A stretch of DNA of 64,000 nt, taken from assembly GCF_000422265.1 (NCBI RefSeq), contig NZ_KE383812.1:124001-188000 (forward strand), given 5' to 3'. A model generated the notes under the pieces. The model saw only the letters and a program-made list of their open reading frames with translations. It did not search any database and was not told the origin of the DNA. Source of the DNA: Kaistella palustris DSM 21579. GTDB lineage: Bacteria; Bacteroidota; Bacteroidia; Flavobacteriales; Weeksellaceae. The position numbers were made by a program, and so were the translations under genes. Position 1 is the first letter of the stretch; each line of letters opens with the position of its first letter. Shown here piece after piece: positions 1 to 64,000 of this stretch.

Positions 1-1
1 A

Positions 2-154
2 GATCTCAAGAAAGAATTGTTTTCTGTTTTTCAGTTAGAAGTGCTTAAAACAAATAGTAAAGCGATTAATCTTTACAAAAAGTTTGGATTTAAAACTATC
101 AAAGAAAATGGACATTTATTACTAATGGAATTGGAATTAAAAACATATGATTAA
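2..154 (+). CDS. GNAT acetyltransferase, C-terminal fragment
   Basis: An open frame runs in from the left edge and stops at 152-154. Its 50 codons include N-x-x-A-I-N-L-Y-K-K-F-G-F, the pattern that ends motif B of GNAT (RimI-like) acetyltransferases, followed by the closing beta strands. This family moves an acetyl group from acetyl-CoA to an amine. The end overlaps the next gene's start by 8 nt, so it probably belongs to the polysaccharide operon and could acetylate an amino sugar, but that is inference. The N-terminus lies outside the window. Confidence 0.7.
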   Translation, partial: DLKKELFSVFQLEVLKTNSKAINLYKKFGFKTIKENGHLLLMELELKTYD

Positions 155-995
155 AGTTAGTGTTCTGATGATCACCTATGGTCACGAAAATTATATCCAA
201 GAAGCAATTGAGGGAGTTGTAATGCAAAAATGCGGTTTTGAAGTAGAATTAATTATTGCAAACGATAATTCACTAGACAAAACGGATGAAGTAGTTGTTA
301 ATTTTTTAGCTAATAAAACAGTACCCGATAATATTATTATAAAATATACAAAACACGAAGTTAACAAAGGAATGAATCCAAATTTTCTTTGGGCAACGCA
401 ACAAGCAACTGGGAAATACATTGCACTTTGCGAAGGGGACGACTACTGGACTGATCCGTTAAAACTACAAAAACAAGTCGATTTTTTGGAGGAGAATGGG
501 GACTGTTCATTATGCTTTCACGGCGCAAATTATATAAATGACAATTCAGAAATTTTATCAATACATCGCCCGCTACGAATCCCAGATAATTTTAAATTTG
601 GGATGAAAGACGCTATACTTGGAGGTGGAGGATTCATAACTACAAACTCCATGGTATTTCATACAAAATATATAGAAAAATTTCCTCGTTGGGTGAATGA
701 TGCGCCAGTTGGTGACATTCCGCTAATGTTGGTGTTAGCTTCGAAAGGTAAAATTGGTTATATTGATCAAGTTATGAGTGTTTACAGAGTTGCTAGTGTA
801 GGCTCTTGGAGTAGTATTATGGCTGATGATAGACAAAAAGTAAAAAAACACCACTACGCTATTGCAAAGATGTGGTCTGAGTTTGATAAATGGAGCCACA
901 ACAGATACTTTTTTTATATCATCAGAAAAAAAATAAAGAATGAATGGCATTTCCAGAAAAGCAATTTGAAATTTTTATTAGGTAATTTTAAATAA
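147..995 (+). CDS. family 2 glycosyltransferase
   Basis: This 282-residue protein has the GT-A fold of family 2 glycosyltransferases. A Rossmann-like start (VSVLMITYGHENYI) leads to the nucleotide-binding IANDNS at residues 37-42 and the metal-binding CEGDDYW at 95-101. It should transfer a sugar from a nucleotide donor to a lipid-linked glycan on the cytoplasmic face. There is no clear membrane anchor. It overlaps the acetyltransferase end by 8 nt, so the two are probably co-transcribed. Donor and linkage cannot be read from sequence. Confidence 0.88.
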   Translation: MIKVSVLMITYGHENYIQEAIEGVVMQKCGFEVELIIANDNSLDKTDEVVVNFLANKTVPDNIIIKYTKHEVNKGMNPNFLWATQQATGKYIALCEGDDYWTDPLKLQKQVDFLEENGDCSLCFHGANYINDNSEILSIHRPLRIPDNFKFGMKDAILGGGGFITTNSMVFHTKYIEKFPRWVNDAPVGDIPLMLVLASKGKIGYIDQVMSVYRVASVGSWSSIMADDRQKVKKHHYAIAKMWSEFDKWSHNRYFFYIIRKKIKNEWHFQKSNLKFLLGNFK

Positions 996-1070
996 TAATC
1001 GTAATGTTTTTAAAATAGAATAATCTTAGCAAAAATTCCAAAATACCTTTTAAAATAAAAATACTAAAAA

Positions 1071-2195
1071 ATGAAAATACTTATTGCAGGCGACTTTGTA
1101 ATAACCCATTCTTATAGCGCTTCAAAAATAAATAAAAATGTTATCAGCTTATTTGCAGATTCCGATATAAATATAATTAATCTAGAAGCACCAATTACCG
1201 AATCAAATTCTAAAATCCTTAAAACGGGACCAAACCTAAAAGTAGATAAGCAATCTACGTTAGAAGCTCTTAAAGCCTTGAAGGTTAATGTTGTTACTTT
1301 GGCTAATAATCATATTCTAGATTATGGTGAACAAGGCGTGAAAGACACTTTAGATTTGTGTGAAAAAAATAATATAAGAACCGTAGGGGCAGGATTGAAC
1401 TTAGAACAAGCATCTACAACTTTACATTTTGAAGGTAAAGATATTAAAATTGCAGTTGTTAATTTTGCTGAAAATGAATGGTCTGCGGCCGAAGAGTCTT
1501 CAGCAGGTTTTAATCCGATGGATATTATTGACAATGCCGAACAGATAAAAGCTGCAAAAGATATAGCGGATCATGTAATTGTAATAGTACATGGCGGACA
1601 TGAATACTATAATTTGCCAAGTCCTAGGATACGTAAACAATACCGATTCTATGCAGAACAAGGAGCAGATATAGTTGTGGGGCATCATTCGCACTGTGTA
1701 AGTGGTAATGAAATACATAATGGTATTCCTATTTATTACAGTTTAGGTAATTTTATTTTTACTAGTCCTAGTAATTATGAAGACTGGTATGAAGGTCTAA
1801 TACTAGAAATTAATATTTGTGATGGAAAAATAAACTGTAATTTACATCCTATAGAGCAAAAAAAAAACAGTTATGAACTTTCACTACTGTCCGGAAAAGA
1901 AAAGGAAACCGTGTTTCGAAAAATTTCTTATTATAGCTCCACTATTACCAATGATTTTAAAATTATGGCAAATTGGGATGACTATGTTGCAATGCAATCA
2001 AAAGAATATTTAAACTATTTATCGCCATTATCTTTTATAAAAAACAGATATGTTTCCGGTTTTTTAAGAAAATTAAATATTAATTTTTCTGGTATAAAGG
2101 GTAGTGCTTTACTACTAAACATGTTAAGATGTGAAGCTCATCGCAACCTATCGATAGACGTAATTAAAAATTTCCTAAGAACAAGAAATTATTAA
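1071..2195 (+). CDS. CapA-family metallophosphoesterase-like protein
   Basis: The 374-residue protein belongs to the CapA/PgsA family, named for poly-gamma-glutamate capsule synthesis and built on a metallophosphatase fold. Visible motifs are GDF (7-9), NLEAP (37-41), ANNH (78-81), HGG (174-176) and GHHSH (204-208), all likely metal ligands in the family order. It lacks the N-terminal membrane anchor typical of Gram-positive CapA. About 120 residues after residue 250 have no recognised domain. Its place among glycosyltransferases suggests polysaccharide modification or turnover. The reaction in this setting is unknown. Confidence 0.82.
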   Translation: MKILIAGDFVITHSYSASKINKNVISLFADSDINIINLEAPITESNSKILKTGPNLKVDKQSTLEALKALKVNVVTLANNHILDYGEQGVKDTLDLCEKNNIRTVGAGLNLEQASTTLHFEGKDIKIAVVNFAENEWSAAEESSAGFNPMDIIDNAEQIKAAKDIADHVIVIVHGGHEYYNLPSPRIRKQYRFYAEQGADIVVGHHSHCVSGNEIHNGIPIYYSLGNFIFTSPSNYEDWYEGLILEINICDGKINCNLHPIEQKKNSYELSLLSGKEKETVFRKISYYSSTITNDFKIMANWDDYVAMQSKEYLNYLSPLSFIKNRYVSGFLRKLNINFSGIKGSALLLNMLRCEAHRNLSIDVIKNFLRTRNY

Positions 2196-2209
2196 TTAGA
2201 GTTATTTTA

Positions 2210-3382
2210 ATGGAAAAAATAAGATTATTCGTTTTATATTTATATTTATTTGGTTTGAGTATTGAAAACTGGTCGCCATGGGGTAATCAAACTAGTTTGC
2301 TCCGTCCTACGCTGATATTTGGGATGCTTTATGTCATTATCTCATTAAAAGATTTGCGTAGAAATTTTAGAGTAGGAAAAATTAAAAATTTGTTATTTCC
2401 TGCATTATGGGTTTTTTTTTGGATTTCTTTTGTATCATTCTTCAACGCATCTTTTAAAGGGTACGAATATAATTTTAATTATACTCTTTTATCTTGTATT
2501 TTATCATTTTGGCTGTTATCAAATGATTTAAGTCGGTACTATTTTTTACGTAAACATTTTTTATATATTATCTTAATAAATGGAATATTCATTTCTTTTT
2601 TATCTTATTTCCAAATTGGGATTGATAAAGGTTATATGGATCGACAATCATTATTAGGAAATAATTCAAATATAATCGGTTTGACCTCATCTATTTCCCT
2701 TCTTATAATATTATATATAATTATAGAGAATTTAGAAAAAATTAATAAAAAAAGATATTTACTGTTATTTTTTATTCCATTCCTATTGCAGACAATTGCT
2801 AAAACGGGGTCAAAAGGAGCACTAATATCATTAAGTGTAAGTTTAATAACATACTTTATCATTCTCAGAAAACCAATCGGTCAAAAAATTCCATTAATAA
2901 TATTAGGTATTGTTGGTTTTATTATTGGAGCTTTCTATATGCTTCAAAACGAAGTTTTAGCTGAAAGATGGCGTGATTTTGTAGAAACAGGAGATACTAC
3001 AGGTAGAGCGGAAAGGTGGGAATTAGCATTTGACGTATTTTTACATAATCCTATTTTTGGAGTAGGGGAAAACGGACTTGCGACTATAGCAAAGGCAGAA
3101 TTTGAAGATGAAGGATATGATCCACATAATGTATATTTATTTGTAATGGCAACAGGAGGTATAATAGCAACTGTACCATTTGTCATTTTCTTATGTAGAA
3201 TTTTACAAAGAGGTTACAATAATAAAAATATATGGAAATCTAATTTACATCTAATTTTATTTTTAATTATGCTAATATTTTGGTTTAAAGCAGGTGGTGG
3301 TCTAAACTCTAAATTAGCATGGGCGTATTTCGCATTGATTTCTTATACTCCATATAAATCTATTAAATTTAAAAAATTATGA
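2210..3382 (+). CDS. O-antigen ligase / Wzy polymerase-like membrane protein
   Basis: A 390-residue polytopic membrane protein with about ten hydrophobic segments and one larger periplasmic loop. That loop carries the Wzy_C-type pattern: GRAERWELAFDVF, then HNPIFGVGENG, then DPHNVYLFV. The family either joins finished O-antigen to lipid A core (WaaL) or polymerises repeat units (Wzy), and sequence alone does not decide between them. In a Wzx/Wzy-type cluster with no other polymerase nearby, Wzy is the simpler reading. The gene starts 14 nt after the CapA-like gene and overlaps the next by 4 nt (ATGA). Confidence 0.8.
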   Translation: MEKIRLFVLYLYLFGLSIENWSPWGNQTSLLRPTLIFGMLYVIISLKDLRRNFRVGKIKNLLFPALWVFFWISFVSFFNASFKGYEYNFNYTLLSCILSFWLLSNDLSRYYFLRKHFLYIILINGIFISFLSYFQIGIDKGYMDRQSLLGNNSNIIGLTSSISLLIILYIIIENLEKINKKRYLLLFFIPFLLQTIAKTGSKGALISLSVSLITYFIILRKPIGQKIPLIILGIVGFIIGAFYMLQNEVLAERWRDFVETGDTTGRAERWELAFDVFLHNPIFGVGENGLATIAKAEFEDEGYDPHNVYLFVMATGGIIATVPFVIFLCRILQRGYNNKNIWKSNLHLILFLIMLIFWFKAGGGLNSKLAWAYFALISYTPYKSIKFKKL

Positions 3383-4410
3383 TCCTTGCAATACACAAAA
3401 CTGATATCAAGGGATACTTTAGTGATCGCTGGATTGAATACTGTAAAGTCAATAATATTCCCTATAAAATTGTGAATTGTTATTCCAACACTATCATTCA
3501 AGATCTTAATGACTGTGACGGACTGATGTGGCATTTTTCCCACGCTCATCCCATAGATTATCAAATCGCTATAAATATTTTAACTAGTTTAGAAGCTGGC
3601 GGAAAAAAAGTATTTCCTAACGTAAATTCTTGTTGGCATTTTGATGACAAGGTATCACAGAAATATTTGTTAGAAAGCATAAATGCACCGATTATTAAAT
3701 CATGGGTTTATTATTCTAAAAAAGAGGCACTAGAAATTATGTCTAAAATTTCATATCCAAAAGTGTTTAAACTAAAAGGAGGTGCTGGGTCAGCTAATGT
3801 AAAGCTAATAAAAAATAAGAACGAAGCCGATAAGTACGTTTGTAGAGCTTTTGGTAGAGGTTTTCGACAGTTTGATAGGTTAACTCTTTTTAAAGATACT
3901 TTCACAAAATTCAGAAGAAGGGAAATTAAAATCAAAAATTTAATTTTAGAATTTGGTAAAATTTTCGTTAAATCCGACTATGAGAAGGTAAAAGGAAACG
4001 AGAGTGGATATATATATTTTCAGGACTTTATACCAAATAACGATTCTGACGTGAGAATTATAGTGATAGGAGACAGAGCTTTCGCTATAAAAAGAATGGT
4101 CAGAGAAAATGATTTTCGCGCCTCAGGTAGTGGATTAATACTTTATGATAGAAAACACATTGATGAAAGGTGTGTACAAATTGCATTTAATACTTCTGAA
4201 AAATTACAATCTAATTGTCTAACATTTGACTTTCTATTTGATGAAAATAATCAACCGCTAATAGCTGAGATAAGTTATGGTTTTTTTCAAGGGGCATACG
4301 ACGATTGTACCGGTTATTGGGATAAAAATCTTAAATGGCACGATGAGAAATTTATTCCACAAAATTGGATGGTGGATGATCTACTCGCGGAGATAAATCT
4401 TAAAAAATGA
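3379..4410 (+). CDS. ATP-grasp family enzyme
   Basis: A 343-residue protein with an ATP-grasp core. The lysine and glycine-rich strand KVFKLKGGAGSANV binds ATP, DVRIIVIGDRAFAIKR is the central strand pair, and FDFLFDENNQPLIAEISYGF supplies the acidic metal ligands. These enzymes use ATP to activate a carboxylate and usually form an amide or peptide bond. Start and stop overlap both neighbours by 4 nt (ATGA), so translation is probably coupled. In a polysaccharide operon it may attach an amino acid to a sugar carboxylate or amine. The substrate is unknown. Confidence 0.78.
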   Translation: MILAIHKTDIKGYFSDRWIEYCKVNNIPYKIVNCYSNTIIQDLNDCDGLMWHFSHAHPIDYQIAINILTSLEAGGKKVFPNVNSCWHFDDKVSQKYLLESINAPIIKSWVYYSKKEALEIMSKISYPKVFKLKGGAGSANVKLIKNKNEADKYVCRAFGRGFRQFDRLTLFKDTFTKFRRREIKIKNLILEFGKIFVKSDYEKVKGNESGYIYFQDFIPNNDSDVRIIVIGDRAFAIKRMVRENDFRASGSGLILYDRKHIDERCVQIAFNTSEKLQSNCLTFDFLFDENNQPLIAEISYGFFQGAYDDCTGYWDKNLKWHDEKFIPQNWMVDDLLAEINLKK

Positions 4411-5504
4411 TAAAAATTTTATTTGTAGTTTCTCATCTTGATCCTCAAGGTCCAAATAAGCAATTATATTACCTTTGTAAAACTTTGGATAAGAATCGCT
4501 TTAAACCTATTGTAGTAACTACATCACAGATAAATTTTGAAAAAAGTTTACATAAAGAGCTTCGAGCTGAAGAAGTAGAGATACATAATTTTCGTTTAGG
4601 AAAAATAAAATCTTTATTCAATGCAAAAAAGAAAATTCGAGAGATCATTAAGTCTGAAAATATTGATGTTATTTTAAGTTACGGATTTAGATCAGATTTT
4701 ATGTGCTCTGGCTTAAAAAACGTTATCAAAGTTACAAGCATAAGAAATACTTTACTGGTAAATTGGGAATTTACGTGGGGTCCTTTTCTAGGTAAAATTT
4801 TAGGTGAAATTAATTTGTATTATATTAAGAAATTCGATTATATCATTGCTTGTTCTCAATCAGTTTCTACATATCTATCTACTCTAAATCTGAAAACTAC
4901 TATCATAAGGAATAGTGTAGATACAAAATCTGTTTTAAAAAATCTCCCTTATTCTAAAGAACTTGTATTCGAAAAGGCTAAAAAATTCGCGACATTTATT
5001 ACAGTCTCAAGCAGATTGAAAGGAAAAAACATTGAATTTCTTCTTGAATCTTTCGTAAAACCAGAATTAAATTTATACAATCTTTTTATTGCTGGGTATG
5101 TGGAACCGATATTGAAAAATAAATATTCACATTATCCTAATATTTTCTTTTTAGGCCATGTAGATAATTTACAGCATTATTTATATACCTCTGATTTCTT
5201 TATATCATCTTCTTTGCATGAAGGTATGCCAAATGCTGTGTTGGAAGCTTTAACTTTAGGAATTCCCGTTATTTTGTCGGATATAGAACCACACAAAGAA
5301 ATAATTTTTCATCAAAATTATAAAATTGGCGTGGTCTTTAAGAATGATTCTTTTTCTTCCTTACACAAAAATGTTGACGTTTTGGTAAATTTAGATTATG
5401 ATAAACTCTCTCAAAATTGTAGAGTATCAATGATGGAAAATTTTTCGGTTGAACAAATGACCATTCATTATGAAAATTTTTTTTCGTCAATAGTCCGGAA
5501 ATAA
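4407..5504 (+). CDS. family 4 glycosyltransferase (GT-B fold)
   Basis: A 365-residue GT-B glycosyltransferase. The N-terminal acceptor domain opens with ILFVVSHLDPQGPNKQLYYL. The C-terminal nucleotide-sugar domain has SSSLHEGMPNAVLEALTLG, the E-x7-E signature of GT4 retaining enzymes. It acts in the cytoplasm on the growing lipid-linked repeat. It overlaps the ATP-grasp gene by 4 nt, and its own stop codon is the first TAA inside the (AAT)9 run that separates it from the next gene. Confidence 0.87.
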   Translation: MIKILFVVSHLDPQGPNKQLYYLCKTLDKNRFKPIVVTTSQINFEKSLHKELRAEEVEIHNFRLGKIKSLFNAKKKIREIIKSENIDVILSYGFRSDFMCSGLKNVIKVTSIRNTLLVNWEFTWGPFLGKILGEINLYYIKKFDYIIACSQSVSTYLSTLNLKTTIIRNSVDTKSVLKNLPYSKELVFEKAKKFATFITVSSRLKGKNIEFLLESFVKPELNLYNLFIAGYVEPILKNKYSHYPNIFFLGHVDNLQHYLYTSDFFISSSLHEGMPNAVLEALTLGIPVILSDIEPHKEIIFHQNYKIGVVFKNDSFSSLHKNVDVLVNLDYDKLSQNCRVSMMENFSVEQMTIHYENFFSSIVRK

Positions 5505-5526
5505 TAATAATAATAATAATAATAAT
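5500..5526 (+). repeat. (AAT)9 trinucleotide microsatellite
   Basis: Nine perfect AAT units fill the whole gap between the stop of the upstream glycosyltransferase and the ATG of the dehydratase. No Shine-Dalgarno sequence fits between them, and the run itself is the leader. A-rich leaders suit translation start in Bacteroidota. Length changes by slippage would alter this leader without touching either reading frame. Confidence 0.95.
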
Positions 5527-6522
5527 ATGAAGATAAAAAATAAAACACTCCTCATTACTGGTGGAACCGGTTCCTTCGGAACCGCAGTACTCAACCGTTT
5601 TTTACACACCGATCATTTTAAAGAGATCCGCATTTTCTCGCGCGACGAAAAAAAACAGGATGATATGCGTAATTTTTATCGAAACGATAAAATTAAATAT
5701 TATATCGGTGACGTAAGGGATTACACCAGTGTAGAGCCGGCTACCAGAGGTGTCGATTACGTATTTCATGCAGCAGCACTAAAGCAGGTTCCATCTTGTG
5801 AGTTTTTTCCTATGCAAGCGGTAAAAACAAATGTAGAAGGTACTCAAAATGTAGTTAGAGCAGCATCATCTAATGGGGTAAAGAAAGTGATTTGTCTTTC
5901 GACCGATAAAGCTGCTTACCCTATCAATGCGATGGGAATTTCTAAAGCAATGATGGAAAAGGTAGCCGTTGCAGAATCCCGAAATCTTAAGAATACTGTG
6001 GTATGCCTGACCAGATATGGTAACGTAATGGCCTCCAGGGGTTCTGTAATTCCCCTCTTTTTAGATCAAATTGAAAAAGGCCAGGAAATTACCATTACTG
6101 ACCCGACAATGACCCGGTTTCTAATGTCTTTAGACGAAGCTGTAGAACTTGTTTTATTTGCTTTTGAACACGGTAACCCGGGTGATTTATTTGTCAATAA
6201 AGCGCCAAGCTCCACCATAGGTGATCTGGCGAGAGCTGTTCTGGACTTGAAAAACGCAGACAACGCCATCCGCATAATCGGCACCCGACATGGTGAGAAA
6301 TTGTATGAAACGCTTTGCACCCGTGAAGAGATGATCAAAGCAGAAGATATGGGAGATTTTTACAGAATTCCGGCGGATAACAGAGATCTGAATTATGCCC
6401 AGTATTTTTCTGAAGGCAGCGAAATTTTACCTGAATTGGTAGATTATAATTCTCACAATACAAAGAGGGAAGATGTTGAAGGTGTAAAAAAATTACTAAA
6501 AAATTTGGAGCTATTTAATTAA
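5527..6522 (+). CDS. UDP-GlcNAc 4,6-dehydratase (5-epimerising), CapE/WbjB type
   Basis: A 331-residue extended SDR enzyme of the CapE/WbjB/FlaA1 family, which turns UDP-GlcNAc into a UDP-2-acetamido-4-keto-2,6-dideoxy-hexose, first step to UDP-L-FucNAc or UDP-L-QuiNAc. TGGTGSFG (11-18) binds NADP. The active site has STDK (125-128) and Met136-x-x-x-Lys140 in place of the usual Tyr-x-x-x-Lys, a replacement known for CapE-type enzymes. The substrate pocket sequence YPINAMGISK is intact. It begins a three-gene set with the epimerase and reductase that follow. Codon use is less AT-biased than in the genes before it. Confidence 0.88.
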   Translation: MKIKNKTLLITGGTGSFGTAVLNRFLHTDHFKEIRIFSRDEKKQDDMRNFYRNDKIKYYIGDVRDYTSVEPATRGVDYVFHAAALKQVPSCEFFPMQAVKTNVEGTQNVVRAASSNGVKKVICLSTDKAAYPINAMGISKAMMEKVAVAESRNLKNTVVCLTRYGNVMASRGSVIPLFLDQIEKGQEITITDPTMTRFLMSLDEAVELVLFAFEHGNPGDLFVNKAPSSTIGDLARAVLDLKNADNAIRIIGTRHGEKLYETLCTREEMIKAEDMGDFYRIPADNRDLNYAQYFSEGSEILPELVDYNSHNTKREDVEGVKKLLKNLELFN

Positions 6523-6542
6523 TAATTAAGTTTTTATCAACA

Positions 6543-7661
6543 ATGAAGAAACTAAAAGTAGCTACTATATTAGGCACCAGGCCGGAAATTATACGTTTGG
6601 CAGAATGCATCAAAAAGTGTGATATTTATTTTGACCATGTTTTAATTCATACTGGACAGAATTACGATTACGAACTGAATGAAATTTTTTTTGAAGATTT
6701 AGATCTGCGAAAACCTGATCATTTTTTAAATGTAGCGGGGAATCATTTAGGCGAGACCATCGGAAATGTAATTTCCAAGTCTTATGAAATTTTGGCTCAG
6801 GAAAAACCAGACGCACTTTTAGTATTGGGAGATACCAATAGTGTTTTAAGTACGATTGCTGCAAAAAGATTGAAGATTCCTATTTTCCACATGGAAGCTG
6901 GAAACCGATGTTTTGACCAAAATGTACCGGAAGAAATTAACCGTAAAATCTCTGATCATATTAGTGACATCAATCTCACGTATACAGAAAACAGCAGGCG
7001 GTATCTGCTAAGCGAAGGTTTCAGAAAAGACCATGTTTTTGTAACTGGATCTCCTTTAAAGGAGGTATTGGAGAAATATAAAAGTAATATTGAAGGGAGC
7101 GATGTGGTAAGTACATTAAAATTAGAGGACAGTTCTTATATTGTAGTGAGCGCTCACCGCGAGGAGAATATCGATCTGGGCGATAATTTTGAAATATTGG
7201 CTGCTTCTTTAAATGCCGTCGCTGAAAAGTACCAAATGCCGATAATATTTTCTACCCACCCGAGAACTAAAAACAGAATAGAAAAAAACAACATTCAATT
7301 CCATCCGCTCATTCAAAACATACCTCCGCTAGGTTTTTTCGATTATGTTAAACTTCAACAGCGTGCATATATCGTTTTGTCTGACAGCGGTACTATAAGT
7401 GAAGAATCCGCAATGATGAAATTTCCTGCTGTTAGTATTCGTACCAGTACAGAAAGGCCTGAAGCAATTGATGCAGGGACAATTGTATTGGGAGGTATCG
7501 AAACAAACCAAATGATCAATTCTATTGAAATTACAAGAGGATTGTTTGACGAAAACATTGTTTTACCCAATGAATACGAAGTCACAAACACCTCAGATAG
7601 AGTTGTAAAAACGATGCAGAGTTATGTGTCAATAATTAATAGAGAAACATGGAGAAAGTAA
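6543..7661 (+). CDS. UDP-N-acetyl sugar 2-epimerase, WecB/WbjD type
   Basis: A 372-residue non-hydrolysing 2-epimerase of the WecB/CapG/WbjD family. Recognisable parts are GTRPEIIRLAE at the start, HTGQNYD, VLGDTNS, MEAGNRCFDQNVPEEINR, SAHREEN and the C-terminal UDP-binding DSGTISEESAMM. The family inverts C2 of UDP-HexNAc. Paired with a CapE-type dehydratase and an RmlD-like reductase, it should perform the last step, giving UDP-L-FucNAc or UDP-L-QuiNAc, rather than make ManNAc. It lies 20 nt after the dehydratase, and its stop overlaps the reductase start (TAATG). Confidence 0.87.
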   Translation: MKKLKVATILGTRPEIIRLAECIKKCDIYFDHVLIHTGQNYDYELNEIFFEDLDLRKPDHFLNVAGNHLGETIGNVISKSYEILAQEKPDALLVLGDTNSVLSTIAAKRLKIPIFHMEAGNRCFDQNVPEEINRKISDHISDINLTYTENSRRYLLSEGFRKDHVFVTGSPLKEVLEKYKSNIEGSDVVSTLKLEDSSYIVVSAHREENIDLGDNFEILAASLNAVAEKYQMPIIFSTHPRTKNRIEKNNIQFHPLIQNIPPLGFFDYVKLQQRAYIVLSDSGTISEESAMMKFPAVSIRTSTERPEAIDAGTIVLGGIETNQMINSIEITRGLFDENIVLPNEYEVTNTSDRVVKTMQSYVSIINRETWRK

Positions 7662-8533
7662 TGGATAAGAAGAAGGTATTAATTATCGGGACAAAAGGGA
7701 TGGCCGGTCATATGATTTTTAACTACCTAAAAGAAACAGCATCTTTTGAAGTCTTTGGGATTGCCCGAAATATACCGAACGCAGAAAACATTTTTAACAT
7801 TGATGTCTCCAATACTGAAGAACTGAAGAAAATATTTGAAGATATAAAATTCGATTACGTAATCAACTGCATTGGAATTCTAAATAAGGATGCGGAAGAT
7901 CATCCTTCAAAAGCGATTTGGTTCAACAGTTATTTTCCGCATTTTCTGGAAGAAATAACTGAAAACACATCTACAAAAGTAATTCACATCAGTACAGACT
8001 GCGTTTTTTCTGGAAGCAGGGGCGCGTATACTGAAAACGATTTTAGGGATGGTAAGGGATTCTATGCACAGTCAAAGGCATTAGGCGAAATCATCAATAA
8101 AAAAGATGTTACGATACGTACATCTATTATTGGTCCTGAACTTAATAATGATGGTATTGGTTTATTTCACTGGTTCATGTCGCAGCCAACTTCAGGCAAA
8201 CTGAAAGGCTACTCAAAAGCGTATTGGTCTGGCTTAACTACATTAGAACTCGCGAAAGCAATTGTACAAATTATTGAACAAGATATTACGGGTTTAATTC
8301 AAATTGCTCCTCAAGAGAAAATAGATAAATTTAACCTCATATCCCTATTCAATACCCTTTATCTACAGGGACAAATTGAAATTAAGCCTGATGATCAATA
8401 CATCGTAGATAAAAGTTTAAAAAGCGTACGTAAAGATTTTAACTACAAAGTACCTAATTACAAAGATATGCTGGCTGAGCAGAAAAAGTGGATTCAGGAA
8501 CATCAACACCTTTATTCGTACCGAATCGTTTAG
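7661..8533 (+). CDS. RmlD/WbvR-like UDP-4-keto sugar reductase
   Basis: A 290-residue extended SDR of the RmlD type: VLIIGTKGMAGHMI binds NAD(P)H, STDCVFSG carries the catalytic Ser/Thr, and YAQSK gives Tyr-x-x-x-Lys. I start it at 7661, where the ATG overlaps the upstream TAA. An in-frame ATG 12 nt earlier is possible. Bifunctional CapF/WbjC reductases of the L-FucNAc route are about 370 residues because of a C-terminal cupin domain, and this protein has none. It therefore resembles WbvR of the UDP-L-RhaNAc/L-QuiNAc route. The sugar assignment is inference. Confidence 0.8.
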   Translation: MDKKKVLIIGTKGMAGHMIFNYLKETASFEVFGIARNIPNAENIFNIDVSNTEELKKIFEDIKFDYVINCIGILNKDAEDHPSKAIWFNSYFPHFLEEITENTSTKVIHISTDCVFSGSRGAYTENDFRDGKGFYAQSKALGEIINKKDVTIRTSIIGPELNNDGIGLFHWFMSQPTSGKLKGYSKAYWSGLTTLELAKAIVQIIEQDITGLIQIAPQEKIDKFNLISLFNTLYLQGQIEIKPDDQYIVDKSLKSVRKDFNYKVPNYKDMLAEQKKWIQEHQHLYSYRIV

Positions 8534-8541
8534 GAAGTAAT

Positions 8542-9753
8542 ATGAATATACTAATACTTAGTCAATATTTTTGGCCGGAAAACTTCAAAATAAATGATAT
8601 TGCCTTAGGCCTGAAAGACAAAGGACATGAGGTGACGGTTTTAACCGGAATACCTAATTACCCTGATGGGAAGATATATCCCGGTTATAAAAACAAGGCA
8701 TCAATTGAGACTTGGGAAGGAATTAAAATCTATCGGGCTAATCTTTTTCCGCGCGGCAGCGGGGGTGGTCTCAGATTGTTCTTAAATTATTTCTCCTTTG
8801 CTTTCTTTGCAACTTTTAAAATATTTAAGGTAAAAGAAAAAATCGACTGCGTATTGGTTTTTGAACCGTCCCCAGTGACAGTTGGTGTTCCCGCCATCTT
8901 TTACAGAATTTTTAGAAAAATACCGTATGCGTTTTGGGTTCAGGATTTATGGCCAGAAACATTGACAGCCGCAGGAGGAATAAAAAACAAAGGAATATTA
9001 GGCTTTTTCAATTGGCTGACAAAAAGTATTTACAGAAAATCAAGTGTTTTATTTGTACAATCTCGAACTTTTACCGATTATATCGTAACACAAGGAATAA
9101 AAAAAGACAAAATTGTGTACTTGCCAAATTCTACTGAAGAATTCTACAGATATATCGACAAATCTGATAAATACGACTCATTATTACCGCCGGGCAAAAA
9201 AGTGATGTTTGCCGGAAACATAGGAGAAGCACAAAGCTTGGACACTTTTTTGCACGCAATGAAAATAGTTGTAGAAAAAGGGAATATCTTCAATTGGATT
9301 ATAGTCGGAGATGGGCGCTATAAAACGGATCTTGAAAAGAACGCGGCGGACTTAGGATTAACAAAATTCATACATTTTGTTGGCAAATTTCCCTCTGAAG
9401 AGATGCCCCACTTTTTTTCAAATGCTGATGCTTTATACCTTTCTCTAAAAAAAGACTATATATTTTCTTTGACTATCCCCTCAAAACTCCAATCCTATCT
9501 TGCTTGTGGCAGGCCAGTTTTAGCCAGCCTGGATGGTGAAGGTGCGAAAATCGTGCAAGAATCGGCGGCAGGATTTGTAAGTCCTTCCGAAGATTTTAAC
9601 GAGTTAGCGGTTAATATTGAAAAAATTATCAATTTAACTGAAGAGCAAAAGGAGTTACTCGGTCAAAACGCATTACAATATTATAATGCAGAATTCAAAA
9701 GATCAATCGTGCTGGAAAAATTAGAACAAAATCTCCAAGGAATACTGCAATGA
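8542..9753 (+). CDS. WbuB-like family 4 glycosyltransferase
   Basis: A 403-residue GT-B glycosyltransferase. The start MNILILSQYFWPENF with IPNYPDGKIYPGYK, and the later WVQDLWPE, is the pattern of the WbuB group, which is associated with transfer of L-FucNAc-type amino sugars in O-antigens. The C-terminal donor domain has KLQSYLACGRPVLASLDGEG. An in-frame ATG at 8488 would overlap the reductase gene. I prefer 8542 because the family motif starts there, 8 nt after the upstream stop. Placement right after the UDP-L-sugar genes fits use of that donor. The stop overlaps the next start by 4 nt. Confidence 0.85.
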   Translation: MNILILSQYFWPENFKINDIALGLKDKGHEVTVLTGIPNYPDGKIYPGYKNKASIETWEGIKIYRANLFPRGSGGGLRLFLNYFSFAFFATFKIFKVKEKIDCVLVFEPSPVTVGVPAIFYRIFRKIPYAFWVQDLWPETLTAAGGIKNKGILGFFNWLTKSIYRKSSVLFVQSRTFTDYIVTQGIKKDKIVYLPNSTEEFYRYIDKSDKYDSLLPPGKKVMFAGNIGEAQSLDTFLHAMKIVVEKGNIFNWIIVGDGRYKTDLEKNAADLGLTKFIHFVGKFPSEEMPHFFSNADALYLSLKKDYIFSLTIPSKLQSYLACGRPVLASLDGEGAKIVQESAAGFVSPSEDFNELAVNIEKIINLTEEQKELLGQNALQYYNAEFKRSIVLEKLEQNLQGILQ

Positions 9754-10646
9754 ACATCACCATCACAGGAGCATCAGGTTTCGTAGGCCAAAATCTCACC
9801 ACTTACCTGAGTGACCTGGGATATTCCGAAACAGCTTTATCACTGCGCAGTGACAATTGGATTTTTGAAAAGGATGCAGACGCGATAATTCATTTAGCAG
9901 GAAAAGCGCATGATACCTCAAATACCTCCGATCCGCAATCTTACTTTGCGGTAAACAGAGATTTGACCATACAGCTCTTTGATCGTTTTTTAGCTGGTGA
10001 TATTCGGGATTTTTTCTATTTCAGTTCCGTGAAGGCCGTCGCCGATACAGTCCACGATACCTTGAACGAAGATCATATTGCAACTCCGCAGACACCCTAC
10101 GGAAAATCAAAATTGGAAGCCGAAAGGTATTTGCTCGCCCAGGATCTCCCCGCCGGGAAAAGACTTTTCATTATTCGCCCCTGTATGATTCACGGGCCGG
10201 GAAATAAAGGCAACTTAAATCTGTTATATAAAGTAGTGCAGAAAGGAATTCCCTGGCCTTTAGCTGCTTTCGATAATAAGCGTTCTTTTTTAAGTATTGA
10301 CAATCTTAATTTTCTGGTTTCAGAAATGTTAAAGAATGACAGTATGCCGTCAGGAGTATATCAGTTTGCGGATGACGAAAGTCTATCTACCAATACTTTG
10401 GTTAAAATTATTGCGAACGTCTCGGGCAGAAAACAAAAGCTTTGGAAAATCAATGCAAAATTCATTTCAAGCTTGGCAAAGGTTGGTGATATGCTGAACT
10501 TACCGCTGAATTCCGAACGCTTAAAAAAACTGACAGAAAGTTATGTCGTATCAAATACCAAAATAAAAGAAACCCTGGGAGTCAACAGGTTACCCGTTTC
10601 TGCGGAAGAAGGCCTGAAAAAAACCATCAAAAGTTTTCAAAATTAA
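9750..10646 (+). CDS. NAD-dependent epimerase/dehydratase, WbpV-like 4-keto reductase
   Basis: A 298-residue extended SDR with ITGASGFVGQNL as the dinucleotide motif, SSVKAVAD around the catalytic serine and YGKSK as Tyr-x-x-x-Lys. Relatives next to WecA/WbpL-like transferases (WbpV, WbfT) reduce UDP-4-keto-6-deoxy-GlcNAc to UDP-D-QuiNAc or D-FucNAc, the first sugar then placed on undecaprenyl phosphate. The start overlaps the WbuB-like gene by 4 nt, and the last base of its stop codon is the first base of the next ATG. The exact sugar is not resolved. Confidence 0.8.
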   Translation: MNITITGASGFVGQNLTTYLSDLGYSETALSLRSDNWIFEKDADAIIHLAGKAHDTSNTSDPQSYFAVNRDLTIQLFDRFLAGDIRDFFYFSSVKAVADTVHDTLNEDHIATPQTPYGKSKLEAERYLLAQDLPAGKRLFIIRPCMIHGPGNKGNLNLLYKVVQKGIPWPLAAFDNKRSFLSIDNLNFLVSEMLKNDSMPSGVYQFADDESLSTNTLVKIIANVSGRKQKLWKINAKFISSLAKVGDMLNLPLNSERLKKLTESYVVSNTKIKETLGVNRLPVSAEEGLKKTIKSFQN

Positions 10647-11638
10647 TGGAATACCTAATAGTCATAGCCGTTTTAATTATAAGCATTCAAATCTATTTCG
10701 CCATCGCCAAAAAATACCGCATCATTGATAAACCCAATGAGCGCAGTTCTCACCGTCGTATTACCCTGCGGGGTGGCGGAATTATTTTTCCTTTTGCCTT
10801 TCTGATCTTTATGGGCAAAGAAATCCTCTTTAACCACTACCCACTTTACCTGGAGCCGGAACCGACACCCAATTTCTGGCTCTTTGGCCTCGGGTTGCTG
10901 ATCATCTGCACCATCAGCTTTATCGATGATATTGTCGATCTTTCTTCCAGGATACGCCTGGTCTTCCATTTTATTGCGGTCACCCTGCTGATGTATTTTT
11001 TAAATGCTTTTCAGCTTTTTCCGGTTTGGGTAATACCGGTCTGTTACATTCTGATCGTCGGCATCCTTAATGCCTATAACTTTATGGATGGCATCAACGG
11101 TATTTCCGGCCTGTACAGCATGGTATTGCTCGGTTCCCTGTGGTTCGTCAATGAATATCTGGTTGAATTTGTAACTTCAGATTTCATTGTCTACCCTATT
11201 CTTGCGGCGGGTGTCTTCCTTTATTTCAATTTCAGGAAAAGAGCGAAATGTTTCCTCGGCGATATCGGCAGCATGGGCATCGCTTTTTGGATCCTTGGCC
11301 TACTTGGCCTTTTAATTATAAAAACCGGTGAACTGAAGTATCTGCTTTTTCTTACGGTGTATGGTATTGATGTCATTGCCACCATCGTGGAAAGGCTGAA
11401 AATGAAAGAAAATATTCTGAAACCACACCGGCGGCATTTGTATCAGATGTACGCCAACGAACATCAGATCGATCACCGCCTCATCAGTTTTGCCTATGCC
11501 TTCCTGCAGGTCATCATCTGTATTTTCGTGATCAAACAGGAGCAGCTCGGCTACCTGATTTTTCCTGTGGTGGCCATACCGGCCCTCGTTTTATATATCA
11601 TTTTAAAATTCAGAGCCAAAGATCTCGAAACAATGTAA
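10646..11638 (+). CDS. WecA/WbpL-like undecaprenyl-phosphate sugar-1-phosphate transferase
   Basis: A 330-residue polytopic enzyme of the WecA/MraY superfamily that moves a HexNAc-1-phosphate from UDP to undecaprenyl phosphate and so starts glycan assembly. Seen are RSSHRRITLRGGG near the N-terminus, the aspartate pair in FIDDIVDLSSRIRLVFHF, NAYNFMDGINGISG, FLGDIGSMG and the cytoplasmic PHRRHLYQ loop, in family order, with about ten membrane helices. It is the last gene of the cluster and clearly richer in G+C than the first genes. Confidence 0.88.
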   Translation: MEYLIVIAVLIISIQIYFAIAKKYRIIDKPNERSSHRRITLRGGGIIFPFAFLIFMGKEILFNHYPLYLEPEPTPNFWLFGLGLLIICTISFIDDIVDLSSRIRLVFHFIAVTLLMYFLNAFQLFPVWVIPVCYILIVGILNAYNFMDGINGISGLYSMVLLGSLWFVNEYLVEFVTSDFIVYPILAAGVFLYFNFRKRAKCFLGDIGSMGIAFWILGLLGLLIIKTGELKYLLFLTVYGIDVIATIVERLKMKENILKPHRRHLYQMYANEHQIDHRLISFAYAFLQVIICIFVIKQEQLGYLIFPVVAIPALVLYIILKFRAKDLETM

Positions 11639-12053
11639 GGTTTTGCCCCAAATTCCGCAGAAGCAGTACTGCTTTCGTTTGACCGTGATGAAATATGAAA
11701 TGGCGAACTCAGCAAACTGAATTTTAGTGCATATTCCTCCAGCCCCCGACTTCATCAAAAACGGGCAAAAACCAAGGTAGTTTCTGTGAAAGCGTTCAAG
11801 TCAAAACAGTAGCAGCAATTCTTATAATAAACCTTTTTTCGTTCCGCGGCAGCCACCCCGGAAATACCCAATTGTTAACTCCCACTTCCTTCATGCTTAC
11901 TTCATGGATACTTCATGGATACTTCATGGATAGTTCATGAAAATCAATTTCAAAAATCGGTCTTAATTGCCATCCTGAACCCCCAAAAAAAAGACCTCAT
12001 CACCGGACTTTTTTCGAAACCTTTCCTGGACTTTTTAAAACTCCGGTAACCCA
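11639..12053. other. non-coding gap after the polysaccharide cluster
   Basis: About 415 bases separate the last polysaccharide gene from the phosphate-transport terminator. No reading frame here looks protein-like. The only structure I see is the 11-bp tandem repeat listed separately and a short palindrome GCAGTACTGC near 11660. Confidence 0.6.
11890..11939 (+). repeat. 11-bp tandem repeat TTCATGGATAC, 4.5 copies
   Basis: Units begin at 11890 (TTCATGCTTAC), 11901, 11912, 11923 (TTCATGGATAG) and 11934 (partial). The two middle copies are identical. The period of 11 bp is close to one helical turn, which would place the TTCATG motif on one face of the DNA. It lies between the end of the polysaccharide operon and the convergent phosphate-transport operon. 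Confidence 0.9.
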
Positions 12054-12090
12054 CAAAAAAAAGCGATGCAACCATTAAAGATTACATCGC
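12054..12090 (-). terminator. rho-independent terminator of the phosphate-transport operon
   Basis: On the - strand an 11-bp stem with two G-U pairs (GCGATGTAATC / GGTTGCATCGC) encloses TTTAAT and is followed by a run of eight T. It lies about 40 nt beyond the PiT stop codon. Confidence 0.85.
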
Positions 12091-12130
12091 ACATATTTAA
12101 TACCGGCGCAGAACCGGCCGCTTAAATTTT

Positions 12131-13273
12131 CTAACTCACCCACATCACAAGCAAATAAGTAATTCCCGCCACCATCGCCGAGATTGGTATGGTCAGGATC
12201 CACGCCCAAAGCAAACTCACCGTAATGCCCCAGCGTACCGCCGAAACCCTCTTGGTAAGGCCCACACCGATGATCGCTCCGGTAATGGTGTGCGTGGTGG
12301 AGACCGGTATTCCAAAATGTTCTGAAATGAAAAGCGTGATTGCACCAGAGGTTTCCGCGGCTACACCTTCCAGCGGCGTTACTTTGGTGATGCGCGTTCC
12401 CATGGTTTTTACGATCTTCCAGCCACCACTCATGGTTCCCAAAGCGATCATTAAAAATGACGTAAACGGTACCCAAAAATAATGTTTTACAAAGTAATTG
12501 AACTGGTGCGTACCGTCCAGCGCGAGATAGACCGGATCGTGCAGCGTCTGCACATGGTGGTAAATAACGGCTGCACCGATGATTCCCATCACTTTCTGCG
12601 CGTCATTGGTACCGTGGCCTAAACTGAAAAGCGCCGAAGAAACCAGCTGTAACTTTTTGAAGACGTTATCGGCTTTCCGCGGACTTGTCCGTTTGCTCAC
12701 ATTGACGATGATCAAAGTGATGATGATCGAAATGACGGAGCCGATGACCGGCGCCAGGAAGATAAAAAGAAAGATAGGGATTACCTTGTCGTAGCGCACC
12801 ACGTTCTGGGAAAACAGCTGCTTAAAGGCCAGGATCGTCTTGTCAAAAGTCGACAGGTCGGGCTGTGCCGCGGCAATAAGGTGATAATCCGACGTGAAGG
12901 CAAACATCAGCGCAGCGCCCAGAAAACCACCAATCAAAGTGTGCGATGATGATGAGGGAATCCCAAACCACCACGTCAGCAGATTCCATAGGATCGCTGC
13001 AATAAGACCCGAGAGGATGACTTCCAGATTAATGAAATCCACATTCACCGACTTGGCGATCGTGTTTCCGATCTTGAATTCGCCGATCACATAAGCCGCC
13101 AGAAAGAAGGCCGCAAAATTCCAGACTGCCGCCCAGAGAACTGCCTGAAAAGGCGTAAGTACTTTTGTGGAAACAATGGTCGCGATCGAGTTCGCTGCAT
13201 CGTGAAAACCGTTGATATAATCGAATATTAAAGCAAGAACTATAATAACGATGAGTAAAATTGGTAAATCCAT
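12131..13273 (-). CDS. PiT-family inorganic phosphate transporter
   Basis: A 380-residue inner-membrane permease of the PiT family, which imports phosphate, probably as a metal-phosphate with H+ or Na+. The two inverted halves each show the family signature: GFHDAANSIATIVSTKVL near residue 22 and GHGTNDAQKVMGIIG near residue 218. Other conserved parts are SSSHTLIGG and VSTTHTITGAIIG. The gene starts 28 nt after the DUF47 gene, the usual pairing, and ends in a strong hairpin terminator. It is shorter than E. coli PitA but normal for Bacteroidota. Confidence 0.93.
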   Translation of the reverse strand: MDLPILLIVIIVLALIFDYINGFHDAANSIATIVSTKVLTPFQAVLWAAVWNFAAFFLAAYVIGEFKIGNTIAKSVNVDFINLEVILSGLIAAILWNLLTWWFGIPSSSSHTLIGGFLGAALMFAFTSDYHLIAAAQPDLSTFDKTILAFKQLFSQNVVRYDKVIPIFLFIFLAPVIGSVISIIITLIIVNVSKRTSPRKADNVFKKLQLVSSALFSLGHGTNDAQKVMGIIGAAVIYHHVQTLHDPVYLALDGTHQFNYFVKHYFWVPFTSFLMIALGTMSGGWKIVKTMGTRITKVTPLEGVAAETSGAITLFISEHFGIPVSTTHTITGAIIGVGLTKRVSAVRWGITVSLLWAWILTIPISAMVAGITYLLVMWVS

Positions 13274-13301
13274 TCTGTATTTATATTAATTAAAGAACAG
13301 A

Positions 13302-13940
13302 TTAAGCATATTTTATCAGGATGCTGTCGATCGTGTTGGCCACGTCTTCCGCTTTATCGGTCACGTTTTCCAGATATTCCAGCACCGCTTTAATTTTCAT
13401 GATCTTAATGGCGTCACCGCTTTCGAAAAGTTTTACAATACCCTGACTTAGCACATCATCGGCAAGGTTTTCAAAAGAATTGATCTTGATGCACGATTCT
13501 TTTACCGCTTTGGGATCCTTAAAATCCTTTAGGTTGAAAATAGCGTTCTGTACCTCGATACAGGATTTGTAGATCAGCAGTGTAAATTCGGTGTAAGCGG
13601 GATCCAGCGGCGCTTTGTAGAGGTAAATATATTTTGCGGAAGCATACATAAAATCAGCAATATCATCCAGGCCGCTGGCGAGATGGCTGATGTCTTCACG
13701 GTCAAATGGCGTAATGAAATTTTCGCCCAGCTGCACGAATATCTCGTGCGTAAGGTCGTCCATTCGGTGCTCATAATCGCTCATGTGCTGCAGCATGGTG
13801 TCATCATTAATATCGAAATCCAGCAGACTTTCGTGAAACTCCTTCGACATATCCACGAGTTCCTGTGCCACCTTTTCGAATAAAACAAAAAACACCTTGT
13901 CTTTTGGTTGGAACATTTTAAAAATATTTCCGATTCCCAT
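13302..13940 (-). CDS. DUF47 family PhoU-like regulator of PiT
   Basis: A 212-residue, almost all-helical cytoplasmic protein of the DUF47 family (PhoU fold). Paired acidic and histidine residues such as HMSDYEHRMDDLTHEIF and ASGLDDIADFMY are typical metal-cluster ligands in PhoU-like bundles. DUF47 genes commonly sit upstream of PiT transporters, as here, and are thought to modulate transport. It is the first gene of a two-gene operon. Confidence 0.88.
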   Translation of the reverse strand: MGIGNIFKMFQPKDKVFFVLFEKVAQELVDMSKEFHESLLDFDINDDTMLQHMSDYEHRMDDLTHEIFVQLGENFITPFDREDISHLASGLDDIADFMYASAKYIYLYKAPLDPAYTEFTLLIYKSCIEVQNAIFNLKDFKDPKAVKESCIKINSFENLADDVLSQGIVKLFESGDAIKIMKIKAVLEYLENVTDKAEDVANTIDSILIKYA

Positions 13941-14041
13941 GATAATTCATTTAATAATTAGTCCTGCAAATTTCCGAAAAAGAGTTGGAGCTTTTCCTTT
14001 TTAATATTAAGTTTTATTAACATTGCCGATATCTTGCGCAC

Positions 14042-14071
14042 AAAAAAACCGGCGGAAATCAATCTGCCGGT
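14042..14071 (-). terminator. rho-independent terminator of the DEAD-box gene
   Basis: On the - strand the hairpin ACCGGC / GCCGGT, extendable by weaker pairs, is followed by seven T. It starts about 25 nt after the helicase stop codon. Confidence 0.85.
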
Positions 14072-14096
14072 TCTGTATAGTTTTCAGGAATGAAGT

Positions 14097-15860
14097 TTAA
14101 GAGGCTTCTTCAGCTCTCATTTCTTTTCCTTTGAATTTCTGCGTCTGCAGGCCTTTCAGCACCTCATCTTTGTAAGATTTCTCTACTTCAAAGAACGAGA
14201 ATTTCTCCAGGATCTCGATCTGACCGATATCCGGTCTTTTTTTCGATTTTGCTGTGGATTTGTTAATGATCTCCAGCATATCGATTTTTTTCAGGTGATC
14301 TCTTTTTCCTAAATTAAAGAAGAACCGCACCATATCACCGCTGTCTTTGCGCGGTTTTCTGAACTCGCGGTTGCCACCATCGCGCGATTCACGGTTTCCA
14401 CCGTCTCGGTCTCTGCCAAAATCACGGCCGCCATCCCGGCCGCCACCAAATCGGTTGCCACTGTCGCGTCGGTCTCCACGGTCGCGGTCCCGGCCTCTGC
14501 CACGGTCGCGTCGGCTGTCACCTCTGTCGTCACTGTTGAATTTCTGGTCTGCCAGATCATCTTTATCTTTATAATAAAGCGCCATTTCACGCAGCTGCAG
14601 TTGCAGAAGCTGATGTACCAGCTCTTCTTTGGTAAAGGCCGAAAGGTCAGGAATCAGTTCACTGTCGAACTCCACCAGGCTTTCATGCTCGGTAAAAAGC
14701 TTTTCAAACACACCTGCGACCTGCGCTTCGATGATTTTCTTGCCGGTCGGGATTTTCTTTTCTACAATATCGATTTTTGTCGACTGCTTGATCTGCTTTA
14801 ATTTACGTGATTCTTCAGGTTTAATTAAAGACATTGAAATTCCGTCTTTCCCCGCACGACCTGTTCTTCCGCTTCGGTGTACGAAAACTTCAGGATCATC
14901 CGGAAGCGAATAATGGATCACGTGGGTAAGCGAATTTACATCAAGTCCACGTGCTGCAACGTCGGTCGCTACGAGGATATCAATATTTTTCAACCGGAAT
15001 TTCTTCATCACCGTATCACGCTGCGCCTGCGAAAGGTCACCATGCAGTGCATCGGCGGCATAACCGTTCTGCATCAGGAAATCGGCTACTTCCTGCGTTT
15101 CCATACGCGTTCTGCAGAAGAGGATCGAATATTGGTTCGGATTGGCGTCGATCAGCCTTTTCAGAGCTTCTTTTTTATGACGGTATCCCACCACGTAATA
15201 TTCGTGCTTGATGTTTTTCTTCACCTCATTGATCGAACCTACCGAAATTCGGTGCGGACTGGTCAGGTAATTCTTGGAAATTCTTTCCACCTCTTTGTTC
15301 ATCGTCGCCGAGAACAGGAAGGTTTGTTTGGTTTCCGGTGTTTCTCTTAAAATGGTTTCCAAATCATCTTTGAATCCCATTGAAAGCATTTCATCAGCTT
15401 CATCTAAAATCATCCATCTGATCTCCGAAAAGTCAAGTGCCTTCCGGTTGATAAGGTCGATCACACGGCCCGGCGTGCCCACAATGATCTGTGGTTTGTC
15501 CCGCAGGGATCTGATCTGGTCAGTAATACTGCTCCCACCATAAACCGCTGTGGTTTTGATGTTCTGCATGTACTTCGAGTAATTTTTAATGTCTTTGGTA
15601 ATCTGCAAACAAAGTTCTCTGGTTGGGCACAGCACCAATAATTGGATTTTGCGACTCCCGTCGTCAATCATATCCAAAATCGGAAGCGTAAAAGCTGCTG
15701 TTTTGCCTGTTCCCGTTTGCGCAAGTGCGATTAGATCGCGTATATCTGTAGAGATAAAAGGAATAGTCTGTTTTTGGATTTCTGTTGGGCTCACAAAGCC
15801 CAGTTCGCCAATTGCCTTCAGGATTGCAGGACTTAAATTGGTCTCCGTAAATAAATTCAT
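14097..15860 (-). CDS. DEAD-box ATP-dependent RNA helicase
   Basis: A 587-residue DeaD/CsdA-type RNA helicase. Motifs run in order: Q motif (FVSPTEIQKQTIP), AQTGTGKT, PTRELCLQI, TPGR, DEAD, SAT, HGDLSQAQRD, ATDVAARGLDV and HRSGRTGRAGK. A highly charged linker of R/D/G repeats (about residues 440-510) joins the core to a DbpA-like RNA-binding domain at the C-terminus (MVRFFFNLGKRD onward). It probably remodels ribosomal or messenger RNA, often in the cold. It is transcribed alone, from a TATCTTTG element to a hairpin terminator. Confidence 0.93.
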   Translation of the reverse strand: MNLFTETNLSPAILKAIGELGFVSPTEIQKQTIPFISTDIRDLIALAQTGTGKTAAFTLPILDMIDDGSRKIQLLVLCPTRELCLQITKDIKNYSKYMQNIKTTAVYGGSSITDQIRSLRDKPQIIVGTPGRVIDLINRKALDFSEIRWMILDEADEMLSMGFKDDLETILRETPETKQTFLFSATMNKEVERISKNYLTSPHRISVGSINEVKKNIKHEYYVVGYRHKKEALKRLIDANPNQYSILFCRTRMETQEVADFLMQNGYAADALHGDLSQAQRDTVMKKFRLKNIDILVATDVAARGLDVNSLTHVIHYSLPDDPEVFVHRSGRTGRAGKDGISMSLIKPEESRKLKQIKQSTKIDIVEKKIPTGKKIIEAQVAGVFEKLFTEHESLVEFDSELIPDLSAFTKEELVHQLLQLQLREMALYYKDKDDLADQKFNSDDRGDSRRDRGRGRDRDRGDRRDSGNRFGGGRDGGRDFGRDRDGGNRESRDGGNREFRKPRKDSGDMVRFFFNLGKRDHLKKIDMLEIINKSTAKSKKRPDIGQIEILEKFSFFEVEKSYKDEVLKGLQTQKFKGKEMRAEEAS

Positions 15861-15886
15861 GTAAAAGATCGTCTATAAATTGGGTG

Positions 15887-15894
15887 CAAAGATA
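15887..15894 (-). promoter_or_regulatory. -7 promoter element TATCTTTG of the helicase gene
   Basis: The motif matches the Bacteroidota -7 consensus TAnnTTTG on the - strand, 26 nt before the helicase ATG. No good -33 TTG was found at the usual spacing. Confidence 0.5.
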
Positions 15895-16086
15895 AGTTTT
15901 TATTTTTGATAATAAAACAGGGCTTTTATTAAATTACTGTTAATAAACTCTCCGCCGCATAACCACAATCCAGCCGTAATTGCAACCACGGTTTCCACCA
16001 CAAACAACTGTTTTTCACCGTTAATTCCACTTCACATCTCCGTCTTTTTCTTTATTAATGAGCATCTGCCGTAATTAGCCGGGCGC

Positions 16087-16119
16087 TTGCAAAGAACTGC
16101 CGCACATTTCTTATTTTTG
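16087..16119 (+). promoter_or_regulatory. sigma-A-type promoter of the DUF2461 gene
   Basis: A -33 TTG at 16087-16089 and a -7 TATTTTTG at 16112-16119 are 22 nt apart, within the 17-23 nt range for Flavobacteriia. The coding start lies 14 nt further on. This is the best two-part promoter match noticed in the window. Confidence 0.6.
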
Positions 16120-16133
16120 TTGAAACCCCATGC

Positions 16134-16787
16134 ATGAAATCTTCAACTTTGCAATTCCTGAAAACTTTAGAAAAGAATAACAACCGCGACTGGTTCAACA
16201 CCAATAAGGATTTATACACCGTGGCACGGCAGGATGTGATCTCATTTATCGAAGAACTGCAGACAGAGATTTCCGGCTTTGATCCCGAAGTTTTAAAGAT
16301 GGATGCTGCAAAATCGCTGTTCAGGATTTACCGCGATACACGTTTTTCGCTGGACAAAACGCCGTATAAAACCAATTTCGGCGCCAGTCTCGGTATGGGA
16401 AAAGGCAGTCAGCGCGCCGGTTATTATCTGCATGTCGAACCGGGCAGATCATTTGTCTCCGGCGGTTTGTACCAACCGGATTCTGCCGTGCTGAAAACAC
16501 TCAGAAAATTCATTTCCGCAAACAACGATGCTTTTCAAAAAATTCTGGGAGCGTCCGGTTTCCGGAACAATTTCCGCGGCTTAAGTACCGAAAGCAAACT
16601 GCAGCGCGTTCCCGCAGGATTTGAAAAAGAAGATCCTGTGGCCGAATTCCTGAAACTGAAACAGTTCGTGGTGAGCCACCCCGTTTCCGACACCTATCTG
16701 CTCGATAAAGATGCGCCCCAAAAACTCGCCGGCATATTCAAAAGTATGAAACCTTTAAATGATTTTTTAAACAGCGCTTTCAGCTAA
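16134..16787 (+). CDS. DUF2461 family protein
   Basis: A 217-residue cytoplasmic protein of the DUF2461 (TIGR02453) family. Family features seen are the N-terminal LEKNNNRDWFNTNK, then FRIYRDTRFSLDKTPYKTNFGASL, then GYYLHVEPGRSFVSGGLYQP. The function is unknown. The family is widespread and usually monocistronic, as here. The stop codon lies one nucleotide from the stop of the convergent thioredoxin-like gene. Confidence 0.88.
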   Translation: MKSSTLQFLKTLEKNNNRDWFNTNKDLYTVARQDVISFIEELQTEISGFDPEVLKMDAAKSLFRIYRDTRFSLDKTPYKTNFGASLGMGKGSQRAGYYLHVEPGRSFVSGGLYQPDSAVLKTLRKFISANNDAFQKILGASGFRNNFRGLSTESKLQRVPAGFEKEDPVAEFLKLKQFVVSHPVSDTYLLDKDAPQKLAGIFKSMKPLNDFLNSAFS

Positions 16788-16788
16788 A

Positions 16789-17304
16789 TCACTGCTTCAG
16801 CGCGTTGATCACCTTTTGAATGTCCGGATCCTCCGGCGAGACCGCGTAGTATTTTGCTATGCCACCGCGCTGATCAACAACCATAAATCTTGGCACCCAG
16901 TTCAACTCGATGTAATTGTTGAAACTGTTTTTCCAGCCTTCATCAAACCAGTAATTTTCCTGTCCCGCGAGCTCATATTTCTCTAAACCCCGTTTCCACT
17001 GTTCATACGAACGGTCCAGTGAAAAATATACAAAATCGATCTCGGGATTTTCTTCTTTTAAAATTTTTGTGGCAGGCAGCGCTTTGATGCAGTCCCGGCA
17101 CCAACTCGCCCAGAAATCGATGATTACGATTCGGCCCGCATGTTTCTCAAGAACATCATTGATGGCGGTCTTTTTTCCCTGAAGTGCCGTGACCTTCTGC
17201 GCTAAAGCTTCTTCGGAAAAAGATGTTTTCGAAACTGCCGGCACCTTCTGGGCAAACAGAAAGAAGGAAAAGCTGAATAAAAACAGCTGAAGAATTTTTT
17301 TCAT
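16789..17304 (-). CDS. TlpA-like thioredoxin-fold protein, exported
   Basis: A 171-residue exported protein: signal peptide MKKILQLFLFSFSFFLFAQ, then a thioredoxin fold with WCRDC (residues 68-72) in IIDFWASWCRDCIKALP. The TlpA/ResA group carries out thiol-disulfide exchange on periplasmic partners, for example in cytochrome maturation or oxidative protection. The cis-proline loop is present as VPRFMVVD. It starts 2 nt after the alpha-amylase stop, so the two are probably co-transcribed, though no functional link is obvious. Confidence 0.85.
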   Translation of the reverse strand: MKKILQLFLFSFSFFLFAQKVPAVSKTSFSEEALAQKVTALQGKKTAINDVLEKHAGRIVIIDFWASWCRDCIKALPATKILKEENPEIDFVYFSLDRSYEQWKRGLEKYELAGQENYWFDEGWKNSFNNYIELNWVPRFMVVDQRGGIAKYYAVSPEDPDIQKVINALKQ

Positions 17305-17306
17305 TT

Positions 17307-18932
17307 TTAAAGTCTTTCAAATAAAACAAGTGAAAAGTCCGTCGTAATTTCGGCGTATCCGTTCCGGACTTTGGTGTTCTTACCGGAATACGCATCGCGC
17401 AAAACTGTACCGTTTTCGAAAATTCCATTCACGTTGACATTCTTTTCGCCGGAAGCGAGATCCAAGCCGACAAGTACTTTATCCTCTTTGTAAATGCGCG
17501 TAAACCAATAAGGTTTTTCAGAGATCATTTGATGCACGCCCGCTCCTACCGCCGGATGTGCCGCACGGAATTTTCCTAATTTCTGGTAGTGCAGGAGCAG
17601 TTTCGCGGTTCCCGGATTGTATTTCACGTCGCTCCAGTTCATATTCGAACGCAAATTCGCATCACCTTCTGCACCCGGAATGATCAGCGGTCGCGCGGTT
17701 TCATCGCCATAGTAGATCTGTGAAATTCCGGGCGACAACAGTAATTTAGTAGCTGCTTCGTAAGTCCGTGTGCGGCTTTTGTCGAACGGCGAACCGTCAT
17801 CGTGCGAAGTCAGATAATTCATTACCGTTTTGCCGTTCAGGTCCGAATTCAGGATTTTCGAATAGCCTGAAAAAAGTTCCTCGTATGTTTTGTTGGCATC
17901 TCCTTTAAAATCAAAATTGATCAGCGACTTGAAACCGTTCTCATAATAATTCACTTTCTTATCGCCAAAATCATAAGTCTGTTTCTGGGAAATCCCATAA
18001 CCGTACACTTCGCCCACATTGAAAAACAGATTGTTGTCTAAAATCTTTCCGGGATTGTTTCTTTTGTAAATATCAAAAGCTTCCTGACAGACCTGCCGGA
18101 AATCCTTCCATACATCTTCGTTGGTATGCTTCACCGTATCCACGCGGTAACCGTCCACGCCATAGTCCTGCACATAATCGGCGAGCCATTTCATGATATA
18201 ATATTTCGGTGCTCTGGGATAACCTGTACGGGCAAAAAATTCGTCCAGCGATTTCATTTCCGCTTCGTATCTTCCTTCCTTTTTCCATTTATTGATGAGC
18301 ATTTCGGGTACATCGACCGGCGCATTTGATTCAGTCAGCACATCCGGCAGATTTTTCACCAGCGTGCAGGCAGTCGTATGTTCATAGCTGTCATAGGTGC
18401 ATTGCGGCGAAGTCCGCACCCAGCTCGACGGATAAACAGGATCATCCTCGGTTACCGGTCCTGTATGATTGATCACCGCATCGAGTACCACACGGATTCC
18501 CTTGGCGTGCGCCTTTTCGACGAGTTCTCTCAGGTCCGCTTTGGTGCCGAAATTGGGATCAAGGGCTGTCCAGTCTTTTGTCCAGTAGCCGTGAAAACCG
18601 TAGGTTTTTCCCGTTCCTTCGTCGGTCGCGCCGTGGATCTGCTCCACCAGCGGTGTCAGCCAGATCGCGTTTACTCCCAGATCCGTAAAATAATTGCCGT
18701 CGATCTTTGAAATGACACCGCGCAGGTCGCCGCCTTCAAAACCACGCAGAACTGCTGCCTTTTCTGTTCTGCCAAAATTGGTATCGTTGGTTTTATCACC
18801 GTTTTCAAACCGGTCGGTCAGTAAAAAATATACATTGGCACCTTCCCATCTAAAATCCTGCTTTGTGCCGGTGTGAAGTGCATTACAGGAAGTTAGGACC
18901 ATAAATCCCGTTAGCCACAGTAATTTTTTCAT
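17307..18932 (-). CDS. lipoprotein alpha-amylase (GH13)
   Basis: A 541-residue GH13 glycosidase with a lipoprotein signal (lipobox LTSC, Cys16), so probably on the outer or inner membrane facing outward. The four GH13 regions are present: DAVINH (151-156), GYRVD with nucleophile Asp265, NVGE with acid/base Glu308, and SHDD (376-379). It should cleave alpha-1,4 glucans or maltodextrins. A C-terminal beta domain follows the barrel. It heads a two-gene unit with the TlpA-like protein. Its products may feed the glycogen pathway encoded at 59-63 kb, which is inference. Confidence 0.9.
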   Translation of the reverse strand: MKKLLWLTGFMVLTSCNALHTGTKQDFRWEGANVYFLLTDRFENGDKTNDTNFGRTEKAAVLRGFEGGDLRGVISKIDGNYFTDLGVNAIWLTPLVEQIHGATDEGTGKTYGFHGYWTKDWTALDPNFGTKADLRELVEKAHAKGIRVVLDAVINHTGPVTEDDPVYPSSWVRTSPQCTYDSYEHTTACTLVKNLPDVLTESNAPVDVPEMLINKWKKEGRYEAEMKSLDEFFARTGYPRAPKYYIMKWLADYVQDYGVDGYRVDTVKHTNEDVWKDFRQVCQEAFDIYKRNNPGKILDNNLFFNVGEVYGYGISQKQTYDFGDKKVNYYENGFKSLINFDFKGDANKTYEELFSGYSKILNSDLNGKTVMNYLTSHDDGSPFDKSRTRTYEAATKLLLSPGISQIYYGDETARPLIIPGAEGDANLRSNMNWSDVKYNPGTAKLLLHYQKLGKFRAAHPAVGAGVHQMISEKPYWFTRIYKEDKVLVGLDLASGEKNVNVNGIFENGTVLRDAYSGKNTKVRNGYAEITTDFSLVLFERL

Positions 18933-19031
18933 AGTAATTTTTAAAGGCTTAAAGGTACATCAAAGCCAGTTGGATAGAGAAGTATTTGAAGATGCCTGAA
19001 ATAAAATTAACATTTATTTAACACATTTTCC

Positions 19032-19039
19032 TATATTTG
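19032..19039 (+). promoter_or_regulatory. -7 promoter element TATATTTG upstream of the small ORF and flippase
   Basis: A perfect TAnnTTTG ends 9 nt before the ATG of the 40-codon ORF at 19049. A convincing -33 TTG is not visible. Confidence 0.5.
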
Positions 19040-19048
19040 TTCTCCGCA

Positions 19049-19171
19049 ATGAAAAAAAAGGTCCCTGTTCCTGATTTATCATCAGACAGCAAACGCATTT
19101 TCAACAAACAGAAAACCATGATTCAACTCTCAAATATAAAATTTCAAACGCCTAAAACTCCGCAAGGATGA
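19049..19171 (+). CDS. small ORF, possible leader peptide of the flippase gene
   Basis: A 40-codon frame starts MKKKVPVPDLSSDSKR and ends TPKTPQG. Its TGA overlaps the ATG of the flippase gene (ATGA), and a promoter-like TATATTTG precedes it. The peptide is basic and polar with no membrane segment, and I recognise no family. The arrangement suggests translational coupling or a regulatory leader. It could also be chance, since the stretch upstream of the flippase needs only 40 open codons. Confidence 0.4.
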   Translation: MKKKVPVPDLSSDSKRIFNKQKTMIQLSNIKFQTPKTPQG

Positions 19172-20649
19172 GCGTTGTAGCGCGCCAGGGATTCAAATAT
19201 TCGCTGATCGGGTATTTCGGTTTTTTAATTGGAACCTTTTCTTCGATCTTTATTTTCCCCCGCGACATGGAATTTTACGGGAAACTGCGCTACGTGCTTC
19301 CCACCGCAGAAATGCTCTTGCCGGTTGTGGTGTTCGGTCTTTCCTTTTCAAACGTTAAATTCTTTAATAAAACCAGTCAGGATGGGAAACAGCAGAACTT
19401 CCTGTCGCTTTCACTTGCCGGCGTACTGATCAATTTCATTCTGTTTATTGCCGGATATTTCGCCGTAAACCTGCTGTTCCCGCAGCTGCAGCAAACCGAA
19501 ATGTGGCAGATGAAACGCCTCATATTACCGTTGATTTTGGTTTTGGCCTTCAGTGCGATATTCAATAAATACCTGTCGAATTACAAAAGAATTGTAGTTC
19601 CCAATATCTTCGAAAATCTGTTGCCGAAACTCGCAAATCTCGGCGCATTCTCACTTTTCTTTTTCTTGGGTTTCCCCGAAAAAGCCGCCTATCTATTTTT
19701 CATCGGCATGTTTGTAGTCGGTTTGATCGGTTACGTGATCTACACCAACCGCCTGGAAAAGATAAAACCCGATTTTTCCACCGATTATGTAAGGAAAGAC
19801 GGCTTGTGGAGAGACGTTTTGAATTATAGTTTTTATGGCTTTCTGGGAAATATCGGGAATTTTGTCGCAGTGCGGATCGACAGTGTAATGATCGGTGAAT
19901 TCCTGGGTTTTGAGCCCAATGGCGTGTACAATACGCTTTACGCAATCATCTCCCTCATTACCGTTCCGGCTATGGGACTGTACAATATTTCCGCGCCCAT
20001 CATCAACAAAAACATCATTGAAAATGATTTCGAGGAGCTCGACCGCTTTCATAAGAAAACTTCACTTTCACTCTTCTTTTTAGGTTTGGTCCTACTTTCC
20101 TGCATCCTCGTCGGATTCCCCTATCTGACGGCATTTATGAAAAACGGCGACCTCCTGCGCCAGGCGGAACCTGTCATCTGGGTTTTGGGTTTTGCCCTGC
20201 TTTTCGATCTGGCGACCGGTTTCAACGGACACATTATTTCACTGTCAAAATTTTACCGTTTCAATATCGTAGTGATGCTTTTTCTCGCCGGCACCACGGT
20301 CGCGCTGAACATCTACTTTCTGCGCCATACCAACCTGCAGCTTTTTGGTGTCGCAATTGCCACCTCAATATCGCTTACACTTTTCAACATAGCAAAAATT
20401 GCCTTCAATTATTACAAATTCAGGGTGTTCCCACTTTCTGCCGAGATGATGTATGCCGCCATCATCGGCACCCTCGGCATGACGGTTGCGATCATTCTGC
20501 CTGATTTCAACAGTAATCTGGTAAATCTGATCTACAAACCCGGCGTAGTTCTGCTGCTGTTTTTTATCGGAAATCATTTCCTGAATATTTTTCCCGTCGG
20601 CGATTATCTGAACAGACGTTTCCTGAGCAGCATTTTTAAATTCAAATAA
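19168..20649 (+). CDS. Wzx-like oligosaccharide flippase
   Basis: A 493-residue membrane protein of the MOP (MATE/Wzx) superfamily, with about 12-14 hydrophobic helices and the N-terminal pattern ARQGFKYSLIGYFGFLIGTFSS. It should move undecaprenyl-linked oligosaccharide across the inner membrane. It may supply the flippase missing from the 1-11.6 kb cluster, or serve the glycosyltransferases at 22-24 kb. The ATG overlaps the stop of the 40-codon ORF, and AAGGATG gives a short purine-rich leader. Confidence 0.85.
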   Translation: MSVVARQGFKYSLIGYFGFLIGTFSSIFIFPRDMEFYGKLRYVLPTAEMLLPVVVFGLSFSNVKFFNKTSQDGKQQNFLSLSLAGVLINFILFIAGYFAVNLLFPQLQQTEMWQMKRLILPLILVLAFSAIFNKYLSNYKRIVVPNIFENLLPKLANLGAFSLFFFLGFPEKAAYLFFIGMFVVGLIGYVIYTNRLEKIKPDFSTDYVRKDGLWRDVLNYSFYGFLGNIGNFVAVRIDSVMIGEFLGFEPNGVYNTLYAIISLITVPAMGLYNISAPIINKNIIENDFEELDRFHKKTSLSLFFLGLVLLSCILVGFPYLTAFMKNGDLLRQAEPVIWVLGFALLFDLATGFNGHIISLSKFYRFNIVVMLFLAGTTVALNIYFLRHTNLQLFGVAIATSISLTLFNIAKIAFNYYKFRVFPLSAEMMYAAIIGTLGMTVAIILPDFNSNLVNLIYKPGVVLLLFFIGNHFLNIFPVGDYLNRRFLSSIFKFK

Positions 20650-20725
20650 ATTGCGCTGCTTTCACCGACTTGTTCCAACTTATCAAAAACGACACTTCTT
20701 CTTTTAAAAATTTAACAAAACCTTT

Positions 20726-21820
20726 ATGAAAAAAACTTTCTTCTTTTGTTTTGCGGCGCTGCCGCTACTCTCCTTCTCCCAGGTTCTCAATCATCAGAAT
20801 GGCATGAATGGCGCCGCGGAAAGGCATCTGCAGTTCAAGGTGAGCGATACGCCAAATGATGTGATGGAGATTGGTAATTCCACCTCACAGAACAATCAGT
20901 TTCAACCCTCGATCTGGATTCACAAGGAATCATCGCCGGGACCTGTAATGGTTTTGGCCGGCCATATCACCTCTGCTGTGGATATAGGAACGGTTCCGGT
21001 GATCAATCTGGTAGCCGGAAAAGGAATTTTCGACAATTATGCACCGTACTCGTCGCAGTTTCCCTGGGGCGAAGGCGGCACCACGATGCCCGTGCTCAAC
21101 CGTCCGGTTTTTGCGGTTTCAAATGCGTATGTGAATTACCTGTCGGTAGCGGCCAATGGGAATTTTGGTATCGGTACCACCACGCCTTTGGCTAAACTGC
21201 ACAACATGGGAACGGTACGCTTCCAGAATCTCCCGCTGGCGCCATTGCGCGGAACATGCCGTATCGTCACGAACTACAGCAGCGGTGAACTGTTTGCCGA
21301 CTGTTCAAATATCGCAGTGAAACCTGCAGTAAACGCCGCCCCCATCATCAGCGCACTGAATACAGTAAAAAGTATCGGAACTTTCGAAACCCAGGAAAAC
21401 GGTAAGAAAACCGCCTTCATTAATTCAGAAACACTCGAAAACAGCGGTCTTTATAAGGATATCGACTACGCGAAACTTATTCCTTATCTCCTGGAATCCA
21501 TTAAAGAACTCAACATAAAAATTGAGGACCTGGAGGTACAACTCAACACGCGGAACGAAAAGCTGAATGGTACCGAAGTAAAAGTGTATCCAAATCCGGT
21601 CAGTGATTATTTTAACCTGTACTTTGAAAAAGCCAATAATGCTACGGTTACCGTGAAGATTTACGATGCACCGGGAAACCTGGTTTCCACAAATTCGGCC
21701 TTACCCATACAGGGGAAAATGACCTTGAACGTGTCTAATCTCGCCACCGGCACTTACTATTACGAAGTAACTGAACCGGGTAAAACTTCAGTAAAAACAG
21801 GGAAATTCATCAAACAGTAA
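20726..21820 (+). CDS. T9SS-secreted protein with C-terminal sorting domain
   Basis: A 364-residue exported protein. It has a signal peptide (MKKTFFFCFAALPLLSFSQ), a beta-rich middle of unknown function, a predicted coiled coil near residues 247-285 (IESIKELNIKIEDLE-like heptads), and a type A T9SS sorting domain starting KVYPNPVSDYFNLYF and ending KTGKFIKQ. The cargo should be exported by SecDF/Sec and then the T9SS to the surface. The NFGIGTTTPLAKLH segment resembles repeats found in tail-fibre-like surface proteins of Bacteroidota. The function is unknown. A terminator follows. Confidence 0.8.
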   Translation: MKKTFFFCFAALPLLSFSQVLNHQNGMNGAAERHLQFKVSDTPNDVMEIGNSTSQNNQFQPSIWIHKESSPGPVMVLAGHITSAVDIGTVPVINLVAGKGIFDNYAPYSSQFPWGEGGTTMPVLNRPVFAVSNAYVNYLSVAANGNFGIGTTTPLAKLHNMGTVRFQNLPLAPLRGTCRIVTNYSSGELFADCSNIAVKPAVNAAPIISALNTVKSIGTFETQENGKKTAFINSETLENSGLYKDIDYAKLIPYLLESIKELNIKIEDLEVQLNTRNEKLNGTEVKVYPNPVSDYFNLYFEKANNATVTVKIYDAPGNLVSTNSALPIQGKMTLNVSNLATGTYYYEVTEPGKTSVKTGKFIKQ

Positions 21821-21825
21821 ACAGC

Positions 21826-21853
21826 AAAGCTCACCGAAAAGTGAGCTTTTATT
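21826..21853 (+). terminator. rho-independent terminator of the T9SS protein gene
   Basis: Stem AAAGCTCAC / GTGAGCTTT with loop CGAAAA, followed by TTATTTT. It begins six nucleotides after the stop codon and separates two convergent genes. Confidence 0.85.
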
Positions 21854-22765
21854 TTAAAAGGGAAACCGCTCGCCGTAGTAGCTCCTCACATTCCGCAGCT
21901 GCTCATCATTGAGGCCCGCTTCCCGGTTGGTTTTCCACAAGGGTTCGTCTTCCTGGGTGTTGCCATTATTTTTAATGCGGTACACGTTGTTCTTCGCGAT
22001 TCTGATCTTTTTCTTATTTAAAAGGATCATCGACCAAAACCAAATATCATCCGCGAGCGGGCATAATTCCAGAAAAAGATCCTCACGCGCCACATCTTGG
22101 TAAAAACAGTTCGGCGGAAAAAGCACGCCACCACCTGTTGTAAAAAACAGCACATCATTTTCCTTTTCCTGTCCTTTGATCAGACATTTGTCCCACTGCT
22201 GATACGGCAGGATTTCATTTGTATTGTTAAAGGTGATCCGGTGCACACGGTGGCAGAAAATTGATTCAGGATCGCTCAGGTAACTATCGTACAGGTCGCG
22301 CAGCCAGTTTTTCGGATAATAGATATCGTCATCGGCGGTGACCAGCAGTTTATCATTAAATAGATCCAGCGCCGGCAGCAGCTTTTTGTAGGATTTCAGG
22401 TCTTTGCACCAGCGGATCTCAAGCCCAAGTTCACGCAGCTTTAAGATCCGGGTAGGCAGCTCATTTTCTTTTTCAGGAAACTGTTCTTCGGCCAGCCAAA
22501 GCACGATTTTTTCCGGCCGAAGGCTCTGGTTTAAGAGTGAAACCAAAGTATCGGAAATCGTATAAATCCGTCCCGGGAAACTGGTCAGCGTGACGATCAG
22601 GTCTTTGGTCCGCGTTCTTTTTCGGTCGTAAAGCAATATCAGTTTCTGATACCTCAGTTTCGACCTTTCGCGGTACACGAAACTCTTCAGCGGTTTGCGC
22701 CAGCTTTCGCGCACGAAAAACCTAAATATCTTAACCTGTAACTCGCGTTTCTTATTTCTTTCCAT
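21854..22765 (-). CDS. GT-A glycosyltransferase-like protein
   Basis: A 303-residue cytoplasmic protein. DLIVTLTSFPGRIYTISDTLVSLL is a GT-A nucleotide-binding start, and LLVTADDDIYYPKNWL holds the metal-binding DDD. It then has FFTTGGGVLFPP and LADDIWFWSMILL, typical of glycosyltransferases found in polysaccharide loci and sometimes annotated as a family near GT2. The donor sugar is unknown. It is convergent with the T9SS gene and 85 nt downstream of the next glycosyltransferase, so it may share its transcript. Confidence 0.75.
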   Translation of the reverse strand: MERNKKRELQVKIFRFFVRESWRKPLKSFVYRERSKLRYQKLILLYDRKRTRTKDLIVTLTSFPGRIYTISDTLVSLLNQSLRPEKIVLWLAEEQFPEKENELPTRILKLRELGLEIRWCKDLKSYKKLLPALDLFNDKLLVTADDDIYYPKNWLRDLYDSYLSDPESIFCHRVHRITFNNTNEILPYQQWDKCLIKGQEKENDVLFFTTGGGVLFPPNCFYQDVAREDLFLELCPLADDIWFWSMILLNKKKIRIAKNNVYRIKNNGNTQEDEPLWKTNREAGLNDEQLRNVRSYYGERFPF

Positions 22766-22850
22766 TCAAAATTTCCGTATGAATACTGCCTGTCGGTAAA
22801 TCAGGTTAGTTTAGCCTTACTGATAACTTTTAACGTGATTTTATATAATT

Positions 22851-23735
22851 TCATTTCTGTTTAAACATTTCCGACCACCGCAGATGGCGGATGAAGCGGA
22901 TTTCTTCCGCAGACAGTTCCCGCTTTCCCTTCTGTTTTAAAAATGATTTCATGGTGTTGAAAAATTCGGAAAGTGAGCGGTCCTTAACAGAGGATTTTGC
23001 AGAAGAAATGACCGCGAGCGGCAGATTCAACCCGATATTATAAAAATATTCGCCCAGCTTCTGTGCTTTCTGTGTCCTGTACTGAAATGCCGTGGGCCGC
23101 AAATGCTTTACCCACAGATCTTTGAGTGTAAACACTTCCCAGCCGTTCTTTTTAGTCAGCATTACATCGATATTATCCCAGCCCAGCACCGGCCGCAATC
23201 CTTTCATGTCCTGAAAGCATTCTTTGCGATAAGACTTGATCGGTCCGCGCACATGATTTTTGGAGGAGATATTTTCAAATTTCCACTGGTGTTTTTCGTC
23301 TTTAAAATCAAATGCAAGCGCAAGTTCGTACACTTCCTTCTTGATCTTTACAATTCCCGATACCATACCGGCTTTTGGATTTTCTTCATACACCCGATGT
23401 ATTCTGGCCAGATAATCTGCCGGGAAAATGATATCGGCATCAAACTTACAGATGATGTCGAAATCAGTCAGGTTACTTGTGGCGAGACCTTTGTTGAAAG
23501 TGCGCACCACCTTTGCGCCGGGTTCATGATGCGACTCCCCGAGATTGAGGAGCGAAAATTGAGACTCAGGATTCTGCGCTATAAAATTTTCGATAATCGA
23601 CTTCGTTCGGTCGGTAGAGCCGTCATTTACCACGACGCACCGATAATCCCTGAAAGTCTGTCTTTCAAGAGACTGGAGCGTGAAAAGGATATTTTCCTCT
23701 TCATTGTGCGTGGGAATGATCAGCAGGAATCTCAT
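22851..23735 (-). CDS. family 2 glycosyltransferase
   Basis: A 294-residue GT2 enzyme: FLLIIPTHNEEENILFTL at the start, VVVNDGSTDRT for UDP binding, and CKFDADIIFPADYL with the DxD motif. The rest includes SYRKECFQDMKGLRPVLGWDNIDV, the ED-like acceptor region. There are no strong membrane helices, so it acts on the cytoplasmic side. It follows the YciI-like gene by 3 nt and precedes the second glycosyltransferase. Confidence 0.87.
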   Translation of the reverse strand: MRFLLIIPTHNEEENILFTLQSLERQTFRDYRCVVVNDGSTDRTKSIIENFIAQNPESQFSLLNLGESHHEPGAKVVRTFNKGLATSNLTDFDIICKFDADIIFPADYLARIHRVYEENPKAGMVSGIVKIKKEVYELALAFDFKDEKHQWKFENISSKNHVRGPIKSYRKECFQDMKGLRPVLGWDNIDVMLTKKNGWEVFTLKDLWVKHLRPTAFQYRTQKAQKLGEYFYNIGLNLPLAVISSAKSSVKDRSLSEFFNTMKSFLKQKGKRELSAEEIRFIRHLRWSEMFKQK

Positions 23736-23738
23736 GGT

Positions 23739-24005
23739 TTAAGCCAGCTCGTCATTCCATTCCTTGATGGTCACTTTTGCGATCAGACCTTCGGCCACGA
23801 AAGGATCCCGTTTTACAAACTCTTCTGCTGCGGCTTTGTTGGTAAAGATCGCCATGGCACCTTCGCCCGGATTGGCAAAAGCACCGGTTCCCAGCACTTT
23901 GCCGGCTTTTATAAACTCCTCCTCCATTTCCTGATGCTTAGGGAAAACTTCCATAAATCTTTCCATTGGCGCTTCGCCGTGCTCGTAAAATACTACTGCT
24001 TTCAT
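23739..24005 (-). CDS. YciI-like protein
   Basis: An 88-residue YciI-family (dimeric alpha-beta barrel) protein with GTGAFANPGEGAMAIF and DPFVAEGL, where the family keeps a conserved His/Asp pair. I use the ATG at 24005. The frame extends 21 codons upstream but family similarity begins with MKAVVFYEHGE. The role of most YciI proteins is unknown, and some resemble muconolactone isomerases or dehydrochlorinases. It lies between polA and the GT2 gene. Confidence 0.8.
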   Translation of the reverse strand: MKAVVFYEHGEAPMERFMEVFPKHQEMEEEFIKAGKVLGTGAFANPGEGAMAIFTNKAAAEEFVKRDPFVAEGLIAKVTIKEWNDELA

Positions 24006-24094
24006 CTTATTGTGTTTTAAATTATATTGATTTTGGTATATTCTTTCATTAAAACTGCACAGATCCAACTGCCCGTTTCGGTTTTAAGAAAATT

Positions 24095-26917
24095 TTAGTG
24101 TGCCTCCAGCCAGTTGCGGCCGGTACCAACTTCGACCAGCAAAGGAACGGTGGTTTGGTAAGCGGATTCCATTTCTCTTTTTATAAGTGCGGTGACTTCT
24201 TCCACTTCGTCTTCGGGCGCCTCAAAAACCAATTCGTCATGAACCTGCAGCAGCATTTTGGTTTTCATATTCCGGGCCGTGAGTTGCTCATCGATCCTGA
24301 TCATTGCAAGTTTAATGACATCTGCCGCGCTGCCCTGTATCGGTGCATTTACGGCGTTTCTTTCGGCGTGTGCCTTCACTACAAAATTTGCGGAATTGAT
24401 ATCTTTCAAATGGCGCTTGCGCTTCAGAATGGTTTCCACATAACCCATCTCCTGTGCTTTGACCACCTGTTCGGCCATATATTTCTTCAGTTTCGGATAG
24501 GTTTCAAAATAGTTGGCGATCATTTCCTTCGCTTCTGTCCTCGACAAACCTGTCTGTTCGGCCAGACCAAAAGCGCCCTGTCCGTACAGTATCCCAAAAT
24601 TGACCGTCTTTGCCTGCGAACGCTGCGTTTTGGTCACTTCCTCCAGCTGTACGCCGAACAGTCGGGAGGCGGTTGATGCATGGATATCCTCACCGTCCTG
24701 AAAGGCTTTGATCATGTTTTCCTCTTCCGAAATTGCAGCGATCAGCCTGAGCTCGATCTGCGAATAGTCAGCCGCAATGATCCTGTTTCCCGGATTTGCG
24801 ACAAAAGCACCGCGGATCTGCTGCCCGCGTAATGTACGGATCGGTATGTTCTGCAGATTGGGATTTACACTCGCCAGCCGGCCTGTAGCAGCGGTGGTTT
24901 GGGAAAAGCTTGTATGAACGCGGTTATCATTTTTGTCAATCTGCAGTGGCAGTGCATCCACATAAGTCGATTTCAGTTTCTGGTAAGTTCTGTAGTCCAG
25001 AATATGTTTAATGATGTCGTGCTTTGATGAGAGTTTCTGCAATATATCCTCAGACGTGGCATATTGTCCCGATTTCGTTTTCTTGGCTTTGGGATCGAGC
25101 TGCATTTTTTCAAATAAAACTTCGCCCAGCTGTTTCGGTGAATTCATATTGAATTCCTCGCCCGACATTTCGAAAATGGTTTTTTCCAGCCCGCGCAGAT
25201 CGTTTTCCAGGTCTTTGCTTTCCTGTTCCAGCCAGTTTTTGTCGAGCGCAATTCCCTCGAGTTCCATTTTCGCCAGAACTTTCATTAAAGGCATTTCAAC
25301 CTTAAAGAACAGTTCTTCCAGATTTTCTTTTTTCAGCTGCGGTGCAAAAAGTTCGTACAGGCGGAACGTAATATCAGCATCTTCCGCGGCATATCTGGTC
25401 TGATCTTCCAATGGCAGTGAACGGAAAGTGACCTGACTTTTCCCTTTGCCGATCAGCGTTTCAATGGCCACAGGTTTATAACCGAGATACATTTCCGAAA
25501 GATAATCCATCATATGGCGGCCATCCGGATTTAACAGATAATGGGCGATCATGGTATCGAAAATGGCACCTTCGATCTGAATGCCGTAACGCTTAAGAAT
25601 CTTGTAATCCACTTTTAGATTATGCACGATTTTCACGATATCCTCTTTTTCAAAAAATGGCCGGAAAATCTCCAGGGTTTCCAGGACTTCTTCTTTATTT
25701 TCCGAAAACGGTACGTAGTACGCCAGACCTTTGCGGTAACAGAAACTCATGCCTACCAGTTCGGCGTCCATCTCGTCGAGCGAGGTCACCTCCGTATCAA
25801 AACTTACGGCAGTCTGTTGCAAAAGATTATGGACTAAAACTTTCTGGGCTTTCGGCGAGTCGATATACTGATAAAGATGGTCGCTGTCGGAAACCGTATC
25901 TTTAGTAGTGGTAGCCTGATCGAGTTCTTCAAAATTCGCGAACAGATCCAGCTGCATCGAAGGATTTACCGCTGTGGCGCCGGAAACTTTCGGTGCAGCC
26001 GCGGCATTACTGGTTGCAGTAGTTTCGGGTGCAAAAGCGCGGTACAGGTTTTCATAAAGACGGCGGAATTCAATCTCGTCAAAGACTTCCTTGACTTTTT
26101 CAAAATCCGGTGTTTCCAGGTCATACTGTTCCTGATGAAATTCGATCGGTGCATCGCAGATGATCGTCGCCAACTTTTTCGAAAGTATACCGCGCTCGGC
26201 AGAATTCTCTACCTTTTCCTTGAGTTTTCCTTTGAGGTCGGCGGTATTGGCCAGCAGATTTTCGATGCTTCCGTACTCTTTCAGAAATTTTTTCGCTGTC
26301 TTTTCACCAACACCTTCCAGACCGGGAATATTATCCACGGCATCGCCCATCATCGCCAAAAAATCAATGACCTGTTTCGGGTCTTCGATCTCATATTTTG
26401 CCTTCACTTCTTCCACACCCAAAATCTCGAATTCGGCACCTTTCAGCCCGGGCTTGTACATTTTGATCTTATCGGTCACCAGCTGCGCAAAATCTTTGTC
26501 GGGCGTCACCATAAAAGTAGTGTAGTTTTCTTTTTCGGCTTTGCAGGCGATCGTACCGATGACATCATCGGCTTCATAACCTTCCAGGCCCAGGATGGGC
26601 ACATGCATGGCTTCTAAAATGCGGTGTATATAAGGAATAGCATTTTTAATGGCTTCCGGGGTTTCACTCCGGTTGGCTTTATACTCGGAAAAATCTTCGG
26701 TACGCACGCTGGCCTGCCCCACATCAAAAACGACAGCAAGATGTGACGGTCTTTCGCGGCGGATAAGTTCGATCAGCGAGTTTGTAAATCCAAAGATCGC
26801 GGAAGTATCGCTTCCGGTGCTGGTGATCCTCGGACTCCTGATCAGCGCGTAGTATCCGCGGAAGATCATGGCATAGGCATCAATAAGAAAAAGGCGTTTG
26901 TCGTTGTCTGCTGTCAT
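24095..26917 (-). CDS. polA: DNA polymerase I
   Basis: A 940-residue PolA with all three domains. The 5'-3' nuclease (1-300) shows LIDAYAMIFRGYYAL, GYEADDVIG and MMGDAVDNIPG. The 3'-5' exonuclease keeps its acidic residues (FDTEV, HNLKVD and AAEDAD), so proofreading looks intact. The polymerase has ADYSQIELR, RSQAKTVNFGILYGQ and LLQVHDELVFEAP. It fills gaps in repair and replaces RNA primers. A -7 element lies only 5 nt before the ATG, implying a leaderless or nearly leaderless transcript. Confidence 0.96.
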   Translation of the reverse strand: MTADNDKRLFLIDAYAMIFRGYYALIRSPRITSTGSDTSAIFGFTNSLIELIRRERPSHLAVVFDVGQASVRTEDFSEYKANRSETPEAIKNAIPYIHRILEAMHVPILGLEGYEADDVIGTIACKAEKENYTTFMVTPDKDFAQLVTDKIKMYKPGLKGAEFEILGVEEVKAKYEIEDPKQVIDFLAMMGDAVDNIPGLEGVGEKTAKKFLKEYGSIENLLANTADLKGKLKEKVENSAERGILSKKLATIICDAPIEFHQEQYDLETPDFEKVKEVFDEIEFRRLYENLYRAFAPETTATSNAAAAPKVSGATAVNPSMQLDLFANFEELDQATTTKDTVSDSDHLYQYIDSPKAQKVLVHNLLQQTAVSFDTEVTSLDEMDAELVGMSFCYRKGLAYYVPFSENKEEVLETLEIFRPFFEKEDIVKIVHNLKVDYKILKRYGIQIEGAIFDTMIAHYLLNPDGRHMMDYLSEMYLGYKPVAIETLIGKGKSQVTFRSLPLEDQTRYAAEDADITFRLYELFAPQLKKENLEELFFKVEMPLMKVLAKMELEGIALDKNWLEQESKDLENDLRGLEKTIFEMSGEEFNMNSPKQLGEVLFEKMQLDPKAKKTKSGQYATSEDILQKLSSKHDIIKHILDYRTYQKLKSTYVDALPLQIDKNDNRVHTSFSQTTAATGRLASVNPNLQNIPIRTLRGQQIRGAFVANPGNRIIAADYSQIELRLIAAISEEENMIKAFQDGEDIHASTASRLFGVQLEEVTKTQRSQAKTVNFGILYGQGAFGLAEQTGLSRTEAKEMIANYFETYPKLKKYMAEQVVKAQEMGYVETILKRKRHLKDINSANFVVKAHAERNAVNAPIQGSAADVIKLAMIRIDEQLTARNMKTKMLLQVHDELVFEAPEDEVEEVTALIKREMESAYQTTVPLLVEVGTGRNWLEAH

Positions 26918-26922
26918 AGGAA

Positions 26923-26930
26923 CAAAGATA
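26923..26930 (-). promoter_or_regulatory. -7 promoter element TATCTTTG of polA
   Basis: TATCTTTG on the - strand is followed by only five bases (TTCCT) before the polA ATG. With the usual distance from this element to the start of transcription, the mRNA would begin at or next to the start codon. Confidence 0.5.
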
Positions 26931-27026
26931 ATATTTTTGGCGCGAAGCAGTAAGCGCGAAAGGTTAAGTTTTATTGCAAAAGATCATTTAGCCGGATAAC
27001 ATTAACGGAGAAAAAAAGATAAAAAT

Positions 27027-27605
27027 TTACGACGCGTTTGGTTGGGCTCGCCGTTGCTTACGCAGAACGTTTTGAGATATGGTGGCAAAAAGTCCGCCGA
27101 GCAGGAAACCCATAGCAGCACCCATCAGCACATCCAAAGGAAAATGTACGCCGAGATAAATCCGGCTGTAGGAAACAGTTAGCGCCCAAAAGAAAAGGAT
27201 ATACGGCAGAAATTTATAAGTGCGCCACAAAAGTAAACTCATAAATGTTGCGATGAAAAAAGTATTGGAAGCATGGCTGGAATAAAAGCCGAACTGACCG
27301 CCACATTTAACCGACCGCATCACATTCATCAGTGAAGGATCATGACAGGGCCGCAACCGGGCAACCCCAGTTTTGAAAATGCCGGCCAACTGATCGGAAA
27401 CGGTCACACCAAGTGCCACAAACACCAGAATAAAGAGCAGACTTCGCAGTCCAAAATTTTTGAAAAGAAGATACAGGAAAATGAAATAAAGCGGAAACCA
27501 GATCCAGGTTTCGGAAAGGAGAATCCAAAACTGATCAAAGGTGGAACTTCCGAGGTTATTGAGATACAGAAAAGCCTGCCGGTCGTCCTGAACAAGTTCG
27601 TACAT
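27027..27605 (-). CDS. PAP2-family phosphatase
   Basis: A 192-residue inner-membrane PAP2 phosphatase with the three signature blocks: KTGVARLRP (K-x6-RP), YSSHAS (the PSGH equivalent) and SRIYLGVHFPLD (SR-x5-H-x3-D). Five to six helices are visible. Likely substrates are undecaprenyl pyrophosphate or other lipid phosphates, which would recycle the carrier used by the polysaccharide pathways, but the substrate is inference. It starts 1 nt after the TatA-like stop. Confidence 0.88.
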   Translation of the reverse strand: MYELVQDDRQAFLYLNNLGSSTFDQFWILLSETWIWFPLYFIFLYLLFKNFGLRSLLFILVFVALGVTVSDQLAGIFKTGVARLRPCHDPSLMNVMRSVKCGGQFGFYSSHASNTFFIATFMSLLLWRTYKFLPYILFFWALTVSYSRIYLGVHFPLDVLMGAAMGFLLGGLFATISQNVLRKQRRAQPNAS

Positions 27606-27606
27606 A

Positions 27607-27930
27607 TCAGCGGCTTACAGGTCCTTCATGGGTATCATCGGCGGCGAGATCCACTTTTGGGATTTCGCGTTCGGCAAGTGCTTCTTTGTTCAGGCTGGCC
27701 ATGGGATCGTAATCCTGGGCGGCCTTCTTCACGCGCTCGATCTCTTTTTTTATTTCGGAAACCGGATTGTCGGTCTCTTTCAGGATCTCGGTCTTTACAT
27801 CTTCCATAGCGCCGCGCATTTTACGTACGCCCTGACCTAAGTCGCGTGCGATCTGCGGCAGTTTATCGGGACCGAACAGCACCACGATGGCAACTGCTAC
27901 CAAAAGCATTTCTCCTATACTTAATTCCAT
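27607..27930 (-). CDS. TatA/TatB-family twin-arginine translocase subunit
   Basis: A 107-residue protein with one N-terminal helix (about 4-20), the hinge LFGPDKLPQIARDLG and an amphipathic helix (VRKMRGAMEDVKTEI), followed by an acidic tail. This is the TatA/TatB layout, and the FGPDKLP hinge is common in Bacteroidota. Subunits of this type form the channel for folded Tat substrates. It is just upstream of the PAP2 gene on the same strand. No tatC is in the window. Confidence 0.85.
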   Translation of the reverse strand: MELSIGEMLLVAVAIVVLFGPDKLPQIARDLGQGVRKMRGAMEDVKTEILKETDNPVSEIKKEIERVKKAAQDYDPMASLNKEALAEREIPKVDLAADDTHEGPVSR

Positions 27931-27999
27931 GGCGTAAAATTACAAAAGTTTATAAGATGAAGTTTAATTTCGAAAATTATTATTTCCCATTCATTTCCG

Positions 28000-29223
28000 T
28001 TAATGCTGTCTTTTTTTATGAAAGACAAAATACACAATAACAACACTGGTCAGCATTAACAAAAAACCAAGGAAGAACGGTGCCCCGGGAAATTTAAACG
28101 GTGCCGCATCGTGGGTAAAGTAATAAAAAGTGTTGGTCATAAGCGGTGGCCCGACAATCGCCGTCAGACTTACGAGACTTGCCAGCGCACCCTGCAGTTC
28201 ACCCTGCTCGTTTTTCGGAACCTGTGCCGAAATTACAGACTGTAGCGCCGGCCCCGCGATTCCGCCCAGACCGTATGGGATCAGAAAGGCAAACATCATC
28301 CAGCTTTCCGTGGCAAAAGCGAACAGAATCATTCCAAAGGCGTAAAGCACAAGACCGTAGAAAATACTTTTATGGTTCCCAAGCCGCGGCTGGATGAACC
28401 TGATGAGATAACCCTGGACAAGTGCCGCCATAAAACCGGAAACGCCAAGCGAGATGCCCACCATTTTTTCGGACCAGTTGAATTTGTACATGGTAAAGAA
28501 TGTCCAGTTGGTCTGTACCGCGTGACCGGCAATGTACACAAAAACCAGCGCCGCAATAAGGCCTAAAATTTCCGGATGCTTGCGGAGCTGTAGCAGGGAG
28601 CCCACAGGATTGGCACGCCGCCAGTTGAATGGCCGCCGGTTTTCCTTGCCCAGACTTTCCGGCAGGATAAATAAACCGTAGAGGAAATTCACCAGACAAA
28701 GCGCCGACGCCGCATAAAAAGGAATCCGCGCACCATATTGCCCCAAAAACCCGCCAAGTACGGGACCCACTATAAAACCGACTCCGAAAGCCGCACCGAT
28801 CATTCCGAAATTTTTGGCACGGTCTTCATCAGTCGAGACATCAGCGATGTATGCACTTGCAGTGGTGATACTTGCGCCGGTAACTCCGGAAAGTATGCGG
28901 CCGACAAAAAGCCAGAAGATACTGGGCGCCAGCGCCTGAATAAGAAAGTTGAGTGAAAAGCCGAGCAGTGAAAAAAGGATGATCGGTCTGCGCCCAAACT
29001 TATCACTGAGGCCACCTAAAACCGAAGCAAAAATAAACTGCATGCCGGCATAGGCGAAACTGAGCCAGCCGCCATACTGCGAAGCGACACTCAGATCGGC
29101 GGTATGCACGAGTTCCTGTATGAGTTTGGGAACCACCGGAATTACAATTCCCCACCCCGTAATATCGATCAGCAGCGTGATGAAGATAAATCCAACGGCC
29201 GCAGATTTTTGATTTTTTTTCAT
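28000..29223 (-). CDS. Tet-type (TCR) MFS transporter
   Basis: A 407-residue 12-helix major facilitator of the TetA-like drug:H+ antiporter type: [16 protein letters not shown] in helix 1, motif A as [20 protein letters not shown], and the motif C-like [19 protein letters not shown] in helix 5. Such chromosomal copies in Flavobacteriia export unknown compounds, and sequence does not show tetracycline resistance. No TetR-type regulator lies next to it. Confidence 0.85.
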
Positions 29224-29377
29224 TGCAGTGGCAAAGATAGTTTTTTAGCAGATTTTGCGGAGAAATTTCTAATGTCGGCACACCTCATTAAAACACAATC
29301 GGTTCTGCAGCCCGGCTTTGAGTGATCCCGAAAAAGCGCGAGGGAGCGGAAGATGGAAACAGCTACAAATAAAATAC

Positions 29378-29407
29378 AAAAAAAATGTCCCTCTTTCGAA
29401 GGACATT
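29378..29407 (-). terminator. rho-independent terminator of secDF
   Basis: On the - strand AATGTCC pairs with GGACATT around a 10-nt loop, followed by a run of T. It starts 17 nt after the secDF stop codon. Confidence 0.85.
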
Positions 29408-29423
29408 GAATATAATAAGTCAA

Positions 29424-32345
29424 TTATTTCTTGGTTCGTTTGTCGATCACCTCTACATCGACGGTGGTTTTACCGTGCGGATTTTCTTCTTTCCGGCGGC
29501 CTTTCAGGAAATCATAAGCGATTGCCGAGGATACGAAGATCGATGAGTACGTACCAAACGCAATACCCAAAAGTAACGCAAACATAAATCCTCGCAGGTT
29601 CTCACCACCGAAAATAAATATCGCCAGGATCACAAGAACGGTTGTAAATGAGGTGTTAAAGGTTCTGCCCAAAGTACTCGAGATTGAATCATCGAATAGT
29701 CCGGCAAGTGTAAGCGATTTTTTCTCACGTAAATACTCACGGATCCTGTCGAATACGATCACCGTATCGTTAATGGAATAACCCAGAACGGTAAGGATCG
29801 CCGCAATGAAATCCTGGTTGATCTCCATATTGAACGGCATGTATTTATGAAGCAGCGAGTAGGTTCCCAAAATAATGATCGCATCGTGCGCCAAACCAAC
29901 AACCGCTCCCAGTGAGAACTGCCATCTGCGGAAACGCAGTAAGATGTAAAGGAAAATACCGCCAAGTGCTGCGATCACCGCAAACATACCACCGGTTTTA
30001 ATATCGTCGGCTACGGTAGGTCCTACTTTAGTAGAGGACACGATTCCGGCGTGACCGGCATCAGCAGATTTAAAATCCTTCAGCGAAAGGTTGGCAGGAA
30101 GATCCTGTTTCAGTCCCTGGAATAATTTTTCCTCGATGGTCTGGTCAGCTTTCAGTGATTCGTCATCGATAAGATAATCGGTAGAAATTTTCAGCTGATT
30201 GTTGTTACCAAATGTCTTTGCTTCAACTGCCGAGTTCTTGCCATCTTCTGTCTGGAAGAGTTTTGCAAGGCTAGCTTCGGCTGCTGTAGCATCAACAGGT
30301 TTTTCAAATTTCACCACGTAGTTTCGTCCGCCGGTGAAATCGATACCATATTTAAAGCCATTAACGGCGATAGAAATAATACTCGCAACGGTAAGGAATG
30401 CAGAGATCATATAGGCGTATTTTCTTTTTCCGATAAAATCGATCCAGACATTTCTGAAAAGATTTTTCGTAGGTGGCGTCCATACAGAAAGACTTTTTCC
30501 TTTGTTCAGTCTTGCAAAGATCATCACTCTGGATAAAAGAACGGAAGTAAAGAAGGTCATTAAAATACCGATGATCAGGGTAACTGCGAAACCTTTGATC
30601 GGTCCTGTTCCGAAAATATACAGCACGATTGCGGTAAGGATCGTGGTGGAGTGACCATCGATGATTGCGGAAAGTGCGTGTTTGAAACCATCTTTATAAG
30701 CTTCGAGAATATTTTTCCCGGCAAAGAGTTCTTCTTTGGTCCTTTCGTAAATAATTACGTTGGTATCCACCGCCATCGCCATAGAAAGTACGATACCCGC
30801 TATACCAGGTAGGGTTAAGGTCGCATCCACAGAATCCATGATCCCGAAGATGTAGAATAAGTTGATGATCATGGCGATCACCGCATAAATTCCGGCACCA
30901 CCATAATAGAAAATAATGTACGCAACCACGACAAGGAATGCGATGAAGAAGGAAAGCATACCGGCGTTGATGGATTCAGCGCCCAATGAAGGTCCGACCA
31001 CATCGGCCTGTACGATCTTGGCACTGGCAGGCAGTTTACCCGCACCTAAAACATCGACAAGATCCTGCGCTTCCTGCTGGGAGAAATTTCCGGAGATCTG
31101 CGTTCTTCCGTTTGGAATTTCGTTGACCACATTTGGCGCGGTGTACACCACATTATCCAAGGTTACGGCTACAGGTTTGTTTACGTTTTTCGCTGTTAAA
31201 GTTTTCCAGTCTTTGGAACCTTTGGAATCCATCTGCATATCAACCACTACCCTGCCCATTTCGTCGTAATTTACGCGGGCAGATTCTACAGCACCGTCAA
31301 CCGGAGCTTTCTGGTTAATGTTTCCACGGATGGCGTAAAGCACCAAACTGTTTTCGTCGTTGGCTTCGGGCTTGTAACCCCACACAAACTGCGAATATTT
31401 AATGTTGTTCGGACGAAGTTTCTTGGCAATATCTGAATTCAGAACTTTGTTTACCACGGCAGTATCTGCAAGTTTGATATTCCCGACACCGTTTGAACGG
31501 AGTGTACCAAGGTTCATTAAGTTTACAAAATTCGTGGTTTTTGGAATTCCAAGAGAATCACCTTTCAAGGCGATTACCGCATTCAACTGTTCGAAGTAAG
31601 GTAAGATTTCCTGCGGCTGCTGCACTTCCCAGAACTGAAGTTTTGCGGAAGTCTGAAGCATTTTCTTCACACGGTCGATATCTTTGATACCCGGCATTTC
31701 CACAGAAATCCGTCCGGTTCCCGGCACGCGCTGAACGTTTGGCTGTGTAACACCCATTTTATCGATACGCGTTCTGATCACTTCATAAGCTGCGCCTTCA
31801 GATGCTGAGATTTTTCTTCGGATGATGTTTTTTACCTCTTCATCTGTTGAATTATATTTGATCTCGCTAAGGTTGGTATTCCCGAAAATTTCGGGATCGG
31901 CAAGTTTAAGGTTGGTTCCTTTTTCCTTGTTTACGGCTTCGAATTCTGTAAAGAAATTATCGATGTAGCTTTTGGTAGAATTTTTCTGGGCTTTATCGGT
32001 TCTGTCCAGCGTTTCCAAAAGAATAGGATTGGTAGAATACTGGGTAAGATCATTAACAAGATCTCTGTGGTTGATTTCCAAAAGCACGTTGATACCGCCT
32101 TTCAGATCCAGACCCAACTTCATTTCCTTTTCTTTCGCTTTGGAATAATACAGTTTTGTAAAACCGAGATTCAGGGTGTCTTTGGAAAGACGGGCCATCT
32201 CTTTTTGATATTTTACAGGATCGTTCCCTGCGTATTCTGTGGCCTGTTTTTCAATTTTACTTGCATACCAGGTTGGTAACAATTCATTAAGACAAATAAG
32301 TCCCAGAATAACCGCAACGAGCGTAATAAGTCCTTTTCCTTGCAT
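29424..32345 (-). CDS. secDF: fused SecD-SecF protein translocase subunit
   Basis: A 973-residue natural fusion of SecD and SecF. The SecD half has LGLDLKGGINVLLEI (D1), a long P1 periplasmic domain, and helices including AMAMAVDTNVIIYERTKEEL. The SecF half has GIDFTGGRNYVVKF (D5-like) and YSINDTVIVFDRIRE. It uses the proton gradient to help SecYEG export proteins, here including T9SS cargo. Single-chain SecDF is normal in Bacteroidota. The gene stands alone between a -7 element and a terminator. Confidence 0.96.
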   Translation of the reverse strand: MQGKGLITLVAVILGLICLNELLPTWYASKIEKQATEYAGNDPVKYQKEMARLSKDTLNLGFTKLYYSKAKEKEMKLGLDLKGGINVLLEINHRDLVNDLTQYSTNPILLETLDRTDKAQKNSTKSYIDNFFTEFEAVNKEKGTNLKLADPEIFGNTNLSEIKYNSTDEEVKNIIRRKISASEGAAYEVIRTRIDKMGVTQPNVQRVPGTGRISVEMPGIKDIDRVKKMLQTSAKLQFWEVQQPQEILPYFEQLNAVIALKGDSLGIPKTTNFVNLMNLGTLRSNGVGNIKLADTAVVNKVLNSDIAKKLRPNNIKYSQFVWGYKPEANDENSLVLYAIRGNINQKAPVDGAVESARVNYDEMGRVVVDMQMDSKGSKDWKTLTAKNVNKPVAVTLDNVVYTAPNVVNEIPNGRTQISGNFSQQEAQDLVDVLGAGKLPASAKIVQADVVGPSLGAESINAGMLSFFIAFLVVVAYIIFYYGGAGIYAVIAMIINLFYIFGIMDSVDATLTLPGIAGIVLSMAMAVDTNVIIYERTKEELFAGKNILEAYKDGFKHALSAIIDGHSTTILTAIVLYIFGTGPIKGFAVTLIIGILMTFFTSVLLSRVMIFARLNKGKSLSVWTPPTKNLFRNVWIDFIGKRKYAYMISAFLTVASIISIAVNGFKYGIDFTGGRNYVVKFEKPVDATAAEASLAKLFQTEDGKNSAVEAKTFGNNNQLKISTDYLIDDESLKADQTIEEKLFQGLKQDLPANLSLKDFKSADAGHAGIVSSTKVGPTVADDIKTGGMFAVIAALGGIFLYILLRFRRWQFSLGAVVGLAHDAIIILGTYSLLHKYMPFNMEINQDFIAAILTVLGYSINDTVIVFDRIREYLREKKSLTLAGLFDDSISSTLGRTFNTSFTTVLVILAIFIFGGENLRGFMFALLLGIAFGTYSSIFVSSAIAYDFLKGRRKEENPHGKTTVDVEVIDKRTKK

Positions 32346-32379
32346 TGTTAATAGTTTACAACATTAAAATTATAGTCGG

Positions 32380-32387
32380 CAAATATA
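32380..32387 (-). promoter_or_regulatory. -7 promoter element TATATTTG of secDF
   Basis: A perfect TAnnTTTG lies on the - strand 34 nt before the secDF ATG. A TTG further upstream is only 13 nt away, shorter than the usual spacing. Confidence 0.5.
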
Positions 32388-32577
32388 ATGATTTTCACTA
32401 CAATTAAGAATTATTTAACAGTTCATTTTAAAATTTCCTTCATGCTTGCAGGCCAAAGGGTTTCAGTTCCGCAAGAGCTGAATTATATTACTGAAAAATC
32501 GTTAAGCTTTTGGTACAAAAGCGCAGTAAAACAACAATAAAATAAAACATGATCCCGCCGGAAAGTCGCGGTGTTTG

Positions 32578-33102
32578 TTATGAAACCCGAATCTCGAAGT
32601 AGCACACCTCTGCATCCTGATAGTGCGCCTGCAGGCCGGAGCTGTCCTTCAGTTTACGCATACCCAAAAAGCCGAAACCGCAGCTTTTATAATGATTGAT
32701 GAGCCGGTCGTTTTGGCCGCAGGTGTCCATACGAACAAACTTTTTCCCCGTTTCATTCGCAAAATCCTTCGCCCAGTCTGCAATGAGCTGCACAAAATTA
32801 TTGCCGCGGAATTCGGGATTGGTTGCAATGCGGTGAAGGTAGATGGCATCACCGTTTTCCCGGTCTTCCCAAATCTGCGGATCGGCAAAAGTGATGGCCC
32901 AGATACAGGCGATTTTATTGTCGATCACCATTTTAAACTGGCGGTTTTCAAGAACTTCGGCAGCGATAAAATCCCGATCAAATTCCGGCCACACATTACC
33001 TGGGAAATGTTCTTTCTGGTAAGCGGTTGCCAAAGCACAGAGCCGCATGATTTCGGGAATATCATCGGGTGTACTGTTCGTTATTCGCAGGTTTTCGGTC
33101 AT
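32578..33102 (-). CDS. GNAT-family N-acetyltransferase
   Basis: A 174-residue GNAT protein. The acetyl-CoA loop region appears as LHRIATNPEFRGNNFVQLIADWAKDFA, followed by FVRMDTCGQNDRLINHYKSCGFGFLGMRKL, the beta5-alpha4 end of the fold. The substrate is unknown. It is monocistronic and lies between secDF and hemN. Confidence 0.85.
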   Translation of the reverse strand: MTENLRITNSTPDDIPEIMRLCALATAYQKEHFPGNVWPEFDRDFIAAEVLENRQFKMVIDNKIACIWAITFADPQIWEDRENGDAIYLHRIATNPEFRGNNFVQLIADWAKDFANETGKKFVRMDTCGQNDRLINHYKSCGFGFLGMRKLKDSSGLQAHYQDAEVCYFEIRVS

Positions 33103-33261
33103 CGAAATATTTATTTAAAGAAGTACTTTTAAAGGTTTAATACCTGAAATTTCAGGTGAAAGATAAATTCTTCCGGTTTTCGTAAAGATAGCAATTCCGG
33201 ACACAGAAAGAAAACCTACCAATTTCCCGGCTGTCGGTAAACGCCGATAAGTTTTTAAACC

Positions 33262-33288
33262 AAAAAAAAGCAGCTCCTGAAAGCTGCT
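33262..33288 (-). terminator. rho-independent terminator of hemN
   Basis: On the - strand AGCAGCT pairs with AGCTGCT, followed by eight T. It lies just after the hemN stop. Confidence 0.85.
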
Positions 33289-33310
33289 CCTGTAATACTT
33301 ACTCCTTATA

Positions 33311-34669
33311 TTATATGGTCATCGAGAAAATGCGCGTTTCGGGTTTGTTGCGCATCATTCTCAGGTCAAAGGTCATCGCCACGTTTCTGGTGAAAGCACG
33401 GCCTTTGTCGGTGATTTTTATTTTATTGTCTGAAATTTCGACCAGACCGTCGGTTTCCATTTCTTTTAATGCGTCCAGGGCATTTTCGATCTCCGGAAAA
33501 CTGGTCTGCAGGTCCCACGATGTTTCCAGGCGGCACATCAGATTAAGGATGTGTCTGCGGATCACCAGGTCTTCTTCGTTAAGGATATGTCCGCGTGTTA
33601 CCGGAATAATTCCCTGAGCAACGGTCTGCTGATATTTCTCCACACTTTTTTCGTTCTGTGCAAAAGCGTACCAAGAATCGGAAATCGCTGACATGCCAAG
33701 CCCAACCATCAGCTGGGTTTTGCTGGATGAATATCCCATGAAATTACGGTGGATATCGCCGGAAATCATCGACTGATAAAGGTCGTCGTGCGGCAGGGCA
33801 AAGTGATCCATGCCGACTTCGATATAACCTAATTCTTCGAGCAGGCGTTTTCCGTTTTCATAGAGTTTTCTTTTCTCTTCGCCGCTTGGCAGGTCATTTT
33901 CATCGAAACCCCGTTGACCAACGCCTTTGATCCAGGGCACGTGGGCATAAGAATAAAATGCCAGACGGTCAGGTTTGAGTTCGAGCGTTTTACGGATCGT
34001 AAATTCCATTTTTTCCCAGGTGTGAAAAGGAAGGCCGAAAACCAGGTCATGCGAAACACCTTTGTAGCCGATCTCGCGTGCCCAGTCGGTCACGTTCTTT
34101 ACATTTTCGAAAGGCTGTATCCTGTTGATGGCTTTCTGAACCTGCGGATCGTAATCCTGCACGCCAAAACTCGCTCTGCGGAAACCAAGGTCATACAAAG
34201 TCTGCAAATGATCGCGGGTGGTATTGTTCGGATGACCTTCAAAAGAAAATTCCGGATTCTCAGCGATCTCGGCTTTTGCAAAGATACCTTCCAGAAGCAG
34301 CCGGAGATTTGCCGGCGAAAAGAAAGTCGGCGTACCGCCGCCTAAGTGCAGCTCCTTGATCTTGGGTGTCCGGCCGAAAAGTTTTACGTAAAGATCCCAT
34401 TCCTGCAGTACACTTTCGAGATACGGCGTTTCTACGGAATGCTGCTTCGTGATTCTCTTGTGACACGCACAGAAGGTGCATAACTGCTCACAAAAAGGCA
34501 GGTGAATGTAGATCGAGATCCCTTCGGAATCATTGGTTTCATTAAATGTTCTGATCACAGACTGCTGCCACAGTTCACTGCTGAAACTGCTGTCGTCCCA
34601 AAAAGGAACCGTAGGATAAGAGGTGTAGCGCGGTCCTGGAATATTGTATTTATCGATTAAAGAACTCAT
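33311..34669 (-). CDS. hemN: oxygen-independent coproporphyrinogen III oxidase (HemN)
   Basis: A 452-residue radical-SAM enzyme. The iron-sulfur motif C-x3-C-x2-C-x-C is at Cys60, 64, 67 and 69 (LPFCEQLCTFCACH), followed by HLGGGTPTFFSP. The N-terminal YNIPGPRYTSYPTVPFW is diagnostic of true HemN rather than HemW. It decarboxylates two propionates of coproporphyrinogen III in haem synthesis without oxygen. A TATTTTTG element lies about 57 nt upstream. Confidence 0.95.
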   Translation of the reverse strand: MSSLIDKYNIPGPRYTSYPTVPFWDDSSFSSELWQQSVIRTFNETNDSEGISIYIHLPFCEQLCTFCACHKRITKQHSVETPYLESVLQEWDLYVKLFGRTPKIKELHLGGGTPTFFSPANLRLLLEGIFAKAEIAENPEFSFEGHPNNTTRDHLQTLYDLGFRRASFGVQDYDPQVQKAINRIQPFENVKNVTDWAREIGYKGVSHDLVFGLPFHTWEKMEFTIRKTLELKPDRLAFYSYAHVPWIKGVGQRGFDENDLPSGEEKRKLYENGKRLLEELGYIEVGMDHFALPHDDLYQSMISGDIHRNFMGYSSSKTQLMVGLGMSAISDSWYAFAQNEKSVEKYQQTVAQGIIPVTRGHILNEEDLVIRRHILNLMCRLETSWDLQTSFPEIENALDALKEMETDGLVEISDNKIKITDKGRAFTRNVAMTFDLRMMRNKPETRIFSMTI

Positions 34670-34725
34670 TCTGAAATTTATATTTTTAAAAACATGAAGT
34701 AAACTCCCTGTGGAATTTCATGGTG

Positions 34726-34733
34726 CAAAAATA
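34726..34733 (-). promoter_or_regulatory. -7 promoter element TATTTTTG of hemN
   Basis: A perfect TAnnTTTG on the - strand, followed by a leader of about 56 nt before the hemN ATG. No clear -33 element was found. Confidence 0.45.
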
Positions 34734-34826
34734 CAAAATATGTAAAGAGGAGCGAAAGTTTTGGGTATGACATTTAAAAGGGTTGAAAAGCGGATCATAC
34801 GTGATCTTTTTTCCAGCTCACCATTT

Positions 34827-35849
34827 TTATTTTAAAGTCATTTTGATGATGCGGTTTTTTCCGGCGAAAACCACGGTGTTTGAATCGATCCACTCGCAGA
34901 CGTAAAGGCCTTTTTCTTCGGAGATGATTTTCCAGGTTTTGCCGTAATCGCTGGAAAATTCAATGTTCTGATCACCGACTGCAATGATGTCTTTCCCTTT
35001 CGATTTCGGCCGGAATTTCACGCAGGTTTTATAACCGCCGTTTGTTCCGGATGCCTGGATCTGCCAGGTTTTTCCACCGTCATTTGTGGTTGCGATATTG
35101 TTGATGTTTTCGGCCTGTTTCGTATAATCTCCGCCAACTGCGATGCCGAAATTTTTGTCGTAGAAGTCGAGGGAATATATTCCTGTGGAAGAAGTTCCCT
35201 GGATGAAAGGCGTTTCAAAAGCTTCCCAGGTAAAAGGGTCACTCCAGGAAAATTTGAAAATTCTGGCTCTCATTCCGCCGGTGGCGATCCAAACTTTACC
35301 GCTTTTCATGGCGATATTGGTATTGCTTGCCGCGAAATGTGCTTCACCGGGAGAATATTTGGGGAAGTCAGGCCTTACTATTTCATGAGGATTTGCAATA
35401 TTTTTAAAAAAAATTAGAGGATTTGCACTTCCACTCTTATTGGGATCACTTACGGCTATTCCTCTGTCGAACTTATCAAAAATAAACGCATCATAAAAAG
35501 CAGTTTTTGCAGTATCTATCTTTTGAACTGAATGATTCAACGTCTTCTTATTAATTTTAAAAAGGAAAGCCGGACTTAAAATATTTATGGTATAAAAGTA
35601 TTTGCTGTCCTGCGCCAGTGTTCGGAATTCGAATTTTTCCTCCGAAAGTTTTATCTGCTTTTTATCCGCAGGATCTTTTAAACTCACATAACCGAACTTA
35701 GAATCGGTTCCGGAATACCAGACTTTATTGTCCCAGACCTGCAGGGCCCGAATGCTGATTTTATCCTGAAGTAAAGTCTGGAATTCGACTTTCTGGGCGA
35801 AAGCGACCTTTAAAAATAAAACAAGTACAAGCGCAAGATACTTTTTCAT
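34827..35849 (-). CDS. exported beta-propeller (BNR/YCF48-like) protein
   Basis: A 340-residue exported protein with signal peptide MKKYLALVLVLFLKVAFAQ. Repeated blades with Asp-box patterns are seen, for example TTNDGGKTWQIQASG and EFSSDYGKTWKIIS, as in sialidase/BNR and YCF48-like propellers. Annotated relatives in Chryseobacterium are often called oxidoreductases without proof. No catalytic residues can be named, and a binding or scaffold role is equally likely. Confidence 0.72.
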   Translation of the reverse strand: MKKYLALVLVLFLKVAFAQKVEFQTLLQDKISIRALQVWDNKVWYSGTDSKFGYVSLKDPADKKQIKLSEEKFEFRTLAQDSKYFYTINILSPAFLFKINKKTLNHSVQKIDTAKTAFYDAFIFDKFDRGIAVSDPNKSGSANPLIFFKNIANPHEIVRPDFPKYSPGEAHFAASNTNIAMKSGKVWIATGGMRARIFKFSWSDPFTWEAFETPFIQGTSSTGIYSLDFYDKNFGIAVGGDYTKQAENINNIATTNDGGKTWQIQASGTNGGYKTCVKFRPKSKGKDIIAVGDQNIEFSSDYGKTWKIISEEKGLYVCEWIDSNTVVFAGKNRIIKMTLK

Positions 35850-35870
35850 ACGTTTTTAAACTTTAAAAAT

Positions 35871-35897
35871 AAAAAAATCCCGCCACATGGGACGGGA
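35871..35897 (-). terminator. rho-independent terminator of the amino-acid permease gene
   Basis: On the - strand TCCCG pairs with CGGGA, with weaker pairs extending the stem, followed by seven T. It lies just after the permease stop codon. Confidence 0.75.
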
Positions 35898-35913
35898 AAT
35901 AAATAACTCAATC

Positions 35914-37593
35914 TTACTTTTTCTTATACTTAAAGAAGTAGTAACCATAAACCACAGCGTGAATCACGACCATAGCAATGGAGAACATGATCAGTCCGCT
36001 GTCATCGGTTTCTGCATTCTGATGGTGCAGATAAGCCAGTACAGCCAGAACCACCGTAAGCGCCGCGCCGGAGATAGCCGTAACTGAATAATTTTTGGGA
36101 TCGCCGGTCGTGTTGTTTGCTTTACCCAGGAAGGAATTTTTGATTCCGCGGTACAGATAAACATCGAGGCCGATCATCATCCAGCAAACCAAACGGATCC
36201 AGGTGTCGAAGGGCAGAAATGCCATCATGCCGAAACATACCAGAACTCCGAGCACAGGAATCAGCGGCACCAAAGGCGTTCTGAAGGCGCGCGGTGCATT
36301 GGGCTGCGTTTTTCTTAAAACCAAAACACCGATGCAGACCAGTATAAAGGCAAACAGAGTTCCGATACTGGTCATTTCGCCTACAATTCTACCGGGAATA
36401 AATGCAGCGAAAAGACTTACAAAAACGAGGAAGAACAGATTGGATTTATAAGGAGTACGGAACTTAGGATGAACTTCGCTGAAGACTTTTGGCAGCAAAC
36501 CGTCTTTACTCATCGAATAGAATACGCGGCTCTGACCCATCAGCATCACCAAAATCACTGATGAGTAACCCAACAGAATCGCCAGGATAATAGTCGTATT
36601 CAGCCAGGGATAAGCGGGAACCATCTGGCCGTTGACCACACTTCCCATGGCTTCGATCGCTATGGCAACCGGCGCAAGGTGATCGCCACCGCCACCTGCG
36701 GTAAATTCTTTATAATGTACTACACCAACCATCACGTAAGCAAAAACAATATAAAGTACGGTACAGATCAGAAGTGAGCCCATGATGCCGATCGGCATGG
36801 ATTTTTTGGGATTCTTGGTTTCCTGCGCGGCAGTTGAGACCGCATCGAAACCGATATAGGCAAAAAAGACGACCGCGGCAGCCCTTATAATGCCGGACCA
36901 GCCGTACTCGCCGAACTTGCCGGTGTTTTCGGGAATTAATGGCGTAAGATTTTCTGCTTTTACATACTTCCAGCCCACCACTATAAATGCGATGACAATG
37001 GCCACTTTTATAATAACTATCAGCGTATTTACAAATGCGGACTCACTGGTGCCTTTAATTAAAACCAGCGACATGATCACCACGATAAAAATAGCAGGCA
37101 GGTTCACAAGACCCATACCGCCCGATGAAGTGACATCAAAAGGGGTGGTCATCAAGTTTTCGGGTAATGCCACACCAAAACTGCTCAGGAATTTCCCGAG
37201 ATAGCCCGACCAGCTCGAGGCAACAGTTGCGGCTCCCACGGCATATTCCAGGACTAAATCCCAGCCGATGATCCAGGCGATGAATTCGCCCATAGTGGCG
37301 TAAGAATAGGTATAAGCGGATCCCGCAACAGGAATCATCGAGGCAAATTCAGCGTAACACAAGCCTGCAAAAGCACAACCGATTGCGGCGATTACAAATG
37401 AGATCATAATTCCGGGGCCTGCATAATTTGCTGCAGCTAAACCGGTAATTGAAAAGAGTCCGGCACCAATAATTGCACCGATTCCCAGCGCAACAAGGGA
37501 GGCGGAAGAGAGTGTTTTTTTCAACCCCTTATCAGACTCGTCAGATTCTGTTAAAAGCTGCGAGAGGGATTTCGTTCTCCAAAGATTTGACAT
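35914..37593 (-). CDS. APC-family amino-acid permease
   Basis: A 559-residue transporter of the APC superfamily (cationic amino-acid transporter type). Helix 1 has GIGAIIGAGLFSITG, the unwound substrate-binding segment, and about 13-14 helices follow, including FFAYIGFDAVSTAAQETKNP. I start it at ATG 37593. The open frame extends to a TTG at 37617, but that TTG is the end of a TATTTTTG promoter element. Substrate and coupling ion are unknown. Confidence 0.9.
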   Translation of the reverse strand: MSNLWRTKSLSQLLTESDESDKGLKKTLSSASLVALGIGAIIGAGLFSITGLAAANYAGPGIMISFVIAAIGCAFAGLCYAEFASMIPVAGSAYTYSYATMGEFIAWIIGWDLVLEYAVGAATVASSWSGYLGKFLSSFGVALPENLMTTPFDVTSSGGMGLVNLPAIFIVVIMSLVLIKGTSESAFVNTLIVIIKVAIVIAFIVVGWKYVKAENLTPLIPENTGKFGEYGWSGIIRAAAVVFFAYIGFDAVSTAAQETKNPKKSMPIGIMGSLLICTVLYIVFAYVMVGVVHYKEFTAGGGGDHLAPVAIAIEAMGSVVNGQMVPAYPWLNTTIILAILLGYSSVILVMLMGQSRVFYSMSKDGLLPKVFSEVHPKFRTPYKSNLFFLVFVSLFAAFIPGRIVGEMTSIGTLFAFILVCIGVLVLRKTQPNAPRAFRTPLVPLIPVLGVLVCFGMMAFLPFDTWIRLVCWMMIGLDVYLYRGIKNSFLGKANNTTGDPKNYSVTAISGAALTVVLAVLAYLHHQNAETDDSGLIMFSIAMVVIHAVVYGYYFFKYKKK

Positions 37594-37614
37594 TTTTTGT
37601 TTTTTTAAGATTCC

Positions 37615-37622
37615 CAAAAATA
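37615..37622 (-). promoter_or_regulatory. -7 promoter element TATTTTTG of the permease gene
   Basis: A perfect TAnnTTTG on the - strand, 21 nt before the ATG at 37593. Its position argues against the upstream TTG being a start codon. Confidence 0.5.
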
Positions 37623-37764
37623 TAAAAATTTAGGTATGATTAACTATTTTTCCTCAGGTTTCTTTTTTGTAAAGGGAAGCGAACCCTTTAAAATGATGCC
37701 TTTTGGTTCTAAAGAAGCAAAACTGGCCTCTCATTTTACTATTTTCAAAACGAACATATTTGGT

Positions 37765-37772
37765 TAGCTTTG
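37765..37772 (+). promoter_or_regulatory. -7 promoter element TAGCTTTG of the Crp/Fnr gene
   Basis: TAGCTTTG is followed by only four bases (AATA) before the ATG, so the transcript may be leaderless, as for polA and pnuC. Confidence 0.45.
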
Positions 37773-37776
37773 AATA

Positions 37777-38385
37777 ATGATTTTAAAAGATATTTTCCAG
37801 TCTGATCTTGTCAAAGAAATTGAAGATTCCGGTAACCTGAAAAATTATGAAGCAGGTGAAACCATCGTGAACATGGATTCTTATATCAAACATATCCCGG
37901 TGGTTATTTCCGGAAGTATTAAAGTTATTCGGACCGAAGAAGACGGTCGCGAAATCCTGCTCTACTATTTAACGCCCGGTGAAAGTTGCATCGTTTCTAT
38001 TTTTGCGGGAATGAAAAATGACACTTCTAAAATTAAAGCCATCGCAGAAGAAGATGCGGACATTATGCTGATTCCAGCGGATAAAGCCAAAGAATGGGTG
38101 AAGAAATATCCGGACTGGACAGAATTTATTTTTGACCTTTATCAAAAACGATTTGAAGAATTATTGGATGTTGTGAATTCGGTGGCTTTCCAAAAAATTG
38201 ATACGAGACTTTTACACCTCATCAAACAGAAAACTCAACTGTATAATTCCAAAGAAATTTCGGTAACGCATCAACAGTTAGCCGATGAATTGGGAATTAC
38301 ACGTGAAGCAACGAGCCGAGTTCTGAAACAAATGGAAAAAGACCATCTTTTAATTCTCTCCCGAAATAAAATTGAACTTCTGTGA
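37777..38385 (+). CDS. Crp/Fnr-family transcription regulator
   Basis: A 202-residue regulator. The N-terminal cyclic-nucleotide-binding beta roll includes SGSIKVIRTEEDGREILLYYLTPGE, and the C-terminal winged helix includes THQQLADELGITREATSRVLKQ. It lacks the cysteine cluster of Fnr, so it does not look like an iron-sulfur oxygen sensor. In Flavobacteriia such genes often lead a module with a rhodanese, an RND efflux system and DUF2892, the order found here. It probably regulates that module. Confidence 0.87.
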   Translation: MILKDIFQSDLVKEIEDSGNLKNYEAGETIVNMDSYIKHIPVVISGSIKVIRTEEDGREILLYYLTPGESCIVSIFAGMKNDTSKIKAIAEEDADIMLIPADKAKEWVKKYPDWTEFIFDLYQKRFEELLDVVNSVAFQKIDTRLLHLIKQKTQLYNSKEISVTHQQLADELGITREATSRVLKQMEKDHLLILSRNKIELL

Positions 38386-38417
38386 TATAGATTACTGTAG
38401 TCCCAATTTGCCTAACC

Positions 38418-38425
38418 TAAATTTG
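38418..38425 (+). promoter_or_regulatory. -7 promoter element TAAATTTG of the rhodanese gene
   Basis: A perfect TAnnTTTG lies 30 nt before the rhodanese ATG. A TTTG 7 nt upstream of it is too close to serve as -33. Confidence 0.45.
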
Positions 38426-38455
38426 CAGTATTAAATCAATCAAATACTCAAAATT

Positions 38456-38767
38456 ATGTTAGATACCATTAATAATCTTTTCGGATTCAAAAAAACAGAT
38501 TATGCTGACCTTGTAAAAAAAGGTGCAATTATCCTTGATGTTCGCAGCAAAGGTGAATTTGCGGGTGGCCATATTAAAGGTTCCATCAATATTCCGGTGG
38601 ATCAACTTCAGAATAATCTTGGCAAATTAAAAGACAAAAACAGAACGATTATTACGTGTTGCGCTTCCGGGATGAGAAGTGGTTCTGCGAAAACAATTCT
38701 TTTGAATAATGGCTATACCGACGTTCACAATGGTGGTGGTTGGGGAAGTTTAAACGGTAAAATTTAA
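38456..38767 (+). CDS. single-domain rhodanese-like protein
   Basis: A 103-residue rhodanese domain: LVKKGAIILDVRSKGEFAGGHI is the start of the fold, and ITCCASGMRSGSA holds the catalytic loop, with a double cysteine of which the second fits the active site position. Such proteins carry persulfide sulfur between thiols. It follows the Crp/Fnr gene by 70 nt with its own -7 element and ends in a terminator, so it can be expressed apart from the decayed efflux genes. Confidence 0.88.
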   Translation: MLDTINNLFGFKKTDYADLVKKGAIILDVRSKGEFAGGHIKGSINIPVDQLQNNLGKLKDKNRTIITCCASGMRSGSAKTILLNNGYTDVHNGGGWGSLNGKI

Positions 38768-38792
38768 ACGCATCATTATATTCCATTCTTGA

Positions 38793-38816
38793 AACCTCGA
38801 TTTTTCGGGGTTTTGC
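38793..38816 (+). terminator. rho-independent terminator of the rhodanese gene
   Basis: AACCTCGA pairs with TCGGGGTT (one G-T pair) around TTTT, and the T-rich TTTTGCTTT follows. Confidence 0.75.
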
Positions 38817-38848
38817 TTTAGCACGAAACCTTGAGAATTTTTTCTGCT

Positions 38849-39043
38849 AACGGATTTCACAGACTTACACGGATTACCCTTTTAAGTGAGAATGACAGAG
38901 TTACTGATTAAAAACCTGTGCATATCTGTTGAATCTGTGTGGGAAATGCATTTCAAACTTTTAATAACACTTAACCTTGTCAAGCTTTGGAACCTTTAAA
39001 AGGTTGAATTCATCTGTGTAAATCTGTAAAAGCCGTGCGAAAG
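38849..39043. repeat. inverted pair of CCGTGTAAATCTGTGAAA-type repeats in a 349-bp gap
   Basis: The gap between the rhodanese and the tolC remnant has no gene. A sequence at 38849-38875 (complement reading ATCCGTGTAAGTCTGTGAAA) is repeated in opposite orientation at 39011-39043 (ATCTGTGTAAATCTGTAAAA). Short variants, such as AATCTGTGTGGGAA near 38931, lie between. The pair brackets about 195 bp, including one of the 33-bp palindromes. Confidence 0.7.
38973..39005 (+). repeat. 33-bp imperfect palindrome, copy 1
   Basis: It starts AACCTTGTCAAGCTTTGGA and ends TTTAAAAGGTT, an imperfect inverted repeat. A second copy in the same orientation is at 40559-40591, beyond DUF2892, so the pair flanks the whole remnant efflux module. 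Confidence 0.85.
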
Positions 39044-39111
39044 AACACTGCTAACTTTCGATGTTTGTAGACTCTGTAACATTTGTCACTGTGCAGGATT
39101 TTTTACTGCAA

Positions 39112-39119
39112 TACTTTTG
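39112..39119 (+). promoter_or_regulatory. -7 promoter element TACTTTTG of the tolC remnant
   Basis: A perfect TAnnTTTG lies 18 nt before the probable TTG start at 39138. A TTTG at 39082-39085 is 26 nt upstream, slightly beyond the usual spacing. The promoter of the lost efflux operon seems to survive. Confidence 0.45.
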
Positions 39120-39137
39120 TCATCAAATAATTTACAC

Positions 39138-39869
39138 TTGAAAAAAGTATTATTTCTCCTTTTTATTTCTACAAAATTTTTCGGGCAAGACACCATTCAA
39201 ATTTCTAAAAAAGATTTAGAATCCAGAATTGAAGGTCAAAACCTCTCCGTAAAATTAGCGAATGATGAAGTGAATTCTGCGCAAGCCGGTTTATTGCAAA
39301 CCCGCGCGATGTATTTGCCAAACGTCACCGCGTCCTACACGGGAACTGCGACCAACAGTCCTTTAATAGCATTTGGCACAAAACTCAACCAATCCAGAAT
39401 TACGATGATGGATTTTATGATGATGATCCCTATTCCACTTTCGTTGGTTGGAATTGTACTCGGACACTGGTTATTAGGCGCTTTCTTTACGGCAATATCC
39501 TTTATCGGAATGATTGCTTTAGCCGGAATTATGGTGCGAAACTCGATTCTTATAATTGACTTTATTGAAATCCGTTTGAAAGAAGGAGCACCAATAAAAC
39601 GCGCAATTATTGAAGCCGGAGCAGTCAGAACTACACCGATTCTATTAACAACTGGAGCAGTGGTGATTGGCGCAGTGGTGATTTTATTCGACCCGATTTT
39701 CCAGGGATTGGCAATTTCATTGGTATTTGGAGCTATCGTTTCTACGCTTTTGACTTTGATCGTGATTCCACTGATTTATTATATGTCTGAAAAGAAAAAA
39801 TGGACACACAACGAACCTGCGGTCATCGAAGCAGAATCTGTTTCAATTGAAGAAGATCTTCAAGATTAA
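39138..39869 (+). pseudogene. in-frame TolC-RND fusion remnant of an efflux operon
   Basis: The frame joins parts of two unrelated proteins. From a probable TTG start (LKKVLFLLFISTKFFGQ) to about codon 93 it is the signal peptide and first helices of a TolC-family outer-membrane channel (SAQAGLLQTRAMYLPNVTAS). From MIPIPLSLVGIVLGHWLLG to the end it is the last three membrane helices and tail of an RND pump (GIMVRNSILIIDFIEIRLKEG). The rest of TolC, the whole periplasmic adaptor and most of the pump are missing, some 5 kb by usual gene sizes. The junction lies near 39400-39425, where GATGATG occurs on both sides. It cannot work as a channel or pump. Confidence 0.85.
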
Positions 39870-39882
39870 TTAATACAAAAAA

Positions 39883-39975
39883 TTTGTCATTCCGCAGTTT
39901 GTCACGCTGAAAGCGTCTATGCGTTGAGATTGACTTCGTCGAACCACTTCGTTAGGTTTCCTCCGGAATGACAAA
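39883..39975. repeat. 93-bp element with 12-bp terminal inverted repeats
   Basis: It opens with TTTGTCATTCCG (39883-39894) and closes with CGGAATGACAAA (39964-39975). Inside is the small hairpin ACGCTGAAAGCGT. The ends match the 50-bp palindromes at 40645 and in the array at 41.2 kb. The right end contains the ATG that opens the next frame. Confidence 0.85.
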
Positions 39976-40306
39976 TTCTAATCTAAATAAACAACTAATT
40001 ATAAAATTATTACTCATCCCCGCAATCAAGGAATTTGAAAGCGAAGTCAAAAATATTTTGGTAAAATCAGGAGTAAAATCTTTTACCTACAATGTGGCAA
40101 AAGGTTTCAAAAATGACGCTCAAAGCAACGCAGTCAATAATTGGTTTGCTTCTTCTTATGCAGAAACAGACTCCTTACTATTCACTGTTTTTGTACCGGA
40201 AGAAAACACGCCTTTAATTATTAAAAAAATTGAGTAAATCAATTCAGGAAAAGAAACATTATCCAAAGTGCACATTGCTTTGATCAATTCGGAACAGCAA
40301 TTTTAA
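39968..40306 (+). pseudogene. P-II-like small protein, interrupted by an in-frame stop
   Basis: The first 89 codons (IIKLLLIPAIKEFESEVKNI through LIIKKIE) resemble the small P-II/DUF3240-like proteins encoded after RND pump genes. A TAA at 40235-40237 ends the frame, but the same frame continues with a plausible C-terminus, INSGKETLSKVHIALINSEQQF, to a second TAA at 40304-40306. This looks like a nonsense mutation. Its ATG lies inside the terminal inverted repeat of the adjoining 93-bp element, so the original start may have been replaced. Probably non-functional. Confidence 0.65.
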
Positions 40307-40331
40307 AAAAATAAATATTAAAATACATAAA

Positions 40332-40538
40332 ATGAAAACCAGAATAAAACACGCTTTTGCGGGAACAATGATTTTGACAAGTACCCTTCTGTCCATTTAC
40401 GTCAGCCAAAATTGGTTGTGGCTGACGGGATTTGTAGGAATTAATTTACTACAATCTTCGATAACGAATTGGTGTCTGTTGGATAAAATCTTAGGAAAAC
40501 TGGGAGTTCGTAATGAAGGTAATTCTTGTGAAGTTTAA
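40332..40538 (+). CDS. DUF2892 (YgaP-like) membrane protein
   Basis: A 68-residue protein with two membrane helices separated by a short turn: AGTMILTSTLLSIYVSQ and LWLTGFVGINLLQSSITNWCLLDKILGKLG, the DUF2892/YgaP C-terminal pattern. YgaP-type helices are often found with rhodaneses. Here it closes the Crp/Fnr-rhodanese-efflux module. It looks intact, unlike the two genes before it. Confidence 0.8.
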   Translation: MKTRIKHAFAGTMILTSTLLSIYVSQNWLWLTGFVGINLLQSSITNWCLLDKILGKLGVRNEGNSCEV

Positions 40539-40558
40539 ATTTGTACAAACTTATGTAA

Positions 40559-40591
40559 AACCTTGTCAAGGTTCAGAACTTTGAAAAGGTT
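40559..40591 (+). repeat. 33-bp imperfect palindrome, copy 2
   Basis: It starts AACCTTGTCAAGGTTCAGA and ends TTTGAAAAGGTT, in the same orientation as the copy at 38973-39005 and the same length. It lies just after DUF2892. Confidence 0.85.
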
Positions 40592-40644
40592 AATCTTAGC
40601 AATTCCCTTCAATTAATTTTGCGGGGGATTTTGTCATTTACACT

Positions 40645-40694
40645 TTTGTCATTCCGAAGGAATTTCTACGTAGAGACGCTTCCAGCGTGACAAA
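40645..40694. repeat. 50-bp palindromic element (type X)
   Basis: It begins TTTGTCA and ends TGACAAA. Between are three smaller palindromes: ATTCCGAAGGAAT, TCTACGTAGA and ACGCTTCCAGCGT. The same 50-bp design occurs four times in the array at 41.2-41.8 kb. Confidence 0.9.
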
Positions 40695-40716
40695 TATGGT
40701 GGTTTTGTAACGGTAA

Positions 40717-40737
40717 TTGTCATTCCGAAGGAATCTC
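40717..40737. repeat. left half of the palindromic element
   Basis: TTGTCATTCCGAAGGAATCTC matches the left half of the 50-bp element. The right half is missing. Confidence 0.8.
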
Positions 40738-40757
40738 TGCACTATCAATAAATCCTT

Positions 40758-41084
40758 TTATCCTTCCGTAGGAATCTCAAAATGCCAATTCAAGAATTTT
40801 AAGTCAGGATTTAAACTTTTAATCAGATCTAATTTTAATTCTCTTCGTAAATCTTTGATTTCTTTTTCTCTTGCAATAGCAAGTTGAATCCAGCCAAAAT
40901 GTTCATAGTAAATTAGAAACTCAACATTATATCGAGCAGTAAAACTTTTTGGATTCTTTTTTTCTCGATGTTCTTTCAACCTTCGTCTGATATCGTTTGT
41001 AACGCCTGTGTATAAAACGGTCCTGTTTCTATTGGTTAAAATGTAAACGTAGAAATCATAAATCCCTTCTGTAAATTCAATCAT
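40758..41084 (-). CDS. single-domain GIY-YIG nuclease ending inside a repeat
   Basis: A 108-residue protein of the small GIY-YIG (URI domain, COG2827) group: YVYILTNRNRTVLYTGVTND with the paired tyrosines, RRRLKEHRE with the catalytic arginine, and a glutamate further on (AIAREKEIKDLRR). These enzymes cut DNA, but the role of stand-alone copies is unclear. The last six codons and stop (EIPTEG) are read from 40758-40778, which matches the repeat half at 40717-40737 at 18 of 21 positions. Palindromic repeats lie on both sides of the gene. Confidence 0.85.
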   Translation of the reverse strand: MIEFTEGIYDFYVYILTNRNRTVLYTGVTNDIRRRLKEHREKKNPKSFTARYNVEFLIYYEHFGWIQLAIAREKEIKDLRRELKLDLIKSLNPDLKFLNWHFEIPTEG

Positions 41085-41196
41085 GGAAATGTGTTTTTAC
41101 TAAATTAATAAATTACAGTTTACTTTCAATTATTTTATCACCAATAGTTCTTTAGTTTACTCTTTATTGATATGTCAAATCCTTCTGACGCATGCT

Positions 41197-41793
41197 TTTG
41201 TCATTCCGGAGGAATCTCTACACGGAAACGATTCCAGCGTGACAAAAATAGTGGCTTCTTGACGATCATTTGTCATTCTGAAAGAATCTCTTCGTCGGTT
41301 GTGTATGTGTGTGAGACGCTTCCAGCGTGACAAACTTTGTGGAAACTAATTATTCAATGCTACATTCGTCATTCCGGAGGGATCTCTACGCCGAAGTGAT
41401 TCCAGCGTGACAAAAATAGTGGCTTCCTGATGATCATTTGTCATTCTGAAAGAATCTCTTCGTCGGTTGTGTATGTGTGTGAGACGCTTCCAGCGTGACA
41501 AACTTTGTGGAAACTAATTATTCAATGCTACATTCGTCATTCCGGAGGAATCTCTACGCGGAAACGATTCCAGCGTGACAAAAATAGTGGCTTCCTGATG
41601 ATCGTTTGTCATTCTGAAAGAATCTCTTCGTCGGTTGTGTATGTGTGTGAAATGCTTCCAGCGTGACAAACTTTGTGCAAACTAATTATTCAGTGCTACA
41701 TTGGTCATTCCGGAGGAATCTCTACGTAAAAACGCTTGCAACGTGACAAAAATGGTGGCTTTTGACGACCATTTGTCATTCTGAAAGAATCTC
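41197..41793. repeat. 168-bp tandem array of paired palindromes, 3.5 copies
   Basis: Units start at 41197, 41365, 41533 and 41701, exactly 168 bp apart. Each full unit holds a 50-bp element X (for example 41197-41246, ending CCAGCGTGACAAA) and a 66-bp element Y (41269-41334), which starts TTTGTCATTCTGAAAGAAT and ends GCTTCCAGCGTGACAAA. The fourth unit keeps X but only the left part of Y (41772-41793). Copies differ by a few substitutions. There is no reading frame of note. Confidence 0.93.
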
Positions 41794-41895
41794 ACGCCGC
41801 AATTTCATCACCTCTTATCGCAATTCATTGAGAAGTTGACTTTCAGACAACTTCTGAGACTAAAGTTTCACTTAAATTTTATTTTCAGAAAAACT
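41794..41895. other. gap between the repeat array and pnuC
   Basis: About 100 AT-rich bases without a gene. The short AACTTCTGAG / CTTTCAGACAA region shows no clear terminator. It carries only the approach to the pnuC promoter. Confidence 0.4.
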
Positions 41896-41903
41896 TATCT
41901 TTG
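41896..41903 (+). promoter_or_regulatory. -7 promoter element TATCTTTG of pnuC
   Basis: TATCTTTG is followed by AGCTC and then the pnuC ATG, a gap of five bases, which suggests a leaderless transcript. Confidence 0.5.
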
Positions 41904-41908
41904 AGCTC

Positions 41909-42583
41909 ATGAATTTCCATGATCTCTTCCTGACACCTTACGAATCTTACGAACCATATCAGATTGTTCTGGAAGCAATCGCGACGATATTCGGTATTTT
42001 AAGCGTTTATTTTTCCATTAAAAAAAACATCTGGGTTTATCCGACAGGAATTATTTCAACGGCACTTTACGTTTACATTCTTTTTAATTTCGGTTTGCTC
42101 GGCGACATGATGATCAACTTCTATTACACCGTGATGAGCATCTACGGCTGGATTCTTTGGTCGAAAAGTTCCGAAGACCACATTCACGTTGAAGTTTCCT
42201 GGGCGACAAGAAAAGAATGGATCTTCGCCGGAGTTTTATTTCTCGTAAGTTTAATTTTAGTCACTGTAGTGTATTATTATAAACCATTTATCGACAATCA
42301 TTTCGCAATGGAAAACGTCAGGCTTGGCCTGTACCATTTGGATTGGGCGAATTGGCTGGATGTTTTCACCACTGCAATTTTCCTGGTCGGAATGTGGTTG
42401 ATGGCAAAACGGAAGATCGAGAACTGGATTTTCTGGATCCTGGGTGACCTGATCTGCATTCCCATGATGATCTATAAAGGCTTGGGGATCACCTCTATAC
42501 AATATCTCGTGTTTACCGCGATGGCTGTTGCCGGCTATATCGAATGGAAAAAGAGTGCTCAACCTCACCATGTTACACCGTAG
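41909..42583 (+). CDS. pnuC: PnuC-type nicotinamide riboside transporter
   Basis: A 224-residue inner-membrane protein with about seven helices. The N-terminal IFGILSVYFSIKKNIWVYPTG and later INFYYTVMSIYGWILW are characteristic of PnuC (SWEET-like fold), which admits nicotinamide riboside for NAD salvage by facilitated diffusion. No NadR-type kinase gene is next to it. It looks like a single-gene unit. Confidence 0.9.
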   Translation: MNFHDLFLTPYESYEPYQIVLEAIATIFGILSVYFSIKKNIWVYPTGIISTALYVYILFNFGLLGDMMINFYYTVMSIYGWILWSKSSEDHIHVEVSWATRKEWIFAGVLFLVSLILVTVVYYYKPFIDNHFAMENVRLGLYHLDWANWLDVFTTAIFLVGMWLMAKRKIENWIFWILGDLICIPMMIYKGLGITSIQYLVFTAMAVAGYIEWKKSAQPHHVTP

Positions 42584-42755
42584 AAAAAAATAGTTGTAAC
42601 AGTTTCACTCTTTCTCAAATTTATCGTGAATGAGAATATGTTTGCTGAAGTAACCGTATTTTAAAGACACTGTACTGAACATCCCGAACTCTTCAATTTC
42701 AGAACTGCAAAATGGATATAGTTTAAGGCTGCAGACGCTCTCATTAAGTTTTCAG

Positions 42756-42763
42756 TATCTTTG
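42756..42763 (+). promoter_or_regulatory. -7 promoter element TATCTTTG of dapF
   Basis: A perfect TAnnTTTG, 35 nt before the dapF ATG. Confidence 0.5.
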
Positions 42764-42798
42764 CACTCCCCAAATTTTGGGCTTAAATTACTTAAGCA

Positions 42799-43575
42799 AT
42801 GCAGACTACCATAGAATTTTATAAATATCAGGGTACAGGAAATGATTTTGTACTGATAGATAATCGTGACCAGACTTTCCCCAAAGAAACAGAATTGATC
42901 AGCCAGCTTTGCGACCGAAGATTCGGTATCGGAGGCGATGGTCTCATCCTTTTGGAAAATGACGAAAACGTCGATTTCAAAATGGTGTATTACAATTCCG
43001 ACGGCAATGAAAGTACCATGTGTGGCAACGGCGGCAGATGCATTGTCGCTTTTGCTCACTTTCTGGATATTTTCGAGGACAAAACAAAGTTCACCGCGAT
43101 TGATGGACTTCATGAAGCGGAGATAAACAACGGAATCATTAAACTCAAAATGATCGACGTTGATGTCATTAAAGAAAATGAAGGAAATTTCGAATTGAAT
43201 ACAGGCTCGCCGCATTACGTAACCTTCGTGGAAAAGTTAAAAGATTATAAAGTTTTCGAAAACGGTAACAAAATCAGAAATTCTGAGTCTTATTGTCAGA
43301 ACGGAATCAATGTGAATTTTGTGGAAGAACTTGGCAGTGATCAGCTTTTTGTACGAACCTACGAACGCGGTGTTGAAGACGAGACCTTCAGCTGCGGAAC
43401 AGGCGTTACCGCCTCGGCGCTGGTTTATTTAAAAGACAGAGATTCCCAGTCAGTTGAAGTACGTGTTTTGGGCGGAGACCTGAAAGTTTATGCGGAACGA
43501 AACGGCGAAGGCTTTAGAAATATCTGGCTGGAAGGTCCCGCAAAACAGGTTTTCAGGGGAAAGATCAATTTATAA
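42799..43575 (+). CDS. dapF: diaminopimelate epimerase
   Basis: A 258-residue DapF. Both catalytic cysteines are present: Cys75 in MCGNGGRC and Cys199 in FSCGTGVTAS. The N-terminal YQGTGNDFVLID is the family start. It converts LL- to meso-diaminopimelate for peptidoglycan and lysine synthesis. mltG begins 17 nt downstream, so the two cell-wall genes are probably an operon. Confidence 0.96.
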   Translation: MQTTIEFYKYQGTGNDFVLIDNRDQTFPKETELISQLCDRRFGIGGDGLILLENDENVDFKMVYYNSDGNESTMCGNGGRCIVAFAHFLDIFEDKTKFTAIDGLHEAEINNGIIKLKMIDVDVIKENEGNFELNTGSPHYVTFVEKLKDYKVFENGNKIRNSESYCQNGINVNFVEELGSDQLFVRTYERGVEDETFSCGTGVTASALVYLKDRDSQSVEVRVLGGDLKVYAERNGEGFRNIWLEGPAKQVFRGKINL

Positions 43576-43592
43576 GCGTTTTTGAAAAACAG

Positions 43593-44630
43593 ATGAATAA
43601 AAACTCAGGAATAATTTCAGCTATAGCGTTGCTTTTGCTGCTTGTCGGTGGTTATTTCGGCTATCAGTTCTACAGCAAATACTTCGGAAACAATGTGGCA
43701 AAAGAAGGTTTTGTTCTCATTCCCCATTCTGCAAATTTTAACTCAATCCTCGATTCTATCGGGCCGTATTTAAAGAATAAAGACCAGTTTGCCGAAGTAG
43801 CGAAAAGTAAAAACATGAACCGCTTTTTCCAGGCCGGCCGCTATAAAATTACAGACGGTAACAGCAATACCGATCTTGTAAATATGATTAAAGCCGGAAA
43901 CCAGACTGAAAACACTTTCCGTATAGGCGATTTCTTTACGGTTTACCAAATGGTGGGCAAAGTGGCAAAGAAAACAGAACTCGATTCACTGCGCTTTGCA
44001 ACAGACCTCAATAAAATTGCAGTCGGAAAAGGCCTTTCAAATGCCGAAGATCTAAAAAAATACTTCTTTATCGATACCTATAACTTTTTCTGGACAGTCA
44101 CACCTAAAGAGTTTTTCAAAAAGTTTGAATACCAGTACACCGAATTCTGGTCGGCAGAACGAAAAGCCAAGGAACAGAACGCAGGTTTAAGCCGTGATCA
44201 AATATATGCACTCGCTTCATTGGTATATAAAGAAACAGGCGGCAAACCCGATGAAATGCCGACTGTTGCCGGACTTTACCTGAACCGTTACCGCAAAGGC
44301 ATGAAGCTCCAAAGTGATCCAACCGTTATCTATGCAGTCAGTAAAGCCAGTAATTTTAGAGATGCGCCGCTGAAACGTGTTATGTATAAGCACCTTCGCC
44401 AGGATTCCCCTTACAACACATATGCAAATGTTGGAATTCCGCCGGGACCGATTTGCGTGGTCGACAAAAATTCAGTTGATGCCGTTTTAAATGCAAAGAA
44501 GAATGATTTCATTTATATGTGTGCAGATCCGGCGCGACCGGGTTTACATAAATTTACCGCCAGCGCTGCAGAACATGAAGTAAATGCCAGGGCATATCAA
44601 GACTGGCTGAACTCCAGGGATATCAGGTAA
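43593..44630 (+). CDS. mltG: endolytic murein transglycosylase MltG
   Basis: A 345-residue YceG/MltG protein with an N-terminal membrane anchor (ISAIALLLLLVGGYFGYQF), a LysM-like region, and the catalytic domain with Glu214 in VYKETGG, then LQSDPTVIYA and YANVGIPPGPIC. It cleaves nascent glycan strands in the periplasm and helps set their length. It follows dapF by 17 nt. Confidence 0.94.
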   Translation: MNKNSGIISAIALLLLLVGGYFGYQFYSKYFGNNVAKEGFVLIPHSANFNSILDSIGPYLKNKDQFAEVAKSKNMNRFFQAGRYKITDGNSNTDLVNMIKAGNQTENTFRIGDFFTVYQMVGKVAKKTELDSLRFATDLNKIAVGKGLSNAEDLKKYFFIDTYNFFWTVTPKEFFKKFEYQYTEFWSAERKAKEQNAGLSRDQIYALASLVYKETGGKPDEMPTVAGLYLNRYRKGMKLQSDPTVIYAVSKASNFRDAPLKRVMYKHLRQDSPYNTYANVGIPPGPICVVDKNSVDAVLNAKKNDFIYMCADPARPGLHKFTASAAEHEVNARAYQDWLNSRDIR

Positions 44631-44758
44631 ATAGTAGGGAAAGTCAAACTTTATAATGGAATTATCGGTCTCATTATGAAGTGCATGGAATTTTAAACAA
44701 AAGTTTAATTTAACTTTTAAAGTGAATAGCAATCAGTATATCAGAACAAAATAATATT

Positions 44759-47350
44759 ATGAGGAACAGGATGGAGATGTCATCAATCATCAGAAATAGG
44801 ACGATCGGATTAACGTTCGTTTTAGGGGCTGCAAGTTTAGCCTTTGCGCAGCAGAAAGTAAATGTAACCGGAAAAATTGCAGACAGGCAAAATAACTTTG
44901 TGCCTTACGCGTCGGTAACTTTCAGCAACAAAGCCAACAAACTCTACAGTGATGCGACACTTACCGATGAAAAAGGAAATTACCAGATCGCGCTGACGCC
45001 GGGTAATTATGATGTGATTATCGAGGCTATTGATTTCAAAAAGTCCACAGTGAACAAGCAGATCTCTTCAGCAGGAAATCTGGGAACCTTTACCGTGGAA
45101 TATGAAGGTTCTGCCACGAACGCAAAAACCCAGGATATCCAGGGTGTAACAATCACGGCGCAGGCAGTGAAAGCGTATCGCGTAGAAATTGATAAGAAAG
45201 TCTACGATCCGTCATTGGATATCGTGGCAAAAGGAGGAAATCTTCAGGATGTTTTGGCCAATGTGCCTTCGGTAGATGTTGATACAGACGGAACTGTCTC
45301 CATGCGTGGCAATACGAATGTGCGGTTTTTAATTAATGGTAAACCTTCGTCAATGCTTGGTATTGATGATGGTGCCAACGCTCTGCAATCGATTCCCGCC
45401 GATCAGATCGAAAGAATTGAGGTGATCACCAACCCTTCATCTAAATATGAAGCCAGCGGAACTGCCGGAATCCTGAACATCATCCTGAAAAAATCAAAAA
45501 AAGTAGGTTTTAACGGAAGTGTGGAGGGAACTTTGGGATATTTACCCACAAGCAGATTAAACACCAATCTAAGCTGGAGAAAAGGGAACTGGACGTATTA
45601 TATTAACGGCGGTGGCGGTTACAGCAGAAATAAATCCACAAACAATTCTGAATTCAATTCATTCCTGGACCCCGAAACACTGACCGACGGATTCTCGGTA
45701 AGATCACTCCAGAACAGTGAGAATAAAAGTGAAAACAAATACTACAACGTCACAAGTGGTTTCCTGGTAGACCTTACAGAAAAAGCCACGCTGAACGCCT
45801 CGGTAATGTTCAGAAACTACAACAACGAATCCACGGGAAATACTGCGTATTTTGATCATGTGATCATCAAAAACAGAACGGCGGCGGGATATCCTAATGT
45901 TCCCTACACCTTTGAGGACCAGTTTACCAACCGCTTAAATGAAGGTACAAATGTGAACAATTCCTTTCAGGCAGATTTAGGTTATGACCAGAAAATCGGT
46001 GACAGCGGCCAGCTTCTGTCACTTGCCGGAAGCTATCAGAAAAGTAAAAGCGACGGAAATTCTGTGACTACCGAAAATGGTTTCGATAATGAACTCGACA
46101 TTCCTACAATTGCCCTTAACAATATTCTTACGGCCTCCGAAAACACCAAATATCTCGCGAAAGCTGATTATGAACTTCCGATTGGCGAATCATCAAAATT
46201 TGAAGCGGGCGCAAGATTCGACGCGAACAAAAACGATTATGATTATTTTGTAGACGAAAGCAGAAACAACGGGCCGGTTGCAGTACTGCCCAATTTTACC
46301 AGCCAGACTTCTTACCAGGAAAATATCCTTGCGGCTTACGCGCAGTTTAAAAGTAAGATCGATAATTTCGGTTATCAGTTGGGTTTAAGAGCTGAAAATA
46401 CTGATATTGATGTCAACTTCAAAAGAATCAGCGATGCTGAGCAGATCAATGTGAGTAAAAATTACCTTAAATTTTTTCCAAGTGTATTTTTGAGTTATGA
46501 TCTGGATAAGAATAATCAGCTTTTACTAAATTACTCCAGAAGGATCAACAGACCGAGGTCATTTTTCCTGATACCATTCATGTCGTATAACAACAACAGA
46601 AACCTCTTCAACGGTAATCCTGATCTTAATCCGACTTACGAGAATTCCTTTGAACTGGGTTATAACCTATCAAAAAATAAACTCACCATTAATCCTACCC
46701 TTTATTACAAAAAATCACAGGATGAGGTGAATATGTATCAGTACAGCGGTCTGAATGATGACGGAAACACGGTGATCTACACCATGCCGGTCAATGCAGG
46801 AACCGAGGCGCAATATGGTTTGGATATTAATGCGACTTACGATCCCTTCAAGTGGTGGAAAATCATGGGAAGTGCAGATCTTTTCGGTTATAAAAATGAG
46901 GGCAGTTATAATCTGTTCCCTGGCAATCCCCTTACTGAGATCGATTTTTCCGGTGATGGTTTCTCTACGCGCTTCCGTTTGACAAACACCTTTAAACCAA
47001 CGAAAACAACCAGCTTTCAAATCCAGGGCTTTTACCGTGGCGCACAAAATACCGTGCAGCAGAAAAGAGAGCCAATGTACGCGGTTAATTTAGGTGCCAG
47101 CCAAACAATATGGAAAGGCAACGGTACGATCTCATTTAATATCCAGGATATCTTCAACACGCGGGCGCGGGAAAACTTCCAGACTACCGCAACTTATTCC
47201 CAGTACAGCTATATGCAATGGCAGCCACGACAGTTCAGTATTTCACTGAGCTACCGTTTCAAACAGGGAGACAAAGTAGAGGCGCCGAAACGTAAGAAAG
47301 ACATCAACAGCAATTCCAGCGGAGATGATGATCAAGGTCCACCAATGTAA
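44759..47350 (+). CDS. TonB-dependent receptor-like outer-membrane beta-barrel protein
   Basis: An 863-residue outer-membrane protein. After the signal peptide (ending ASLAFAQ) comes a CarboxypepD_reg-like domain (VNVTGKIADRQNNFVPYASV, about 35-115). A plug domain follows (GGNLQDVLANVPSVDVDTDG, then GTAGILNIILKKS), then a barrel of the outer-membrane beta-barrel family 3 type ending near YRFKQGDK. The tail is charged and rich in Asn/Ser/Asp. It is shorter than SusC and has no SusD partner. The ligand is unknown. Confidence 0.87.
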   Translation: MRNRMEMSSIIRNRTIGLTFVLGAASLAFAQQKVNVTGKIADRQNNFVPYASVTFSNKANKLYSDATLTDEKGNYQIALTPGNYDVIIEAIDFKKSTVNKQISSAGNLGTFTVEYEGSATNAKTQDIQGVTITAQAVKAYRVEIDKKVYDPSLDIVAKGGNLQDVLANVPSVDVDTDGTVSMRGNTNVRFLINGKPSSMLGIDDGANALQSIPADQIERIEVITNPSSKYEASGTAGILNIILKKSKKVGFNGSVEGTLGYLPTSRLNTNLSWRKGNWTYYINGGGGYSRNKSTNNSEFNSFLDPETLTDGFSVRSLQNSENKSENKYYNVTSGFLVDLTEKATLNASVMFRNYNNESTGNTAYFDHVIIKNRTAAGYPNVPYTFEDQFTNRLNEGTNVNNSFQADLGYDQKIGDSGQLLSLAGSYQKSKSDGNSVTTENGFDNELDIPTIALNNILTASENTKYLAKADYELPIGESSKFEAGARFDANKNDYDYFVDESRNNGPVAVLPNFTSQTSYQENILAAYAQFKSKIDNFGYQLGLRAENTDIDVNFKRISDAEQINVSKNYLKFFPSVFLSYDLDKNNQLLLNYSRRINRPRSFFLIPFMSYNNNRNLFNGNPDLNPTYENSFELGYNLSKNKLTINPTLYYKKSQDEVNMYQYSGLNDDGNTVIYTMPVNAGTEAQYGLDINATYDPFKWWKIMGSADLFGYKNEGSYNLFPGNPLTEIDFSGDGFSTRFRLTNTFKPTKTTSFQIQGFYRGAQNTVQQKREPMYAVNLGASQTIWKGNGTISFNIQDIFNTRARENFQTTATYSQYSYMQWQPRQFSISLSYRFKQGDKVEAPKRKKDINSNSSGDDDQGPPM

Positions 47351-47404
47351 AAATCAGTTCACAACTGACAGCTGACAGTTGACAGTTGATAAAATTATTA
47401 AACC

Positions 47405-47444
47405 ATAAAAAAATCCTGAAAATAATTTTTTTCAGGATTTTTCA
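47405..47444. terminator. bidirectional rho-independent terminator
   Basis: AAATCCTGAAAA pairs with TTTTCAGGATTT around a 6-nt loop, with A-run upstream and T-run downstream. It can serve the barrel gene on + and galE on -. Confidence 0.8.
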
Positions 47445-47457
47445 GTTGTAATCTGAT

Positions 47458-47555
47458 GTCTCGTGTCTCACGTCTCGTGTCTCGTGTCTCACGTCTCGTG
47501 TCTCACATCTCGGGTCTCGTGTCTCGTGTCTCACGTCTTGTGTCTCGTGTCTCGT
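47458..47555 (+). repeat. 7-bp tandem repeat GTCTCGT/GTCTCAC, 14 copies
   Basis: Fourteen head-to-tail 7-mers, mostly GTCTCGT (eight copies) and GTCTCAC (four), with two variants (ATCTCGG, GTCTTGT). It lies between the bidirectional terminator and the galE stop codon, ending nine bases from that stop. All 7-mers share TCTC, with the last two bases alternating. Confidence 0.93.
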
Positions 47556-47564
47556 ATCTGCCTC

Positions 47565-48581
47565 CTAACCGCGATTCACCAGATATTTCTGCCATTCCCA
47601 GGTTGTTCTTAAAGCTTCTTCCAAAGAAGTTTCCGCTTTCCAGCCTAATTCTTTTTCGGCTTTATCGGCGTTTGCGTAAGCAACAGTAATATCTCCTGCT
47701 CTTCTTTCGCAAATTTGATACGGAACTTTCACATCATTTGCAATTTCAAAAGCATTCACCACTTCCAAAACTGAAGATCCTTTGCCCGTTCCGAGATTGT
47801 AAATATCTATAACTGTTTCGGACGTTTCATTAAGCAGTTTCTGCAGCGCCTTTACGTGCGCCTTTGCCAGATCGACCACATAAATGTAATCGCGGATCGC
47901 CGTACCGTCTGCCGTTGGATAATCATTTCCCCAGACCGATAGTTTCTCACGAATTCCAGACGCGGTTTGTGTAACGTAAGGAACAAGATTATTAGGTACT
48001 CCAATTGGTAATTCTCCTAGCAAAGCAGTTGGATGTGAACCGATTGGATTAAAATATCGAAGCAAAGAAACTTTCTTTTTGTAAGCCGTAGCAAAATCTT
48101 TCAGGATCTCCTCGCCCATCTGTTTGGTTTTTCCGTAAGAGGATTCCGGAAGTTTCAGCGGAGTATTTTCGTCAATTGGCATTTCGTCTGCCTGTCCGTA
48201 CACCGTACAAGACGAACTGAATATAAAGTTGGAAATATTTCTGGTTTTAAATTCCTGTAAAACATTGATCAGAGAAAACAGATTATTTTCATAATAATCC
48301 AAAGGTTTTTCCTGACTCTCGCCTACTGCTTTGTAAGCGGCAAAATTAATGCAGCCATCAATTTCATAAGCATCAAAAACCTGGGAAAGCAATTCCTTTC
48401 TTTTTAAATCAAAGGGAAAAAACACAGGTCTTTTTCCTGCTACTTTCTCAATATTATCAAGAATAAATTTTTCTGAATTTGACATATCATCAACAATGAT
48501 GACCTGAAAATTATTTTGTAAAAGTTCTACAACAGTGTGAGAACCGATATAACCGAGACCGCCGGTAACGAGTATTGTCAT
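47565..48581 (-). CDS. galE: UDP-glucose 4-epimerase
   Basis: A 338-residue GalE: NAD-binding VTGGLGYIGSH (G7-x-x-G10-x-x-G13), the catalytic serine in SSSCTVYG (122-129) and Tyr149-x-x-x-Lys153 in YGKTK. It interconverts UDP-glucose and UDP-galactose in the cytoplasm and can feed surface polysaccharides. It follows a small membrane protein and a DegT aminotransferase on the same strand, which suggests a polysaccharide sub-locus. Confidence 0.94.
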   Translation of the reverse strand: MTILVTGGLGYIGSHTVVELLQNNFQVIIVDDMSNSEKFILDNIEKVAGKRPVFFPFDLKRKELLSQVFDAYEIDGCINFAAYKAVGESQEKPLDYYENNLFSLINVLQEFKTRNISNFIFSSSCTVYGQADEMPIDENTPLKLPESSYGKTKQMGEEILKDFATAYKKKVSLLRYFNPIGSHPTALLGELPIGVPNNLVPYVTQTASGIREKLSVWGNDYPTADGTAIRDYIYVVDLAKAHVKALQKLLNETSETVIDIYNLGTGKGSSVLEVVNAFEIANDVKVPYQICERRAGDITVAYANADKAEKELGWKAETSLEEALRTTWEWQKYLVNRG

Positions 48582-48615
48582 ATTATTAAAGTTGATAAGT
48601 GATGATTTATTGATT

Positions 48616-48963
48616 TTATGATTTTCCTATTTCGTCGATATCACTGTACAATTCCTTATATTTAAACAGGTTAATAAGAATTAAGTACGATCCAATAAAC
48701 ACCGATTTCTTAAAACTTTGATCACTGAAAATCCCAAAATATAAATTCCAGCAAACCATTGAGAAATACCAGATACACAGCGGTAAGAAAGTGATGTTTA
48801 TTAAAAGAACAGTTTTACGGAATTTTTCAAATAAGGAAACCGTTATTGCTAAATTTAAAATAAAAAAAATCAGGTCAAAGATGAAGCCTTCTAAAATAAA
48901 TGATGCCTTTCTAAATCTAAGTAAAACCAAAGTAAAGAGCAGAGTAATTGCAGTGTGAATCAC
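48616..48963 (-). CDS. small hypothetical membrane protein
   Basis: A 115-residue hydrophobic protein with about three or four helices, for example GFIFDLIFFILNLAITVSLF and NITFLPLCIWYFSMVCWNLY. I recognise no family. The start is a GTG at 48963. The same frame stays open for about 15 codons upstream, back toward the aminotransferase stop, without an ATG. It sits between the DegT gene and galE with small gaps and is probably co-transcribed. Confidence 0.5.
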   Translation of the reverse strand: MIHTAITLLFTLVLLRFRKASFILEGFIFDLIFFILNLAITVSLFEKFRKTVLLINITFLPLCIWYFSMVCWNLYFGIFSDQSFKKSVFIGSYLILINLFKYKELYSDIDEIGKS

Positions 48964-49007
48964 GACCGAAACTATAAAAAGCCATTTAAACTGAAAGATG
49001 CTTCTTC

Positions 49008-50141
49008 TTAAAACTGCTTATTCATAAACTCCAGAACCGCATCGGTAATATATTTCAGCTGCTCCTCATCCAGTTCTGTATGCATGGGTAAAGAGATCAC
49101 CTGATCGAGCAGTTTATCGGTATTTACGAAATCTTTCGGATCGCTTTCCTGATAATAGGCTTTTTGCTTTCTCAGAGCCACGGGATAATAAATCATTGCG
49201 GGAACTTCCTTCTCTGCGAGGAACTGCTGCAGTTCATTCCGTTTTCCGTTGGTAATCCGAAGTGTGTACTGGTGGAAAACGTGCGAAGAATATGCTGCCC
49301 GTTTCGGCGTGAGAATGTGTTGATGTCCGGCAAAAGCTTCATCGTAAAAATCCGCTGCTTTTCGGCGGGCTTCGTTATAGTGATCCAAAAGCGGAAGTTT
49401 TTTGCGCAGAACGGTAGCCTGCACACTGTCTAAACGCGAATTTACCCCGATCTCATCATGGTAATAGCGCTCATACATGCCGTGGTTTACAATTCCGCGT
49501 ATTTTATGGGCGAGTTCATCATCATTGGTAAAAATTGCACCGCCATCGCCGTAGCAGCCTAAATTTTTCGAGGGAAAAAAAGACGTGGTTCCAATAATTC
49601 CCATTGTTCCGGATTTCTTCACAGTTCCGTTTGCAAAGGTAAAATCGGCACCGATCGCCTGTGCATTATCTTCAATTACATGTAAATCATTTTCCTCGGC
49701 GATCTTTAAGATTTCTTCCATATTCGCGCACTGCCCGAAAAGATGTACGGGAATGATGGCTTTTGTTTTTGCAGTAATGGCCGCTTTCAGTTTTTCGGTG
49801 TCCATGGTAAAAGTGTCATAATCAACATCTACTAAAACCGATTTCAGTTTTAAGAGCTGAATAACTTCCACAGTAGCAGCAAAAGTAAAATCTGCAGTGA
49901 TGACTTCGTCTCCCTCCTTTAAATCCAGTGCCATGAGTGCGATCTGCAAGGCATCGGTTCCGTTTGCACAGGGAATTACGTGTTTTACACCGAGATACTG
50001 CTCCAGCTCTGTTTGAAACGATTTAACTTCAGGCCCATTAATAAAAGCTGCAGAGTTCAGGACATTGAGCATCGCATTATCTACATCTGCTTTAATCTTG
50101 TAATACTGACTCTGCAAGTCGACCATCTGAATCTTTTTCAT
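49008..50141 (-). CDS. DegT/DnrJ/EryC1/StrS-family sugar aminotransferase
   Basis: A 377-residue PLP enzyme (fold type I). The PLP lysine is Lys192 in FFPSKNLG, and EDNAQ at 157-161 stacks on the cofactor. CANGTDALQIAL near residue 58 and GVNSRLDSVQATVL are family marks. It places an amino group on a 3- or 4-keto nucleotide sugar (WecE, FdtB and similar). It could serve a surface polysaccharide together with galE downstream. Confidence 0.9.
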   Translation of the reverse strand: MKKIQMVDLQSQYYKIKADVDNAMLNVLNSAAFINGPEVKSFQTELEQYLGVKHVIPCANGTDALQIALMALDLKEGDEVITADFTFAATVEVIQLLKLKSVLVDVDYDTFTMDTEKLKAAITAKTKAIIPVHLFGQCANMEEILKIAEENDLHVIEDNAQAIGADFTFANGTVKKSGTMGIIGTTSFFPSKNLGCYGDGGAIFTNDDELAHKIRGIVNHGMYERYYHDEIGVNSRLDSVQATVLRKKLPLLDHYNEARRKAADFYDEAFAGHQHILTPKRAAYSSHVFHQYTLRITNGKRNELQQFLAEKEVPAMIYYPVALRKQKAYYQESDPKDFVNTDKLLDQVISLPMHTELDEEQLKYITDAVLEFMNKQF

Positions 50142-50382
50142 AAAAAATATTTGTTCAAATTTAGCGAAATTAAATTTTTGAAAAAATTAAAATTCTGTCA
50201 TTCTGCCGCCTTTAATTTAAATTATTAAAATCCCGGCCGGCTTTGTAAAATAGAACACCTTACCATTGATAACAATTTTGGAATACAGTGTAATTTTTTA
50301 ATAAATAGAAATTAAATCATGTTTTGCATAAATATTTTTTATCAATTGTTTTACATTTACAGCACTTTAAAGAATGATCAAT

Positions 50383-51984
50383 ATGAAAAAACTACTCTCT
50401 CTATTTGCGCTTGTGCTGTTTGTAATTTTGCAGGCACAGACGGAACTTGTCTTTGTTTATTTTAAAGACAAACCAAATAAAGCAGCGTTCTACGCAAATC
50501 CAGCCGGTGAGCTATCCCAGAAATCCCTGGACCGCCGCACAAGGCTTGGCATTGCGCTCAACGACCAGGATGCGCCGATCGAACCTTCTTACATCCAGAA
50601 TATTGTGGACCTTGGTTACACGGTAACAGATTACAGCAAGTGGATGAACGGTGTGGCAGTAAATGCTACGACCGCGCAGATTGCAGATTTAAAAACTAAA
50701 TCCTACGTAGCCTCCGTCGAAAGGTTCATTAAGCATGACGGCGGAAAAGCAGAACCACACAAACGGAATAAGTTCGATGAGTTTAACAACACCACCGGAA
50801 AAACAGAATTTAATTACGGCTCGGGCCTTGCGCAGATCGAGCAGATCAATCTCCGTCCGCTGCATATCGCCGGCTATACCGGCACGGGCGTTACTATTGC
50901 CGTGATCGACACGGGTTTTCCCAAAGTAAATACCGGTTCTGCTTACGCGAGAATCCGCAACAATGGGCAGATTAAAGGCGGCTATAATTTCATTAATAAA
51001 AGTACCGACATTTATAACTCCGGTCTTAATAACCATGGTTCCTACTGTTTAGGCACCATTGCGGGATATGTGCAGAATTCATTTGTAGGATCAGCACCCG
51101 ATGCTGATTTTTACCTTTATGCCACGGAAGATGCCGTAAATGAAATTCCCGAAGAGCAGCTTTACTGGACCGAAGCTGCCGAAGAAGCCGACCGGAAGGG
51201 CGTTGATGTCATCACGACTTCCCTGGGTTATTACGAGTTTGATGATCCGCGTTACAATCTGCTGTATTCGGACATGACGGGAAGCGTTTCCTTTATTGCC
51301 AGAACCGCACAGATCGCCACAGAAAAAGGAATCTTTGTGCTCGCGGCTGCCGGAAATGAAGCCGAAAACTCCTGGCATTATATCATCACACCGGCTGATA
51401 ACGAAAAAGTATTCAGTGTGGGCGCGGTAACATCTTCGGGTGCAAGCTCCAGTTTTTCATCTTTTGGTCCAAACGCCCTGGGTGTGGTAAAACCTGACGG
51501 CAGTGCGCGTGGGACAAATACGTATATGGGCTATAATAACGGTGTTACTTCTGCCAGCGGAACCTCATTTGCAACGCCGCTTTCGGCGGGCGGTGTGGCC
51601 TGTCTGCTCCAGGCAATGCCCACAAAACCTTTACCGGAAGTGCGGCAGTTACTCCGCGGTTCAGCTTCACTGTACCCGAGTCATTCGGATCAGCTGGGCT
51701 ATGGCATTTTGAACTTTGGTAAAGCGCTTACTGATTCACAGCTTGCCAGTGCAGAAATCTCGAAAACTGAAATTAAGATCTACCCGAATCCGGTACGTAC
51801 AAATTTCACGGTGCAGACTTCAGAAAAAATTCTTTCCGTAGAACTTTATGATTCGCTGGGCAGAAAAGTAGAGACATTGTCTCCTTCAGCAACTCATGAC
51901 ATTCAGCAATTGGCGAAAGGCGTCTATTATGTAAAAGTTAAAACCGCGAAAAACGAGTATATTGAAAAACTGCTTAAACAATAA
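50383..51984 (+). CDS. T9SS-secreted S8 (subtilisin-like) serine peptidase
   Basis: A 533-residue exported protease, started at the second ATG (MKKLLSLFALVLFVILQAQ is a signal peptide). The catalytic triad is Asp176 (VIDTG), His218 (NNHGSYCLG) and Ser395 (SGTSFATP), with the oxyanion Asn325 in AAAGNE. A type A T9SS sorting domain closes it (IKIYPNPVRTNFTV to EYIEKLLKQ). It is probably delivered to the surface or medium by the T9SS. A long propeptide-like region precedes the catalytic domain. Confidence 0.93.
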   Translation: MKKLLSLFALVLFVILQAQTELVFVYFKDKPNKAAFYANPAGELSQKSLDRRTRLGIALNDQDAPIEPSYIQNIVDLGYTVTDYSKWMNGVAVNATTAQIADLKTKSYVASVERFIKHDGGKAEPHKRNKFDEFNNTTGKTEFNYGSGLAQIEQINLRPLHIAGYTGTGVTIAVIDTGFPKVNTGSAYARIRNNGQIKGGYNFINKSTDIYNSGLNNHGSYCLGTIAGYVQNSFVGSAPDADFYLYATEDAVNEIPEEQLYWTEAAEEADRKGVDVITTSLGYYEFDDPRYNLLYSDMTGSVSFIARTAQIATEKGIFVLAAAGNEAENSWHYIITPADNEKVFSVGAVTSSGASSSFSSFGPNALGVVKPDGSARGTNTYMGYNNGVTSASGTSFATPLSAGGVACLLQAMPTKPLPEVRQLLRGSASLYPSHSDQLGYGILNFGKALTDSQLASAEISKTEIKIYPNPVRTNFTVQTSEKILSVELYDSLGRKVETLSPSATHDIQQLAKGVYYVKVKTAKNEYIEKLLKQ

Positions 51985-52010
51985 AGTTTACGGTAATTCT
52001 TATTTTAAAG

Positions 52011-52033
52011 ACCTTCGTAATGAAGGTTTTTTT
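52011..52033 (+). terminator. rho-independent terminator of the S8 peptidase gene
   Basis: ACCTTC pairs with GAAGGT around GTAAT, followed by seven T. It overlaps the last bases of the convergent ppc stop codon. Confidence 0.85.
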
Positions 52034-54575
52034 ATGCCGAATTCCGGCTGGCATTAATGTTTCCGAAAAGTGAGCGCATCACGAGTTTTTCGTACGCCTC
52101 CCGGTTGCCTTCTTCTTTCTGGATTTTAATTAAAGCAAACTGCTGTATCGTGAGCAGCGGCAACACAATTTTCTCGCGGATCTGCACCGATTTCTGAGAA
52201 AGCGGCTCCTCTTCCATAAGTACTTTAAAACCTGTAAGCTCAAGCATCATGGTTTTTGAGAGTTCGTATTCCTCAAAAATGACCGTCCAGAATTCACCGA
52301 ACTTCGGGTTGTTGCGCATGTACGAGGTGAGCGGGAAGTAAGATTTGTTCATGCTCATCATTGAATTAAGCACCAACGTTTTAAAGAAATCCGAACCCCT
52401 GTAAAGGTCTACCGCCTCCTGAAAACGGCCTTGGTCTTTCAGTGTCTTCAACGCAAATCCGAACCCGAAAAAGCCCGGCACATTCTGCTTGAGCTGACTC
52501 CAGGAACCTACAAAAGGTATGGCGCGCAGATCTTCGAACCGCAGTTCACCGCCGGCACCCCGCTTGGTGGGGCGGCTGCCGATATTGGTTTTGCCGTAAT
52601 ATTCCAGCGTGCTCATTTCCTGCAGATACGGTACAAACCGCGGATGAGCTTTCAGCGCTGCGTATTTTTTGTAACTGATTTCTGCAAGTTCACCCATCAG
52701 CTTTCTTTCAGTTTCGGTAAGGTCTTTTTTTGAATTTTTGAAAACGGAATTCTCAATGCCGGCGGTGAGCAACTGTTCAAAATTATACTTGGCCTGGTCC
52801 TTATTTCCAAAAACGCTGGTGATGGTTTGCCCCTGAATGGTGATTTCGATTTTGTGGTTGGCGATGGTCTTCCCCTGCGAGGCGTAGAAATCGTGTGTCT
52901 TGCCGCCACCGCGCGCCGGCGGTCCACCGCGGCCATCAAAAAAAACAACTTTGATGTTATGTTCATCCGACACCTTTGTTAAGCGTTCTTTCGTTTCATA
53001 AATTTCCCAGTTTGCTTTCAGATATCCGCCGTCCTTGGTGCCGTCGGAAAATCCCAGCATGATGGTTTGTGTCTTACCGCGTTTTTCAAGATGCTTACGG
53101 TAAACCGGCAGCTCATAAAGTTTTTTCATCACTTCCCCAGCTTCGTCCAGGCCTTCCATGGTTTCAAATAACGGTACGATATCGATATTGATGTCTTCCT
53201 CTTTATAACCACACATTTTAAAAAGTGCAAAAACATACAGCACGTCCTGCACTTGTGTGGAGTTTGAAATGATATAACGGCTCAATCCGCGCTCACCGTT
53301 TTTCTGCTGTATATTTTTTACATTGCTGATATTTTCGAGTGTATCTCTTGTAATTCCTTCAAAATCTGCGGGATCTAAAACCAGCCTATTTTCCAGAAAC
53401 CACGCGAGCTGCTCTTCGGAAGAAGTATTGCCCAGAGCTTTACCGGATTTTTTTTCAAAGATTTCATTCGTCACCTGCTGATGGACTTTACTGTCCTGGC
53501 GCAGATCAAGAGTCGCAAAATGCGTCCCAAAAATCCGGACGCGGTCGCGGAATTCCTCCAAAAGACTCAGGAATAACCCGTTATGCTGTTCTACGATAAT
53601 TTTTTCGGCTTCATCAAGATGTGTGATGATCCGGGCTGAAGTGATATCAGCATCTGCCACAAAAATCGCGGCATAAAGCTCATGGCTCAGCGTTTCTAAA
53701 ATTTCGGACACACCGCGGAAACTCAGTCGTCTTCTTAGGTTTTTCAGGTGTTCATAGTAGGACTTTAAAATAGAAGAATGAAGTTCGGCAGCCACCTTCC
53801 GGGTAATTTCAGCGGTGACGAACGGATTACCGTCGCGGTCACCACCCGGCCAGAAACCCAGTTGGATCATATCAGCTGCCGGATGAAATTTCTGAGTACC
53901 AAAAGAACTTTTGATCTTTTTATAAAGTTCACCTATTGTGTCATAGTATACATAACGCAAATAAAAAATAATGCTCATGGCTTCATCCAGCGGCGTGGGT
54001 TTTTCTTTATTTACAAATGGCGTTTTGCCGAGCTGCTGAAGCAGCATGTCGATTTCCGTAACAGAATCTTTCATGATCGCGGTGCGCAGATCGTGCAGGA
54101 TCCGTTGAACAGCGTTGGGGTAAAACTGGGTGGGATGCGCCGTGAAAACCACTTTAATACCAAAATCCGCCATCTTTTCGCGCGTAGCCTGAAGCTGGTG
54201 TTCCTGTGAAGCACGCTCATGGAGCTGCAAAACTGTGCCCGCATCGTTTTCTGAATGCAAACCCGGGAAAGCCGCATCTTCGATACTGTCGAAAAGCACC
54301 ACCTGGCGCTCGATGTACTGTATGATCTTGAAAAGAAGTTCTGTGCGCTGCGCCTCATTTTCAAGTTCGGTGTGCTTCGCGAAGAATTCCTCCATGATCG
54401 TTTCGGGACTTTTCCCTTCTTCATAACCGGCCTTGCTCTCTTCGTATAAAAAAGGCAGCAACATACCGATGTTACTCATTTTATCGTAAGGCAGACTCAT
54501 AAAAAGTGAATTATAAATCTGGAATTTATTTTCCACCAGCTGCCGGAATTTTTCTGTTTTTTCTTCGTTTTGCAT
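52032..54575 (-). CDS. ppc: phosphoenolpyruvate carboxylase
   Basis: An 847-residue PEPC. Catalytic signatures are VVFTAHPTQFYPNAVQ with the essential histidine, GFSDGTKDGGYLKANW, and FFDGRGGPPARGGGKTHDF. It fixes bicarbonate onto phosphoenolpyruvate to give oxaloacetate, replenishing the citric-acid cycle. I use the ATG at 54575. A TTG one codon earlier is also open. The C-terminus reads RNSA where the usual ending is RNTG. The last residues help form the active site, so this may be worth checking. Confidence 0.95.
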   Translation of the reverse strand: MQNEEKTEKFRQLVENKFQIYNSLFMSLPYDKMSNIGMLLPFLYEESKAGYEEGKSPETIMEEFFAKHTELENEAQRTELLFKIIQYIERQVVLFDSIEDAAFPGLHSENDAGTVLQLHERASQEHQLQATREKMADFGIKVVFTAHPTQFYPNAVQRILHDLRTAIMKDSVTEIDMLLQQLGKTPFVNKEKPTPLDEAMSIIFYLRYVYYDTIGELYKKIKSSFGTQKFHPAADMIQLGFWPGGDRDGNPFVTAEITRKVAAELHSSILKSYYEHLKNLRRRLSFRGVSEILETLSHELYAAIFVADADITSARIITHLDEAEKIIVEQHNGLFLSLLEEFRDRVRIFGTHFATLDLRQDSKVHQQVTNEIFEKKSGKALGNTSSEEQLAWFLENRLVLDPADFEGITRDTLENISNVKNIQQKNGERGLSRYIISNSTQVQDVLYVFALFKMCGYKEEDINIDIVPLFETMEGLDEAGEVMKKLYELPVYRKHLEKRGKTQTIMLGFSDGTKDGGYLKANWEIYETKERLTKVSDEHNIKVVFFDGRGGPPARGGGKTHDFYASQGKTIANHKIEITIQGQTITSVFGNKDQAKYNFEQLLTAGIENSVFKNSKKDLTETERKLMGELAEISYKKYAALKAHPRFVPYLQEMSTLEYYGKTNIGSRPTKRGAGGELRFEDLRAIPFVGSWSQLKQNVPGFFGFGFALKTLKDQGRFQEAVDLYRGSDFFKTLVLNSMMSMNKSYFPLTSYMRNNPKFGEFWTVIFEEYELSKTMMLELTGFKVLMEEEPLSQKSVQIREKIVLPLLTIQQFALIKIQKEEGNREAYEKLVMRSLFGNINASRNSA

Positions 54576-54661
54576 CAAACAAATTTAGACTATTTAAATT
54601 TTTATGTGAATGAATTTTCTTACTTTTAAAACAGATTACCGCGGGCAATCTACCGTTTAAG

Positions 54662-55996
54662 ATGAAATTATTTAAAGTTCTAACCTTTTTTCTCTGTATT
54701 GGTATTTTTGGGCAGGATGGCTTTAAGATTTCCCACCCGGCAAAAACCGTGATTCCTTTCCAGCTCATCAATAACCTTATTTTTGTGCCGGTTAATATAA
54801 ATGGTGTGGATTTAACCTTTCTGCTGGATTCGGGAGTGAATGAAACGCTGCTCTTCAGTCTGGAAGACAAAGAAATCAACTTCAATGACATTGCAAAAAT
54901 AAAATTTTCGGGTCTTGGCGAAAACAGAGATGTGGAAGGTTTGCGGTCGGATAATAACATCATCAGAATTGGAAAAGATTTTAAGGATTTAAAGCAAACC
55001 GTATTTATTATTCTTGATGAAAGCATTAATTTCTCTTCGCACGTGGGAATTCCTGTAAATGGGATCATTGGTTTTCAGTTCTTCGAAAATCATCCTGTTC
55101 AGATTGACTATATCTCTAAAAAAATTACCGTTTTCAATGATGAAAAGCGCTTCCGGCAACGCCTCAAACGGTTTACGCCCTTCCCAATCACGCTGGAGGC
55201 AAACAAACCTTATCTCCAGGCGGGCATTGAACTTACTGATCACAAAGCAGATTCCAAAATGCTTCTGGATTTGGGAAACAGTGATGCGGTCTGGCTTTTC
55301 CCAAAACTGATCAAAGATTTTGTGTACAACCGCCCAAACATCGATGATTATTTGGGCCAGGGATTTAACGGTGATATCTTCGGGAAACGCAGCCGCATTC
55401 ATCAGCTTTATATTGGCGATTTTGTTTTCGATAAACCACTTGCTGCTATGCCCGATGAATATTCACTACAAAATCTTCGGCTGGTTCCGGACCGGAAAGG
55501 TTCGGTAGGCAACGAAATTCTGCGCCGCTTCACCATAATTTTCAATTACCCTGAAAAAACACTTTACCTAAAAAAAAACAAAGACTTTGATGATCCTTTT
55601 CTGATCAACAAAAGCGGTCTGGATATTCAGCATGACGGCATGACTTGGGAAAAAGATATCGTGCGTGTGGAAACCACGCCCAGGCAAACAGAAACTGCGG
55701 GCGAACCTGTTTATGCTGCAGAACAGAGTTTTAAATATAATTTTATCCTAAAACCGCAGTATTCCATCGCAGGCTGTCGGAAAGATTCGCCGTGTTTTAC
55801 GGCCGGCATAAGGAAAGGTGACCGCATCATTAAAATCAACAGAAAAAAAGCCGGCGAATATACTTTACAGAAAATCACCGATCTGCTGAAGCAGCCTGAT
55901 GGCACCAAAGTTACCTTCGAAATTGAACGTGACGGCAAGACTTCAATCTTTGTGCTTACCCTTATAGATCCCATACCTTACCGAAATGGAAATTAA
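54662..55996 (+). CDS. exported retropepsin-like aspartic protease with PDZ domain
   Basis: A 444-residue exported protein with signal peptide MKLFKVLTFFLCIGIFGQ. The first retropepsin-like half has the active-site triplet DSG (56-58, FLLDSGVNE). The second half has DLGNSD near residue 202, which may provide the second aspartate. A PDZ domain follows (RKDSPCFTAGIRKGDRIIKI to the end). This is a known domain order in Bacteroidota. The targets are unknown. The end overlaps the next gene by 11 nt. Confidence 0.85.
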   Translation: MKLFKVLTFFLCIGIFGQDGFKISHPAKTVIPFQLINNLIFVPVNINGVDLTFLLDSGVNETLLFSLEDKEINFNDIAKIKFSGLGENRDVEGLRSDNNIIRIGKDFKDLKQTVFIILDESINFSSHVGIPVNGIIGFQFFENHPVQIDYISKKITVFNDEKRFRQRLKRFTPFPITLEANKPYLQAGIELTDHKADSKMLLDLGNSDAVWLFPKLIKDFVYNRPNIDDYLGQGFNGDIFGKRSRIHQLYIGDFVFDKPLAAMPDEYSLQNLRLVPDRKGSVGNEILRRFTIIFNYPEKTLYLKKNKDFDDPFLINKSGLDIQHDGMTWEKDIVRVETTPRQTETAGEPVYAAEQSFKYNFILKPQYSIAGCRKDSPCFTAGIRKGDRIIKINRKKAGEYTLQKITDLLKQPDGTKVTFEIERDGKTSIFVLTLIDPIPYRNGN

Positions 55997-56546
55997 AGAA
56001 ACCCTGTTGGATTCGGTGAGGTCGCGACCAAGATTTAAAATTTACAGCAACCTGAGCCGTGAAAAATACACACAGTTGCTCAAGGATTTTTTAACTGAAA
56101 AGAATCATTCCTACACCGGAAATATAAATTCCGAAACTGCACTGATCCGTGTAAAAAATAACAATACACAGTTCTGGAAACCCTGCCTGGCATTGCGCAC
56201 GGAAACCGAAGGAAACAAAACGGTACTTCGCGGCGTTTTTGGTCCTACTTCCGCGGTGTGGACATTCTTTATGTTTCTATATTTTATTCTGGCAATTTGT
56301 TGGATGGTGTGCATTACCCTTTGGTACGTGGAAAAACAGATCAAAAGCAGCGATTTCCCGTGGGCACTTACCGGTTCCTTCATTGTACTTTTTCTACTCG
56401 CCATAACTTATGCCGCCTCACAGGTAGGCAAAATCCGGGCGAAGAGCGAAATGCAGAAACTTCGGGACTTTGCAGAGGAATCCCTGCGAACTTTTGAAAA
56501 AAATCAGGCTGCGGGATTTTCCGAAGTTTCCGACGAGGCGAGCTGA
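55986..56546 (+). CDS. hypothetical protein with two membrane helices
   Basis: A 186-residue protein with a soluble N-terminal part of about 90 residues, two membrane helices (about 91-113 and 127-146) and a helical cytoplasmic tail. I recognise no family. It overlaps the protease-PDZ gene by 11 nt and is probably translated with it. Its last 43 nt overlap the end of the convergent L,D-transpeptidase gene. Confidence 0.7.
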   Translation: MEIKETLLDSVRSRPRFKIYSNLSREKYTQLLKDFLTEKNHSYTGNINSETALIRVKNNNTQFWKPCLALRTETEGNKTVLRGVFGPTSAVWTFFMFLYFILAICWMVCITLWYVEKQIKSSDFPWALTGSFIVLFLLAITYAASQVGKIRAKSEMQKLRDFAEESLRTFEKNQAAGFSEVSDEAS

Positions 56547-57475
56547 GACTTTACTTTATCAGTTTTCGCCTGTTCCTCCAGAATTTTATCGAGATGCGGT
56601 TTAATGATCTGCTCAAATTCGGGCAGCGCAATGTCGTTGGCTTTCGAATCCTTCAGCAGATTTAGCCACGGTTTTCTGCCGCCCCACGGATAGTCGCCGT
56701 ATACGATCACCGGCGTTCCGTTGGCCTTTACCGTTGCACCACCTTTATTCAGTGTCCACTGATCTGCCCAGTTATAAAGAAATTTAGCATCATCCTGCAG
56801 AAGCCTTAAACATGAGTGCGACGCGGGGAAACCCGGCAGATCATATTCGTGCCAGCCAATCCCCAAACTGTTGTGAATATTGAAATTGTAGGGCAATTTC
56901 CAGTCGCTGTCGACAGTGGAGATCGCCAGTTCTTTTTTCCAGTTGGCGAACATGAGACCACGTTTTGTCTGCGCACTTTTTTTACCCAGACTTGTCGGAC
57001 CCCACTTCACGAGTTTTCCCTGTTCATACAGCGCATACGCCTGCACAGGATAAGAAAAGAAGGCAATTTTGTGCACGTCTTTCAGCATATCTACATTTCG
57101 CGGAAATGGCGCATAAATCGCTAAAGTTTCATCGAATTTATCGGGAACGGCAAGCGTATCGGCACGCCATTTATTTTTGGTATCCAGCCGGTTAAGTGCA
57201 AGGATTACCGCACGCTGAGCGGCAGTGTAATTTTTATTAAAAGCTGTCGTCGCCGAATCTTTCTTCTTCTTTGGAAAAACAAATGGTGTATAGGTGACTT
57301 TTTGCTTTTCAAGTTCTGCCTGAACTGCAGAATCCTTTTTGGCAGCCGACACCGAATCTTTTCGTGCCTGGATCTGCGCATCTTGTTGCGACTGTACCTC
57401 ATCTTTTTTACATTGAAGGATAACAGTAAGCGAAATAAAAGCAAAAGATAATTTAAGAACTGAAAATTTCTTCAT
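56504..57475 (-). CDS. L,D-transpeptidase (YkuD family)
   Basis: A 323-residue exported protein. A hydrophobic signal ends in a lipobox-like ILQC (Cys22), though Gln before the Cys is unusual. A charged, repeat-like region of K/D/S follows, then the YkuD domain. The catalytic motif reads FPASHSCLRL, with Cys in the place of SHGCxR and Ser replacing Gly. An upstream His is in IGWHEYDLP. It should form 3-3 peptidoglycan cross-links or attach proteins. I start it at ATG 57475. An ATG 12 nt earlier is possible. Confidence 0.87.
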   Translation of the reverse strand: MKKFSVLKLSFAFISLTVILQCKKDEVQSQQDAQIQARKDSVSAAKKDSAVQAELEKQKVTYTPFVFPKKKKDSATTAFNKNYTAAQRAVILALNRLDTKNKWRADTLAVPDKFDETLAIYAPFPRNVDMLKDVHKIAFFSYPVQAYALYEQGKLVKWGPTSLGKKSAQTKRGLMFANWKKELAISTVDSDWKLPYNFNIHNSLGIGWHEYDLPGFPASHSCLRLLQDDAKFLYNWADQWTLNKGGATVKANGTPVIVYGDYPWGGRKPWLNLLKDSKANDIALPEFEQIIKPHLDKILEEQAKTDKVKSQLASSETSENPAA

Positions 57476-57567
57476 TTTTAAGAACATGGATATAATTTGC
57501 GTACAGTTTGCAAGAATAATACCATTGGTCCGCAGATGTGGCTGTTAAAGGAAAGTTTGACTTTAGA

Positions 57568-57939
57568 TTATTCCGCAGATTCTTCCTGCGACTTCATCTG
57601 CCTTTCTACAATTTCGTGGTGGCGCTTATGTTTGATTTCCCTGCGCAGTCTGAGGTCATGAAAATGCTGATGCAGTGTATTCACGAAGATCAAAATCAGT
57701 ATCACGCTCAGAAACATATAGAAAATATTAAAGACTTTGCCCCAGTCAGACTTTGGATAGATCTCTGTATTTCCGGTCGTTACCATGGTTGAGACCGCGT
57801 AATTCACACAGTCGATCCACCGCCAGCCTTCCAGAAAACGGTAGCCGAGGATTCCCACAAGTAAGACACCAACCGTCGTGAGCGTGAGGTTACGGTATCG
57901 TTGTTCTCTGAAAAAAGCACGGAAAGCAGAATACAGCAT
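57568..57939 (-). CDS. ion-channel (Ion_trans_2-like) protein with non-canonical filter
   Basis: A 123-residue membrane protein with two helices around a pore loop, the layout of two-helix K+ channel subunits (WRWIDCVNYAVSTM, then VFNIFYMFLSVILILIFVNTL). At the filter position it reads T-T-G-N-T-E instead of T-V-G-Y-G-D, so it may not be K+-selective. The C-terminal tail is charged and may form a coiled coil. It is alone on the - strand, divergent from the next gene. Confidence 0.75.
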   Translation of the reverse strand: MLYSAFRAFFREQRYRNLTLTTVGVLLVGILGYRFLEGWRWIDCVNYAVSTMVTTGNTEIYPKSDWGKVFNIFYMFLSVILILIFVNTLHQHFHDLRLRREIKHKRHHEIVERQMKSQEESAE

Positions 57940-58111
57940 TTTATTTTTTTATAGAATAAAAGTAGTGTTTTTGAAAACATAAAGCGCAGAAACAGCGATA
58001 TTTTACTCTGTACCGCAGGAATGAAACTGTAATTTGCCGGGAATTTTTCCGAAACAGAAACTTTGAGATTCATCCAAAATACTATATTTTTAAGCGCTGT
58101 TAAAAAAAATT

Positions 58112-59197
58112 ATGTGGGAAATTTACCTGGGTGCAGTCGCATTTCTGACTGTCCTGACGCTCTTACCAAAAATACCAAGTTCATACTGGATCTTCCGGGT
58201 TGCTGACTTTGGTAAGATTCAGATTAATTTTTTAGCTGTGCTAACATTCCTGTCTGGCTTTTTTCTTTTTAAAAATGAATTCTGGTGGTACACGCAAATA
58301 GTGTTGGCACTGATCATCGTATTCCACAGCATAACATTAATTAAATATACGCGGTATTATCCTGTTAAAAAGTTCGCACATTCACCTGAAAGTTCCTCTA
58401 AAAACATTAAGATCATATCTGCAAATATTTATCAGTTTAATGAAGATTACGGGAGGTTTATCGCACTTATCCGCAAATGCAGTCCCGACATTGTCCTCAC
58501 CATGGAAAGCAACAGCGCCTGGGAAAAAGCGCTGGCAGCCCTGGAAAAAGAATATCCTTTTCAACATAAAGTTCCGCTGGAAAATACGTACGGCATGCAT
58601 TTCTATTCTAAACTGAAGATCGAAAAAGCACAGACCCACTTCTTTGTAGCGCCGGATATTCCGAGTATTGAGATAGATCTGAAAACTACAGATGGTTACC
58701 GTTTTGTGTTTTTCGGTATTCATCCGCCGCCGCCAAGTCCGACAGAAGAAAAAACCTCGAAAGAAAGAGACGGTGATCTGCTAAGCGTAGCCAAAAGAGT
58801 GAAACAAATTCATAAACCTGTGCTTGTGACTGGTGATTTCAATAACGTTGCCTGGTCAAAATCTTCAAGACTTTTCCGAAAGGTGAGCCACCTGATCGAC
58901 CCACGGGTGGGAAAAGCTTTTGTCTCCACTTTTCATGCAAAATACAGACTTTTCCGATTTCCTATCGACCTTATGTTTCACAGCGAAGATGTTTTCATAG
59001 TAGAGTTAAAGACACTGGAAAATTTCGGTTCCGACCATTTGCCGGTATACTGTGAGTTTTTTATCGATTTGAAGAATACGCAACAGACAGAACTTATAGA
59101 AACTGCTGATACCGAAGAAATCGCCGAAGCGGAAGAAATGATTGCGGCCGGAATCGAAGAAGTAGGTGAGCGACCGGCTGTAGCCGTGGAAAGCTAA
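58112..59197 (+). CDS. membrane-anchored endonuclease/exonuclease/phosphatase-family protein
   Basis: A 361-residue protein with three N-terminal helices, then an EEP domain starting KIISANIYQFNEDY. Catalytic parts are DIVLTMESNS (Glu), FFGIHPPPPS (His), VTGDFNNVAWS (Asp/Asn) and FGSDHLPVYCEF (Asp-His). The fold hydrolyses phosphodiesters in DNA, phosphoinositides or other substrates. This periplasm-facing form has no known substrate. The tail is rich in Glu and Ala. Its TAA directly abuts the glgA stop. Confidence 0.85.
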   Translation: MWEIYLGAVAFLTVLTLLPKIPSSYWIFRVADFGKIQINFLAVLTFLSGFFLFKNEFWWYTQIVLALIIVFHSITLIKYTRYYPVKKFAHSPESSSKNIKIISANIYQFNEDYGRFIALIRKCSPDIVLTMESNSAWEKALAALEKEYPFQHKVPLENTYGMHFYSKLKIEKAQTHFFVAPDIPSIEIDLKTTDGYRFVFFGIHPPPPSPTEEKTSKERDGDLLSVAKRVKQIHKPVLVTGDFNNVAWSKSSRLFRKVSHLIDPRVGKAFVSTFHAKYRLFRFPIDLMFHSEDVFIVELKTLENFGSDHLPVYCEFFIDLKNTQQTELIETADTEEIAEAEEMIAAGIEEVGERPAVAVES

Positions 59198-60604
59198 CTA
59201 TCTTCGGTACATCTGCAGATATTTGAACGCAGAGTTTTCCCACGAAAAATCGAAATTCATATTTGAAATCACAAGTTGATCCATGAGTTCCCGGTGATGG
59301 TAAATGTGCACCGCTCTGTGCATGGCATTCACGGTGTCATCTGCCGTTGCGGCACCAAAATTGAGTCCGCTGCCGCCGGTGGAAATATCTTCTACCGTAT
59401 CGCGCAAACCACCAATATAGCGTACAACAGGTACAGTTCCATACCTCATTGCATACATTTGATTAAGGCCACAGGGCTCCACCCGCGAAGGCATCAGAAG
59501 AAAATCAGATGAGGCGTAAATTTTGTGCGACAGGTATTCCTTATAACCCAGATCCAGCGCAAAGTTCGAATATATGGCACTCAGTTCCCGCAGTCGGTTT
59601 TCAATCACCGGATCACCGGAACCTAAAATGATAATATTTAATGCGCCGTGAGTTTGGTGTATGCTTTTTTCTACAATATCCGGGAGTAAATCTGCGCCTT
59701 TTTCGCCGGCAAACCTGCCTATAAAACTGAATAGCGGCAGATCCGGATTCAAACCGTATTCTTCGCAAAGTGCTTTCTTATTTTTCCACTTTCCGGTAAA
59801 GACGTCATTCCTATCAAAGTTAAAATCAAGGAAAGCATCGGTTTTTGGATCCCAGACTTCAGTGTCGATACCGTTGATAATGCCGTACGCTTTGGAACCT
59901 TCCTGACGGACCAAACTTTCGAGGCCGCGGAAACTTTCGAAAAGTTCCTGCATATATCCGTTAGAAACCGCATTGAAAGCGTGGCAACATTTGATCATTG
60001 CAGCAAGCGGATTGATGAAGCCATCCCAATCCAGCAAACCCCAGTTTTCGCTCCTGTACCACGGGAAATACATTGCCATGTCCCAGCTCATCTGTCCCTG
60101 ATATTCACCGTTGTGAATTGTACCGACGGTTTTAAGGCCTTTCAGAAAACCAAACTCGGGGCAGTTTTCAATCATGAAAGGCACCAGACCGGTGTGATAG
60201 TCGTGACAGTGCAACACATCGGGGCGGATTTTCATTGCCGACAGCCAGTGCAGAACACCATGCTGAAAAGCCAGGAACTGTTGGCTTTCATCCCAGTAAC
60301 CATAAGGATTATCGCGGTCGAGAAGGCCGGGAACCTTGATGAGATACAAATCAAAACCTAAAGTTTTACCACGCTCCTTCAAAACCTGAACCCGGAATTC
60401 ATGTATATTCTGATGAATAAAACCATCGAAAACAGTTTCGAAACTGTGGTCGTGTACGAAAGGTTTGTTGTACCACGGCATAACGACTGAAGCTTCCACG
60501 CCTTCGATCTTATTTAAATATTTCGGTAATGCACCCACTACATCAGCCAAACCACCAACTTTAGCTACCGGATAACATTCCATAGAAAGATTAAATATTT
60601 TCAT
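59198..60604 (-). CDS. glgA: glycogen synthase
   Basis: A 468-residue GT5 glycogen/starch synthase: KVGGLADVVGALP (14-26) binds ADP-glucose, and SRVEPCGLNQMYAMRYGTVPVV is the C-terminal donor loop with catalytic Glu. It extends alpha-1,4 glucan chains from ADP-glucose. It follows glgB by 38 nt and completes a glgB-glgA operon. No glgC is in the window, so ADP-glucose must be made by a gene elsewhere. Confidence 0.94.
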   Translation of the reverse strand: MKIFNLSMECYPVAKVGGLADVVGALPKYLNKIEGVEASVVMPWYNKPFVHDHSFETVFDGFIHQNIHEFRVQVLKERGKTLGFDLYLIKVPGLLDRDNPYGYWDESQQFLAFQHGVLHWLSAMKIRPDVLHCHDYHTGLVPFMIENCPEFGFLKGLKTVGTIHNGEYQGQMSWDMAMYFPWYRSENWGLLDWDGFINPLAAMIKCCHAFNAVSNGYMQELFESFRGLESLVRQEGSKAYGIINGIDTEVWDPKTDAFLDFNFDRNDVFTGKWKNKKALCEEYGLNPDLPLFSFIGRFAGEKGADLLPDIVEKSIHQTHGALNIIILGSGDPVIENRLRELSAIYSNFALDLGYKEYLSHKIYASSDFLLMPSRVEPCGLNQMYAMRYGTVPVVRYIGGLRDTVEDISTGGSGLNFGAATADDTVNAMHRAVHIYHHRELMDQLVISNMNFDFSWENSAFKYLQMYRR

Positions 60605-60642
60605 AAATTATTTTTAAAGTTGAACTTTAAAACCGTGAATCT

Positions 60643-62625
60643 TTATTTTTCAGAAACTGCTTTTTCTGCTGCAAGTGGCTTAGTTACTGTTGCCGATTTT
60701 TTTATGCCTGACTTTTTAACTTCTTTCTTCTGTTTCAATATAATGCCGGAAAGCGGTGGTAACTGTACGATGATCGCATTGGGCCGGTACATCCATTCAT
60801 CATCTTCTTCATCAACAATGGTGGCCGCTAATCCGCTTCCGCCATATTTTTCGTCATCGGAATTCAGGATCACTTCCCAGTTCGTACCTTCATCGACTCC
60901 GATTTTATAATCGAAGACACGAGGCGTTAAATTTAAAACAGTCATTGTAACGTCGTCTTCAGCGTTGCCTTTTCTCAGATAAATGAAAATGGAATTGTAC
61001 TCATCATTGGCCTCAACCCACTCGAAACCCTGGCGGTCGAACTGGTTTTCGTACAGTGACGTTTCTGTGGTATAAAGGTGATTTAAATCCTTTACAAAAT
61101 TCTGTAAACCTTTGTGCACCTCATACTCGAGTAAATGCCAGTCGAGCGACGCCGCAAAATTCCACTCGCGCGTCTGACCAAATTCACAACCCATAAACAG
61201 GAGTTTTGCTCCCGGTTGGGTAAACATATAGGTGTAAAGTGCGCGCAGATTTGCAAATTTCTGCCACTCATCGCCGGGCATTTTATAAATCAGACTGGCT
61301 TTGCCGTGTACCACCTCATCATGCGAGAGCGGCATCATGTAGTTTTCATTAAATACATACATGGAGGCAAATGTAAGTTTGTGATGCACCTCTTTTCTGG
61401 CGACGGGATCTACTTTAAAATAATCCAAAGTATCGTGCATCCAGCCCATCATCCATTTCATACCGAACCCAATACCGCCGTCGTGCACAGGTTTTGTAAG
61501 AAGCGGGAAGTCAGAACTTTCTTCCGCTATCGTCATCACATCCGGAAATTCTTTATAGACCTCAGTGTTGAACTCCTGCAGAAACTGTTTTGCTTCCAGA
61601 TTTACATTTCCGCCTTCTATGTTGAGTTCCCATTCACCTTCGTTCCTGGAATAATCGAGGTGAAGCATGGATGTAACTGCATCAACCCGCAGTCCGTCGG
61701 CATGATACCTGTCGAGCCAGAAAAGCGCATTGGAAATGAGAAATGATTTCACTTCCGGCCGGCCATAATTAAAAATATAGGATTTCCAGTCGGGATGAAA
61801 TCCTTTGCGCGGATCTTCGTGTTCATAAAGGTGAGTACCGTCGAATAAGTGAAGTCCATTGGCATCGCCCGGAAAGTGCGAGGGAACCCAGTCTAAAATA
61901 ACCCCAATATTATTCTGATGAAGTTCATCAATCAAAAACATAAGATCCTGTGGTGAACCAAAACGGGAGGTAGCGGCAAAAAAACCCGTCACCTGGTAGC
62001 CCCAACTCGGATCGTAGGGAAATTCCATCACCGGCATGAACTCGACATGTGTAAATTCCATTTCCTTCAGATAGGGAACAAGGCGCTCGGCAATTTCACG
62101 GTAACTGAAAAACCTTTCGGGATCATCTACCCCACGCATCCAGGAGCCCAGATGCATTTCGTACACGGATATAGGCGCCTGCAAGGAGTTTTTTTTATAA
62201 CGCTCATTCATCCAATTCCTGTCGCCCCACTCGTACCAGGTAGTGGAAACCAAAGAACTTGCCTGTACATTCTGTTCCCAGCTTAGCGCAAAAGGATCGC
62301 CCTTCTCCAGCAGAACATCTTTATTGGTACGTAGGGCATATTTGTAAATGTCGCCCCACTTTAGACCGGGAATAAAGCCTTCCCAAATGCCGGAACTGTC
62401 CCAACGGGGAAATAAAATATGCGATTCGCTGTTCCAGCCATTAAAATCACCGATTACGGAAACCTGCTTTGCAAAAGGCGCCCAGACTGCAAAATACACG
62501 CCCGTTTGCCAACCGATCTCCAGGGTATGTGCGCCGAATTTTTCGTAGAGTTTAAAATGTCTCCCTTCACGAAAAAGCCAGATGTCATGGGCGGTAAATA
62601 AAGAATGGGGAATTACTTTTTCCAT
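60643..62625 (-). CDS. glgB: 1,4-alpha-glucan branching enzyme
   Basis: A 660-residue GH13 branching enzyme. An N-terminal CBM48-like domain (GVYFAVWAPFAKQVSVIGDFNGW) precedes the barrel with DWVPSHFPGD, DGLRVDAVTSML (nucleophile), AEESSDFP (acid) and SHDEVVHGK. It adds alpha-1,6 branches to glycogen. The last 30 residues are an unusual Lys/Ala-rich tail (KKSGIKKSATVTKPLAAEK). It is the first gene of the glycogen operon and has a -7 element 64 nt before the ATG. Confidence 0.95.
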   Translation of the reverse strand: MEKVIPHSLFTAHDIWLFREGRHFKLYEKFGAHTLEIGWQTGVYFAVWAPFAKQVSVIGDFNGWNSESHILFPRWDSSGIWEGFIPGLKWGDIYKYALRTNKDVLLEKGDPFALSWEQNVQASSLVSTTWYEWGDRNWMNERYKKNSLQAPISVYEMHLGSWMRGVDDPERFFSYREIAERLVPYLKEMEFTHVEFMPVMEFPYDPSWGYQVTGFFAATSRFGSPQDLMFLIDELHQNNIGVILDWVPSHFPGDANGLHLFDGTHLYEHEDPRKGFHPDWKSYIFNYGRPEVKSFLISNALFWLDRYHADGLRVDAVTSMLHLDYSRNEGEWELNIEGGNVNLEAKQFLQEFNTEVYKEFPDVMTIAEESSDFPLLTKPVHDGGIGFGMKWMMGWMHDTLDYFKVDPVARKEVHHKLTFASMYVFNENYMMPLSHDEVVHGKASLIYKMPGDEWQKFANLRALYTYMFTQPGAKLLFMGCEFGQTREWNFAASLDWHLLEYEVHKGLQNFVKDLNHLYTTETSLYENQFDRQGFEWVEANDEYNSIFIYLRKGNAEDDVTMTVLNLTPRVFDYKIGVDEGTNWEVILNSDDEKYGGSGLAATIVDEEDDEWMYRPNAIIVQLPPLSGIILKQKKEVKKSGIKKSATVTKPLAAEKAVSEK

Positions 62626-62688
62626 GGTTTCCGATGTTTGAATAGTTACTTTTCATGAAGGCACAAAAAGACAAAGCGTTCTGTTCCT

Positions 62689-62696
62689 CAAATATA
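62689..62696 (-). promoter_or_regulatory. -7 promoter element TATATTTG of glgB-glgA
   Basis: A perfect TAnnTTTG on the - strand, 63 nt before the glgB ATG. A TTG-containing T-run lies 12 nt upstream of it, closer than the usual -33 spacing. Confidence 0.45.
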
Positions 62697-62774
62697 TTTA
62701 AAATAATGCAAAAACCGCGATGGAATGGCTGCAATAAACAAATGCCGGAGATTTACAGGAAATTGCAATAACTA

Positions 62775-63053
62775 GATCCAGGAGATCCAGCTTTTAAATT
62801 AACCTTGATGATGAGAACACTTATACGATTGTTATTCCTAAAGAGAAACTGAAAAGTCGAGGGAATCCCAGTTCGGTTAAGATCGATATCAAAATCAGCA
62901 TTAATCCTGAAGGTAAACCTCAGGAGTTTTACTGGTTTAAGGAATTTCCCCGGGCCATGAATGGCTGCTTTTTGAGTCGCAGCAGAATCCCGCAGAAATT
63001 TCAGAAAAAAAGAAATCATCCGCCAGGCCACTCCGTCACTTTAAATAATGTAG
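62775..63053 (+). pseudogene. frameshifted gene remnant of unknown family
   Basis: In a 470-bp gap, one frame reads DPGDPAFKLT from 62775. A second frame, one base back, continues it as LDDENTYTIVIPKEKL to about 62850, and then SVKIDIKISINPEGKPQEFYWF to about 62940. The two read as one protein if a single base was lost near 62803. There is no start codon, and in-frame stops precede both parts. I do not recognise the family. The region past 62960 may already be random. Confidence 0.4.
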
Positions 63054-63087
63054 AAAAAAAATCCGGCAACGGTGAATTGATGCCGGA
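63054..63087 (-). terminator. rho-independent terminator of the right-edge operon
   Basis: On the - strand TCCGGCA pairs with TGCCGGA around a 12-nt loop, followed by eight T. It begins 9 nt after the stop of the 160-residue protein gene. Confidence 0.85.
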
Positions 63088-63095
63088 ATTATGTT

Positions 63096-63578
63096 CTATT
63101 TAAGTGAAATAGCGTCGTCGCGGGTTGGAATTTTTACCGCAAGTTCATATACATTGCCGCCCATCAGATATTTTATTCTTTCGCGCGTAGTCACTGTATT
63201 GACTTCATTGTTTTTAAGAATTATAATGTGGTCGCCTGAAGCTACATTTTGGTCAGACATCCAATCTTCAGGCAAAACATCGCCCTGCAGTTCTTTCATA
63301 TTGGTCTGAAGTTTTTCGGCCATTTCCTCAAAACGCGGGTCATCAGAATAAAGCACCTCATATTCGGGATCAAGACCTACGCGGAATGTGCGCCGTGATT
63401 TTATAAGGTCAGCGTCTGTATTTAATGCCGGATTATCGGATCCTTCGGTAAAACCCACCTCTACAAGTTTGCCGTTCCTTTCGGATGCATAATTTTCGGC
63501 ATCTTCAAAATGTTCGAAATTGGTGATAATCGTATACTCATCAAATACATATTTCTGCAGTCTTTCAGTGTTTTTCAT
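63096..63578 (-). CDS. hypothetical protein
   Basis: A 160-residue acidic, soluble protein with no signal peptide. The N-terminal part (YTIITNFEHFEDAENYASERNG) looks alpha-beta, and the C-terminal part has WMSDQNVASGDHIIILKNNEVNTV. I recognise no family. It starts 17 nt after the membrane-protein gene on the same strand and carries the operon's terminator, so the two are probably expressed together. Confidence 0.7.
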   Translation of the reverse strand: MKNTERLQKYVFDEYTIITNFEHFEDAENYASERNGKLVEVGFTEGSDNPALNTDADLIKSRRTFRVGLDPEYEVLYSDDPRFEEMAEKLQTNMKELQGDVLPEDWMSDQNVASGDHIIILKNNEVNTVTTRERIKYLMGGNVYELAVKIPTRDDAISLK

Positions 63579-63595
63579 AATTTATTTTTTAAATG

Positions 63596-64000
63596 TTATT
63601 TATTTTGAATCTCTTCCTTTACTTCATGCCATTCATTATCCTTAAGGTTGGCTTCGAGTTTTTCAGATTTTAAACTCTGGCGCAGATAAGCGAACAGGCT
63701 CATATATACATTTGCAACAAAAACCACGGCAAAAAATGAGATCAGGTAGCCGCGCCAATCGGCGAAAAGCAGTTTGTACCCTGTGATTACCAGAAAAAGC
63801 GCAGTCACGTAATGACTGAAACAATATTCGCAAGTGAAAAGATAAAAGAACTTCCGCTGCACTAATTTCCCACATTTCTGTGATTTTTCACTGCAATATG
63901 TACGAAGTTCCTTAAAAATTTCTTCGTGTGTAACCGTCCATGCCACACAGGCCACAGGAATTGCAAGGATAAAAAGCCAGATAATCTGTACAGAAAGCGC
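63596..64000 (-). CDS. hypothetical membrane protein, partial at the right edge
   Basis: The frame is open to the window edge, so the N-terminus is missing. About 134 residues are seen, with at least three helices (QIIWLFILAIPVACVAW, FSHYVTALFLVITGYKLLF, GYLISFFAVVFVANVYMSLF). The segment FFYLFTCEYCFSHYV contains a Cys-x-x-Cys pair, and further cysteines lie in YCSEKSQKCGK, which could bind a metal or form disulfides. An internal GTG at 63955 is unlikely to be the true start. The function is unknown. Confidence 0.7.
   Translation of the reverse strand, partial: ALSVQIIWLFILAIPVACVAWTVTHEEIFKELRTYCSEKSQKCGKLVQRKFFYLFTCEYCFSHYVTALFLVITGYKLLFADWRGYLISFFAVVFVANVYMSLFAYLRQSLKSEKLEANLKDNEWHEVKEEIQNK

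What the first reader, a model, noticed from the sequence alone, without database searches (positions are those of the whole stretch)
40645..41793. GIY-YIG nuclease gene embedded in, and terminated by, a family of palindromic repeats
A stand-alone GIY-YIG gene (40758-41084) sits between a 50-bp palindrome and a repeat half on one side and a palindrome array on the other. Its own last six codons and stop are a repeat half, matching the half at 40717-40737 at 18 of 21 positions. Every repeat carries the same hairpin arms (ATTCC..GGAAT and ACGCT..AGCGT) and TTTGTCA/TGACAAA ends. REP elements and the RAYT transposases (Y1 family) that mobilise them are a known parallel. A GIY-YIG enzyme in that role would be new as far as I know. 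Seen: the layout and the match. Inferred: that the nuclease acts on the repeat.
Basis: partly seen in the sequence, partly recalled or inferred. Interest (0 to 1): 0.68.

Follow-up and report, generated by a model that had tools for sequence, protein, structure and literature searches.

The report
DNA-cutting enzyme with matching hairpin repeats
A small DNA-cutting gene sits inside a cluster of short hairpin-forming repeats; the same pairing, with repeats that change in step with the enzyme, recurs across many bacteria, so the enzyme very probably acts on these repeats and may be the missing partner of a known class of bacterial palindromes.

Summary
A 108-aa GIY-YIG gene lies inside TGTC-tagged hairpin repeats; only 17 matches exist in the 2.98-Mb genome and 12 lie within 1 kb of the gene. 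Its last codons and stop overlap a decayed repeat half.

The link is general. In 74 relatives from many phyla, upstream and downstream flanks share a repeat in 81%, versus 2.7% of control intervals. The repeat stem tracks the enzyme tree, also within one genus, and stems are compensated around a fixed TGTCA…GNA…TC frame. In 197 family genomes, gene carriers have more repeats (p = 5e-5, stratified by genus). RAYT-type Y1 genes of this genome lie elsewhere.

Best reading: a sequence-specific GIY-YIG nuclease and its cognate single-strand hairpin site, working like the Ssn nuclease/repeat pair of Neisseria (recalled; paper not held) and parallel to RAYT/REP. The repeats resemble 'CGTC-tagged REPs', for which a 2013 survey found no enzyme. 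Cutting and mobilisation were not tested.

So association and specificity are supported; 'GIY-YIG in place of RAYT' is plausible but unproven. The window locus is a new member of a known kind. A second GIY-YIG group, sitting in tRNA-derived hairpin repeats, was found in passing.

The parts
40758..41084 (-). stand-alone GIY-YIG nuclease gene (108 aa)
   Evidence: PF01541 E=1.9e-16; dN/dS 0.05-0.11; AF2 pLDDT 89.8, best PDB fold match UPF0213 1zg2, then Slx1; Y14, Y25, R35, H39, E73 invariant in 41 relatives
40758..40778 (+). decayed repeat half that supplies the gene's last six codons and stop
   Evidence: 18/21 to 40717-40737; orthologue G003 has the intact GAGATTCCTACGGAATGACAAA with TGA as stop
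40717..40737 (+). repeat half, TGTC-ATTCC-GAA-GGAAT-CTC
40645..40694 (.). 50-bp dimer: two TGTC-tagged hairpins (ATTCC/GGAAT and ACGCT/AGCGT), tags outward
   Evidence: folds as single-stranded DNA into an outer stem with two GNA-loop hairpins
39883..39977 (.). outlying repeat cluster (halves at 39883-39897, 39898-39923, 39950-39975)
41197..41793 (.). tandem array of a ~168-bp unit made of two dimers (for example 41197-41246 and 41269-41334), about 3.5 units
   Evidence: D1/D2 families at 168-nt spacing; halves listed
40332..40538 (+). left neighbour, YgaP-like TM protein (PF11127); left edge of the acquired block
   Evidence: in G004 this gene and the NMN transporter gene are separated by 183 bp with no gene or repeat
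41909..42583 (+). right neighbour, nicotinamide mononucleotide transporter (PnuC, PF04973)
   Evidence: locus shared by G000, G003, G030 and G064

Best explanation
The gene encodes a small site-specific GIY-YIG endonuclease, and the surrounding TGTC-tagged palindromes are its cognate sites. Shown: gene and repeat occur together, usually on both sides of the gene, in most relatives; each enzyme subgroup has its own stem sequence; the frame TGTCA-N4-GNA-N4-TC is fixed while the stem varies with compensation; the protein is under purifying selection. Inferred: the enzyme recognises one strand of the repeat folded as a GNA-loop DNA mini-hairpin, reading the constant tag and the variable stem together, and nicks at or next to the tag when the DNA is single-stranded (replication, repair, DNA uptake). 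Gene plus array then behaves as a compact self-targeting unit: nicking promotes local recombination and duplication (arrays at the gene, occasional dispersal), and repeats outlive the gene when it decays. It works like Ssn with its repeat in Neisseria. Whether the net effect is repeat propagation or control of incoming ssDNA is left open.
For: Own genome: 12 of 17 repeat matches lie within 1 kb of the gene. Genus: the orthologue clade sits at a repeat cluster, e.g. G023 with 32 copies all within 352-360 kb around the gene at 357.8 kb. Repeat-blind test in 74 relatives: flanks share a repeat in 81% vs 2.7%. Tagged hairpins within 500 bp: 92/99 vs 21%; same stem on both sides 57/99 vs 0.6%. Against ordinary ORFs in the same contigs: 35/62 vs 1/372. 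Stem label on the enzyme tree: 41 changes vs 62.3+-2.0 shuffled; within the genus 9 vs 14.4+-0.7, no shuffle as low in either. Copy number: p=5e-5 stratified by genus. Frame motif: 132 hits in 453 kb (3.5 expected, 2 for the reversed motif), 118 fully paired, 7 distinct perfectly paired stems. Three-nt loops are GNA in 47/52; CGNAG present in 178/314 hairpins vs 53 shuffled. dN/dS 0.05-0.11.
Against: No biochemistry; cutting, strand preference and cut site are all inferred. 38% of genomes without the gene (same-clade threshold E<=1e-28) still hold repeat copies, up to 50, so repeats persist or are served by other paralogues. 12 to 19% of relatives fail the flank test, depending on the score cut-off. 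The DNA hairpin of a single half is only marginally stable by nearest-neighbour parameters (-1.3 to -3.9 kcal/mol). Stem labels were assigned automatically by majority, and the enzyme tree has few columns; within Flavobacterium alone the signal is weak.
Confidence: 0.76

Rival explanations
1. RAYT-like mobilisation: the GIY-YIG enzyme is the dedicated enzyme that copies or moves these repeats around the genome, filling for CGTC/TGTC-tagged REPs the role that Y1 transposases fill for GTAG REPs.
For: CGTC-tagged REPs were reported to lack a dedicated transposase (PMC3733652); gene-carrying genomes have more copies within genera; copies reach 61-69 per genome in some carriers; arrays at the gene.
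Against: In the window's genome only five matches at three sites lie away from the locus, one of them weak, so little dispersal has occurred; the gene stayed at one locus through several species; GIY-YIG enzymes hydrolyse DNA and no joining activity is known to me for them; no fresh insertion with a clean empty site was demonstrated for a solitary repeat.
Confidence: 0.3
2. Free-standing homing endonuclease parked in its own target: the gene interrupts a repeat dimer, spreads into repeat sites by cut and repair, and is protected by having split its site.
For: Gene between outward-tagged repeat halves in the commonest configuration (31 of 74 pairs), clearest in the second GIY-YIG gene of this genome, sandwiched in an inverted pair; clade members found at several unrelated loci.
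Against: Orientation of flanking halves is not fixed (31/19/15/9); intact sites remain right next to the gene, so it does not protect itself by removing sites; no recent gene copies at dispersed repeat sites in this genome.
Confidence: 0.2
3. Structure-specific housekeeping nuclease (Slx1-like) that resolves cruciforms extruded by the repeats, without sequence specificity.
For: Next-best PDB fold matches are Slx1; the 50-bp element folds into a branched structure as single-stranded DNA.
Against: Repeat stem co-varies with enzyme subgroup within one genus and the TGTCA tag and GNA loop are constant, which a structure-only enzyme would not demand.
Confidence: 0.1
4. Coincidence: repeat-rich intergenic DNA and small mobile genes share the same niche, and the repeats are moved by the Y1 transposases present in the genome.
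For: Y1 transposase genes are present in 30 of 36 genomes of the genus, three in G000.
Against: None of the three is near a repeat site; ordinary ORFs in the same contigs do not show the pattern (1/372 versus 35/62); enzyme and stem co-vary.
Confidence: 0.03

Closest known systems
Ssn nuclease family and its repeat NTS in Neisseria (own knowledge: Chenal, Veyrier and colleagues, Nat Commun 2025; not in the held library)
   Same: Small stand-alone GIY-YIG nuclease; cognate tagged palindromic repeat in many copies; homologues with differing specificities. Neisserial dRS3 is classed as a CGTC-1 REP (PMC3733652), a layout like the one here.
   Different: Here copies are few and clustered at the gene, a repeat half has become the end of the coding sequence, and the hairpin has a 5-bp stem with a 3-nt GNA loop. 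ssDNA cleavage is untested here.
CGTC-tagged REP superfamily (Di Nocera et al. 2013, PMC3733652)
   Same: Unpaired CGTC/TGTC tag, stem usually beginning AT, short loop, short unpaired tail, head-to-head dimers.
   Different: Stem 5 bp and loop 3 nt instead of 8-9 bp and 4-5 nt; tail CTC rather than CCA; the survey reports no associated enzyme, here a GIY-YIG gene is embedded.
REP / RAYT (REPtron)
   Same: Single nuclease gene flanked by its hairpin repeats with an unpaired four-base tag; ssDNA hairpin as likely substrate.
   Different: RAYT is an HUH/Y1 transposase and the tag is GTAG; here a GIY-YIG hydrolase and TGTC. No Y1 gene lies at the locus.
UPF0213 / YhbQ-like GIY-YIG proteins (1zg2, 1ywl)
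   Same: Fold and catalytic residues.
   Different: No repeat association is recorded for the solved members as far as I know; not tested here.

Membership tests
GIY-YIG superfamily, UPF0213-like | GIY-YIG domain with catalytic Tyr, Tyr, Arg, Glu | tested here: met
   PF01541 E=1.9e-16; Y14, Y25, R35, H39, E73 invariant in 41 sequences; fold match 1zg2
Ssn nuclease / cognate repeat pair | small stand-alone GIY-YIG gene with a cognate tagged repeat in the same genome | tested here: met
Ssn nuclease / cognate repeat pair | sequence-specific cleavage of single-stranded DNA at the repeat | not testable with these tools
   needs purified protein
Ssn nuclease / cognate repeat pair | sequence homology to Neisseria Ssn | not tested
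   no Neisseria Ssn sequence was fetched; both are assigned to GIY-YIG, the closer relation rests on memory
CGTC-tagged REPs | unpaired CGTC (or TGTC) at one end, stem starting with AT | tested here: met
   all halves at the window locus but the decayed one carry TGTC or CGTC; frame confirmed without a pairing requirement, 132 hits vs 3.5 expected. One of the two arms of each dimer begins AC, not AT
CGTC-tagged REPs | stem of 8-9 bp, loop 4-5 nt, tail CCA | tested here: not met
   stem 5 bp, loop 3 nt (GNA), tail CTC; consensus from PMC3733652. So not filed as a member of the four described families, only as resembling the superfamily
REP/RAYT (REPtron) | Y1/HUH transposase flanked by the repeats | tested here: not met
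   Y1 genes of G000 lie at C5:69145, C7:42385 and C4:260516, away from the repeats; the embedded gene is GIY-YIG
REP/RAYT (REPtron) | GTAG tag | tested here: not met
   tag is TGTC
Homing endonuclease | gene inserted in, and spreading to, its own cleavage site | tested here: inconclusive
   gene lies among the repeats and clade members occur at several loci across genera, but flanking orientation is mixed

The most novel reading that the evidence does not exclude
Small GIY-YIG nucleases are the long-missing dedicated enzymes of CGTC/TGTC-tagged palindromic repeats across bacteria, forming a RAYT-independent class of repeat-propagating systems; one branch uses hairpins derived from tRNA genes, with a palindrome in place of the anticodon arm.
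Probability: 0.35. Interest if true: 0.82.

Novelty: new member of a known kind. Interest (0 to 1): 0.6.

Why it matters
A 2013 survey of tagged bacterial palindromes ended with the CGTC class having no known enzyme (PMC3733652). The co-occurrence, adjacency and stem co-variation shown here across many lineages point to small GIY-YIG nucleases as that enzyme and give dozens of natural enzyme/site pairs with different specificities. That makes the question directly testable, offers a source of site-specific nucleases, and explains why these widely annotated small genes of unknown role sit in repeat clusters.

Tried and rejected
Rfam over the window gave no match. The Ssn paper could not be found or read. 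No held paper was found that links GIY-YIG to CGTC REPs, to flanking repeats in Bacteroidetes or to tRNA-derived repeats. NCBIfam has no model over its cut-off for this protein. Considered and rejected: RAYT/Y1 as the enzyme for these repeats in this genome; coincidence of niche. An attempt to see a strict orientation rule for the flanking halves failed: mixed 31/19/15/9. Within Flavobacterium alone the stem/tree association was weak (6 changes versus 7.6, 11 of 300 shuffles as low, 14 rows). The empty site in G004 shows absence of gene and repeats but is not a sister strain, so the exact insertion borders and polarity were not resolved.

Full report
What is there. The window holds a 108-aa GIY-YIG gene on the minus strand (40758-41084; PF01541 E=1.9e-16) between a YgaP-like TM gene and a PnuC-type transporter gene. 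On its 3' side lie a 50-bp dimer of two hairpins (40645-40694) and a repeat half (40717-40737); on its 5' side an array of a ~168-bp unit (41197-41793). The last six codons and stop overlap a repeat half that matches 40717-40737 at 18/21. A further cluster at 39883-39977 had been missed. The halves fit TGTC - 5-bp stem - 3-nt loop - 5-bp stem - C/T tail, some with one stem mismatch. Chance is excluded. Genome-wide there are 17 matches to one half, 12 of them within 1 kb of this gene, and none for the reversed pattern (the notebook's '14' was a miscount).

The stop codon in the repeat. The orthologue in G003 (93% identical) ends ...GAGATTCCTACGGAATGACAAA: the TGA of the intact repeat is the stop. 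G064 (87%) also stops at the TGA of a ...CAGAATGACA repeat end. The window copy is a decayed version (GGAAGGATAA) that runs one codon further. Stop-in-repeat occurs in 6 of 106 relatives by exact hairpin search, so it is best seen as a side effect of the repeat lying about 20 nt past the gene (median 22 nt), not a rule.

Is the association general? Relatives were fetched by protein similarity only. In a repeat-blind test, the 400 bp upstream and downstream of the gene share a local match (score >=36) in 60/74 genes and in 30/1110 size-matched intervals from the same contigs. Tagged hairpins occur within 500 bp in 92/99 genes against 21% of 982 control intervals; the same stem appears on both sides in 57/99 against 0.6%. 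Against ordinary ORFs in the same contigs the both-sides figure is 35/62 versus 1/372. Hosts include Bacteroidota, Ignavibacteria, Chloroflexi, Fibrobacter, Verrucomicrobia and candidate phyla, by record title. In the window's own genome all five short GIY-YIG genes over the cut-off (the sixth is a 626-aa ORF, presumably UvrC) lie among repeats of several kinds.

Does the repeat follow the enzyme? The stem differs by enzyme subgroup: ATTCC/ACGCT for the window clade, ACTCC/ACTCT for its 56-62% relatives G005, G017, G031 and G032, ATTCT for a second group, ATTGC for a third. On the enzyme tree the label needs 41 changes against 62.3+-2.0 after shuffling, and within the single genus 9 against 14.4+-0.7, with no shuffle as low. 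Within Flavobacterium alone the signal is weak. Without asking for pairing, the frame TGTCA-N4-GNA-N4-TC has 132 hits in 453 kb of genus sequence around these genes (3.5 expected, 2 for the reversed motif); 118 are fully paired, with seven distinct perfectly paired stems. So tag, loop and tail are constant and the stem varies with compensation.

Copy number. In 197 genomes of the family, 30 carry the clade's gene (median 12 copies) and 167 do not (median 0); permutation within genera gives p=5e-5. Yet 38% of gene-less genomes have copies, up to 50. Repeats therefore persist without this gene or are served by paralogues. G030 carries a broken copy of the gene with its repeats still in place.

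History. The gene is at the PnuC locus in G000, G003, G030 and G064, the last a different genus; in G004 the two neighbours are 183 bp apart with neither gene nor repeat. Clade members in other genera lie at several other loci. dN/dS is 0.11, 0.07 and 0.05 in three comparisons, so the protein is maintained. The AF2 model (pLDDT 89.8) matches UPF0213 1zg2 first and Slx1 next.

Mechanism. Of 52 hairpins with a three-base loop, 47 have GNA; CGNAG occurs in 178 of 314 hairpins against 53 after shuffling. From established knowledge, d(GNA) loops closed by C-G make unusually stable DNA mini-hairpins; PMC10527192 describes that hairpin class and its stability. This argues for recognition of folded single-stranded DNA, although nearest-neighbour energies of single halves are small. 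I infer that the enzyme reads tag plus stem on a single strand and nicks near the tag. Arrays at the gene would follow from repeated nicking and unequal repair. This step was not tested.

Known parallels. CGTC-tagged REPs share the tag (CGTC or TGTC), the AT-initiated stem and head-to-head dimers, and were said to lack a dedicated enzyme; neisserial dRS3 is one of them (PMC3733652). The window repeat has a shorter stem and loop and another tail, so it resembles that superfamily without fitting its four described families. From memory, Ssn is a GIY-YIG nuclease of Neisseria specific for single-stranded DNA at a repeat present in hundreds of copies, with many homologues of other specificities. 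I could not read that paper here. If the memory is right, the window locus is a new member of that kind; the statistics here extend the pairing and connect it with the CGTC REP class. RAYT membership is excluded for this locus: the gene is not Y1, the tag is not GTAG, and the three Y1 genes of the genome lie elsewhere.

A second kind, seen in passing. Another GIY-YIG group sits mostly 50-70 bp downstream of tRNA genes (Arg-TCT, Val-GAC, Ala-GGC, Asp-GTC, Met-CAT). It is followed by partial tRNA copies in which the anticodon arm is replaced by a palindrome, and in the cases read its stop codon TAG is the D-loop TAG of the tRNA copy. In the window's genome it is at C1:198825-199070, outside the window. 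This mirrors the stop-in-repeat of the window gene and deserves its own study.

Noticed in passing
G000:C1:198825-199070 (L003, L253; L112); relatives L254-L295: A second small GIY-YIG group lies directly downstream of tRNA genes and is followed by partial tRNA copies whose anticodon arm is replaced by a palindrome (for example CCCGATTTTTAATCGGG); the gene's stop TAG is the tRNA D-loop TAG, and units occur in tandem in G089, G104 and G044. No paper was found.
   Followed up: partly
G000:C5:266-268 kb (L005, L113): Tandem ~450-bp units, each a 3' fragment of tRNA-Met with altered anticodon arm, a terminator and a GIY-YIG gene (one intact, one largely replaced by other DNA, one decayed).
   Followed up: partly
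G000:C7:149519-149749 (L004): Another GIY-YIG gene tightly sandwiched in an inverted repeat pair TGTCATTCTGAACGGAGCAAAGCGAAGTGAAGAATCT / near reverse complement.
   Followed up: partly
G000:C4:112086-112304 (L001, L111): A GIY-YIG gene flanked on both sides by a different palindrome family, CTGAGCGGAGCCGAAG.
   Followed up: no
window 39117-39869: Chimeric ORF: an outer-membrane-protein-like start (TolC-like by eye) fused in frame to the C-terminal end of an AcrB-type transporter (PF00873, model positions 890-1019). It looks like the scar of a deletion; G030 has a 1081-aa ORF in its matching region.
   Followed up: partly
G170:C1:1677053-1678719; G183:C1:807674-808124; window 41197-41793: Repeat arrays with a similar unit of about 164-172 bp in different genomes and genera, one of them about 85 kb from the clade's gene. 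The near-constant period is unexplained.
   Followed up: no
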